A stretch of DNA of 41,134 bases from Deltaproteobacteria bacterium (GTDB lineage Bacteria; Myxococcota; Myxococcia; Myxococcales; JAHFDP01), in contig JAHFDP010000035.1 of the NCBI GenBank assembly GCA_023248955.1, positions 1-41,134 on the forward strand, written 5' to 3'. Of the stretch, positions 1-41,134 are shown piece by piece. The translations under genes and the position numbers were made by a program. Positions within the stretch are counted from its first letter, which is position 1. Every line of letters begins with the position of its first letter. The notes under the pieces are model-generated. The model saw nothing but the letters and a program-made list of their open reading frames with translations, was not told where the DNA came from and searched no databases.

Positions 1-1066
1 TGATGAAGTAGTCGTCCGATAGCGCGATGCGCTCCAGTTCGACGGCGATGTCGAGCAGCGGATTTTTTCCGGTCACTGCGAAAACTTCCTCGGCGATGCG
101 TTTGATGATCTTCGCGCGCGGGTCGTAGCTCTTGTAGACGCGATGCCCAAAGCCCATCAGTCGCCGCCCTTCGCCGTCCTTCACCTCTTTGATGAAGGAC
201 GGCACGTTGGCTTTGGATCCGATCTGCTTAAGCATGCGCAGCACCGCTTCGTTGGCGCCACCGTGCAGCGGGCCGTAGAGCGCCGCCGCGCCAGCCGCTA
301 CCGCGCAGTAGGGATCCACGCCCGACGATCCCACCGCGCGCACCGCGCTGGCGGAACAGTTCTGCTCGTGGTCCGCGTGCAGAATGAAAAGCACGTCGAG
401 CGCGCGCTCGAGAATTTTGTTGGGCTGGTATTTCGGTTCGGCGATGCGTTTGATCATCGCCAAAAAATTTCCGGTGTAGGAGAGCTCATTGTCCGGATAA
501 ACGTAGGGCATGCCGAGCGAGTGGCGGTACGCCCAAGCGGCGAGCGTTGGCATCTTGGCGATGAGCCGCACCATGTGCGCGCGGCGGATGTCCGTGTCTT
601 TGGTCTTCTTGGAGTCCGGATAAAACGTCGACAGCGCGCCGACCGTGGAGACGAGCAGTCCCATCGGGTGCGCGTCGTAGCGAAAACCTTCGATCAGGCC
701 CTTGGTGTTTTCGTGCAGGAAGGTGTGGTGTGTGACGTCGTGCACGAACGCGTCGAGCTCGGACTTGGTTGGCAATTCGCCGTTGAGCAGAAGGTAGGCC
801 ACCTCGAGGTAAGTCGACCGCTCGGCCAGCTGCTCGATGGGATAGCCGCGATGCTCGAGAATGCCTTTGTCGCCGTCAATAAAAGTAATGCTGCTGCGGC
901 AAGCGGCAGTGTTGAGAAAGGCCGGGTCGTAGGTCATCAACCCGAAGTCGCCTTCGAAGGCTTTGATCTGCCGAAGATCCATCGAGCGGATGGTGCCATC
1001 GTTGACGGGCACTTCGTACGTGCGTCCGGTGCGGTTGTCGGTGACGGTGAGCGAGTCCTTCGGCAT
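1..1066 (-). CDS. gltA: Citrate synthase, C-terminal end cut by window edge
   Basis: Condenses acetyl-CoA and oxaloacetate to citrate, the entry step of the TCA cycle, in the cytoplasm. About 355 residues are visible; the usual type II enzyme has about 430, so the last roughly 75 are off the left edge. The N-terminus (MPKDSLTVTDNRTGRTYEVP) and the FIDGDKGILEHRGYPIEQLA segment are typical of the hexameric Gram-negative form. Catalytic His268 in GPLHGGAN and His308 in GFGHRVYKSYDPRA are present; the catalytic Asp lies beyond the edge. The ATG at 1064-1066 is preceded by a GGGGAGA ribosome site. The gene lies alone, downstream of a perfect hairpin (1129-1162). Confidence 0.97.
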   Translation of the reverse strand, partial: MPKDSLTVTDNRTGRTYEVPVNDGTIRSMDLRQIKAFEGDFGLMTYDPAFLNTAACRSSITFIDGDKGILEHRGYPIEQLAERSTYLEVAYLLLNGELPTKSELDAFVHDVTHHTFLHENTKGLIEGFRYDAHPMGLLVSTVGALSTFYPDSKKTKDTDIRRAHMVRLIAKMPTLAAWAYRHSLGMPYVYPDNELSYTGNFLAMIKRIAEPKYQPNKILERALDVLFILHADHEQNCSASAVRAVGSSGVDPYCAVAAGAAALYGPLHGGANEAVLRMLKQIGSKANVPSFIKEVKDGEGRRLMGFGHRVYKSYDPRAKIIKRIAEEVFAVTGKNPLLDIAVELERIALSDDYFI

Positions 1067-1084
1067 GGTTTCTCCCCTCGAACG

Positions 1085-1113
1085 AAGGAAACACGAGGAG
1101 GTTAGCGCGTCAA
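1085..1113 (-). promoter_or_regulatory. Possible sigma70-type promoter of gltA
   Basis: On the minus strand TTGACG (1108-1113) is followed after 17 bases by TTCCTT (1085-1090). The -35 is close to consensus and the -10 is poor. The implied leader to the gltA ATG is short (about 12-15 nt) and holds the GGGGAGA ribosome site. Pattern match only. Confidence 0.35.
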
Positions 1114-1128
1114 GAATGAGGTTGCTCT

Positions 1129-1162
1129 TCATTCCATTGAGTAAAACTACTCAATGGAATGA
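1129..1162. other. Perfect 15-bp stem / 4-base loop palindrome
   Basis: TCATTCCATTGAGTA (1129-1143) is exactly complementary to TACTCAATGGAATGA (1148-1162) around an AAAC loop. It is AT-richer than its surroundings. It starts 8 bases past the hydrolase stop codon (1171-1173) and about 60 bases upstream of the gltA start. No T-run follows on either strand, so it is not a canonical intrinsic terminator. It could be a factor-assisted terminator, an mRNA 3'-end stabiliser, or an operator in front of gltA. Confidence 0.85.
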
Positions 1163-1170
1163 GTATCGTT

Positions 1171-2031
1171 CTAGCGGAGAAGAAACGGCACGATCGCCGC
1201 CGCCACTTTCTGGGGAACCTCGAGATGAAGATGGTGACCAACGTTCGCGATGACGTGCTCTTCCCGCTGTGCGATGGCATTCGCGCGCGCACGTATGATC
1301 TCCCGCGGCAGCGGTGCGGTGTTTGGCTCCGCGTAGACGAGAAGCACCGGACAACGAATCGCGCCCAGCATCGCCAGCACGTGGGCTTCCGAATAGGGAT
1401 GCGGCGAGCGCACACGCAGTAACGGATCGTGCTTGAAAACGTAGCCTCCGCCCTCGGTTCGCCGTGCGCCGCCGTCCAGCATCAGCTCCAGCGCGTGCGG
1501 CGGAAGTTGCGGCGCTGCATCGTGCAACCGCGCCAGCGCTGCCTCTCGTGAAGGATGTGCACGGGCTTCCGTCCTCACGCGCGCTAGGCCCGCTGCGTAG
1601 CTTCCCAGACGCTCTGCGGCTTCGTCCGCTTCGGCGGTGAGCGGTCCCAACGCTTCCAACGCCACGACGCGTTCGACGAGATCCGGCGACGCGGCTGCCG
1701 CGAGCTTGGCCACGATGCCACCGAGCGAATGACCGATGATCGGCGCGCGTGAAATGCCCAGCTCGCGCAGCGCCAGGAGCGTGTCGGCCACGAATTCCGC
1801 GAGATGATAAAAACCGCCCGGTCCGACGCGATCGGAATCACCATGCCCGCGCATGTCGATGGCGATCGGTGCGAGCGGTGGCGGCAACAGCGGCGCCAAA
1901 AGATCGAACGATGCTTTGTGATCGAGGTACCCGTGCAGCATGAGCACGGGCTTCGTTCCGCCCTGCGCCGCCGTGCGCCATTCGCGAGCCGAGAGACGCA
2001 GCCCGCGAACGTTGATGAAGCGATCGATCAC
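1171..2031 (-). CDS. Alpha/beta-fold hydrolase
   Basis: A 286-residue cytoplasmic alpha/beta hydrolase of unknown substrate. The oxyanion-hole strand is VLMLHGYLDHKASF (about residues 29-42). The next conserved segment is IDMRGHGDSD (58-67). The nucleophile elbow is GHSLGG with Ser102. The catalytic His is in NVGHHLHLEVP (about 263-273). The acid is probably the Glu or Asn of VYAEPN. Its ATG overlaps the stop of the upstream lipoprotein hydrolase by four bases (ATGA), so the two are probably translated together. Esterase, lactonase and lipase activities are all possible. Confidence 0.9.
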   Translation of the reverse strand: MIDRFINVRGLRLSAREWRTAAQGGTKPVLMLHGYLDHKASFDLLAPLLPPPLAPIAIDMRGHGDSDRVGPGGFYHLAEFVADTLLALRELGISRAPIIGHSLGGIVAKLAAAASPDLVERVVALEALGPLTAEADEAAERLGSYAAGLARVRTEARAHPSREAALARLHDAAPQLPPHALELMLDGGARRTEGGGYVFKHDPLLRVRSPHPYSEAHVLAMLGAIRCPVLLVYAEPNTAPLPREIIRARANAIAQREEHVIANVGHHLHLEVPQKVAAAIVPFLLR

Positions 2032-5000
2032 TGCGGGTTAGGCGCCATGAACTCGCAGGCCGTGTGGAACTTCGATTGATTCAGATCGACCTCGGCCGAC
2101 AGACAACGGTCGTGCAAGATCTCTTTTCCGCGTGTTGCGAAATAGCGAGCGACCATGTTGACCAGATAGTTGTTCATGTCGAATGGCACGGTCACGTTGG
2201 GAATGTCGAAGCCGTGCTCGCCTTTCGGGCTGAGGTAGGGCATCGACAGCGCGCTCACGCCGCAGTTTTGGAACGTCGCAGATTGCGCATCGGTGCAGGT
2301 CTTGCGCTCGAGCTGTTTGCGAAGTGGCGGTACCAGTCGCGGTGCACCGAATCCGTCCAGGCAGTCGGTCCCGTCGTCGGCGCAGGCGTAGCCTGTGGGG
2401 TCGAGCAGCATCGGCGGTTTGTCGCAATGCGAATTCGCGTTGCACAACACATCGTCGAATTTCGGAGCGCCGCCGGTATATCCGGGTTGGTTGGGCACGA
2501 ATCGCGGGAGCTTCGAGAGCGCCTCGACCACGTGGTGGCTGATGAGAATCTTGTTGGTGGCGTCGTCGATCACGCCGGCGGCGCGTGCCATTTCGATGCC
2601 CGTATTCACAGGAACGTTCATGTCACCGACGGTGGCCATCACCATGACGTTGGCCGGTCGGCCGGCGCGCGCGGCGAGCAGCTTCTCAAAGAAGTGCGGA
2701 GCATAGGACGCGGTGTCCGCTGGCTCGAGGATCGTTTGGGCGAGACTCATGAAGCGACGAAAGTCCGGTGACTGCCGTTCGAGACCGAATCCGCGCGCCA
2801 CCGAGATGAGCGGCGACCCCAGCGGAAATTCTCGGCCCAAGAAAGCGGGTGGCGTCTGCACGTGGCCGCGCGCCTGGCTCGTGAAATCGTATTCGAGATC
2901 CTTGAACGTCGAGATGACCTGCTTGGGCGGCGCGCTCGAGCAGTCCGTGGCATCGGAATTGGGTGTGCAGACGGTGATGCGGATGCTGTCGCCCTCACGG
3001 AAATGGCCAGGTGTCATGTCCCACACGCCTTTTTCGTGCTGAGGATCCTTGCTGTAGTCGACGTTGTAGATGGGGCCGTCCGCGGGAATGGGAATGCGGA
3101 TTTTGAGCTTGGGGCCGGCCACCTGAACGCGGAACTGGCCGTTGGTCAGGTTCTCCACTTTGACGAGATCGCCCGGAGCGGCTTTCATGTGCTCGCCGCG
3201 CGCGATCAGCATGGTGTGTTGACCGTTGACGAGCTGCGCGTCCCAGGCAAAGGCGTCCTGCTGCGCGCATTCGGGTGTCGTGCAGCCCTTGGCCAGATCG
3301 CCGTCGTCGTAGCACTTGCCGAAATCGGTGTTCCATTTGCAGCTCAAAATGAAGGGTCCCATCACCTCGAGAAACACCGCTTCCACCACGCCGCCCTGGA
3401 TGCTGCGAATGCCGATGTCGGCCATGCCGCCGCCGCCGGAGACCGGCACCGCGGCGGAGACGGAGGGCTCGATGGCCGGCAAAATTCCGGAGAGCATGCC
3501 GCCGAGCGAAATCCCCCACACGAAAAAGTCGCTGCCCGGATTGTGTGTGCCATCGGGGAGAACGTCCGGGCCGCTCACGTCGGGAATGCCATCGCCGTTG
3601 AAGTCACCGGCCACGACGGTTTTTCCGGTCTCGAGCATCGACGGCATCTGCACTTTTCCGTCGAAGGTGTGAAAGAGGCGAATGAGCTGAATCCAATCGA
3701 TGACCGATTGGCGGACCACGTCGCGCGTGTGGAACGTGTCGGCGGTCCAGAAGTCGCCGCCGGAATCGGGCTTGCCGTCGTTGTCCAGGTCGCGGGCGCG
3801 GCCGCGCGTGATCGACTCCGCGAGCGGCGTTAGGCCAAGCCCCGGGAATGCCGTCTGCACGGTGAAGCGCGTGTCGGCGCCCATGCCGTGACCGAAGGAA
3901 TCGATGCCCACCCAGGCGATGCCCTGCCGTGCCAGCGCGCCAGCGAACGCGAGGCCTTCGCTGCGCTCGCTGGTGTAGCCGTGGCCGTAGATCGCGACGG
4001 GGAAGGGCGGTTTGAATTTGTCGGTGGTCTTAGGAATCGTCATCCAGAAATAGACTTTTTGCGTGGCGATCGTTTTCTCGCCGTTCACGGTTCCAGCCAA
4101 GCGATCGACGTGAAAGACCGCGTCGTAGGCCGGACCTGCCGGGACATTTCCGTGTGTCGCTGGGTCGAGGAAATTCGGTGTGTCGTAGCTGCCGAGCACG
4201 AAGTAGTCGACGAACTTGAGCTCGTTGACCAGCGGCGCGAACCGCCCGCCGCACGACGGATCGGCGATCGGATCGCAACCGAAATAGGCGGCGGCGAGTT
4301 TCTTCAGCGCGCCGCGCACTTGCTCGCTGGACATGACGTAGGTGTTGGGCGAGTTGGGGGTGATGTCGACCTGCGGGAGCAGCTTCATCACGGTTTGCGC
4401 GACGCCATTTTTGGCGCTGGTGACCGGCACCGCGTCCGCGAGCCATCCCAACGTCCCGCGACCGTAAAGGCCTTCGCGGATCGCTTCCAGATCCGCCGTG
4501 GTGGACTGCGTGGTGAAGCTCCAGGCGAAGCGCACGTGCGAGAGATCCACGCCGGACGGAAGATGGCTCGGCAGGCCGCGCAACGCGGCGGTCTGCGCGG
4601 CGTGGTTGATGCCGGGAAACGGCGAATCGACGGCCTTGCCAGTGGCACCGACGATCTGATCAGTAAGGATGACCGCGTACGTCGTCTGCTGATCGAGCGG
4701 TCGCACCGGACGGATCAGCATGGTGTTAGTGGCGCGCTCCCAGAACGTCATCAGGTCGTCGTACATCTGCGGCGCGGTGTGCGTTTTCTCCCAGTCGGGA
4801 TCGACGTCGTGAATAAAATTGGGCTGAGCGCCAGTGGTAGCGAAGAGCAGGTTCGATTGAGTGCTGAGCGGATCGTTCGGAAAATAGTTGTCCGTTTTGG
4901 GAAGGACGATGGGGAAGTTTCCACTGCTGAAGTCGAGCGCCACGTGTTCGCCGGTGTGCAAATTGATGACGTAGACGCCGTCGTTCCCCGCGTCGGTGTC

Positions 5001-5345
5001 GTTCTGAATGGCGTAGAGTTTTCGGTAGTCGATCGGCGAGTCGAAGTTCACCGAGATCGGCGACAGGGTGCCCCAGCCGTCGACGGTGTCGAAGTTGACG
5101 CGCACGTTGTGCTCAACCAGAGTTGGCGCAACGAGTGACGCGTTGATGCGCAGGCCGGTCGGCGAGGTGGGGTCGGGCCGCGCAGCGATGTCGTTGGGAA
5201 ACGGCACGGTGGGCAGTGGCCGCGTGGTCAAATCGAAGAGCACACGCGGACCACCAGCGGGAATGGCGGGCGCGAGCGCGCTGAGCGCATCGCCTCCACA
5301 TGCGGCGAGGAGCGTCAGAAAAAGAGCGGCGATCGAGCGTCGCAG
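2028..5345 (-). CDS. Very large lipoprotein with alpha/beta-hydrolase (lipase-like) domain, apparent CTG start
   Basis: If translation begins at the first ATG/GTG-type codon (5241-5243) the protein has no export signal. The open frame extends upstream to a TAA and includes RRSIAALFLTLLAACGG, a lipoprotein signal with lipobox LAAC. The only plausible initiator is CTG at 5343-5345, five bases after GGAGG. That gives 1105 residues. The N-terminal half resembles the bacterial virulence-factor-lipase type (Ig-like, residues about 35-300). The hydrolase core has YGHGYTSERSEG (oxyanion region) and WGISLGG with Ser613. Two calcium-loop-like segments (DLDNDGKPD, GDFNGDGIPD) lie between these. The C-terminus is Cys-rich. 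Probably an outer-membrane esterase or lipase; the substrate is unknown. It is coupled to the downstream hydrolase. Confidence 0.85.
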   Translation of the reverse strand: MRRSIAALFLTLLAACGGDALSALAPAIPAGGPRVLFDLTTRPLPTVPFPNDIAARPDPTSPTGLRINASLVAPTLVEHNVRVNFDTVDGWGTLSPISVNFDSPIDYRKLYAIQNDTDAGNDGVYVINLHTGEHVALDFSSGNFPIVLPKTDNYFPNDPLSTQSNLLFATTGAQPNFIHDVDPDWEKTHTAPQMYDDLMTFWERATNTMLIRPVRPLDQQTTYAVILTDQIVGATGKAVDSPFPGINHAAQTAALRGLPSHLPSGVDLSHVRFAWSFTTQSTTADLEAIREGLYGRGTLGWLADAVPVTSAKNGVAQTVMKLLPQVDITPNSPNTYVMSSEQVRGALKKLAAAYFGCDPIADPSCGGRFAPLVNELKFVDYFVLGSYDTPNFLDPATHGNVPAGPAYDAVFHVDRLAGTVNGEKTIATQKVYFWMTIPKTTDKFKPPFPVAIYGHGYTSERSEGLAFAGALARQGIAWVGIDSFGHGMGADTRFTVQTAFPGLGLTPLAESITRGRARDLDNDGKPDSGGDFWTADTFHTRDVVRQSVIDWIQLIRLFHTFDGKVQMPSMLETGKTVVAGDFNGDGIPDVSGPDVLPDGTHNPGSDFFVWGISLGGMLSGILPAIEPSVSAAVPVSGGGGMADIGIRSIQGGVVEAVFLEVMGPFILSCKWNTDFGKCYDDGDLAKGCTTPECAQQDAFAWDAQLVNGQHTMLIARGEHMKAAPGDLVKVENLTNGQFRVQVAGPKLKIRIPIPADGPIYNVDYSKDPQHEKGVWDMTPGHFREGDSIRITVCTPNSDATDCSSAPPKQVISTFKDLEYDFTSQARGHVQTPPAFLGREFPLGSPLISVARGFGLERQSPDFRRFMSLAQTILEPADTASYAPHFFEKLLAARAGRPANVMVMATVGDMNVPVNTGIEMARAAGVIDDATNKILISHHVVEALSKLPRFVPNQPGYTGGAPKFDDVLCNANSHCDKPPMLLDPTGYACADDGTDCLDGFGAPRLVPPLRKQLERKTCTDAQSATFQNCGVSALSMPYLSPKGEHGFDIPNVTVPFDMNNYLVNMVARYFATRGKEILHDRCLSAEVDLNQSKFHTACEFMAPNPQ

Positions 5346-5399
5346 GCCTGCCTCCGCGAATTGATTTTATGTCAAGTAGCGCAAACGAGTGGTTTCGTA

Positions 5400-6962
5400 T
5401 TACCAGGTCAAGGTGGCGCGAGCGCGTCCACCGTAGATCGTTGCCAGCGCGCTGCCGTCGGCGAGCGTGAAGGCATCGCCAGGTAGCAAAACGCCACCTT
5501 GCAGGCCCAGCACCAATTCGAGCGGATCGGACAGCGCGAAGCGGTAGCTCACGCCACCGTCTAACTCGACGCCGTAGTTTTTCCCGACCGGAGCGGTGAA
5601 GGCGTTGACGCGCGAACCGCCCGACGCGAACGAGTTGTAGACGTCGAGGGGATCGTTCACCGCCCGCGCCCAGAGCACAGCGCCCACGAGCTGCAAACGA
5701 GGGAGCGGCCGCCAATGGATGGTGGGTTTCGCGTAGAGCGCGTTGGTCACCGCGCCGTTGGTAGGCAAGAGGTTGATGCCGTTGGGCGCCTGGCCAAGAA
5801 GGGCGGGGTCCGAGAGGCGCGCGGCGGAACGCGCGGACTGCCAGGCCACCAGCTCGTCAAAGAGAAGCAAGCTGACTTTGTAATCGCGGTTGAACGAGAA
5901 GTTGGAGGCTGTGGCGTCGAACGGATTTGTGTCACCCGAGGCGTAACCGAGCTCGAAGCCGCCGTCGGTGCCGTCCTTGCCGAACGCCGCGCGCAACACC
6001 GCTCCGGCTTGGCGCACGGCGAGCGTTGCGGCGTTGACGTTGCGCAGGTAGTTGGTCGATCCGCTGACCACCGTGACCTCGCCCTCGCTCGTAAGGTTGT
6101 AACCAAAGAAGGGTTCCTTCGAGCGGAAATAAGCGTCGCCCACGGTGACGTCGAGCGTATCGGAGGCCGCGGTGCGGAAGGTCTGGTGGCGCCGCGCGAC
6201 GTAGACGCCCAGCTCCTCGTGCTCGCCTTTCCAGCGCAGCGCCGCCAGGCCTTGGTACGCTTTGTCGGCGACGTGGAAGTTGAACTGTGTGTCGTCGACG
6301 AAGAGCCGTGCGGTGGCGTCGCTGTAGACGATGTCGGCGCCGACGGCGAGGACGAGATCTTCCTTGTTGCTGCCGCCGGTGATCAGCGCGAGAGGCTTGG
6401 TCGCGAAGAGCACGCGGTCGACCAGATCGCCAAACTGCTTGTCGCCGAAGTCGACGTTTTCTTCACCGTCGCCCGCGTTGGCGATGAGCCCTAGGCCCCA
6501 TTCGGAAGCCATCTGTCCGAGCATCACCAGGCCGACGGGCGTGGTGTAGTGAAGGTAGAGTTTGCGAACCTGAAAACCGTTGAGCGCGCTGCCGCTGCCG
6601 GATCTCTGTGCCGAAGAGAGGCCGCCAAAGTCACTGGCCGCGCCGGGGCTCGAAGAGAGCAGACCCGACAAAAGATCAAGTTGCATGCCGAACTCGAATT
6701 TGCCCTTTTGCGACAGCTTGGGCTCGATGCGCAAGCGGTGCAGGCTGAACCGCGTCTGCCCGAGACGATCGAACGTGGCCGGGCCGCTAGCGCCGCGCAC
6801 CTGATCGATCGGGATGTCGGACTGATCGCCGAAGCGCAGGCGGTAGCTGCCATCGACGCGAAACGCTTCCGGAGATTCGGAGGGCGCGGGAGTTACCGCT
6901 TCCTCGTCGGCCAAGGCGCGCGCGGAAAAAGCAAGGGCGACTGCGAGTACGAAACGATGCAT
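5400..6962 (-). CDS. Outer-membrane beta-barrel protein (possibly TIGR04551-like)
   Basis: A 520-residue exported protein. A signal peptide (MHRFVLAVALAFSARALA) is followed by a short Pro/Glu linker. The rest alternates polar and aromatic/aliphatic residues as in beta-strands and ends in ATLTW, a C-terminal aromatic residue as expected for BAM-assembled barrels. The segment VGLVMLGQMASEWGLGL and the following FGDLVDRVLFAT region recall an uncharacterised myxobacterial family (TIGR04551, from memory). The ATG at 6960-6962 was chosen over an in-frame upstream extension because AGGAG lies 9 bases before it, the signal peptide begins there, and the extension runs through an intergenic repeat. Role in transport or as a porin is unproven. 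Confidence 0.85.
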   Translation of the reverse strand: MHRFVLAVALAFSARALADEEAVTPAPSESPEAFRVDGSYRLRFGDQSDIPIDQVRGASGPATFDRLGQTRFSLHRLRIEPKLSQKGKFEFGMQLDLLSGLLSSSPGAASDFGGLSSAQRSGSGSALNGFQVRKLYLHYTTPVGLVMLGQMASEWGLGLIANAGDGEENVDFGDKQFGDLVDRVLFATKPLALITGGSNKEDLVLAVGADIVYSDATARLFVDDTQFNFHVADKAYQGLAALRWKGEHEELGVYVARRHQTFRTAASDTLDVTVGDAYFRSKEPFFGYNLTSEGEVTVVSGSTNYLRNVNAATLAVRQAGAVLRAAFGKDGTDGGFELGYASGDTNPFDATASNFSFNRDYKVSLLLFDELVAWQSARSAARLSDPALLGQAPNGINLLPTNGAVTNALYAKPTIHWRPLPRLQLVGAVLWARAVNDPLDVYNSFASGGSRVNAFTAPVGKNYGVELDGGVSYRFALSDPLELVLGLQGGVLLPGDAFTLADGSALATIYGGRARATLTW

Positions 6963-6983
6963 GGTGAGCAGCTCCTTCACTCG

Positions 6984-7012
6984 TCGGTAGCGCACCTTGG
7001 AGGCGCTGTCTA
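6984..7012 (-). promoter_or_regulatory. Possible promoter of the beta-barrel gene
   Basis: On the minus strand TAGACA (7007-7012), a 17-base spacer, then TACCGA (6984-6989). The start would fall about 15 bases upstream of the ATG, with AGGAG inside the leader. It is one mismatch from TTGACA at -35, with a weak -10. Confidence 0.4.
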
Positions 7013-7034
7013 GTGCAGGATTTCCCCTTGTAGA

Positions 7035-7153
7035 TTTCCCCTCCTCCCCTTTGCGGGGAGGGGGGAGCGAAACCGAATGCAATTGACGTGTACCCCCACC
7101 CCTGAACCTCCTCCGTCAAAGGGGAGGGGAAATAGACTCTAGGGGGAGGGAAA
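7035..7153. repeat. Intergenic paired palindromic repeat (REP/REPIN-like), copy 1
   Basis: Pyrimidine/purine-rich arms (TTTCCCCTCCTCCCCTTTG; GTCAAAGGGGAGGGGAAATAG) flank a middle with GCGAAACC and ACCCCCACCCCTGA. The same order of blocks occurs at 38803-38914 upstream of cydA, so this is a dispersed element, not a gene. It lies between the barrel gene and the Gly/Ser-rich lipoprotein gene. It adds spurious residues to the in-frame upstream extension of the barrel gene. Confidence 0.75.
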
Positions 7154-7160
7154 TAGAGCT

Positions 7161-8840
7161 CTACGGGCAGCTACCGACCGTAAAGCCCGCGAAGGGATGC
7201 GCGTCTCCCGCGTCTTTGAAGAAGAGGCACTGCCCCGCGGTGGCCGAGACCGAGACGTCGCTGAGGCTGATCATGCCGCTTGCCTTGAGCGCCAGGTCGC
7301 CGGCGACGACGGAGAGCATCGCCTGCGGCGTGCTGTTCGTCGTCGAGTCGCTCCCGCTGCTTCCGGAGGAGGAGCTGCTGCTGGAATCGCTCTGCTTCAG
7401 GAAGCGCACGCCTGGCGTAGTGCCGCTGAGCGCGACTTCGCTGGTGGCCTTCAGCATCCAACCTTTGAGGTCGGTCCATTGCGGAGCCAGGGCGGAAAAG
7501 TCATGCGCGATGACGAGTTTGAGTGACGGCACCACGTCGATCTGCGTGTCGTCGCCCTTCTGCGTGACGGTGAGGTCGAAGCGACGGCCCGAGGTAGCGT
7601 TTACGTCGATGGCGAGGAGCGGCGCGGCTACACCTGCAAGCGGCTGGAACTGCACCTTGGTGGTGTCGTCGCCCAGTCCGAGATTTTTGACGGAGAACGT
7701 GTCGCCGGTCGTGGCGTTGACGAGTAGCGTTCCGCTGGCGCTGGCGCCGCCTAGGTGCGCGAGGAACGTTCCGTCGTAGTGTTTCTCGGGTGTGGTGGTG
7801 CAGCCGGAGCCCGAGCCGTTTGATCCGCCGGAGCCGCCCGACCCGCTGCCGTCCGAACCGCCGGTGTCGCAGGTCTCTCCCGCCTTGCCGAAGAGGATGT
7901 CCGCGGCCAGCGCGGCATCGAGCGCTTTCGCATCCAGTGCAGCCGAGAGCTGCTTCTTGTTGGCATCGAGCGCGACCGTGAAGAGTGCCGGCGCGACGGC
8001 AAGCGATACATTGTAATACTTACGATCACCGACCGCTCCGAAGGAAACCTGAACAGCCTGATCGACGGAGAGGAGGCCGGTGAATAGTCCATCGCCTTTT
8101 TTCTCGAGCGAGGCTGAGACGGCGCCCTGCGCGAAGGCTGGCCAGGAGCTCGGCAACCTTTCTCCAGCGGCGGCCATCAGCGCTTCCGCGGAAGCCTTGG
8201 CATCAGCGATATGCACCTGAACCGCGGCTTTGGTCTTGGAGATGTGGAAGGTGGCCGGGTTCAGATCGTGCGTTTTTCCGAGCAAGAGGTCGCCATCCAG
8301 CGCGTCGTCGGCCTGCGCGGTAAAGCGCACGCAGATGGGCACCGCGACGAGCTCCTGTTGGCATTTCGCGTCGGTCGTGGTGCCGCCGTTCCCGTTGTCG
8401 TGCACGCAGGCATCGCTGCCATTCAGGCAGTAGAGCAGGCTTGTTTCCGTCGAGGCACCGGCGTCGAAGTGGGCATCGTTGAGGAGGTGTTTCTCGAGCC
8501 AATCGGCGGCGTTGTCGGCATCCTTCGAGTGGTCGAAATTGTTGACCGGACTTGGTGGGCTGGTGGGGCAGGTTTGGCCGGAGGGACAGTTGGGACCGGA
8601 GTTGGATCCACCGGAGATGTTGCTGGCGAATTTGGAATCGCCCAAAAACTTCAGCGCGTCGGCCATGCCTCGGGCCATGAGGCGGAAATCGGCGTTAGCG
8701 GTGGCGGCCGTGAGTTTGCTGTCCATTTTGATGAGTTTGACGCCATCGCTGCTACCGCTCCTGTCGGAATATTTGTAGCATCCGTTTTGGAATGCGGCGA
8801 AGACGACCAGGCTCATCAGATTTCGTGCGGCGCGTTGCAT
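7161..8840 (-). CDS. Predicted lipoprotein with Gly/Ser linkers, function unknown
   Basis: A 559-residue protein I do not recognise. The ATG at 8838-8840 has a perfect AGGAGG four bases upstream; a longer in-frame start exists but lacks this. The N-terminus (MQRAARNLMSLVVFAAFQNGC) looks like a signal peptide ending in a weak lipobox (QNGC). Residues 25-200 contain several Cys, with an apparent insert CPSGQTCPTSPPSPVNNFD. Two low-complexity linkers (SDGSGSGGSGGSNGSGSGC; SDSSSSSSSGSSGSDS) separate it into three blocks of beta-rich sequence. The C-terminus has a Cys pair (GQCLFFKDAG...GSCP). Possibly a surface protein; a weak TGAACA-N17-TATCTT promoter lies upstream. Confidence 0.75.
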   Translation of the reverse strand: MQRAARNLMSLVVFAAFQNGCYKYSDRSGSSDGVKLIKMDSKLTAATANADFRLMARGMADALKFLGDSKFASNISGGSNSGPNCPSGQTCPTSPPSPVNNFDHSKDADNAADWLEKHLLNDAHFDAGASTETSLLYCLNGSDACVHDNGNGGTTTDAKCQQELVAVPICVRFTAQADDALDGDLLLGKTHDLNPATFHISKTKAAVQVHIADAKASAEALMAAAGERLPSSWPAFAQGAVSASLEKKGDGLFTGLLSVDQAVQVSFGAVGDRKYYNVSLAVAPALFTVALDANKKQLSAALDAKALDAALAADILFGKAGETCDTGGSDGSGSGGSGGSNGSGSGCTTTPEKHYDGTFLAHLGGASASGTLLVNATTGDTFSVKNLGLGDDTTKVQFQPLAGVAAPLLAIDVNATSGRRFDLTVTQKGDDTQIDVVPSLKLVIAHDFSALAPQWTDLKGWMLKATSEVALSGTTPGVRFLKQSDSSSSSSSGSSGSDSTTNSTPQAMLSVVAGDLALKASGMISLSDVSVSATAGQCLFFKDAGDAHPFAGFTVGSCP

Positions 8841-8956
8841 GGAACCTCCTGAAGTGATGAAAAGATAACAATGCAGCAGGTTGCTGTTCACGTCCAATAC
8901 GGAGGTCCCCCAAGTTTGGTTACAGCCGGGTTGACTTTTTGTGGCACATTGCCGCC

Positions 8957-9313
8957 ATGGATCTCACTGCGCGCAACCGTCAAGAGCTCAAGGGTCTCGG
9001 TCATCGACTTTCGCCCGTCATTCAAGTTGGGGCCAAAGGCGTCAGCGACGCGCTCGTGGAGGAGCTGAAGTCCGCGCTGCTGGCGCACGAGCTCGTCAAA
9101 GTGAAGGTGAGCGGCGAGTCGCGTCACGACGACGCCGACGCGCTCGCCGCCCGCGCGGACGCAGAGCTGGTGCAGGTGATCGGCCGCAGCGTGCTGTTGT
9201 ACCGGCCGCATCCCGAGCGGCCGCGGTTGCTCCAACCGAAGGCGCCGAGTCAGAAAAAGACACAGCCGAAGAAGCTGCGGCCGAAGACCAGGAAACAAGT
9301 CATCAGACGATGA
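8957..9313 (+). CDS. yhbY: YhbY-family (CRM domain) ribosome-assembly RNA-binding protein
   Basis: A 118-residue KH-like CRM-domain protein expected to bind pre-50S ribosomal RNA. The start MDLTARNRQELKGLGHRLSP is typical. VIQVGAKGVSDALV holds the family GxxG-type loop, and LVKVKVSG and ADAELVQVIGRSVLLYRP complete the domain by about residue 92. A Lys/Arg-rich tail (QKKTQPKKLRPKTRKQ) follows and may add RNA affinity. The ATG at 8957 was preferred to one 18 bases upstream because the family begins here. No clear ribosome site precedes it. It is divergent from the lipoprotein gene at 8840. Confidence 0.92.
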   Translation: MDLTARNRQELKGLGHRLSPVIQVGAKGVSDALVEELKSALLAHELVKVKVSGESRHDDADALAARADAELVQVIGRSVLLYRPHPERPRLLQPKAPSQKKTQPKKLRPKTRKQVIRR

Positions 9314-9413
9314 GCGAGAAGGCTGCGCCCGCGCGCGCCCGCAGCGCTTTCAAATCGAGATGGGTCGCTCAACGTTGTTCGCCACGCGCGGATCCACGAT
9401 TTGGCGGAGTGAC

Positions 9414-9785
9414 TCAGGGCAGCTTGAGCCCAAGATGCATCGCCAGCGCGGCGTCCAGCGATTCCAGCGCCTCCTTGTAGATTCGACCGGCCTTGGCGAC
9501 CACGCGGCTGCGGTCGTAGGTCATCACCATCGATGCATTGGCCACGCGGCCCGAGGTCAGCGTCGAGCGGGGCTTGCGGAGGTCGACCATGTAGGCTCGT
9601 GCGGCCCGTTCGGCTGTGTATTCCTGCGTCGGGACGACGGTGACCACCGCGCCGAATCGATTGGCGATGTCATTCGACACCACGACGCACGTCCGTGTCT
9701 TGCGGGGCTCCGCGCCGACGGAGGGATCGCAGGCAATCCACAAGACTTCCCCGCGTTGGTAGGCGACTGGGTCAGTCGGCTTCAT
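9414..9785 (-). CDS. PemK/MazF-family endoribonuclease toxin
   Basis: A 123-residue toxin of the PemK/MazF fold, which cleaves mRNA when its antitoxin is lost. Family marks: QRGEVLWIACDP, the RTCVVVSNDIANRF strand pair, VVTVVPTQEYT, and a C-terminal helix (YKEALESLDAALAMHLGLKLP). The ATG at 9783-9785 lies inside the last codons of the antitoxin gene, overlapping it by 14 bases in another frame. This overlap is typical for toxin-antitoxin operons and keeps toxin synthesis tied to antitoxin translation. Confidence 0.92.
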   Translation of the reverse strand: MKPTDPVAYQRGEVLWIACDPSVGAEPRKTRTCVVVSNDIANRFGAVVTVVPTQEYTAERAARAYMVDLRKPRSTLTSGRVANASMVMTYDRSRVVAKAGRIYKEALESLDAALAMHLGLKLP

Positions 9786-10020
9786 CGTCCAGGAGCTCCA
9801 ATTGGCCGGCTTCGAAGTCTGCCAGCAGCGCGCGGGCGTCGCCACGGCCCTTGGTGTAGTCAGCGGCAAGTGCTCGGCGCCGCGCGACTGCTTCGTGCCG
9901 TTCCAGGCTTTCCACGAGGAGCGCGCGAGCAGCGGTGGCGCAGGGCTTCTTGGCGTTTTTTGAGTACCTTTTTAGCTTCAAAAAAGTCTCTTTCTCGAGT
10001 GTCAAATTGACGCGTTCCAT
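9772..10020 (-). CDS. Ribbon-helix-helix-type antitoxin of the PemK pair
   Basis: An 82-residue protein. The N-terminal MERVNLTLEKETFLKLKRYS fits a ribbon-helix-helix strand plus helix A. The next helix (NAKKPCATAARALLVESLERHEAVA) completes the DNA-binding half. The acidic C-terminus (LLADFEAGQLELLDDEAD) would be the toxin-neutralising segment. The start at 10018-10020 is chosen because the RHH strand begins there; there is no ribosome site upstream, but a promoter and palindrome abut the ATG. First gene of the pair. Confidence 0.88.
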   Translation of the reverse strand: MERVNLTLEKETFLKLKRYSKNAKKPCATAARALLVESLERHEAVARRRALAADYTKGRGDARALLADFEAGQLELLDDEAD

Positions 10021-10022
10021 GA

Positions 10023-10063
10023 CGCTAAATATAGACGATTTTAGCGCCCATGCAAACGGAGGA
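10023..10063 (-). promoter_or_regulatory. Antitoxin-toxin promoter with overlapping operator palindrome
   Basis: On the minus strand TTTGCA, a 17-base spacer and TATATT end about 7 bases before the antitoxin ATG, so the transcript is probably leaderless; no Shine-Dalgarno sequence is visible. Seven-base inverted repeats CGCTAAA (10023-10029) and TTTAGCG (10040-10046) flank the -10. This is a good place for autorepression by the RHH protein. Confidence 0.5.
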
Positions 10064-10078
10064 GCGTAGAAGCGAGCG

Positions 10079-10810
10079 CTAGTTTTCTTCCCGCACCGAA
10101 AGCCCGTGCTCCTCGGCGGCGCCGGCTTTCTGGCGTGAAATCCAGCCAACCTGACAGCCGCTCACGTGTGCACCGCCGGGGCCAGCGTCCGCGAGCCACG
10201 AGAAGAGCCGTCGCGCTTCGGTGTGATCGATTCCGAGGGCGGCGCTGAAAAAAACGATCGCGGTGGCCGTCAATTCGTCGAGCGGAACGCGCTTGCCGTT
10301 CTCGTCAAGCTCCACACCGCCGTAGGAGAGATCGAGCCGCGCGCTCGACGCCTGCGCGTCGAAAAAAAGGACGGCCAGCTGCTGTGCGCGGCCGTCGGGG
10401 CGAAGACGCGCCTCCACTTCCGCAAATGTGGCGCGCCAAACGTGAAGGCCGGGCGCGCTTCCGGCATCGCGAAAAGCGGCGTGCGTAAAACCGGCGTGGG
10501 CAATGGTGGCGACGTCTTTCCCGATCAGCCGTCGCGCACGTGCCTGGTCGGCGCGGCGATGGAGATCGCTCGCACGCGCGCGCAACGCGAAGTTGGTAGG
10601 CAACGCTGCGGCGAGTACATCGATCGCTTCGGCCGCGCCTTCGAGATCGCCGAGTGCTTCCAGCGCGGTACCCAAAAAAGATCGCGCCGGTTGATGGGCG
10701 GGATCGAGCGCCAGCGCTTCGCGTTCAAGCGCTAGCGCAGGCCCCGCGCGGCCTTGCGTGAGGTGATCGAGCGCCTGGGCGTGAAGTGCGTCGGCATTCA
10801 TCTGCGACAT
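10079..10810 (-). CDS. Tetratricopeptide-repeat protein
   Basis: A 243-residue soluble protein without a signal peptide. The first half (about residues 1-95) holds two or three TPR units: ADALHAQALDHLTQGRAGPA, LALDPAHQPARSFLGTALEA and GDLEGAAEAIDVLAAALPTN. The second half is a globular domain of unknown type (LHVWRATFAEVEARLRPDG... LFFDAQASSARLDLSYGGV). I do not recognise a specific function. The start MSQMNADALHAQ at 10808-10810 was used because the TPR begins there; the longer in-frame extension is not protein-like. It is divergent from the TonB-dependent receptor, with only 41 bases between the two starts. Confidence 0.8.
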   Translation of the reverse strand: MSQMNADALHAQALDHLTQGRAGPALALEREALALDPAHQPARSFLGTALEALGDLEGAAEAIDVLAAALPTNFALRARASDLHRRADQARARRLIGKDVATIAHAGFTHAAFRDAGSAPGLHVWRATFAEVEARLRPDGRAQQLAVLFFDAQASSARLDLSYGGVELDENGKRVPLDELTATAIVFFSAALGIDHTEARRLFSWLADAGPGGAHVSGCQVGWISRQKAGAAEEHGLSVREEN

Positions 10811-10851
10811 GGCGTGAACTTTACCAGGATGAGCGTTAGAGTTTCGCCGCC

Positions 10852-13323
10852 ATGCTTTTCGCTCTGCTCCTGGCGGCGCTCGTTCCGCCGCATCCGTTGA
10901 CGCCACTGGCTGCGCGGCATCCCGGTGGCGCCGAGGTTCGCGACTTGGCCGCGGACGTGGAGCTCGAGCTGACGATTTCGGCCGAGGGTGCGGTGAGCGA
11001 AGCGAACGTCGCGGTCTCCGCGGGTGCAGCGTTTGACACGGCGGCGGTGGAAGCGGCGCGCGCGCTCACGTTTGCGCCAGGTGAATTGGATGGGAAAAAA
11101 ACGACCGTGCGGATTCGGTACCTCGTGCATTTCGCGGCGCCACCGGTGGCCGCAACGGTCGGGGATGCGATCTTGCGGGGGCGTGTTCTCGAGCGAGGGA
11201 CGCGCGATCCGCTGTCAGCCGCGACGGTGGAAATAGCCGGTGCTTCGACGTCCACCGACGAAGAAGGCGCGTTCGAAATTCATGCCCCCGCTGGTGATCA
11301 GCAGATTGTGGTTAGCGCACCCGGACACTTTTCCGCCACTGTCGATGCTGCGCTGCCGGCGGAAATTCTGGTGCGTCTCGCCAAGGACGATCTCAATCCC
11401 TACAGCGCCGCCATCACTGCGCCGCGCGGCGCCGGTGCCACAGTACGCACGCTGGCGCGCGACGAAGTGCAAGTGGTTCCGGGCACGCAGGGTGACGTGT
11501 TGCGCGCGGTGGCTGATTTACCTGGCGTGGCGCGGCCGCCACTTGGGCTCGGCGTTCTGATCGTGCGAGGCGGCGCCCCGGAGGACACCAAGGTTTTCAT
11601 CGAAGGCGACGAAGTGCCGCTGGCGTTTCACTTGGGCGCGCTCACGGCGGTCGTGAACACCGACAGCATCGACGCGCTCGACTTCATTCCTGGTGCGTTT
11701 CCCGCGCGCTTCGGACGCGCGACTTCGGGCATCATCGACCTGCGCACCCGCGCTGGCGGCGATCGGTTGCATGGTTATCTGCAAGCGGATCTGGTCAACG
11801 CCACCGCGTTCGCCGAGGGACCGCTCGGATCGCCGGAGACGGGCACGTTTCTCGTCTCCGCGCGGCGAAGTTACCTCTCGAAAATTCTCGGAGCGGTGCT
11901 GCCGTTGACGGGCGCCGATCTCACCGTGGCGCCAAATTTTTGGGACTACGAGGCGCGCGCGGATCTCAAGCAGCGTGTTGGCGATCTGCACTTCGGCGTG
12001 CTCGGTTCGCAGGATCATCTCGACTTGACAATTCCTCAAGTCAACGCCGACCCGCGTGATTCGGTTGGTAGCGCGACGGGCTTTCATCGCGCTTTCGTTT
12101 CCTGGACGCGGTCGCTCGGAAAGATGGTCAGCGCGTTGCAGCTTGCAGGCGGTTTCGATCTCGTCGATGTGGCCGCGACGCGCGCGGTCACGGCGCACGC
12201 CAGGACGTACCGGGCCACGGTGCGCGAGGAGTTGCGCGCGCCGATCGCCCAATGGCTGACCCTCGCCGGCGGCCTCGATGCGCAGGTTGGCAGCTACGCT
12301 TACACGTTCACGTCGCCCAATCCGTTTTCCAATGGTGCGGGTGGATCGGCCGCGGGTGCCAGCGCGGCACTTCTGACCGAAAAGGTCGCCGCGACCGCGA
12401 TCGAGCCGGCCATTTATGCGCAGGGAACGGTGACGCTCGGTCGCGTTACACTCGTGCCTGGCCTGCGTTACGACCATTCGGATCTGGTGAAGAACGGCTG
12501 GCTCGATCCGCGTTTGGCGGCGGCGCTCGATCTCGGAAACTACGGTGGCGGTGCGTTAACGTTGAAGGCAGCGGCCGGTCAATTCCACGAACATCCGCGC
12601 CCCGATTTGCTGATTCCGCTCTACGGAAATCCGGCGCTGCTCCCCGAGAAATCCATGCAGGCTTCGGTTGGCGCGGTCTGGACGCGCGAAGCGGGGCAGG
12701 TGGAAATCACCGGCTATGCGGCGCAACTTTCCGAGTTGCCCGCGTTCACCACCGCTGTTGCGCCGAGTGCGGGCGGCGTGCTTTCGCCATTGAATTTCGT
12801 TTCCACCGGCACGGGAACGTCGCGCGGCCTCGAGCTGCTCGCGCGCTGGACGCCGCGTCCGGGCACGTTCGCGTGGCTTGCGTACACGTTCAGCCGCAGC
12901 TTTCGCGACGATCACCAAGGCCGCGGGCTCGTTCGTTACGATTTCGATCAGCCGCACGTTCTGACCGCGGTGGCCTCGACGAAACTGCCGGGTGGATTTA
13001 CCGTCGGTGCGCGTTTGCGCTACGCGACGGGCAATCCCACGACACCCGTGGCCCGCGCAGTCGTGGACGCACGCAACGGAGGTGCCTTCGCCATCGATGG
13101 CGATTCCAACACCGATCGGCTGCCCGACTTCTTCGAGTTGGATCTGCGCGCCGACAAAGCGTGGACCTTCGATCGCTGGACGCTCGGCGCGTACCTCGAC
13201 GTGATGAACGCCACGAACCACGCCAACGCCGAGCGGTGGAAATACAACTACGATTTCTCCGAGCGGACACCTTATTCGGGCGTGCCCTTTTTTCCGTCGA
13301 TCGGACTGAAGGCGCAGCTGTGA
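10852..13323 (+). CDS. TonB-dependent outer-membrane receptor with TonB-like N-terminal domain
   Basis: 823 residues. After a short signal peptide (about 1-21), residues about 28-97 resemble a TonB C-terminal domain (ADVELELTISAEGAVSEANV ... AVEAARALTFAPG ... VRIRYLVHF). Residues about 106-175 are a carboxypeptidase-regulatory-like beta-sandwich (LRGRVLERGTRDPLSAATVE). Residues about 200-310 are the plug (GDVLRAVADLPGVARPPLG, VLIVRGGAPEDTKVFIEG, GAFPARFGRATSGIIDLRTR). The rest is a barrel ending in FFPSIGLKAQL. Plug and barrel imply energised uptake of a large substrate. The fused TonB-like domain is seen in myxobacterial receptors. The next lipoprotein overlaps by four bases (GTGA). Confidence 0.93.
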   Translation: MLFALLLAALVPPHPLTPLAARHPGGAEVRDLAADVELELTISAEGAVSEANVAVSAGAAFDTAAVEAARALTFAPGELDGKKTTVRIRYLVHFAAPPVAATVGDAILRGRVLERGTRDPLSAATVEIAGASTSTDEEGAFEIHAPAGDQQIVVSAPGHFSATVDAALPAEILVRLAKDDLNPYSAAITAPRGAGATVRTLARDEVQVVPGTQGDVLRAVADLPGVARPPLGLGVLIVRGGAPEDTKVFIEGDEVPLAFHLGALTAVVNTDSIDALDFIPGAFPARFGRATSGIIDLRTRAGGDRLHGYLQADLVNATAFAEGPLGSPETGTFLVSARRSYLSKILGAVLPLTGADLTVAPNFWDYEARADLKQRVGDLHFGVLGSQDHLDLTIPQVNADPRDSVGSATGFHRAFVSWTRSLGKMVSALQLAGGFDLVDVAATRAVTAHARTYRATVREELRAPIAQWLTLAGGLDAQVGSYAYTFTSPNPFSNGAGGSAAGASAALLTEKVAATAIEPAIYAQGTVTLGRVTLVPGLRYDHSDLVKNGWLDPRLAAALDLGNYGGGALTLKAAAGQFHEHPRPDLLIPLYGNPALLPEKSMQASVGAVWTREAGQVEITGYAAQLSELPAFTTAVAPSAGGVLSPLNFVSTGTGTSRGLELLARWTPRPGTFAWLAYTFSRSFRDDHQGRGLVRYDFDQPHVLTAVASTKLPGGFTVGARLRYATGNPTTPVARAVVDARNGGAFAIDGDSNTDRLPDFFELDLRADKAWTFDRWTLGAYLDVMNATNHANAERWKYNYDFSERTPYSGVPFFPSIGLKAQL

Positions 13324-14162
13324 CCCGTGTATTGCAAACGCTATCGTTTGTATTTTTGGCGAGCTGCGCCGCCGCGTTGCCGAACGAAGACGGCGCCATC
13401 GTCGACAAACTTCGTCTGCTGGCCGCCCGTGCCGAGCCGCCAGAAATTTCACCGGGCCAAACCGCTGCGCTCGACGCGCTGGTGATCGACCCCAAGGGCG
13501 GTGGTCGTTCGCTGACCTACACGTGGCTGGCTTGCGATCCCGATCTCAACAATTTCTACGGCACGGTCTGCTCGAACGGCGATCGCCTGCGCGATCTCGC
13601 GGCGCTGGCGCGCGATCCATCCGTGCATTCGCTCGGCACCGCGCCCACGGCGAGCTACGCGGCTTCGTCGCAAATTTTCGCAGGCCGCGCCTCGGATGAT
13701 CCGCTGCGCTTTTTTGGCGTCTCCGCGGAAATTTTGCTGGTGGTGAGCCCAGGCACCTTCGAACAGGCGGCGGCGGGCACCGTGGAATCGCAGACGGCGT
13801 TTTTGCGCGTCGCCGTGAGCGAGCTGCCATCCGCGATTCAAAACGCCAATCCAACGTTCATCGATGCGACCGCGACTGGCTCGCCGCTGCTCTTGACGAT
13901 GACGGCGCCACCGTCGGCTGCGCAGACTTTTTTCGAGCTCGATCCGACGGTGCCAGAAGGCTACCGCGAACGGCCGGAAGGACTGTTCGTGCGTTGGTAT
14001 GCGACCGCAGGAGTATTCACCGCACGGCCGGATCTCGATGACGGAACGCCACCGGTGAAGGGACGGGCGATGAATATAGATGCACCGACGGGGACAACGG
14101 TGGCGGTGGTGTTGCGAGATGGTCGCGGCGGCGTAGCGTGGAAGAGGGTGGTTGCGAAGTAG
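13320..14162 (+). CDS. Lipoprotein translationally coupled to the TonB-dependent receptor
   Basis: 280 residues. The GTG at 13320 overlaps the receptor TGA, giving MTRVLQTLSFVFLASC with lipobox LASC. A much longer in-frame open frame runs back through the receptor gene in a shifted frame and is not the gene. The mature part looks beta-rich: a segment on what precedes a list of properties (LRLLAARAEPPEISPGQTAALDALVIDP, with YTWLACDPDLNNFYG), then ILLVVSPGTFEQ, and finally FVRWYATAGVF and VAVVLRDGRGGVAW. This suggests one or two Ig-like folds. Its location makes it a likely surface partner of the receptor. Function otherwise unknown. Confidence 0.82.
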   Translation: MTRVLQTLSFVFLASCAAALPNEDGAIVDKLRLLAARAEPPEISPGQTAALDALVIDPKGGGRSLTYTWLACDPDLNNFYGTVCSNGDRLRDLAALARDPSVHSLGTAPTASYAASSQIFAGRASDDPLRFFGVSAEILLVVSPGTFEQAAAGTVESQTAFLRVAVSELPSAIQNANPTFIDATATGSPLLLTMTAPPSAAQTFFELDPTVPEGYRERPEGLFVRWYATAGVFTARPDLDDGTPPVKGRAMNIDAPTGTTVAVVLRDGRGGVAWKRVVAK

Positions 14163-14223
14163 CCGCGCAACTATTTAAAGCCCGCAACAGGGGTTCGATG
14201 GCTATGCTATCGTTTGCTGCCCA

Positions 14224-14484
14224 ATGCCTGAGATTGCTCGCTTCCTCGGGATCGTCGTAGCGATGCTCTACAACGATCATGCTCCACCGCACTTCCATGT
14301 GCGGTATGGCGGACATGAGGCATCTGTCGTCATCGACCCACCGGGGCTGCTTGCAGGGAGGTTACCTCCGCGCGTGTTCGCCCTGGTCGTCGAGTGGACC
14401 GTTATTCACCGCGAAGACCTCCTCGCGGATTGGGAGCGGGCGCGAACACTGCAACCTCTCCTACCTATCGCGCCATTGGAGTGA
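14224..14484 (+). CDS. DUF4160 domain protein
   Basis: 86 residues covering the whole DUF4160 family: the start MPEIARFLGIVVAMLYNDH, then APPHFHVRYGGHEASVVID, LAGRLPPRVFALVVEW and a C-terminal HREDLLADWERA. The HAPPHFH histidines are the family hallmark. Function is not established; genes of this family very often sit directly before a DUF2442 gene, as here. A TATGCT -10-like hexamer lies about a dozen bases before the ATG. Confidence 0.9.
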   Translation: MPEIARFLGIVVAMLYNDHAPPHFHVRYGGHEASVVIDPPGLLAGRLPPRVFALVVEWTVIHREDLLADWERARTLQPLLPIAPLE

Positions 14485-14485
14485 G

Positions 14486-14785
14486 ATGATGATCGTGAAA
14501 ATTACCGAGGTGTCCTGTTTGGGCGGCACTCGGTTGCACCTTCGGTTCGATGACGGTGCTGCGGGAGAAATCGACGTTGCAAAACTTGTCCCCTTCTCGG
14601 GAGTTTTTGCGCGGCTTGGAGAACCCGGCGAGTTTGAGAAGGTCTACGTCGACGCGATGTGGGGGACGATTTGTTGGCCCGATGGCTTGGACCTGGCGCC
14701 GGAGGCACTCTACGAAGAGGTCACCGGAAGAAATCCCCTTGCCGGCGCGAAAGAAGGAACTCATTCGCCACCCTTAGATCATTGA
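14486..14785 (+). CDS. DUF2442 domain protein
   Basis: 99 residues. MMIVKITEVSCLGGTRLHLR, FDDGAAGEIDVAKLVPFSGV, FARLGEPGEFEKVYVD and GTICWPDGLDLAPEALYEEV match DUF2442 from end to end. The tandem ATGATG follows the DUF4160 stop by one base, with GGAG just upstream in the preceding gene, so the two are co-translated. The size, pairing and spacing resemble a toxin-antitoxin module, but activity is unknown. Confidence 0.9.
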   Translation: MMIVKITEVSCLGGTRLHLRFDDGAAGEIDVAKLVPFSGVFARLGEPGEFEKVYVDAMWGTICWPDGLDLAPEALYEEVTGRNPLAGAKEGTHSPPLDH

Positions 14786-14866
14786 GCACGTGTTGTTCTG
14801 CAACGATGGGGTGCGGGATCCGCTTTATCGCCACTATGAAGAGCCTGACGGCCGAGCGCCCGCGGC

Positions 14867-15787
14867 GTGATCGTCTCCACGCGAAACGCTTGTTTGATGA
14901 TCAACCGCAACGCCCGTGGCGCTTCGGGAGGCGCTTGGGAAGACGAGGTGCGGCGCGTTCTCGCGCAGCGTTTTCAAATCGAAACCGTCTATCCCGCAAC
15001 CGCAGACGAGATGTCGGCGACCGTGCACGCGCGCGTTGCAGACGGTGCGTTGGCGGTGATCGCGGGCGGCGATGGTTCGTTCAACGCGGCGTTGCGCGCG
15101 CGCGCCGATGGACCGCTAGCCATTCTCCCATTGGGGACTGCCAACGATCTGGCTCGCGCGCTGGGGCTTCCGCTCGATCCGGTGCGCGCGGCAGAGCGCA
15201 TCGTGCATGCGCCTGCAAATCGGTGGGATCTTCTGACGGTGAACGGCCATCCGTTTTGTACGGTTGGTGGAATCGGCACCGCCGCCGCGGTTGTCGCCGG
15301 CATCAAGGCTTTGCGTGCGCGAAAAGGTATCGGAGCGGCAGTTGCGCGCCGGCTGGGATCGCGCATCTATCATCTCGTCGCCGCGCAAATGATTGTGATG
15401 CGTCGACTCGTTTGCGAGGACGTCACGATCGAAATCACGCCTCCCAGAGGCGGTTCGCATGAACAGGTTCGCTGCCAAAGCGCGCTGATTCTGGTGGCCA
15501 ATCAGCCGACGGTTGCCGGCACGTTGCGCGTCTCTCCTCGATCGCACACGAATGATGGCTTCTTCGAGTTGTGTATTTTTCGCGCGCGCGATCGTGTCGA
15601 GCTGCTGGCCGCCTTGGCCAAACTTCTGGCGGGCGTGCCGGTCGACGGCATCGAGGTGCACACAGCCTCGGCGGCTCGGTTACGCGTTGATCGCAAGATG
15701 ACATTTTTCGGTGACGGAGAAATCTTGACGGAAGCGGATACCTTCGAAATCGCCGTCGCGCCGGGCGCCATTACTCTGGTTGGCTAG
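14867..15787 (+). CDS. Diacylglycerol-kinase-family (YegS/DgkB-like) lipid kinase
   Basis: About 306 residues. Phosphorylates a lipid alcohol (diacylglycerol or a related lipid) with ATP at the membrane. The first strand is ACLMINRNARGASGG; the nucleotide-binding GGDGS is at residues 67-71; LPLGTANDLARAL is at about 87-98. FFGDGEILTEADTFEIAV near the end is the other conserved block of the family. The start may be the GTG at 14867 or the ATG at 14897; the family strand begins just after the former, and no ribosome site decides. The 3' end overlaps by 17 bases, tail to tail, with the CDP-alcohol phosphatidyltransferase. Confidence 0.93.
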   Translation: MIVSTRNACLMINRNARGASGGAWEDEVRRVLAQRFQIETVYPATADEMSATVHARVADGALAVIAGGDGSFNAALRARADGPLAILPLGTANDLARALGLPLDPVRAAERIVHAPANRWDLLTVNGHPFCTVGGIGTAAAVVAGIKALRARKGIGAAVARRLGSRIYHLVAAQMIVMRRLVCEDVTIEITPPRGGSHEQVRCQSALILVANQPTVAGTLRVSPRSHTNDGFFELCIFRARDRVELLAALAKLLAGVPVDGIEVHTASAARLRVDRKMTFFGDGEILTEADTFEIAVAPGAITLVG

Positions 15788-16349
15788 CGGCAGCGCCACG
15801 CAAACGCAGCGCCGCTGCGAGCGTCGGCACATTGGGCGTCCAGCGCGGCAGCAAGGCGGTGATGGCGATCTCCTCGAGCTCCGCAAGAACCAAAACGGAC
15901 GTCGCGAGTTGCAGCGGCCATGCGGGTCCATTCGCAAACATAACGAACGAAGCAGCGCCGATGAGATAAGCGCTCAACACCGCGCCGCGTGTGTGGTAGC
16001 TCGTCAGCCGCGAGTATTTGAAAAAACCGAGGGTCACCGGGAGCGTGTAGGCGAGCACGATGGCGACGAAAACGGTGGCGTGAAATCGCACGAAATCGTT
16101 GCGCAGCCAGTAGGCGTCGAGCGGAACCGTCATGTAGAGCGCGAAGTCGGCCCAGCTGTCGAGCTTGGTTCCGAACTCGGAGGTCTGGTTCAGGTAGCGC
16201 GCCAGTTTGCCGTCGACGATGTCGCTCACCAGCGCCAGGGCGAACAGGATGAGAAACGCGCGGTCTTGGGCGTAAAACGCAAGCCCAACGAGCACCGGCG
16301 CCGCGCAGAGACGAAAAATACTAAGTATATTCGGTAATGTCCAGCGCAT
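15771..16349 (-). CDS. CDP-alcohol phosphatidyltransferase family enzyme
   Basis: 192-residue polytopic membrane enzyme. It displaces CMP from a CDP-lipid with an alcohol headgroup (or the converse) and needs divalent metal. The full signature D-x2-D-G-x2-A-R-x8-G-x3-D-x3-D is present, with Asp43, Asp46, Asp64 and Asp68. The start MRWTLPNILSIFRLCAAPVL is like PgsA and cardiolipin-synthase relatives. The headgroup acceptor cannot be told from sequence. It follows the CarS-like gene by 10 bases and probably shares its transcript. Confidence 0.93.
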   Translation of the reverse strand: MRWTLPNILSIFRLCAAPVLVGLAFYAQDRAFLILFALALVSDIVDGKLARYLNQTSEFGTKLDSWADFALYMTVPLDAYWLRNDFVRFHATVFVAIVLAYTLPVTLGFFKYSRLTSYHTRGAVLSAYLIGAASFVMFANGPAWPLQLATSVLVLAELEEIAITALLPRWTPNVPTLAAALRLRGAAASQPE

Positions 16350-16359
16350 TGGGTGTGTC

Positions 16360-16923
16360 TTACCCCACGCGCCGTTTGAGGCCCATGGTCTTCATCACCC
16401 AGGCGGCGAACGGATGAATAACGAGCGTGATGACGAGAAGCCATTCAACGATCGCGATCGGAAGCGAGCCGAAGAGAAGCGCGACGGCAAGAACGCCGAG
16501 GAGGCTGTCGATCTGATCGAGGATCCAGAAAATGGCGCGTGTGTTGCCGTGAGCCGCGTCGCCCGGCGCGATGTCGAGCCGGCGTTTCAAGAAGCTGTTG
16601 GGCAATTCTCCGAGTAGGTAACCTGCGCCAAGCGCGGCTCCCCAGAGGAACGGCCGTTCTGCTTGGACGATGGAAACGCACCAGGTCCGGGCATTCGGGA
16701 TCAGGTCAAGGAGCGTGGCCAGCGCGCCTCCTGCGAGTGGCATCACCACGAGACCGCGTAAGGTCTTGTTGGCGCCGAAGAGGCGGCGACCGCCGAAGGA
16801 GATGCCGCTGTCGAGGGGAAAGCGCGCGAGATTCGCGAGAGCGCCGGATCGAATCACAGCGATGTGCACGGCGCCCGCGCCGATGACGGGTAGTGCAAAC
16901 CAGAGCGCGGCCCAGAGATCCAA
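16360..16923 (-). CDS. CDP-archaeol synthase-like (CarS family) CTP:phospholipid cytidylyltransferase
   Basis: About 187 residues, multi-span. FPLDSGISFGGRRLFGANKT (residues 35-54), followed by LRG, matches the archaeal PLDxGxxxxGRRxFGxxKTxRG motif. SFLKRRLDIAPG (110-121) and ILDQID (134-139) match the KRR...G and DQxD catalytic region. The family activates a phosphatidate-type ether lipid with CTP, a reaction like CdsA. TTG at 16921-16923 is preferred: family similarity starts there and it clears the upstream oxidoreductase stop by 10 bases. ATGs at 16977 and 16995 would overlap that gene. Substrate is open. Confidence 0.85.
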   Translation of the reverse strand: MDLWAALWFALPVIGAGAVHIAVIRSGALANLARFPLDSGISFGGRRLFGANKTLRGLVVMPLAGGALATLLDLIPNARTWCVSIVQAERPFLWGAALGAGYLLGELPNSFLKRRLDIAPGDAAHGNTRAIFWILDQIDSLLGVLAVALLFGSLPIAIVEWLLVITLVIHPFAAWVMKTMGLKRRVG

Positions 16924-16933
16924 CGCGGCGAAG

Positions 16934-18490
16934 TTAATTCGCTCGCCCCAAATCCTTGAGCACCCGCATCGCCGCATTGTGCCCAGCCGCGCCAATCACG
17001 CTTCCCGCTGGATGGCAGCCCGCGCTGCACGAATAGAGCCCTCCGATCGGCGTCGCGTACGGCAATCGATCCGAGAATCCGAAGGCATTATCCACGTGGT
17101 GAATATGGCCGCGGGTGATGCCAAAGTATTTCTCGATCTTCGCCGGATGCAGCGGGAACGTGTCCGCTACCAGGTCGCTCGTCCCCGGCGCGAAGCGGTC
17201 GCAAATCGAGAGCAGGTGCTTCACGTAGCGCTCTTCCTCGGCTTCCCACGTCGTGCCCTTGAGCTCGTACGGCACCCACTGCACGAAGAGCGCGGAGTTG
17301 TGGTGCCCCGCGGGATCGCGCAGCGTCGGGTCGACGGTGGTGTGGATGTACCACTCGATGGTCGGGAACTCGGCCAGCTTGCCGGCCTGCACCGCGGCAA
17401 ATCCTTCGCGCAGGCCGCGCATGACGTCTTTCTCCTCGGGGAGGAGGTGGATCGTGGTGCCGTACTGGCCGCGATCTTCCGGAAGGCATTTGAACTTCGG
17501 CAGTCCCTTGAGCGCCATGTTTACTTTGAACGTCGTGCCGTCCTTGCGGTAGCCGTCGATGCGCGCGTTGTAATCCTGCGGCAGCGCGTCGCGGCCGATC
17601 AGCGATTGCATGCGGAACGGATCGGCGTTGCACACCACCACCTTGGCGCGCACTTCCGTGCCGTCCTTGAGTAGCGCGCCCGCGACCGCGCCTCTTTCGA
17701 GAATCAGCCGCTCGACACCTTTGCCCGTCTCGATCGTGGCGCCCGCGGCCCGCGCGGCCTCCGCGATTTTTCCGCTGACGGTCCCCATGCCGCCTTTGAC
17801 GATCATCCAAGTGCCGTCGGATCCCGGCAGCCGGCACATGTTGTGAACGAGAAAATTCATCCCGGTGCCTGGCGTGTCCCAGGTGCCATTGAGGCCCGAG
17901 AAGCCGTCGGTGACCGCGTACATCGCGCGGACCAAGTCGCTCTTGAAATCGAAGCGCGAGAGGTAGTCGCCGACCGATTTGCGGCACAGGTCGATGAAAA
18001 CTTGGCGCAGCGCGGGGCGCACGTAACGCTCGGCGGTGCCTTCGATGGAGAGCGGCTCCTCGAGCCACGTCGGCGCCACGTCGTCGCGGATGGCGCCGAT
18101 CTCTTTTTGCAGCGCGACGTTCGCTTGCCAATCGCGCTCCGAAAAGAAGGAGATGAACTGCTGCTTCATCGCGGCGGTGTCGGAACCGAAAAGGAGATAG
18201 CGGTTGCCGGTGGTGGGCAGGAAGTAGTGCGGATCGCGGCGCACCAGCGGCAAGTCGATGCCGAGTTTTTGCGGCAGTTCCGGCGGCATGAGGCCGAGCA
18301 GGTAGGCCCCGGTGGAGGTGGCGAGCTGCGGCACTTTCGTGAATGGCCGCTCAGTACGGACGGCGCCGCCGATGACGTCTTTGTCCTCGAGGACGGTGAC
18401 CTTGAGCCCGGCGCGGGCCAGCATGAGCGACGTGACGAGGCCGTTGTGGCCAGCGCCGATGACGAGGACGTCAGAAGTTAGAGGCAGCAT
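16934..18490 (-). CDS. FAD-dependent oxidoreductase, CrtI/PYROXD2-like
   Basis: 518 residues. The N-terminal dinucleotide fold (VLVIGAGHNGLVTSLMLARA, residues 9-28) is followed by VLEDKDVIGGAVRTE, the second strand that binds FAD. The C-terminus GLYSCSAGCHPAGSVIGAAG closes the FAD site as in phytoene-desaturase and PYROXD2 relatives. HxF-rich middle sections (WDTPGTGMNFLVHNMCRLPG) suit a hydrophobic substrate channel. It might reduce or oxidise isoprenoid or other lipid chains. ATG at 18490 is 13 bases inside the upstream lipoprotein gene, so the block is transcribed together. The carotenoid role is not supported by neighbours. Confidence 0.88.
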   Translation of the reverse strand: MLPLTSDVLVIGAGHNGLVTSLMLARAGLKVTVLEDKDVIGGAVRTERPFTKVPQLATSTGAYLLGLMPPELPQKLGIDLPLVRRDPHYFLPTTGNRYLLFGSDTAAMKQQFISFFSERDWQANVALQKEIGAIRDDVAPTWLEEPLSIEGTAERYVRPALRQVFIDLCRKSVGDYLSRFDFKSDLVRAMYAVTDGFSGLNGTWDTPGTGMNFLVHNMCRLPGSDGTWMIVKGGMGTVSGKIAEAARAAGATIETGKGVERLILERGAVAGALLKDGTEVRAKVVVCNADPFRMQSLIGRDALPQDYNARIDGYRKDGTTFKVNMALKGLPKFKCLPEDRGQYGTTIHLLPEEKDVMRGLREGFAAVQAGKLAEFPTIEWYIHTTVDPTLRDPAGHHNSALFVQWVPYELKGTTWEAEEERYVKHLLSICDRFAPGTSDLVADTFPLHPAKIEKYFGITRGHIHHVDNAFGFSDRLPYATPIGGLYSCSAGCHPAGSVIGAAGHNAAMRVLKDLGRAN

Positions 18491-19137
18491 GCGAAGTCAC
18501 CTTCCGGAAGGCAATGGGCGGGTTTACCTGCGGCATTAAACCCGTCTGGTATCAATCCGCCGTCATCATCTGTTGTTTGATCGTAGCCCTTGGCCCAGCC
18601 AGAGCAGTCGTGGCCTGGATACTCAATGTATGAATCACCGATCTGTAGCAGTTCAGAGTTAGTTGTGAAGCGGCGTGAGAGGAACGTTCGGGAGATCTCG
18701 TCCATTGAGCAGAGGTGAGTCTGCCGGGCGCCCCCGCAGGCCTTGGTGCATTCCCATTGAATCGCGGAGTTTCCAGTGCCGATGTTGGCGTGTGCGGAGC
18801 CGCAATAGACCCCGATGGAAATTGCGTTTCCCCCGTCACGAGTAATCGTGAAGGCACTCGCCGTAACTCCACCATCGGCATCAAGAGAAAGCTTGCCGGC
18901 GTCGAGTGCATCGAGCTGTTGCTGAACCGAAACGAGTTTTTGGGTGATCGCCTTTTGCAGGGCAGCTTGCACGGCGGCGTCAATCGCCGCTTTGAATGCC
19001 GGCGAGTCAGCGACCGTGTTCGGAAACGTACTCGCGTCCGAACGGAGGTCATCGGCGATGGCGTGGCTATCGATCGTTACGGGCTGAACGCATGCAACGA
19101 TCGATAGCCACCCGGTGGCGAAGAGTCGCTTGGCCAC
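18478..19137 (-). CDS. Predicted lipoprotein with coiled coil and Cys-rich tail, function unknown
   Basis: 219 residues from GTG at 19137, preceded by AGGAG about 10 bases upstream. MAKRLFATGWLSIVACVQP is a lipoprotein signal with lipobox IVAC. A helical region rich in Ala, Gln, Leu and Lys (AIDAAVQAALQKAITQKLVS to LDALDAGKL) suggests a short coiled coil at residues about 45-80. A Cys-rich end (ECTKACGG...HLC, HDCSGW, HCLPEGDFACCL) suggests disulfides. It has no recognised family; the Cys-rich, ACC-ending tail is shared with other predicted deltaproteobacterial surface proteins in my recollection. The overlap with the oxidoreductase start points to an operon. Confidence 0.75.
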   Translation of the reverse strand: MAKRLFATGWLSIVACVQPVTIDSHAIADDLRSDASTFPNTVADSPAFKAAIDAAVQAALQKAITQKLVSVQQQLDALDAGKLSLDADGGVTASAFTITRDGGNAISIGVYCGSAHANIGTGNSAIQWECTKACGGARQTHLCSMDEISRTFLSRRFTTNSELLQIGDSYIEYPGHDCSGWAKGYDQTTDDDGGLIPDGFNAAGKPAHCLPEGDFACCL

Positions 19138-19151
19138 CGGAGACCAGCTCC

Positions 19152-21365
19152 TTACCGCACCGAGCCCGAGTACATGAGGAATGGGACGAACGGCGCCGTT
19201 CCCGCGGCGGTCTTGCCTGGCCAGTTGAGCGGTGCGTTCTCGGGCTCGATGGAAATCAGGAATCCGTCGGCGGCAGAGACATCAAACGGAACGTCGAACG
19301 GCGCCGTGGTGGAGATGCCGGTGGTGCTGCCAGCCTCGCCCGAGACCGCGGCGTCGAACGTTCCAACGCTGATGAAATTGTATTTGGTGAGGTCCTCGCC
19401 GGTGTCGAAGAGCCACGCGCTGTACTTGAGGTGATAGGGCGCGAGATCGGGGAGGTCGGTCGCTTGAATGACGAGGTGGCCGTTCTTCACATTGCCCGTG
19501 GTGAAGACCTGGAGCAAGACGGTTGGGCCGCTCGCTGGTCCGAAGGGGCTGCCGGTGCTGAGCACCCGCGACTGCGTGCCCGTGGCCGGAATGTTGTACG
19601 CGGAGTAGCCCGTTACGGTGAAAGAGGTGTTGTCAAAGCCAGAAGAGAAGAGCGCCAGGCAGTTGTCGACGGTGTAGTTGACCGGATCGCAGATGTAGCT
19701 GTCCGTGCTCTTCTCCATCAGCACCGTCATCAGTTGACGAGGATCGTGGGTCAGGGTGGTGATGGCTCCCGACTTTTCGAGCGTGATGGCCAAATAGCCG
19801 TTCATGGTGGTGATCACCGAAGCGCTGGTCACGGGATCTGTCCCCTTGACCGAGCCGATGGTTCCGAGGTCGTACGGCGTCTTGGGATCGAAGGCAGGTT
19901 CGCCGACCACACCAAGTTGGGTGAACGTGGCGGTTGGACCCAGGCTGCGGGTCTTGACCCCGGCGAGGTTGTAGACGTTGATGGCGGCCGTCGGCTCCTT
20001 CCCGGCTTGGGCCGCCAGCAAATCGACCTCGGTGTTGAAACGGCCGAGCGAAATCCACTTGTCCTTGGAGCGATCCATGGGCGCCTTGGCATCCGTGAGG
20101 ATCGCCCAGAGTCCGTAGAGCGAGCCATCGCCGCCGTGCGCGGCGTCGGCCAGCGGCCAGAGAATGCCACAGCCATTCGAACCGCAGGAGAGATCCAGCG
20201 TAAGCGTGGTCAGGTTGGTCTCGTATTTCGGGGTCTCCGAGCAGATTCCCCTGCTGGTTCGGCAGTAGCTGCTGTTGCTGACGGAAGCGCAGACCGTGTC
20301 ATCCGTGCAAGTCACTTCAGAATGGGGGATTATCGCCGGCACCGACGACACCTTCGCTTGACCGCCGAAGCCAAGGGCGCCGTTGGAAATATTCGTCTGG
20401 TTCTTGAAGCCGTTCGGCTGGTTTTTCCAAACTCCGGGCACCAGGAAAAACGGCGCCGTCTTTCCTGCGGCCGAGAGATCGGTATTCGGCGCGCTGGCGA
20501 CTTCTGGCGTCGGCTCGAGCGAAATGGCCACCGCTTCGATGTTGCTGAAATCGTCCTTCGGTTTTCCGGCCCAGAAGATGGTGGGGCCGCCGCCGCTGGC
20601 GTTGGCATCTTGCGGGCCTGCGTCGTTTGCCCGCCAAGTCGCCACGCCCCCGGCGTAGTCGATCATCCACACCTGGTAGCCGAATCCGATGCTCTTGAGC
20701 GAAGGCCAGCCCTCGAAGTCGACGATGATCAGGTTGCTGACTTTGTTGGCGACGCCCGCGGTATTGGCGGTGAGCGTGATGTTCGCGCGCGCTTGCGAGA
20801 GGTCGACGGGGAAATCCATCGAAACGACGGTCCCGCTGATGGTTCCTTGCAGAATGCGCACGGTGCTCGGCGTGGTGGGCGTGGCGCCGGAGGATTCGAG
20901 CGTAACGAAGAGCGTGCCTTTGCCGACCAGCGTGGTCAGGTCGGTTCCGGCCGGCGCTGCGAATTGCAAGCTCGCCGCCGGTGTGCCGCTGGCCGCGCCG
21001 CTGGCGTCGATGGCCTGCATCTGTTTCCCGTCGGTGGTGATGTTGAAGTTGCCGATGCCGATGGTTGTGTTGGCCGTGGTGTCGAGCGCCCACACGCGGT
21101 AGTTGGCGCTGCTGAGCTTCACCAGGTTCGTCGCGCCCAACGTGATGCTGGTCGTGGAAAGGGAGGCCGATGCGTTCGGAAGGCGCGACGCGTCAAAATT
21201 CATTCCGCCAGGACCGGTTGCGCCGGTTGAGTTGCCGCCGCGCCCGCCATTGGCGCCAGGGGCGCCCGGTAGGCCTTGAATGCCTTGTCCGGCAGGGCCT
21301 GGCGCTCCATCTTTTCCGGCGCAGGCGGTGACGGCGACAACGAACAGAACGGCGGCGCGACGCAT
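19152..21365 (-). CDS. Lipoprotein with collagen-like stalk and four RskA-like repeat modules
   Basis: 737 residues. MRRAAVLFVVAVTAC is a lipoprotein signal (lipobox VTAC). Residues about 18-54 are a Gly-x-y collagen-like stretch (KDGAPGPAGQGIQGLPGAPG). Then four modules start near residues 89, 229, 415 and 650: each has Y-x-x-W-x-x-D (YRVWALD, YQVWMID, YGLWAIL, YSAWLFD), a G-x-F-N-type strand and an ISLEP/ISIEP-type ending. These resemble the extracytoplasmic part of RskA-type anti-sigma factors, without a membrane sigma-binding domain. A Cys pair region (CTDDTVCAS...CRTSRGIC) lies near residue 360. Start at 21363-21365 with GGGAG; the in-frame upstream extension is a palindromic repeat. Surface adhesin or binding protein is a guess. 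Confidence 0.82.
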   Translation of the reverse strand: MRRAAVLFVVAVTACAGKDGAPGPAGQGIQGLPGAPGANGGRGGNSTGATGPGGMNFDASRLPNASASLSTTSITLGATNLVKLSSANYRVWALDTTANTTIGIGNFNITTDGKQMQAIDASGAASGTPAASLQFAAPAGTDLTTLVGKGTLFVTLESSGATPTTPSTVRILQGTISGTVVSMDFPVDLSQARANITLTANTAGVANKVSNLIIVDFEGWPSLKSIGFGYQVWMIDYAGGVATWRANDAGPQDANASGGGPTIFWAGKPKDDFSNIEAVAISLEPTPEVASAPNTDLSAAGKTAPFFLVPGVWKNQPNGFKNQTNISNGALGFGGQAKVSSVPAIIPHSEVTCTDDTVCASVSNSSYCRTSRGICSETPKYETNLTTLTLDLSCGSNGCGILWPLADAAHGGDGSLYGLWAILTDAKAPMDRSKDKWISLGRFNTEVDLLAAQAGKEPTAAINVYNLAGVKTRSLGPTATFTQLGVVGEPAFDPKTPYDLGTIGSVKGTDPVTSASVITTMNGYLAITLEKSGAITTLTHDPRQLMTVLMEKSTDSYICDPVNYTVDNCLALFSSGFDNTSFTVTGYSAYNIPATGTQSRVLSTGSPFGPASGPTVLLQVFTTGNVKNGHLVIQATDLPDLAPYHLKYSAWLFDTGEDLTKYNFISVGTFDAAVSGEAGSTTGISTTAPFDVPFDVSAADGFLISIEPENAPLNWPGKTAAGTAPFVPFLMYSGSVR

Positions 21366-21407
21366 GATTGCTCCCTTGAAAAATGGACGAGTGTCAAAAA
21401 CGGGCGG

Positions 21408-21437
21408 AAGGTAGCAGGACGCGTGCAAACGGCGCAA
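21408..21437 (-). promoter_or_regulatory. Possible promoter of the collagen-like lipoprotein gene
   Basis: On the minus strand TTGCGC (21432-21437), an 18-base spacer, then TACCTT (21408-21413). The leader to the ATG at 21365 would be about 35 bases and contains GGGAG. Weak pattern match. Confidence 0.3.
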
Positions 21438-21562
21438 TCCGGCAACTGCCGGACGATTCGGAAGACCTAAGAAGAAACTCGAACCCGTTTCCGGCGTCGG
21501 GGACCGCCGAAGGCCGGTGAAAACTAAACCCAACGTTCGCGATGATTGGGGCCACGCCATTT

Positions 21563-21651
21563 CGTCATGGCCGGCCAAGGAGCCGGCCATCCACGTGTAT
21601 CTTACCGGCGTCCACCGCGTGGATGGCCGGGTCAAGCCCGGCCATGACGGG
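21563..21651. repeat. Paired palindromic intergenic repeat (CATGGCCGG-type REPIN)
   Basis: Two palindromes in opposite orientation: CGTCATGGCCGGCCAAGGAG (from 21563) and, mirrored, CGTGGATGGCCGGGTCAAGC (from 21618) ending in CCGGCCATGACGG. In translation such elements give the PSWPGLTRPSTRW pattern. The element sits in the 328-base gap 21366-21693 between the collagen-like lipoprotein gene and the SspB-like gene. That gap otherwise holds the possible promoter and nothing coding that I can support. Confidence 0.85.
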
Positions 21652-21693
21652 TTGGGCCGCCTCACCTCAAGCGAGTTGTGGAATTAAACCAGA

Positions 21694-22161
21694 CTATTTG
21701 ACCAGCTTGAGGTGGTTCTTGCGTGCCGGACGTGGGGGCGGCTCGTCGTCGATCGGCGGTGCTTCCGGCTCTTGCGGCAGTTCGATTTCTTCCGCGGCGA
21801 CGGCTTCCACCTGTTCCTTCAACGTCTTCAGTTTTTCCACCACCTCGGGCGGAATCGAATCCTGCCAGACGAACGTTTGCCCGTCCGCGGCTGTGGCGCC
21901 CCACACCGCATGCCACGGCACGCTTACCGCTGACGGAACGCCGGCGAACGAGAGCGTTTCGCGAATGCCACGGACGTCGACCACCAGATCCGCAGGCTGG
22001 AAACGGTAGCTGAAATTGAGACGTAGCTCGGGGTCTTCGCGAAAACGTTTGGGCACGCGGACGCCGAATTTGCGCGCATCGAGGTGCAGCATGCAGGGCC
22101 CTTTCTCGAGGAAAGAGGCCACCACTGTTTGCCGATCAGGTGGATTTGCGTCGTCGCTCAA
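21694..22161 (-). CDS. SspB-like ClpXP specificity-adaptor protein
   Basis: 155 residues. SspB delivers ssrA-tagged peptides and some regulators to ClpXP. The fold's strands are visible: ASFLEKGPCMLHLDARKFGV, RLNFSYRFQPADLVVDVRGI, ETLSFAGVPSAVSVPWHAVW and TFVWQDSIPPEV. An acidic, Pro-rich linker follows (ELPQEPEAPPIDDEPPP), then a basic hydrophobic tail NHLKLVK, suggestive of the ClpX-docking tail at the end of SspB. The start ATGA overlaps the MsbA stop by four bases, so it is coupled to MsbA. A functional link with MsbA is not known. Confidence 0.82.
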   Translation of the reverse strand: MSDDANPPDRQTVVASFLEKGPCMLHLDARKFGVRVPKRFREDPELRLNFSYRFQPADLVVDVRGIRETLSFAGVPSAVSVPWHAVWGATAADGQTFVWQDSIPPEVVEKLKTLKEQVEAVAAEEIELPQEPEAPPIDDEPPPRPARKNHLKLVK

Positions 22162-23996
22162 AAAACGTTCTCCCGAGAGTGATCTGGGTTGTCGAATTGC
22201 GAGGCGTAGAGTTTTGCGTAGGCGCCGTCGAGGGCGAGCAGCTCGTCGTGGCGGCCCTCTTCCACGAGGCGCCCGGCGCCCAGCACACAGATGCGATCGG
22301 CGTGGCGAATGGTGGACAGGCGGTGGGCGATGACCAGCGTGGTGCGGTGTTCCATGAGCGCGGCCAAGGCGCGTTGCACTTCACGTTCGTTCTCGGTGTC
22401 CAGCGCGCTGGTGGCTTCGTCGAGGACGAGGATGGGCGCGTCCTTCAGCAGCGCGCGGGCGATGGCGATGCGCTGTTTTTGTCCGCCGGAGAGGGTGACG
22501 CCTCGTTCGCCGACCAGTGTGTCGAAGCCCTGCGGTAACGCGTCGATGAAGTCGAGCGCGCGCGCAGCACGGGCCACCTCGCGCAAGTCGGCCAGGGACG
22601 CGGCCGGGCGGCCGTAGCGGATGTTGGCGGCGATGGTATCGTTGAAAAGAAAATTCTCTTGCGCCACCAGCGCGATTTGGGCGCGCAGGCTCGAAAGCGT
22701 GAGCGTGCGGAGGTCCGCGCCGTCGAGGAGAACGCGGCCGAAAGTTGGATCGAGAAAACGCGGCAGGAGATTGGCCAGCGTGCTCTTGCCGCTGCCCGAC
22801 GCGCCGACGAGGGCCACCATTTTCCCGCGCGGTATTGCAATCGTGATACCTCGTAATACAAGCTCGCCGCGGCCGGTTTCGCCAGGGCGGGGAGGGTAGC
22901 GCAGGCTCACGTCTTCGAAACGGATTTCGTCCACGAACGGCGCGGCGGGTGTGGTATTCGGTGCGTCGGCGATGTCGGATTTTTCGTCGAGCAGCGCGAA
23001 GAGGCGCTCCGCGCCGGCGACCCCTTGCACCACGAACTGCCCCACGCCGCCGAGGCTCTTGAGCGGTTGGTACATGAGCAGCACCGTCGCCGCGAACGAG
23101 AGCAGCTGCTCGCCGGAGAGCGTTCCGCGCGCGATGGCGCCCATGGCTGCGTGAATGCCTAGCGCGAATCCGACCACGCCGACCAATTCCAGCGTGGGTG
23201 TGAAGGCGGCGCGGACCAAAAAGCTCTTGCGCATGATGGCCAGAAAGCGCGCGTTCTCTTCGGCGAAGCGAGCGCGCTCGCGGCTTTCCGCGCCGAAGGC
23301 TTGCGCAGTGCGCACGCCCGAAATCGATTCGTGAAAAGCTTGCGTGAGACGGCCCATCTGCGCCTGGCCTTGCGTGGCGATGGCTTTGAGGCGCTTGGCG
23401 AAACGGACCACCGGAACGAGTGTGACGGGGACGGCCACGAAGGTGAGCAGCGCCAATCGCCAGTCGATGTAAAACGAGAGCGCAAGCAGAAACGCCAACT
23501 GCATCGAGTCGCGCACGTAAGCGGCGATGCCATACGTGACGGCGAATTCGACCGAGCCGATGTCGGTGGAGAAGCGGCTCAGGAGCTCACCGGTGCCGCG
23601 TTGCGCGAAAAAGTTGGGCGAGAGCTCCAGGATTTTTTGATGCAGCGCCGCGCGCAGATCGGCCACCACCCGTTGGCCGAGCATGCCCATGAAGAAGAAT
23701 TGCCCGAGGTAGCCGACGCCACGCACCAGGCCAACGGTGAGCAGCAGCCACGGTAACGCGGTGGGAAGATCGCTCTGCACGCGGCTGGCGATGGCACTTG
23801 GCAAGAAGGCCCACACGCGCGCGAGGCCGTCCGCGCCTTCGTGGCCGCCGGAGACGACAAAGCGCAGCAGCGGGCCGGCGAGGAAGGCCGTGGCGCTGGT
23901 GGCAGCGCTCATGAGCACCATGCTGACGAACGCCAACGCGAACGCGGCCGTGTGGGGGCGCATCGAGCGGAGCAGGCGGGCGTACGTCGCAAACAT
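22158..23996 (-). CDS. msbA: MsbA-type lipid ABC exporter (TMD-NBD fusion)
   Basis: 612 residues. An N-terminal six-helix transmembrane domain (about 1-320) precedes an ATPase. The ATPase has Walker A GASGSGKST, Q-loop AQENFLF, signature LSGGQ, Walker B ILVLDEATSALD and the switch His in IAHRLST. Flips lipid A or other lipids across the inner membrane; the match to MsbA rather than drug exporters is from overall form. The start MFATYARLLRSM at 23994-23996 is favoured. The in-frame upstream extension has no membrane-protein character. It is divergent from the ICMT-like gene, 56 bases apart. Confidence 0.93.
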   Translation of the reverse strand: MFATYARLLRSMRPHTAAFALAFVSMVLMSAATSATAFLAGPLLRFVVSGGHEGADGLARVWAFLPSAIASRVQSDLPTALPWLLLTVGLVRGVGYLGQFFFMGMLGQRVVADLRAALHQKILELSPNFFAQRGTGELLSRFSTDIGSVEFAVTYGIAAYVRDSMQLAFLLALSFYIDWRLALLTFVAVPVTLVPVVRFAKRLKAIATQGQAQMGRLTQAFHESISGVRTAQAFGAESRERARFAEENARFLAIMRKSFLVRAAFTPTLELVGVVGFALGIHAAMGAIARGTLSGEQLLSFAATVLLMYQPLKSLGGVGQFVVQGVAGAERLFALLDEKSDIADAPNTTPAAPFVDEIRFEDVSLRYPPRPGETGRGELVLRGITIAIPRGKMVALVGASGSGKSTLANLLPRFLDPTFGRVLLDGADLRTLTLSSLRAQIALVAQENFLFNDTIAANIRYGRPAASLADLREVARAARALDFIDALPQGFDTLVGERGVTLSGGQKQRIAIARALLKDAPILVLDEATSALDTENEREVQRALAALMEHRTTLVIAHRLSTIRHADRICVLGAGRLVEEGRHDELLALDGAYAKLYASQFDNPDHSRENVF

Positions 23997-24052
23997 AAGC
24001 CGGTGAACATGCCACGCCGCGCGCCTTGACGAAAGCGGACGGGGTACGGCAA

Positions 24053-24817
24053 ATGCCGGAGGTGTCACCGAAGCTCAATCAAGCGGGAGACGTGCTTTTC
24101 CGGTGGCGTTCCTTCACGCCGATACCGGTGATTCTCCTTGTGGGTTGGCTCGTGGCCCAGTCGCGTGGCGCGCCAAGTTGGGGGCCGCGGTGGGCTTGGC
24201 TCGGCGTCGGATTTCTCCTCTGCTCGCTCGGGCAAACGCTTCGGGCCTGGGTGCTGGGCCTGGCGCGCGATGGCACCAGCGGTCAGAACGAAGTGCTCAT
24301 CGCCGAGTCGCTCAGCACCAGCGGGCCGTACCGCTGGACGCGCAATCCGCTCTACGTCGGAAATTTTTTGATCGTCTTCGGGCTCGCGCTGGCGACGCAT
24401 GCGCTCTTGGCGGCGGCCGTGGCCACGGTTTTCGTGGTGGCGCAGTACAACGTCATCATTCTCGCTGAAGAGCGGTTTCTCGCTGGGCGCTTTGGCCCAA
24501 ACTACGCGCGCTATCGCGAATCGGTGCCGCGATTTTTTTCGTTGCGAAAGCCGCCACCCGCGGGCGTGGGTGCGCCGTTTCGAGCGTGGCGTGCGGTGCG
24601 CAAGGAACACAATCCGGCGGCTGCGTGGCTCTTGGGGCTGCTCGCCATCGACGCTATGGATCGCGCCGCGATCGGTATTGAGTATCGCTGGACGCTGGTC
24701 GCCGCAGTCGTCGTTGTCGCTGCTTGGCTCAGCGTCAAAGGCTGGAAACACCGCTGGTGGTCGGGCGAATTCAAGAACGATCTGCGTCGTCGTTTTCGTG
24801 ATTTGCAGGTCCGTTGA
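24053..24817 (+). CDS. Isoprenylcysteine carboxyl methyltransferase-like (ICMT/PEMT fold) membrane protein
   Basis: 254 residues, several hydrophobic segments. GPYRWTRNPLYVGNFLIVFG is the SAM-binding RHP/NPxY-type motif of this fold; RVESVPRFF is preceded by EERFLAGRFGPNYARYRESV, the second conserved motif. Members methylate lipids or small molecules at the membrane using SAM; the substrate is unknown. ATG at 24053 was preferred to a TTG at 24026. The stop overlaps the next start by one base (TGATG), so the following methyltransferase is co-translated. Bacterial ICMT-fold proteins have diverse unknown roles. Confidence 0.85.
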   Translation: MPEVSPKLNQAGDVLFRWRSFTPIPVILLVGWLVAQSRGAPSWGPRWAWLGVGFLLCSLGQTLRAWVLGLARDGTSGQNEVLIAESLSTSGPYRWTRNPLYVGNFLIVFGLALATHALLAAAVATVFVVAQYNVIILAEERFLAGRFGPNYARYRESVPRFFSLRKPPPAGVGAPFRAWRAVRKEHNPAAAWLLGLLAIDAMDRAAIGIEYRWTLVAAVVVVAAWLSVKGWKHRWWSGEFKNDLRRRFRDLQVR

Positions 24818-25731
24818 TGGATGGCGCCGCGTTCGAAAAACGGATCGCCAAGCGCTTCGAGGAGCTGTCGCGCTGGGCCGCGAGAGAGCGCACCAACGCG
24901 TTTCGAATTTACGACAGCGATCTGCCGCACGCGCCCTGGACCGTTGATTGGTACGCCGGACGCGTGGTGGCCGCTGAGCGCGTGACGTCGCATGCGATGT
25001 CGCTCAGCGAAGCGGAGTTGGCGTCGGAGCGCGCGGCGGCGGTGGCGGCGATTGGTGCGGCGCTGAAAATTTCGGAGGAAGCGATCTTCGTGAAGCGTCG
25101 CGCGGCGCATGCGGTGCGCGGGAAAATCGATTCGCGATCCGATCAGCATGTCGTCGAGGAAAACGGTTTGCGGTTCGAAGTGAATTTGTCGGACTACCTC
25201 GACACGGGGCTTTTTCTCGATCATCGTCCGCTGCGCCGCCGCGTTGGTGCGATCGCGTCTGGCAAGAGGGTCCTAAATCTTTTTTGCTACACGGGCGCAT
25301 TTACTGTTCACGCTGCCGCTGGCGGTGCGCGCGAAACGGTGAGCGTGGATCTTTCGAAAACGTATCTCGCCTGGGCTGAGCGCAACTTGGCGCTGAACAA
25401 AATGACCAGTCCCAAGCACCGCTTCGTCTGCGCGGATGCCATCGAATTTCTCGAGCGGGAACGTGGCGCGTATGACGTGATTGTGCTGGATCCCCCAACG
25501 ACTTCGCGATCGAAACGTGGGACCGAATTCGATGTGCGCGCCGATCATCCGAAGCTGCTCGCGGCCGCGCTGGCGCTGGTCGCGCCGGGTGGCGTCCTTT
25601 TCTTTTCGACCAACGCGCACGGGTTTGCGCTCGACGCGATCGCGAAGGCGAAGGCGCGGGACATCAGCACGGAAACGACGCCGCTCGATTTTCGCGCGGG
25701 CGTTCACCGGTGTTGGGAGATCTCGCGATAG
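24817..25731 (+). CDS. RlmK/RlmI-like class I SAM-dependent methyltransferase
   Basis: 304 residues. Resembles the C-terminal half of RlmK and RlmI, which methylate guanine or cytosine in 23S rRNA. NAFRIYDSDLPHAPWTVDWY (residues about 28-47) is the RlmK-type entry. GKRVLNLFCYTGAFTVHAAA is SAM motif I. The motif IV is VIVLDPPTTSRSK. FSTNAHGFALDAI resembles the final conserved block, where an Asn-type SNx motif is expected. No PUA or THUMP domain is fused, so it is a stand-alone enzyme. The ATG shares its A with the ICMT-like stop. Confidence 0.88.
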   Translation: MDGAAFEKRIAKRFEELSRWAARERTNAFRIYDSDLPHAPWTVDWYAGRVVAAERVTSHAMSLSEAELASERAAAVAAIGAALKISEEAIFVKRRAAHAVRGKIDSRSDQHVVEENGLRFEVNLSDYLDTGLFLDHRPLRRRVGAIASGKRVLNLFCYTGAFTVHAAAGGARETVSVDLSKTYLAWAERNLALNKMTSPKHRFVCADAIEFLERERGAYDVIVLDPPTTSRSKRGTEFDVRADHPKLLAAALALVAPGGVLFFSTNAHGFALDAIAKAKARDISTETTPLDFRAGVHRCWEISR

Positions 25732-25750
25732 GCGGCTGTTCCTCGGTTGG

Positions 25751-27709
25751 CTAGCCCGCGGCTAGCCGTCGCTGTCGGAGCTCCGCCAGGCCGGCCACCG
25801 CCATCACCAAGAGCACCGCGCCCTGCGCCAAGAGTCCCTCGCGCGATCCGTAAACGCCCAACGCTGGAATCGTGAAATGCAGCGCGAGTGAGAGCGGGAG
25901 CACGGCGGCTTCTTGCAATGAGCGCACGGCTTCGCCGGTGACCACGACCGCCAGCACCGCGAGAACCGCGCTGGACGTGGTCATCAGCGTCTGCGTCTTT
26001 AAGCGCAGCCCGATGTACTGGAGGCTGAAGACCGCCACCGCGAGGAGCACCGCACCGACCGCCGCGCCGGCAGCAATGGACGAAGCGAATCCCGGCGATT
26101 CCAAGAGGAGCGATCGGTAGAAAATGACCACCTCGAACGTCTCTCGGAAAATGCACAAAAAGGCTACGCTGCCGATGGCCCATGCGCTGCCGCCGGCCAT
26201 GCGCGAGCGTGCGGAGAGCGCGTCGAGCAGGCGTTTGAGCGAGCTGCGCGAGACCAGCCAGCGCGCAGCGGCCAGCAAGAGCACGGCGGTGAGGACTTGC
26301 AAGACGCCTTCGGTAAGCTCGCGCGCGGTACCGCTGCCGCGCGCCAGGAGTAGGCCGGAGACGAACCAGAGGATCGCGCCGAACGCCAACGCGACGAGAA
26401 CGCCGCTGGTGACGGCGCGGGCGGCGGGCGGTCCGGCCAGTTTTTTGGCGAGCGCGAGAAGGGCGGCGATGAGCAACGCGGCTTCCAACCCTTCGCGAAG
26501 CAGAATGGCCAACGCGGCCAAGAAGGAGACGCTGGCGCCGCCCACGCGTGCGGCGCGTTCGGCTTCGGTGAGCAGTGCTTCCAGTCGGGCTCCGTCGGTC
26601 TGCACGGCGACGGCGGTGGCGCGCTGTTCCATGGAGGTGCGCAGCGCGGTGAACGCGGTTTCGATCGAGGTGACCAACGCCGCTTCAGAAGCGCGCAGCT
26701 TGGCTTCGTGCGGCTCGAAGGAATCGAGATAGGCGGCCAACACCGCGCCGCGCGCAGCCACTGGCGATTGCGGATCGTAACTGCGAATCGCTTCACCGAC
26801 CGCGCGACGGGCAGCGGCCAGCGGCGTCTGCGCGGAAGGATGGTAGGGCGCTTCGGTGCGCAGCCGCGCCGCGGCACCCTCCAGCGCGGCGCCGGAAAAT
26901 CCATGCTCGACGAGCGCGTCGCGTAGCTGAGCGTTGGTGCTTGACGCCAGAGTGGAGAGCGGTGGCGCGAATTCCTGGAAGGGGGCCGCACCAGCGTGAT
27001 CGACCGTTTCCGTCATTGCTAGGAGGTAAAACGCCACATCCCAACGAGTCGCCTCGTCCCAGGCCTCCTCGTAGGCCGGCATGGCCGTGCCCGGAACGCC
27101 GTAGGCGATGGCGCCGAAAATGCGCTCGGGAGACAGCTCGGCGCGCCGTTGTGCACGGGTGAAATCCGGCAGCGGTGTGGAGAGCGAAAGGCCAGAGTGG
27201 CCCGCGCCATCTTCGCCGTGGCAAGAAGCGCACCCTTGCGTATAGAGCGCGGCACCGCGATCGCGCGACGGAACTTGCGTCGGTCCCAGCGTGAGTCCAG
27301 CGTCTCTGATCAAGTCGCCGCGCAGACGCTTGGCGGTGGCCGTGACTTCGTCCGCTGGCCGTCCGGCCTGAATGGCTCCGGCGAGCTGCTCGAGCGACCC
27401 GGCGAGCCACATTGGTGCGGCGGCATTCGCGTCCGGTCGCACCGTGGCCGCTGCATCGGTGAGAAACCCGTGCTCCTCGGCAATCTCCGCGGGATCCACG
27501 ACCTTCCCGTCGTGCAGAGCGGGCGGATAATCGGTGGCGACATAGTCGAGCAGCGCGGCCACGCGTTTGAGAGATGAGGCGGAGGGATCGGCCGCTTGCG
27601 CTGTGTCAATAACTGCGATCCACAGAGCGAAGGCAACGAACGAACGAAGTCGCACCACGGGCGTTGGCGTCGATGCTAGCGCGAGGTCGCGTGTGGAAGG
27701 TCGGCGCAT
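25751..27709 (-). CDS. FTR1-family iron permease with N-terminal cytochrome c domain
   Basis: 652 residues. A signal peptide ends near TAQAADPS (about residue 40). A periplasmic domain contains one c-type heme site, Cys160-Cys163-His164 (CASCHGEDG), with a Met ligand candidate in GTAMPAYEEAW. The permease half carries both iron-binding motifs, REGLE (405-409) and RETFE (522-526), on about seven membrane helices. The fusion suggests that electron transfer at the heme couples to Fe(II) oxidation and uptake. The start ATG at 27707-27709 is after an in-frame TTG. It is divergent from an aldehyde dehydrogenase over a Fur-type region. Confidence 0.92.
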   Translation of the reverse strand: MRRPSTRDLALASTPTPVVRLRSFVAFALWIAVIDTAQAADPSASSLKRVAALLDYVATDYPPALHDGKVVDPAEIAEEHGFLTDAAATVRPDANAAAPMWLAGSLEQLAGAIQAGRPADEVTATAKRLRGDLIRDAGLTLGPTQVPSRDRGAALYTQGCASCHGEDGAGHSGLSLSTPLPDFTRAQRRAELSPERIFGAIAYGVPGTAMPAYEEAWDEATRWDVAFYLLAMTETVDHAGAAPFQEFAPPLSTLASSTNAQLRDALVEHGFSGAALEGAAARLRTEAPYHPSAQTPLAAARRAVGEAIRSYDPQSPVAARGAVLAAYLDSFEPHEAKLRASEAALVTSIETAFTALRTSMEQRATAVAVQTDGARLEALLTEAERAARVGGASVSFLAALAILLREGLEAALLIAALLALAKKLAGPPAARAVTSGVLVALAFGAILWFVSGLLLARGSGTARELTEGVLQVLTAVLLLAAARWLVSRSSLKRLLDALSARSRMAGGSAWAIGSVAFLCIFRETFEVVIFYRSLLLESPGFASSIAAGAAVGAVLLAVAVFSLQYIGLRLKTQTLMTTSSAVLAVLAVVVTGEAVRSLQEAAVLPLSLALHFTIPALGVYGSREGLLAQGAVLLVMAVAGLAELRQRRLAAG

Positions 27710-27722
27710 CAGCAAGAAGTGA

Positions 27723-27776
27723 GAATGAAAATGAGAATCCGTATCAATTGAAATTGATAATCATAATCAATATCGA
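27723..27776. promoter_or_regulatory. Fur-box-like palindrome inside divergent promoter region
   Basis: ATTGATAATCATAATCAAT (27753-27771) is a 19-bp near-palindrome close to the Fur consensus; only one base pair breaks symmetry outside the centre. Hexamers of the same type (GAATGA, AAATGA, GAATCC) precede it (27723-27740). In the plus direction TTGAAA (27748-27753), N17, TATCGA (27771-27776) is a promoter whose spacer is this palindrome. In the minus direction TTGATT, N17, TTGATA can be read. The AT-rich stretch is distinct from all its surroundings. It lies between the FTR1 and aldehyde dehydrogenase starts. Confidence 0.7.
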
Positions 27777-27820
27777 TAAAACGGTAGACGATCGGCCTTG
27801 GGTGCGTCAAGGTTCTGCGC

Positions 27821-29533
27821 ATGAGCCCTTCTTCCTCTCAACCATCTTCGGTGCTCGCTTTGGATCGCGCCGTCAGTGAAGTGTCCGCGCGTGCGTTGGA
27901 TTTCGCTCGACTTTCTGTCGCAAAGAAGGCCCAGCTCCTGCGCGCGCTCATTGCACGAACGCGGGCCACGGCCGCGGCTTGGGCGCGAGCGGGCTGTCTC
28001 AACAAGGGGCTCGATCCGGATGCCGCTGAGGCCGCGGAAGAGTGGCTCACCGGGCCCTATCTCGTTTTGCGCAACCTGCGGCTCTATGCCGATTCACTGG
28101 AGAGCATTGCGCGTCATGGCAAGCCGCCGCTTGGAACTGGCGTGCGCCGGCGTGAGGACGGCCGTGTGGAGGTGCAGGTTTTTCCGGCCGATTCGCTCGA
28201 CAAGGCGCTGTTTCTTGGCTACCGCGCGGACGTTGTTTTGGAGCGTGGCGTGACGGAGGAGCAGGCGCGGGCGACGCAAGCTTCGCTCTATGCCTCGGCC
28301 GAGGCCAAGGGCGGCGTGACGGTGATTCTCGGCGCGGGTAACGTTTCGTCGATTCCTCCGACCGATGTGTTGTTCAAACTTTTTGCCGAAGGCCGCGTCT
28401 GCATTCTGAAGATGAATCCGGTGAACGAATGGCTGGGGCCGATTCTGGAAGAAGCTTTTGCGCCGCTCGTTGCCGCGGGCTACCTGCGGATCTGCACGGG
28501 AGGTGGTGACGTAGGGCGTTACCTTGTCGAGCATGCGCAAGTTGACGATGTGCACATCACGGGCTCCGACAAGACGCACGATCTGATCGTGTGGGGACCG
28601 CCGGGGGCCGAGCGCGAACGGCGCCGCGCAGCGAACGATCCGTTGCTCAGAAAAAGCATCAGCTCCGAGTTGGGGAACGTTACGCCCGTGATCCTCGTTT
28701 CGAGCAGTTGGAGCGCGGCTGAGCTTGACGTGCAGGCGCGCAACGTTGCCGCCATGGTGACCAACAACGCGTCGTTCAATTGCATCGCCGGAAAGATGTT
28801 GGTGACCAGCCGCGCCTGGCCGCAGCGGGAGGTTTTTTTGCAGCGACTCGGCGAGCACTTGGCGAAGACGCCGCTGCGCAAGGCCTACTATCCCGGCGCC
28901 GCGGATCGCTACGACGCGCTGACGGCCGGCCGCGCGGGACTGCGCTGTTTTGGCGAGCGGAGCGCCGACGCATTGCCGTGGACCGTGATTCCAGATTTGG
29001 ACGCGCGCGCGAGCAGCGAAACGCTTTTTCAGACCGAGCCATTTTGTGGAATTCTTTCGGAGGTGGCGCTCGACGCGGCGGATCCCATGGCCTATCTCGC
29101 GGCGGCGACCAGGTTTTGCAACGAGCGGTTGTGGGGCACGCTGAGCGCGTCCGTGGTGATTCATCCAGCGCTCGAGCGCGATCGCGCGGTGGCCAAAGCG
29201 CTGGGGCAGGCTGTGAACGACCTCCGCTATGGAACGGTGGCCATCAACCACTGGGCGGGCATGGCCTTTGGGCTGATGAGCACGCCGTGGGGCGCATATC
29301 CGGGCGCGACGCTGGCGGATGTTCAGAGCGGCCGCGGTTTCGTGCACAATTCGTTTTTTCTCGAGAGGATTGAGAAGTGCGTGGTGCGCGGGCCGTTCAA
29401 GCCGTTTCCGACGCCGCCTTGGTTTGGGGGACACAAGACGGCGCTGGAGTTGGGGAAGAAGCTTGTTGAGCTGGAGGCTGCACCTAGCTTGATGAAGGTG
29501 CCGGCCATAGCTATGGCGGCTGCGCGCGGCTAG
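27821..29533 (+). CDS. Aldehyde dehydrogenase superfamily protein
   Basis: 570 residues. Oxidises an aldehyde to the acid (or CoA ester) with NAD(P). Rossmann segment VTVILGAGNVSSIPPTDVLF and LKMNPVNEW occupy about 165-205; VHITGSDKTHD (about 242) is the FTGS-type loop. The catalytic Cys is in SFNCIAGKMLVTS, and ISSELGNVTPVILV carries the conserved Glu. The protein is longer than the usual 480-500 residues because of its N- and C-terminal additions. Substrate is unknown. It faces the FTR1 gene over the Fur-type site; the AAGG nine bases before ATG 27821 is the likely ribosome site. Confidence 0.9.
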   Translation: MSPSSSQPSSVLALDRAVSEVSARALDFARLSVAKKAQLLRALIARTRATAAAWARAGCLNKGLDPDAAEAAEEWLTGPYLVLRNLRLYADSLESIARHGKPPLGTGVRRREDGRVEVQVFPADSLDKALFLGYRADVVLERGVTEEQARATQASLYASAEAKGGVTVILGAGNVSSIPPTDVLFKLFAEGRVCILKMNPVNEWLGPILEEAFAPLVAAGYLRICTGGGDVGRYLVEHAQVDDVHITGSDKTHDLIVWGPPGAERERRRAANDPLLRKSISSELGNVTPVILVSSSWSAAELDVQARNVAAMVTNNASFNCIAGKMLVTSRAWPQREVFLQRLGEHLAKTPLRKAYYPGAADRYDALTAGRAGLRCFGERSADALPWTVIPDLDARASSETLFQTEPFCGILSEVALDAADPMAYLAAATRFCNERLWGTLSASVVIHPALERDRAVAKALGQAVNDLRYGTVAINHWAGMAFGLMSTPWGAYPGATLADVQSGRGFVHNSFFLERIEKCVVRGPFKPFPTPPWFGGHKTALELGKKLVELEAAPSLMKVPAIAMAAARG

Positions 29534-29543
29534 CGATTGAAAG

Positions 29544-29942
29544 CTATCCGAGCGGCGACTCGGCCGGCCCCGGCACCACGGTGACACCGATCCCTTCACG
29601 TTCCGCTAGCACAGCACAATTCGCGCAGCGTGTAGCGAATGGCAGCGCATGCAATCTCTCTGGCGGAATGTTCTCGCCACAATCAACGCAAACGCCGTAG
29701 CCGCCGGTTTCCATTCGAGATAGCGCAACGTCGATTGCCTTCACTTCGCGGGCTTGGCCTTCGGACAAGGTGGTGAGCGTGCGCGTGCTCGTATCGACTT
29801 GCGCGCTCTCTTCCAATTCTGCGGCGCGATCGCGACCCTGTTGATCGGCCAGCGTGCGCGAGGTTCGCGCTTCGACGTCGAGCAGCGCATGCCGGCGCTT
29901 CACGAGGACGGATCGAATTTCAGCGAGCGTACGCTGGCGCAT
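29544..29942 (-). CDS. DksA/TraR-type C4 zinc finger protein
   Basis: 132 residues. An N-terminal coiled coil (MRQRTLAEIRSVLVKRRHAL to LTTLSEGQAREVKAIDVALS) leads into the zinc finger CVDCGENIPPERLHALPF-ATRCANC with four Cys. The order matches DksA and TraR, which bind the secondary channel of RNA polymerase. The start at 29940-29942 has GGAGG upstream. A longer in-frame start would read back across the intergenic region. It is divergent from trmFO. It could be a stress regulator, but DksA-type paralogues are common. Confidence 0.9.
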   Translation of the reverse strand: MRQRTLAEIRSVLVKRRHALLDVEARTSRTLADQQGRDRAAELEESAQVDTSTRTLTTLSEGQAREVKAIDVALSRMETGGYGVCVDCGENIPPERLHALPFATRCANCAVLAEREGIGVTVVPGPAESPLG

Positions 29943-30035
29943 GTTGCCTCCACGACAAGATGAAAAAAGATGGGGACGATCGAAGGCGCATGCAACTTTG
30001 CGCGCGCGGGTAGGGGCGTTGTAGAGACTAGCGGC

Positions 30036-31382
30036 ATGCCAAATGAAGTGACGGTGATCGGCGCGGGGCTGGCGGGATGCGAGGCGGCGCTGCGTCTGGC
30101 GTCCGAGGGCGTGCGCGTGCGGCTGTGTGAGCAGAAGCCGATCAAGCGATCGCCTGCGCATCACTCGGACGGATTGGCGGAGCTGGTTTGCTCGAATTCA
30201 TTGCGCAGCGACAATCCGGACAACGCGGTTGGACTTTTGCACGAAGAGTTGCGGCGCCTCGGATCTCCTGTTCTCGCAGCGGCCGATGCGGCGCGCGTTC
30301 CCGCGGGTGACGCGCTAGCGGTCGATCGGGTGATCTTCGGTGCGGCGCTGACCGCGCGGATCGCTCAGCATCCCAACATTCAGCTCGTGGCCGAGGAGGT
30401 TCGCGCGCTGCCGGACGGTCCGGATCTCGTGCTGGTGTGTACAGGTCCGCTCACCGGCGAAGCGCTAGCCGCGGCGATCGCGACAGCGACCGGGAAAGAT
30501 GCGCTCGCGTTTTATGATGCGTTGGCGCCAATTGTTGCGGCGGAGAGTATCGACTACGCGATCGCTTTTGCGCAGAGCCGCTACGGCAAAGGTGATGGGG
30601 ATGACTACCTCAATCTGCCGCTCAACCGCGAAGAGTATGAGCACTTCGTGCGAGAGTTACTCGCTGGCGAAAAGGTCGCGCCGCATGTTTTCGAGGAGCC
30701 GCGTTATTTCGAAGGCTGCTTGCCGGTCGAAGTGATGGCCGAGCGAGGGCCGCAGACGCTGGCGTACGGGCCGATGAAACCGGTGGGTCTCACCGATCCG
30801 CGCACGGGGCGCTGGCCGCATGCGGTGGTGCAATTGCGGCGGGAAGATCGCGCGGGGACGAGTTTTAACCTGGTCGGATTTCAGACGCGGCTGACCTGGC
30901 CGGAGCAGAAACGCATTTTTCGAAGCTGCATTCCGGGTCTGGCCAACGCGGAGTTTTTGCGGCTGGGACAGATTCATCGCAACACGTTCGTCGATGCGCC
31001 GCGGGTGTTGGCGCGCGATCTTTCGCTGCGTGCGCGTCCGCATCTTTTTTTCGCGGGGCAGATCACCGGCGTCGAAGGCTATGTGGAGAGCGCGGCTTGC
31101 GGGCATCTTGGTGCGCTCTCGGTGCTGGCGCGGCTGCGCGGCGAGGAGTTTGCGCGGCCGCCCGATGGAACGATGCTCGGCGCGCTGCTCCGTCATGTGA
31201 GCGGCGAAGCGCATCCCGAAGATTATCGTTACCAGCCAACCAACGTGATTTGGAATCTGGTGCCGCCGCCGGAAGCGGACGGATTCAAGGTGCGCAAAGA
31301 GGATCGGAAGCGCTGGTTGGTGCAGCGTGCGCGTAAGCAGCTCGCGGCATGGGCCAAATTGTCAGAGAGTGCGGCGGCATGA
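30036..31382 (+). CDS. trmFO: TrmFO, folate/FAD-dependent tRNA(uracil-54) methyltransferase
   Basis: 448 residues, the usual length. Makes ribothymidine 54 in tRNA using 5,10-methylenetetrahydrofolate and FADH2. FAD fold [18 protein letters not shown] is at residues 5-22. Family signatures are [20 protein letters not shown] (about 49-68) and [15 protein letters not shown], whose Cys corresponds to the second catalytic Cys. [19 protein letters not shown] is at the C-terminal FAD site. The ATG at 30036 is used because the Rossmann strand starts there. The following lipoprotein gene overlaps by four bases (ATGA). Confidence 0.97.
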
Positions 31383-32854
31383 AATACGTGCGCGCATGCG
31401 TTGCGGCGGTTTGCATGTTCAGCGCATGCACCGCGTCGGCGCCTCCCGCGGGACGCCAGGTGTGGAGCGGTCAGGCGCGCGCGCTTGTAACCACCAAATC
31501 GGGCAGTGCCCTGGCGTGGCTCGCCGCCGCGCATGCTCCGAATGAACGTGGTGCGCCACCGGATCTGCTCGTCGGACGATTGATGATGGCGGAAACGGCT
31601 CCTGGCGCGGCCGCGCGCGATCTTGGCGAGGGCGTCACGTCGCTTGAGGGCAGCGAGGCCTTTTCGCCGGATGGTGCGTTCGTGGCGTGGCTGGCGAAAT
31701 GGCGATTTGCGAACGGGAATGGCGAGTTGTGGATTGCGTCGGTGAGCGGCGGCGTGTCGACGAAGCTTTGTGATGCGGCGTCGACTTTCGTTCTTGCCGA
31801 TGCCGATGTGACGGCGATCTGCGACGGTGCACTTTGGCGCGGTGGCCGTGGGGGCGCCGTGTTTCGCGAAGTGCATCGTCCCGCGCGTGAGTTCGAGAAC
31901 GCGCAAGACGGCATCGTCGCGCGCGGCCCGTCGGGGCTTGGCGGCAAGCTTGTTTACGTGACGGGGAGCGACGCGCGTCCGCTTGCGGAGGGGACGGGTG
32001 ATTTTGCTCTCTCTCCGGATCGAGCCACCGTGGCCTGGACCGCTGGCCCGCAAGTGCACGTGTTGCGGTTGGCCGACAACGCAGCCGTCGCGGCCAACAG
32101 CCCACGGCCCCCGTCACGAATTGCCCTGGCGCCCGATCGATTGGCGGCCGTCTACCTCGTGCCGCAGGAAAAAAATCCGACCTACCAAGATCTCTTCTTC
32201 ACTGGGAATCCAGCGCCGGTGCTGGTCGGGCGTCGTGTTGGTGATTTCTCTTTTGGCGCGGCCGGCGCGCTGGCCTATTTGGAAAACTACGATGCGCAGC
32301 GGCGCGTCGGCGTATTGACTGTTCTCTCAGGGATGAAGTCGCACGTGATTGCGAAGAGCGTGCAGGATTTCTCCTGGTCACCCTCGGGTCATTTTATTTC
32401 CTATCTCGTTCGCAACGCCAAAGTCGGTTTTACGATCGAGCTCTGGATCGCTTCGGGGGAGGCGGGCACGCCGCACAAAGTCGACGAGGGCGTGTGGGGC
32501 TATCAGCTTTCGCCGGACGAGCGGCGCCTCTATTACAAAGCGCGTTGTGGTGAAGGCGCGCGCAGCTGCGCCGTGCTGGTGCAGCCGATCGAAGGCGGCG
32601 CTACGGCAAAGGTTGCGGAAAAAATCGCTGGCTTTGAATTGTCGCGCGACGGCCGGCATCTGCTGCTGCTCGCGCCGCACCACGGATCGCAGGCGGCCGT
32701 CGATCTGCGCGGCGTTCCGGCCAACGGCGGCGAGCCGACGCCTATCGCGCGCAATGCGGAACCAGGTGCGCGGCTGCTCGGCGACGGCGCGAGCGTGGCG
32801 TTCGTGGAAAATGATTCGAAGCATGCGGGTGTTTGGATCGCGACGCTGCCGTGA
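31379..32854 (+). CDS. Lipoprotein with TolB-like beta-propeller repeats
   Basis: 491 residues from ATG 31379, which overlaps the trmFO stop by four bases. [17 protein letters not shown] is a lipoprotein-type signal with an unusual Phe at -3 (FSAC). The mature part has repeated PD40-like motifs: [65 protein letters not shown] and [13 protein letters not shown]. This forms a propeller of about six blades. Such propellers bind peptides or act as scaffolds in the periplasm. A second propeller lipoprotein, of different length, occurs at 35522-36391. Confidence 0.82.
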
Positions 32855-32868
32855 TTTGCGCGCGCTGC

Positions 32869-32897
32869 TTGACCATCGCGCGATTGTCGAGTTAGCT
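32869..32897 (+). promoter_or_regulatory. Promoter of tRNA-Cys
   Basis: TTGACC (32869-32874), 17 bases, TTAGCT (32892-32897). Initiation would be near 32904, seven bases before the tRNA. Exact spacing and position make this one of the better promoters in the window. It begins just 15 bases after the lipoprotein stop. Confidence 0.65.
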
Positions 32898-32910
32898 CCT
32901 TCCTCCTTTC

Positions 32911-32982
32911 GGCGCCGTCGCCAAGTGGTAAGGCAACGGTCTGCAAAACCGTCATTCCCCGGTTCGAATCCGGGCGGCGCCT
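32911..32982 (+). tRNA. tRNA-Cys (anticodon GCA)
   Basis: A 72-base cloverleaf. Acceptor GGCGCCG/CGGCGCC; anticodon stem ACGGT/ACCGT with loop CTGCAAA (32941-32947), anticodon GCA at 32943-32945; T arm CCCGG-TTCGAAT-CCGGG. The discriminator is T (U in RNA), as in bacterial tRNA-Cys. CCA is not encoded. A tandem repeat begins 13 bases after its 3' end. Confidence 0.97.
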
Positions 32983-32994
32983 TTCTCACCGTCA

Positions 32995-33156
32995 CCTTTG
33001 CTGCGCGCCTTCGCGCTCCGCCCGTCGCCAGCTAAGCTGGCTCCTCCGCCTTTGCTGCGCGCCTTCGCGCTCCGCCCGTCGCCAGCTAAGCTGGCTCCTC
33101 CGCCTTTGCTGCGCGCCTTCGCGCTCCGCCCGTCGCCAGCTAAGCTGGCTCCTCCG
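32995..33156. repeat. Three identical 54-bp tandem repeats with internal palindrome
   Basis: Units begin at 32995, 33049 and 33103 and are identical. Each has GCGCGCCTTCGCGC and GCCAGCTAAGCTGGC, the latter a six-base-pair hairpin with a TAA loop. The third unit ends at 33156, and the aminotransferase ATG starts at 33157. Since 54 is a multiple of three, the array reads through in frame as LLRAFALRPSPAKLAPPP, which is an artefact of the frame. No variable spacers, so not CRISPR. Confidence 0.95.
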
Positions 33157-34320
33157 ATGTTTTCCTCCCGTGGGCAATTTCCGCTGACGCCCAATGCCCT
33201 ATCCGAGGCGCTGGCGGCGCGGCGCGTGGCGGGGTCCGAACTTCTTGACCTCACGTTGTCGAATCCCACGCAGGCGGGGTTCGAATATCCGGCGTCGCTT
33301 CTTGCCGCGCTCGCCGATCCGCGCGGACTGCGTTACGAGCCGGAGCCGTTCGGACTGCTTTCTGCGCGTGAGACGGTTGCGGCTTCGTTTCGTGCGCGCG
33401 GCGCGGCGGTTGATGCCGCTGACGTTCTGCACACCGCGTCGACAAGCGAAGCCTACGCGCTTCTTTTCAAGTTGCTGTGCGATCCCGGTGACGAGGTTCT
33501 CGTGCCGCGGCCCGGTTATCCGCTCTTCGATTTGTTGGCACCGCTCGAGAGTGTGCGTTTGGTGTCGTACCCAATTCGGTACGACGGAAGTTGGCACCTC
33601 GATTGGGCGGCGCTGATGGAAGCAGTGACACCGCGAACGCGCGCGGTGGTCGTGGTGTCGCCGCACAATCCGACTGGGGCATTTTTAAAAAAGAGCGAGT
33701 TGGAAGCGCTGAATGCACTCTGTCGCGAGCGAGGTCTGGCGCTCGTTGTCGATGAGGTATTCTCAGAATATTTGTTGTCGACGTCACGCGATCCACACGT
33801 CGAGACGGTTGCTGGAAATGAAGGTGCGCTCACGTTCGCGCTCGGCGGACTGTCGAAGTCGTGCGGACTTCCGCAAGCGAAGCTTGCGTGGACGGTGGTG
33901 AGCGGGCCCGCCGATTTACGCCGCGAAGCGTTGGCGCGAATGGAGATCATCGCGGACGCTTTCTTGTCGGCGAGCACGATTGTGCAAATGGCGTTGGCCG
34001 ACTTGCTCGTTGCCGGCGCGGCTATTCGAACGGCGATTCACGCGCGCGTCCGCGAGAACCTGAACGTCTTGCGTGCGCAGATAACGTCGTCGTCGCCGTG
34101 GAGTTTGTGTTCGGTAGAAGGTGGCTGGACCGCGGTGTTACGCGTGCCAACGACGCGCAGCGAAGAAGCGTGGGCATTGGCATTGCTTGACGACGGCGTA
34201 CTCGTGCATCCGGGCTATTTTTTTGATTTCGAGGAGGGCGCGCACCTCGTGGTGAGTCTCTTGCCAGAGCCGCGCATCTTCGCGGAAGGTATGCGGAAGA
34301 TCGCGGCGGTGATCGTCTAG
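33157..34320 (+). CDS. Class I/II pyridoxal-phosphate aminotransferase
   Basis: 387 residues. Transfers an amino group between an amino acid and a 2-oxo acid. ELLDLTLSNPTQAGFEYPAS at the start, VLVPRPGYPLFDLL and VVVVSPHNPTGAFLKK (the NPTG substrate and PLP loop), DEVFSEYLL and GLSKSCGLPQAKLAW, whose Lys should bind PLP. The substrate amino acid is not evident. ATG at 33157 lies directly at the end of the 54-bp repeats; an in-frame open stretch back to 32998 encodes only the repeat, so it is excluded. No ribosome site is visible before this ATG, so initiation is through the repeat-derived leader. Confidence 0.9.
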   Translation: MFSSRGQFPLTPNALSEALAARRVAGSELLDLTLSNPTQAGFEYPASLLAALADPRGLRYEPEPFGLLSARETVAASFRARGAAVDAADVLHTASTSEAYALLFKLLCDPGDEVLVPRPGYPLFDLLAPLESVRLVSYPIRYDGSWHLDWAALMEAVTPRTRAVVVVSPHNPTGAFLKKSELEALNALCRERGLALVVDEVFSEYLLSTSRDPHVETVAGNEGALTFALGGLSKSCGLPQAKLAWTVVSGPADLRREALARMEIIADAFLSASTIVQMALADLLVAGAAIRTAIHARVRENLNVLRAQITSSSPWSLCSVEGGWTAVLRVPTTRSEEAWALALLDDGVLVHPGYFFDFEEGAHLVVSLLPEPRIFAEGMRKIAAVIV

Positions 34321-34327
34321 CCGTCGG

Positions 34328-35500
34328 CTAGCCCGCGACCAGAACCAATTTCGTCAGTTCCGCGGGCGCGCCCAGGCGCATCGGCGGGCCCCAGGTTCCG
34401 GTGCCGCAGCTCACGTAAATTTGCGTGGAGCCCACGTGATGATGGCCAGCGATGAACGGCTGCGTCAGCGCCACCAGCGCGCCGAAGGGAGCGATCTGCC
34501 CACCGTGCGTGTGTCCGGAGAGCTGGAGTCCGACGCCCATCTGCGCGGCTTCGTGAATCTGTTTTGGCTGATGCGCGAGCAGCACCAACTCGCGATCGGT
34601 AGCGCGGCCGGCCAGCGCGCGCGCGAGGTTGGGGCCATGTCCCGGAATATTCGCCATCCAGTCGTCGACGCCGGCGAGATCGAAAGACGCCGCATCGCCA
34701 ATGGAGACGCGCTCGTTGCGCAAGGTGCGAATGCCGATTCGCGAAAGCTCCGCGAGCCACGCATCGGCACCGGAGTAGTACTCGTGATTGCCGGTGATGA
34801 AGAACGTTCCGTAGCGCGATCGCAACGTCGCCAGCGGGGCCACGAGCGGACCGAGTCGCTCCACCGATCCGTCCACCAGATCGCCTGTAATACAAACGAT
34901 ATCAGGTCGCAGTGCCTGGGTCTTCTCGATGATCTGTTGAACGAACGCGCCGCCCGCCGTACTGCCGATGTGCAAATCGGTAAGCTGCACGATGGTGAGT
35001 CCGGACAATTCCCGTGGCAGACGCGCGAGTTGAATCGGCACCTCACGCACTTCGATGTCGCCGAGTCCATTGCGCAACGCGACCGCGCCCAGTGCGGCGC
35101 CGGCGGCTCCCGCGGTCCCCGCCATCACGCGCGAAAGAAAAAGTCGGCGGCTGGCATCGAAGGCGCTCTCTTGGCCAAACGACCAAATGCCCGCGGCGAG
35201 AATGAGCCGCAGAACATCGAACGACGCCAGCAGCACCACCAGAAGAAAGCCCACGCCCATCCAGGAAAATGCCGCGGTACTGAGCATGCGCGCGATTCGC
35301 TCGGGCAATTGGCGCGACGCGAAAAGCATGATCGGTCCGGAAATGGCGAGGAGCGCGAGTGCGATCGTGGCGATGCGATGCCACGGCGCGGGCAGCGCGA
35401 CGTCGCGCACCAACCGAATCCAGAGATAGGCGTGCAGTCCACCGAAAATGCTGAGCGCGACAGCGAGAAAGGCGACGAGCGGGCGCAGCGGTGATCGCAT
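34328..35500 (-). CDS. Membrane-anchored metallophosphoesterase
   Basis: 390 residues. Four predicted membrane helices at the N-terminus (LVAFLAVALSIFGGLHAYLW, IATIALALLAISGPIMLF, WMGVGFLLVVLLASFDVL and a short further helix about 120-145) precede the calcineurin-like domain. The dinuclear metal motifs are TDLHIG, GDLVDG, GNHEYY and SGHTHGGQ. The domain faces the periplasm by topology, and the family includes YkuE/UDP-2,3-diacylglucosamine-like hydrolases. Substrate is unknown. It converges with the aminotransferase, the two stops being seven bases apart. Confidence 0.92.
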   Translation of the reverse strand: MRSPLRPLVAFLAVALSIFGGLHAYLWIRLVRDVALPAPWHRIATIALALLAISGPIMLFASRQLPERIARMLSTAAFSWMGVGFLLVVLLASFDVLRLILAAGIWSFGQESAFDASRRLFLSRVMAGTAGAAGAALGAVALRNGLGDIEVREVPIQLARLPRELSGLTIVQLTDLHIGSTAGGAFVQQIIEKTQALRPDIVCITGDLVDGSVERLGPLVAPLATLRSRYGTFFITGNHEYYSGADAWLAELSRIGIRTLRNERVSIGDAASFDLAGVDDWMANIPGHGPNLARALAGRATDRELVLLAHQPKQIHEAAQMGVGLQLSGHTHGGQIAPFGALVALTQPFIAGHHHVGSTQIYVSCGTGTWGPPMRLGAPAELTKLVLVAG

Positions 35501-35521
35501 GTATGTCGTTTGTAGTACGCG

Positions 35522-36391
35522 CTACCGCGCCGACCAACTCGGCGTCTTGCCGTCGCCGATGAGCAGCTTGGGATCTTCGTCTTTGTCAACGCTCGCCGCG
35601 TAGATGTTGTCGGTGCCGCCGGAGTTCGATTGAAAGGCCACGAAGCTTCCATCGAATGACCAAGAGGGCCAGGTGTCATCACCGTCCGGAGTTCCGCGCA
35701 GTTGATGCGGCGACGAGCCGTCGGCGTTCATGACGAATGGCCTCGGATGGCCACCGCCGCTGGATGGCAAAGAAAAAGCGATGCGCGCGCCGTTTGGCGA
35801 AAAGACCGCGCGGCTCAGCACCTGGCCGAGACCAGACGGCGTGATTGGCGTCAGCTGTCCGCTCCCATCGGCGGGCACGGTGCCGAGGCCGGAAGTGAAG
35901 ACCGCCAGCAGGCGCGCGCCGTCGGCGCTGAACGAAGGAAAGCTCGCGGACGTGGGCGTGGTGATGAGTCGCGGAGAGCCGCTGCCATCCGCGTTAACGA
36001 TGAAGAGTTGCGCGTTGCCGCCCGAGGTGACGTGAAAGACGAGCTGCGATCCGTCGCGGCTCCACGCGGGTGCCTCGGCGCGATCGCCGTTGGTCTGTGC
36101 GGCCGAGAGTTGTCGCGGGGTGCCGCCGGAAACGGAGGTGGCCCAGATGTCGCTACCGTTGCCGGATGTCTGCGCGTACGCAACGGTCTGTCCGTTGGGC
36201 GAGAGCGCGGGTTGTTGCGTGTTGCTGGTGGTGGTGATTCGCGTTTCGCCGGACGCGCCGTCGTCATTGATGACCCACACGTCGCCGCCGCGCGAGAAGG
36301 CGATTCGGCCGCCGATGCCACCGCCGCCGCCGAGGTCCTTCGGTTCGCAAGCGGCGAGGAGAAGAAGCGAGAGTGAAAAGCGGCGGAACAT
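35522..36391 (-). CDS. TolB-like beta-propeller lipoprotein
   Basis: 289 residues. The signal MFRRFSLSLLLLAACEPK has lipobox LAAC. Residues then run through five or six PD40 units: PALSPNGQTVAYAQTSGNGS, PAWSRDGSQLVFHV, PSFSADGARLLAVF, AVFSPNGARIAFSL and PSWSFDGSFVAFQS. This is the form of TolB C-terminal propellers, but no N-terminal TolB domain is present. AGGAGG four bases before the ATG and a promoter 18 bases farther give strong support for the start. Likely a periplasmic or outer-membrane scaffold. Confidence 0.9.
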   Translation of the reverse strand: MFRRFSLSLLLLAACEPKDLGGGGGIGGRIAFSRGGDVWVINDDGASGETRITTTSNTQQPALSPNGQTVAYAQTSGNGSDIWATSVSGGTPRQLSAAQTNGDRAEAPAWSRDGSQLVFHVTSGGNAQLFIVNADGSGSPRLITTPTSASFPSFSADGARLLAVFTSGLGTVPADGSGQLTPITPSGLGQVLSRAVFSPNGARIAFSLPSSGGGHPRPFVMNADGSSPHQLRGTPDGDDTWPSWSFDGSFVAFQSNSGGTDNIYAASVDKDEDPKLLIGDGKTPSWSAR

Positions 36392-36415
36392 GGGGCCTCC
36401 TTGGGTTGGGTCGGG

Positions 36416-36444
36416 AATATACGAACGAGAAGGCGATTGGTCAG
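36416..36444 (-). promoter_or_regulatory. Promoter of the TolB-like lipoprotein gene
   Basis: On the minus strand CTGACC (36439-36444), 17 bases, TATATT (36416-36421). Transcription would start near 36409 and give a short leader holding AGGAGG. The -10 is close to consensus. Confidence 0.55.
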
Positions 36445-36469
36445 CCGTGTAATGCAAAGTATTTCATTG

Positions 36470-37477
36470 TCATACGCTGGTTTTGTGCGCCTTGAAAATA
36501 CGAAAGAGCAAAAACAGGCTCGGCCACAGGACGAGGGAGCCGACGACCAGCGCGCCGAGGAGAAGTCGCAACGTCGCTGGCGGCGCGGCGGCGGAAGTGA
36601 GCGTGACGTCGGGGACGATCAAGTAGGGAAATTGCGAGGCGGCCCAGCCGAGAACGATCAATGCGACCTGCGCGGCGGCGGCGATTCGCGCGAAGAGTGT
36701 GCGACGATTGAGAAGCGCGATGACGAGCGTGATGCCGGCGAGCGCGGTGGTGGCATGCAGCGGCAACGCCCAGGCGCGGTTGGTCAAGCCGCTTCGGACG
36801 AGCGGTGCGCCTGTCTCTGCGAGGAGAAAAACGACGAGCGCGAGCGCGCCCACCACCGCGGAGGTGATCAGCGCGCGGAGACGAAAATCTTCGCGGAGAT
36901 CTTCTTCGTCCGCTTCGGCGGTGAGGTAGACGGCAGCGAGAAGTGCAAACAGTGCCAGCGCGAAGACGCCGACGGTAAGCGGAAACGGCTGTGTCCATGG
37001 AGACAAGAATCCGTGCGCGGGAACGCCGTTCACGAGACGTAAATCGCCCGAGGCCAACGCGCCGACGATGGTTCCCAAAAGAAGCGGTGCCACCACCGAT
37101 GCGATGGAGAAGAGCACGCCCCAACGGCGTTGCGCCGCGACGCCCCGATCTTCGTACGCGCGAAAGGTGAAGGCGGCGCCGCGCATCACGATGCCGAGCA
37201 GGAGCAACGTGAGCGGCACGTGCAGCGCGATACCGAGCGCCGCGAACGCCGCGGGAAATCCGGTGAAGAGCACCACCACCACGAGGATCAGCCAGACGTG
37301 GTTCGCTTCCCAGATCGGCCCGATGGCGGATTCGATCAGCGCGCGTTGGCGTTTGGCGCGTGGCCCCCAGGCGAGAAGATCCCACACGCCGCCGCCGAAA
37401 TCCGCGCCTCCGAAGAGCGCGTAGAGCACGAGCGCGCCGATGCACGCCGCGCCGACGAGTGTCTCAAGCGCCGGCAT
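36470..37477 (-). CDS. cydB: Cytochrome bd-type quinol oxidase subunit II
   Basis: 335 residues with about eight membrane helices, the length of CydB. VLYALFGGADFGGGVWDLLA, PIWEANHVWLILVVVVLFTG and FPAAFAALGIALHVPLTLLL are family signatures. It is the second subunit of the O2-reducing quinol oxidase. MPALETLVGAA is the likely start (ATG 37475-37477); it overlaps the end of cydA by 14 bases. The C-terminal end is short, FRIFKAHKTSV. Confidence 0.95.
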   Translation of the reverse strand: MPALETLVGAACIGALVLYALFGGADFGGGVWDLLAWGPRAKRQRALIESAIGPIWEANHVWLILVVVVLFTGFPAAFAALGIALHVPLTLLLLGIVMRGAAFTFRAYEDRGVAAQRRWGVLFSIASVVAPLLLGTIVGALASGDLRLVNGVPAHGFLSPWTQPFPLTVGVFALALFALLAAVYLTAEADEEDLREDFRLRALITSAVVGALALVVFLLAETGAPLVRSGLTNRAWALPLHATTALAGITLVIALLNRRTLFARIAAAAQVALIVLGWAASQFPYLIVPDVTLTSAAAPPATLRLLLGALVVGSLVLWPSLFLLFRIFKAHKTSV

Positions 37478-38777
37478 GATCGTCTCGCGCAACATCGGTT
37501 TTGAGAATCTGGTGCCAGAGTAGGTAGGCCACGGCGGCCGCGAGAAAAAGATAGACGGTGGTGAAAATCCAGAACGGTATTGCGAGCGCGGGAAACGGAG
37601 TCACGGCGTCGAACGTCCGCATCACTCCGGCGATGATCCAAGGTTGGCGGCCTTCTTCGGTGACCAGCCAGCCCGCTTCCAGCGCGACAAATCCGAGCGG
37701 CCCGCAAATCGCTGTGGCGAGGAGAAAGGCGCGCGGCCAAGGACGGCGACGCCACCGGAGCAGAGCGGCCCACAGCGCAATCGCCAGCATCGCCATGCCG
37801 CAACCGACCATCGTTTGAAAAGAGAGATGCGTTGCACGCACCGGCGGCCAATCACGTTTGGCGAATGCGTCGAGGCCACGCACCTCGGCGTGCGGATCAT
37901 GAAAGGCGATGAGCGACAGACCGTTCGGTACTTGGATCGCGAACGGCGTGGTTTCGGTGGTGATGTCCGGGAGTCCCCCGATGCGCAGCGGCGCGCCACG
38001 CTCGGTGTGGAACTGTCCTTCCATGGCCGCAAGCTTGATCGGTTCGAGCCGCGCCACCGCTCGTGCGCTGACGTCACCACTGATCGGTTGTAATACGGCC
38101 ATCACGGCGCCCACAGAGAGGCCGATGGCCAGCGCGCGTTGATGAAAGAGACTCGTGGGTTCTCGCAAAAGCAGAGCAGCGTGGACACCGGAAAGCGCGA
38201 AGGCCGTCGACTGGTAACTGGCGATGAGCGCGTGCAGCACCTCGTGCAGCGCCGCCGGACTGCGCATCGCCGCAATCGGATCGACCTGCTGCGCGATGCC
38301 GTTCGCGAGCATAAATCCGACAGGCGTGTTCATCCAGGCGTTGGCGAGCACCACGAACAGCGCGGAGGCTGCGCCGGAAATCGCGACGATGATTCCGCTC
38401 CACAAGTGCAGCCGAGGCGAGGTGCGATCCCAACCGTAGAGGTAGATCCCGAGAAAGATTGCTTCGGTGAAAAAGGCGAATCCCTCGAGTGAAAAGGGTA
38501 GGCCGATGATGGCGCCAGCGAAGGCCATGAAATGTGGCCACAGGAGGCCAAGTTCGAACGAGAGCACGGTGCCGGAGACCGCGCCGACGGCGAAAAGGAT
38601 GGCCGTTCCTTTTGACCAACGACGTGCCAGTTCGAGGTAGACCGCGTCGCCGGTGCGGCGGCCGCGCCATTCGGCGATGACCATCAATGCGGGGAGCGCT
38701 ACGCCCACGGCGGCGAAGACGATGTGGAAAGCGAGCGAAAGGCCCATTTGCGCGCGGGCGAAGTCGAGCTCGGACAT
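37464..38777 (-). CDS. cydA: Cytochrome bd-type quinol oxidase subunit I, short Q-loop
   Basis: 437 residues, shorter than the E. coli subunit (522). Heme ligands: His18 in SLAFHIVF, His182 in HALIASYQ, Met in FQTMVGCGM. Glu98 and Glu105 of LEGFAFFTEAIF are the proton-channel acids. EEGRQPWIIAGVMRT is the family GRQPW segment. The quinol-binding loop (GQFHTERGAPLRIGG and following) is short, as in the cyanide-insensitive type. Reduces O2 to water from quinol without proton pumping. MSELDFARAQ at 38775-38777 is the start; an upstream in-frame extension is intergenic repeat. Precedes cydB. Confidence 0.95.
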   Translation of the reverse strand: MSELDFARAQMGLSLAFHIVFAAVGVALPALMVIAEWRGRRTGDAVYLELARRWSKGTAILFAVGAVSGTVLSFELGLLWPHFMAFAGAIIGLPFSLEGFAFFTEAIFLGIYLYGWDRTSPRLHLWSGIIVAISGAASALFVVLANAWMNTPVGFMLANGIAQQVDPIAAMRSPAALHEVLHALIASYQSTAFALSGVHAALLLREPTSLFHQRALAIGLSVGAVMAVLQPISGDVSARAVARLEPIKLAAMEGQFHTERGAPLRIGGLPDITTETTPFAIQVPNGLSLIAFHDPHAEVRGLDAFAKRDWPPVRATHLSFQTMVGCGMAMLAIALWAALLRWRRRPWPRAFLLATAICGPLGFVALEAGWLVTEEGRQPWIIAGVMRTFDAVTPFPALAIPFWIFTTVYLFLAAAVAYLLWHQILKTDVARDDHAGA

Positions 38778-38802
38778 GGCTATTCGTTGTCCGTCATGGA
38801 GT

Positions 38803-38914
38803 ATTCCCTCCCCCCTTTGCGGGGGAGGGTTAGGGTGGGGGGACCGAAACCAAGAGCGAGTAACGCGCACCCCCACTCTGACTCTCCCTCTTCAAGGGGG
38901 AGGAAAATAGCGTG
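38803..38914. repeat. Intergenic paired palindromic repeat (REP/REPIN-like), copy 2
   Basis: Arms CCCTCCCCCCTTTGCGGGGG and CCCTCTTCAAGGGGGAGG flank GGGTTAGGGTGGGGGGACCG and ACCCCCACTCTGACTC. The block order matches the copy at 7035-7153. In translation it yields the HPNPPPQRGEG pattern seen in the false upstream extension of cydA. It is in the gap between cydA and purL, a 157-base stretch. Confidence 0.8.
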
Positions 38915-38934
38915 GAGATGGTTGTTCCCCACGG

Positions 38935-41134
38935 CTAGAGCCGAAGCGCCTTGGAAATTCCGCCTCGCCAAGCGGAGTCGAGATCGCCGAGCGGCGTGGT
39001 CACCAAAACGTCGCCACCGCTTCGCATGACCAGCGCCATGCCGCCCACCGCGCCGATGTCCGCGGCCGGAACTTTGTCCGCGCTGCAGATCGCGAGTACC
39101 TGAGCCGCATGTTCCGCGGCGCACGACACGATCGCGCGTCCCGCGTCTTCGCCGAACAGAAGCGCGGCGTTTGAGAGGAGGCCCTGTCCCCCTCCGCCAC
39201 CCAGCAAAGCTGGGCTGGCCCCTGGGTCGCTCTTGGCGTCACTCGCGTGCGCCAGTCCGGGCAGGGTCACGTCGGCGCCAAGATGCGGACCGCTGCCGCT
39301 GATGCAGCATTCCGAAAGTGCCACCGCCACGCCGCCGTCGCTGCAGTCGTGCGCGCTGGCCGCGAGGCCGTCGCGAATTAATTTGCGAAGCGCGTGTTGC
39401 AGACGGCGCTCGGCTTCGAGATCGAGCGGCGGTGGCGCGCCGGCGCAGAGACCATGGACGGTGGAGAGAAACTCGCTCGCGCCGAGGTGTCCGCGCGTTT
39501 CGCCGAGGAGAATCACGCGGTGGCCGCGTTGCCGAAAGGCCATGCCGACCGTGCGCGATGCGTCGTCGCAGAGTCCCACCATGCCGATCGTCGGCGTGGG
39601 AAAAATCGCGCTGCCGTTGGTCTCGTTGTAGAGCGAGACGTTGCCGGAGATGACCGGCGTGCCGAGCGCTTCGCACGCTTCGCGAATGCCCTCGACGGAC
39701 TGCTCGAGCTGCCACAACACCTCGGGCCGCTCTGGATTTCCGAAGTTGAGGCAGTCGGTCACAGCCAGCGGTTCGCCGCCGACGCAAGCGATGTTGCGTG
39801 CGCATTCGACGACCGCGTGCGCCGCGCCGAGCCGCGGATCGAGCGAGACGTAGCGCGAGTTGCAATCCACCGCGATGGCTAGGCCCTGCGCGGATTGCCC
39901 GGTGAGTCGCACCACGGCCGCGTCGCCGTCGCCGCAACGCACCGCTGCGCCTAGGCGCACCATGTGATCGTACTGTCGGTAGATCCATTCTTTCGAAGCA
40001 ATGTTGGGCGCGGCGAGAAGTTGCAAGAGCGTTGCGCCGAGATCGCTCGGTTCCGCAAACGCGGGGAGCCGTTGCCGCTCGGCGAAATCGGCGGGTGCAC
40101 GCGTGGGCCGCTCGTAAACGGGCGCTTCGTCGGTGAGCAACGTGACCGGAATGTCGCCGACCACCGATCCCGCGTCGCGCAAAACGAGATGGCCGGATGT
40201 GGTCACCTTGCCGATTTGCACGCAGGAGAGATCCCACTTGCCGAAAACACGCAGCACTTCCTCTTCGCGGCCCTGCTTGCAGACCAGCAGCATGCGCTCC
40301 TGCGATTCGGAGAGCATCACGTCGTAGGGCGTCATCCCCGATTCGCGGCGCGGGACGCGATCGAGATCCAGCTCCAAGCCGCTCCCGGCGCGGCCGGCCA
40401 TCTCGGCGGACGACGACGTAAGTCCCGCCGCGCCCATATCTTGAATACCGACCAGCGCGTCGGTACGCATGATTTCGAGGCAAGCTTCGAGCAGCAATTT
40501 TTCGGTGAAGGGATCGCCGACCTGCACCGTGGGCCGGAGCTGTTCGGATCCTTCGTTGAATTCCGCCGACGCCATGGTGGCGCCGTGAATGCCGTCTTTG
40601 CCGGTGCGCGCGCCGACGTAAAAAACCGGATTGCCCACGCCGCTGGCGGTGCCGCGGAAGATGCGGTCCGATTTGATGAGGCCGACCGCCATCGCGTTCA
40701 CGAGGCAATTGCCGTCGTAGCTCGAATCGAACGCCACTTCGCCGCCGACGGTGGGAATGCCGACCGCGTTGCCGTAACCGCCGATGCCGGCCACCACGCC
40801 CTCGACGAGATGCGCGGTGCGCGGATGTGACGGGCTGCCGAAACGCAAGCTATTCAATACCGCAATGGGTCGCGCGCCCATGGTGAAGACGTCGCGCAAG
40901 ATGCCGCCCACGCCAGTCGCCGCGCCTTGGTAGGGCTCGATGTAGCTAGGGTGGTTGTGCGATTCCATTTTGAAGGCGACGGCGAGTCCGCCGCCGATGT
41001 CGACGACGCCCGCGTTCTCGCCGGGGCCTTGCAAGACGCGCGGGCCGGTGGTGGGCAAGCGGCGCAAGAAGCGCTTCGACGATTTGTAGGCGCAGTGCTC
41101 GCTCCACATGGCGCCGAAGATGCCGAGCTCCAGT
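38935..41134 (-). CDS. purL: Phosphoribosylformylglycinamidine synthase subunit PurL, N-terminus cut by window edge
   Basis: About 733 residues of the small-type PurL, the ATP-dependent FGAR amidotransferase step of purine synthesis. The visible part starts [20 protein letters not shown], which in the family lies a few dozen residues from the start, so translation begins off the window. Conserved parts include [84 protein letters not shown] and [12 protein letters not shown]. An unusual insert, about 25 residues with [18 protein letters not shown], lies before LFGEDAGR and looks like an in-frame palindromic repeat. Confidence 0.95.
39181..39235. repeat. Palindromic repeat-like insert within purL
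   Basis: CCCAGCAAAGCTGGG (39200-39214) is a six-pair hairpin with AAA loop, flanked by GGGCC/GGCCC-type and CCTCCGCC blocks. In frame it encodes the Gly/Pro-rich [17 protein letters not shown], which the PurL family does not have. Its layout (AGC-loop-GCT hairpin followed by GGCGGAGG on one strand) recalls the 54-bp repeats at 32995. It does not break the frame. Confidence 0.55.

Follow-up and report, generated by a model that had tools for sequence, protein, structure and literature searches.

A CarS-like gene in a member of the Myxococcales lies in a conserved three-gene set predicted to make an accessory phospholipid

The window analysed here is a stretch of 41,134 nucleotides from a deltaproteobacterium of the order Myxococcales (contig JAHFDP010000035.1). 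We propose that three neighboring genes in it, encoding a lipid kinase, a CarS-like protein and a CDP-alcohol phosphatidyltransferase, form a module that would make an accessory phospholipid beside the CdsA pathway, and that an adjacent FAD-dependent oxidoreductase gene is independent of it. We give this reading a probability of roughly 0.6. Formation of CDP-lipids in bacteria is usually credited to CdsA alone. The four open reading frames at 14867-18490 are arranged as an original prediction, made from the DNA letters, had described them, and profile searches of Pfam and NCBIfam confirmed their families:

14867-15787, + strand: DgkB/YegS lipid kinase, 306 aa; PF00781 (DAGK_cat) 61.8 bits, PF19279 (YegS_C) 52.3 bits
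15771-16349, - strand: CDP-alcohol phosphatidyltransferase, 192 aa; PF01066 73.9 bits
16360-16923, - strand: predicted CarS-like CTP:lipid-phosphate cytidylyltransferase, 187 aa; PF01864 57.1 bits
16934-18490, - strand: FAD-dependent oxidoreductase, CrtI/CrtO/PYROXD2-like, 518 aa; PF01593 49.2 bits

The 3' ends of the kinase and transferase genes overlap by 17 bases (15771-15787), and the gaps between the minus-strand genes are of 10 bases, both in agreement with that prediction. Ten bases (16350-16359) separate the transferase gene from the stop codon of the CarS-like gene (16360-16362, - strand). The mechanically called CarS-like reading frame starts at TTG 16995, within the FAD gene. The N-terminus length in two relatives (L025 and L026) favors a start at TTG 16923, which would lie 10 bases past the FAD stop.

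The CarS-like protein matched PF01864 (CarS-like) well over the cut-off of 22 bits, covering positions 6-171 of the 175 in the profile, and had no match to PF01148 (CTP_transf_1) in Pfam. Its AlphaFold2 model (pLDDT of 95.3) had a sole significant fold match in the PDB, the CarS of A. pernix (5GUF; E value of 4.7e-5, TM scores of 0.65/0.76), which was also matched by profile (E value of 2.1e-13); no CdsA structure was among the fold matches listed. A mis-called CdsA was thus ruled out by Pfam and fold, and the original assignment to CarS, as opposed to a family of other function, was borne out. The profile scores of 57 to 74 bits and the fold match far exceed what chance would give. The motifs quoted in the prediction (FGANKTLRG, SFLKRRL and LDQID) were all found in the protein. 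The window protein shares its Pfam family and fold with the CarS proteins of A. pernix and A. fulgidus, and has in common with archaeal CarS the core motifs G-x2-K-T, S-F-x-K-R-R-L and L-D-Q-x-D and a late His. Residue alignment with A. pernix CarS showed that D38, K53, S110, K113, R114, D136, D139 and H170 are common to both; the CTP/Mg-binding residues are therefore present in the window protein. However, it carries GxNKT and GELPNS where A. pernix CarS has GDGKT and GDMxxS. Conservation of these two variants among relatives is partly built in, since the relatives were gathered with these motifs. Unlike archaeal CarS, the window protein remains under the cut-off of the archaeal CDP-archaeol synthase equivalog (NCBIfam PRK04032; 75.5 bits versus 148), and its relatives L026 and L025 scored 67.8 and 60.0 bits.

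The two partner proteins also have intact catalytic motifs. In the kinase, DAGK_cat and YegS_C both scored over their cut-offs, which places it in the YegS/DgkB type, and the GGDGS and PLGTANDL motifs are complete. It fell below every NCBIfam subfamily cut-off and received no named subtype. Its domain architecture and GGDG motif are those of DgkB/YegS lipid kinases, from which it differs in that its gene is linked to those for CarS and a CDP-alcohol transferase and in forming a subgroup apart from the other kinases of its genome. It is 32 to 40% identical to the CarS-adjacent kinases of L025, L026 and L029, and similarity among the module kinases is 65 to 155 bits versus 38 bits between the window kinase and the best paralogue in its own genome. 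The transferase has a complete DxxDGxxARx8GxxxDxxxD motif (D43-x2-D46-G-x2-A-R-x8-G60-x3-D64-x3-D68), whose catalytic residues are invariant in an alignment with the transferases of L025, L026, L032, L086 and L104. It reached no NCBIfam equivalog cut-off, the best match being cardiolipin synthase ClsA (NF053678) with 51.6 bits versus 240.

We then placed the window protein in a tree of CarS-like proteins, in which the archaeal side is a single partial chain (5GUF). It belongs to a 9-member clade (support of 100/98) and, within it, to a subclade of five (the window, L025, L026, L029 and L032; support of 98/84) that spans Myxococcota, Acidobacteriota, Verrucomicrobiota and Pseudomonadota. All five members have a lipid kinase gene no more than 300 bases from CarS (YegS type in four, SEC59/VTE5-like in L032), and all but one also have a transferase of the window type (49 to 57% identical). 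Kinase, CarS and transferase genes stand in line in a compact operon in L025 (Holophagaceae, Acidobacteriota) and L026 (Myxococcota). The order is VTE5-like gene, CarS, transferase in L032 and CarS, kinase in L029. Conservation of the block in relatives, which the original prediction had set as a check, thus holds for these three genes, which are kept together in other phyla, but not for the FAD gene.

The same association was seen more widely. At the 31 CarS loci with 9 kb of sequence on both sides, a phosphotransferase of the YegS, PPDK/RPH-like or VTE5-like kind was found within 2 kb of CarS in 22 versus 2 at 7 to 9 kb, and a phosphatidyltransferase in 15 versus 2. Bacterial CarS clusters with PPDK/RPH-like proteins likewise have CarS beside a phosphotransferase and often a phosphatidyltransferase. 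In contrast to the window, their kinase is of an unrelated family, their CarS proteins belong to other clades, and they carry richer tailoring sets, often with a desaturase, a phosphatidylserine decarboxylase, a PssA-like transferase and a UbiA-like protein. Our literature search found no paper describing clusters of PPDK/RPH-like and CarS genes.

These gene sets support the predicted order of kinase, CTP transferase and head-group transferase. The YegS/DgkB-type kinase would phosphorylate a membrane-soluble lipid alcohol, most likely one resembling diradylglycerol; the CarS-like enzyme would move CMP from CTP onto the lipid phosphate to give a CDP-lipid; and the transferase would swap CMP for a head-group alcohol, yielding a phospholipid. 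We infer that this route runs parallel to the housekeeping CdsA pathway and may serve a lipid pool that CdsA uses poorly, with the FAD oxidoreductase gene upstream by chance. Pairing of a kinase with CarS alone is no proof that both act on one shared substrate molecule. Some observations were counted against the module reading. The window kinase is on the opposite strand, convergent with the transferase, whereas the kinases of L025, L026 and L029 are codirectional; three members of the clade, of Steroidobacteraceae type (L028, L030 and L031), have no adjacent kinase or transferase; and the CarS-like gene is sporadic in the phylum (6 of 179 genomes).

A more tentative extension, which we hold possible at somewhat less than even odds, is that bacterial CarS homologues are widespread and make up a hitherto undescribed class of CTP:lipid-phosphate transferases dedicated to nonstandard lipid alcohols. 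Each would receive its substrate from a kinase of its own, and these kinases would have been recruited on several occasions from four families without mutual relationship (YegS/DgkB, PPDK/RPH-like, SEC59/VTE5-like and APH-like), all of which were seen beside bacterial CarS genes. The resulting phospholipids would be ones that CdsA cannot make, and the window would hold the YegS version.

The genome that contains the window has a canonical uppS-cdsA locus elsewhere, on contig C23, with the sole PF01148 match, and three further CDP-alcohol transferases. CdsA catalyzes the type of reaction predicted for the CarS-like protein, at the same position between lipid phosphate and head-group transferase, but it is of a different subfamily and is encoded separately, after uppS. 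This bears on an account by ordinary redundancy, with no unusual lipid. On that view, the kinase would return diacylglycerol to the phosphatidic acid pool, the CarS-like protein would act as another CDP-diacylglycerol synthase beside CdsA, and the product of the transferase would be a common phospholipid, for instance cardiolipin or phosphatidylglycerol. We regard it as unlikely, although it draws on several observations: the kinase has a diacylglycerol kinase-domain protein and YegS as its nearest solved structures, the top NCBIfam match of the transferase is ClsA, if far under cut-off, and an MFS protein of lysophospholipid-transporter type (named by inspection only) lies about 3 kb away in L026 and L032. 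The genome already contains a normally placed cdsA and other transferases, however, and de novo phosphatidic acid would not call for a specialized kinase, whereas a kinase partner recurs at bacterial CarS loci. Moreover, the CarS of Archaeoglobus showed a strong preference for its own substrate when compared with phosphatidic acid, and it did not rescue an E. coli cdsA mutant (PMC9385802). Much less probable is a kinase role for the CarS-like protein, which would then use CTP to phosphorylate a lipid phosphate, in the manner of SEC59/VTE5 or VTE6, instead of acting as a cytidylyltransferase; the module would in that case produce a lipid diphosphate. CTP-dependent prenol kinases form one broad superfamily with CdsA and CarS, and VTE5-like proteins adjoin CarS in loci of Chloroflexi and Patescibacteria. 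The adjacent phosphatidyltransferase requires a CDP-lipid donor, though, and both the catalytic residues and the fold are those of CarS.

An archaeal-type isoprenoid ether lipid is the least probable product. The family and fold of the CarS-like protein would fit it, as would the UbiA-like prenyltransferase-family proteins or HMG-CoA reductase found near bacterial CarS genes in other phyla, but the score under the archaeal equivalog cut-off does not. Such a core is unlikely because the normal cdsA locus is present and GGGPS is absent: PcrB/GGGPS was not found in the genome (assembly 95.6% complete) by a search that was positive in archaeal and Bacillus controls. The only match to PF13685 (G1PDH family) was aroB, the 3-dehydroquinate synthase gene, beside shikimate kinase. 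On these grounds, we rejected an archaeal ether lipid pathway.

The original prediction had included the FAD oxidoreductase in the pathway, acting on the lipid chain. The gene falls in Amino_oxidase/DAO families in Pfam and CrtO/CrtI-type families in NCBIfam. A four-gene pathway, in which it also desaturates or reduces the chains of the same lipid, could appeal to its codirectional position 10 bases from the CarS start, to its phytoene-desaturase-like family and to the presence of another kind of redox enzyme (a fatty-acid desaturase) no more than 300 bases from CarS at 17 loci of other CarS clusters. However, no FAD homologue was found at any of 83 other CarS loci. Orthologues, 65 to 76% identical, occur in 14 of 40 Myxococcales genomes, in which the CarS-like gene is rare, and lie in unrelated contexts, next to an ABC transporter/SCO1-like/ferredoxin group or dnaX-recR. 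We therefore rejected the FAD gene as a pathway member on gene context, which leaves the four-gene pathway improbable, and judge it to be a neighbor, possibly cotranscribed, that lies outside the conserved module.

The prediction had also implied that CarS is surprising where bacteria have only CdsA, a view that the data do not sustain: this genome has both, and bacteria with CarS are not unusual. A single scan of genome contigs, based on the GxNKT and ELPN motifs and thus missing more divergent bacterial and archaeal members, gave 370 relatives, of which the best 80 were all bacterial and from many phyla. CarS cousins occur in hundreds of bacterial genomes, and their repeated pairing with unrelated kinases suggests a second, modular route from lipid alcohol to phospholipid, and the module bears on how the split between CarS and CdsA is linked to the archaeal-bacterial lipid divide. 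Because it is small (three genes, less than 2.1 kb), it should be expressible in a laboratory host, where its product could be read by mass spectrometry. Our literature search gave no useful mention of DUF46 or CarS-like proteins in bacteria and no paper joining CDP-archaeol synthase with PEP synthase or biosynthetic gene clusters; in a paper on Cloacimonetes, CarS was not detected (PMC7852524). Two weak PF01864 matches among the relatives were CdsA cross-hits, one of them (L003) being a uppS-cdsA locus. The window genome itself forms a family of one among the genomes compared.

All four genes claimed for the lipid block at 14867-18490 were found in the window, and both the 17-base tail-to-tail overlap of kinase and transferase and the 10-base gaps were verified in the sequence:

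14867-15787, plus strand: lipid kinase with DAGK_cat and YegS_C domains (Pfam/NCBIfam profiles)
15771-16349, minus strand: 192-aa CDP-alcohol phosphatidyltransferase (Pfam/NCBIfam profiles)
16360-16923, minus strand: CarS-like protein (57.1 bits against a cut-off of 22)
16934-18490, minus strand: FAD oxidoreductase of the amine-oxidase/CrtI type (Pfam/NCBIfam profiles)

For the CarS-like protein, TTG at 16923 appears the best-placed start codon, since the proteins of two related loci (L025 and L026) also begin 7-8 residues before the first conserved tryptophan.

The assignment to the CarS family was correct, as a family, by both profile and fold. A profile built from six bacterial relatives matched the crystal structure of Aeropyrum pernix CarS (5GUF) at E 2e-13, with no other noteworthy match. 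The AlphaFold2 model of the window protein (36-sequence alignment; pLDDT 95.3, pTM 0.89) had 5GUF as its sole significant PDB match (E 4.7e-5, TM 0.65/0.76). Moreover, D38, K53, S110, K113, R114, D136, D139 and H170 were shared with the archaeal enzyme and were almost invariant across 85 sequences. Identity with the archaeal equivalog was rejected (NCBIfam PRK04032, 75.5 bits versus a cut-off of 148). Such a protein is not very unusual in a bacterium: about 85,000 species genomes were scanned, which yielded 370 tblastn-confirmed relatives, and the best 80 of the 370, which were kept, came from Acidobacteriota, Myxococcota, Pseudomonadota, Planctomycetota, Bacteroidota, Chloroflexota, Bacillota, Spirochaetota, Patescibacteria and others. 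Closer to the window the gene was sporadic: of 179 genomes from the phylum, 6 had it, and none of the comparison genomes came from the window genome's own family.

The original prediction stood for three of its four genes, and failed on the fourth and on how exceptional CarS is. In a maximum-likelihood CarS tree, the window and loci L025-L032 formed one clade (support 100/98), within which the five loci with an adjacent kinase made up a subclade (98/84). Both L025 (Holophagaceae, Acidobacteriota) and L026 (Myxococcota) had the kinase, CarS-like and transferase genes in a row; in L029 (Pseudomonadota) the CarS gene touched the kinase gene, and in L032 (Opitutaceae) a SEC59/VTE5-like lipid kinase ORF was followed by CarS and a window-type transferase. 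The transferases were 49-57% identical to that of the window, and the module kinases scored 65-155 bits among themselves versus at most 46 bits against the other kinases of the window genome. In three members of the clade, all from Steroidobacteraceae-type genomes, CarS had no adjacent kinase or transferase, and the L027 locus stops at a contig edge. The FAD oxidoreductase, proposed as a pathway member, had no homologue in any of the 83 other CarS loci (tblastn of window proteins). Orthologues with 65-76% identity occurred in 14 of 40 genomes of the same order, one group beside an ABC transporter, an SCO1-like protein and a ferredoxin, and a second adjoining dnaX and recR. Since it is missing from the other CarS loci and its orthologues sit among other neighbours, it is an independent gene of the order.

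Elsewhere, the window genome encodes a strong CdsA, immediately downstream of uppS on contig C23, three more CDP-alcohol transferases and further DAGK-family kinases. No GGGPS was found in it by a search that was positive in Bacillus and archaeal controls; its PF13685 match proved to be 3-dehydroquinate synthase, adjoining shikimate kinase. From these results we infer that the CarS-like protein is an accessory enzyme and no substitute for CdsA, and that an archaeal lipid core is unlikely. Read from their families, the kinase would convert a lipid alcohol and ATP to lipid phosphate, the CarS-like protein would convert this and CTP to CDP-lipid and PPi, and the transferase would join CDP-lipid to an alcohol, giving phospholipid and CMP. 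Cytidylyl transfer from CTP onto a lipid phosphate was demonstrated for archaeal CarS, which disfavours phosphatidic acid and cannot replace CdsA in E. coli (PMC9385802); this selectivity would fit a separate lipid pool for bacterial CarS. A dedicated kinase would be sensible if the lipid core came as an alcohol, not as acyltransferase-made phosphatidic acid.

What is new is the conserved kinase-CarS-transferase module, together with the finding that bacterial CarS is recurrently paired with kinases unrelated to one another. Neighbours were counted in 83 non-redundant CarS loci, and distances were compared in the 31 with 9 kb on both sides; these counts are descriptive rather than a formal test, because the sequences are related and matches were ranked by likeness to the window. 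Of the 83 loci, 58 contained a PPDK/RPH-like phosphotransferase, and in 36 it was no more than 300 bases from CarS; a VTE5-like kinase lay that close in 8. The former has PPDK_N and PEP-utilisers domains, is related to rifamycin phosphotransferase and scores above the threshold set for an NCBIfam model named 'phosphoenolpyruvate synthase'. Just upstream of CarS in Kordia was an HMG-CoA reductase domain followed by an APH-like kinase domain. A YegS, PPDK/RPH-like or VTE5-like phosphotransferase lay within 2 kb of CarS in 22 of the 31 loci (against only 2 at 7-9 kb), and a CDP-alcohol transferase in 15. The type of adjacent kinase switched at least five times along the CarS tree. Other neighbours, in many of these loci, were a PS decarboxylase (within 4 kb in 12 of 83 loci), a fatty-acid desaturase (within 300 bases in 17 loci) or a UbiA-like protein.

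The PPDK/rifamycin-phosphotransferase-like gene very often adjoined CarS in loci L016-L019 and L033-L104 (e.g., L018:177-3064, L019:6746-11048 and L037:9259-13999). One type of cluster added a desaturase, a methyltransferase and a PlsC-like acyltransferase; an alternative type added a class III aminotransferase, a PssA-like transferase, PS decarboxylase and a UbiA-like protein. No account of bacterial CarS clusters with such a protein was found in the papers searched. HMG-CoA reductase stood just before or near CarS and transferase in L079:7627-11070, L086:7600-11051, L032:8007-11144 and L090:1602-4313, and was fused to an APH/ecdysteroid-kinase-like domain in Kordia, L090 and others. The Bacteroidetes locus L104:102-4903 held, in line, a DUF3419-like methyltransferase, a VTE5-like kinase, a GNAT-like protein, an AMP-ligase, CarS and a CDP-alcohol transferase; L096 had a similar gene set.

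At 21566-21650 the window carries a dispersed palindrome (GATGGCCGGGTCAAGCCCGGCCATGACG with its partner arm), with 75 genome copies at up to 3 mismatches and none for the reversed control. It falls within the annotated start of the ORF at 19152-21665, so the true start is probably further in. Further features of the window were as follows:

9414-9869, minus strand: PemK/MazF-like toxin-family protein (67.7 bits)
14279-14785, plus strand: DUF2442 protein (56.6 bits)
19152-21665, minus strand: large, apparently secreted protein containing a short collagen-like Gly-x-y stretch (GKDGAPGPAGQGIQGLPGAPGANGG)
25751-27715, minus strand: cytochrome c domains fused to an FTR1-type iron permease
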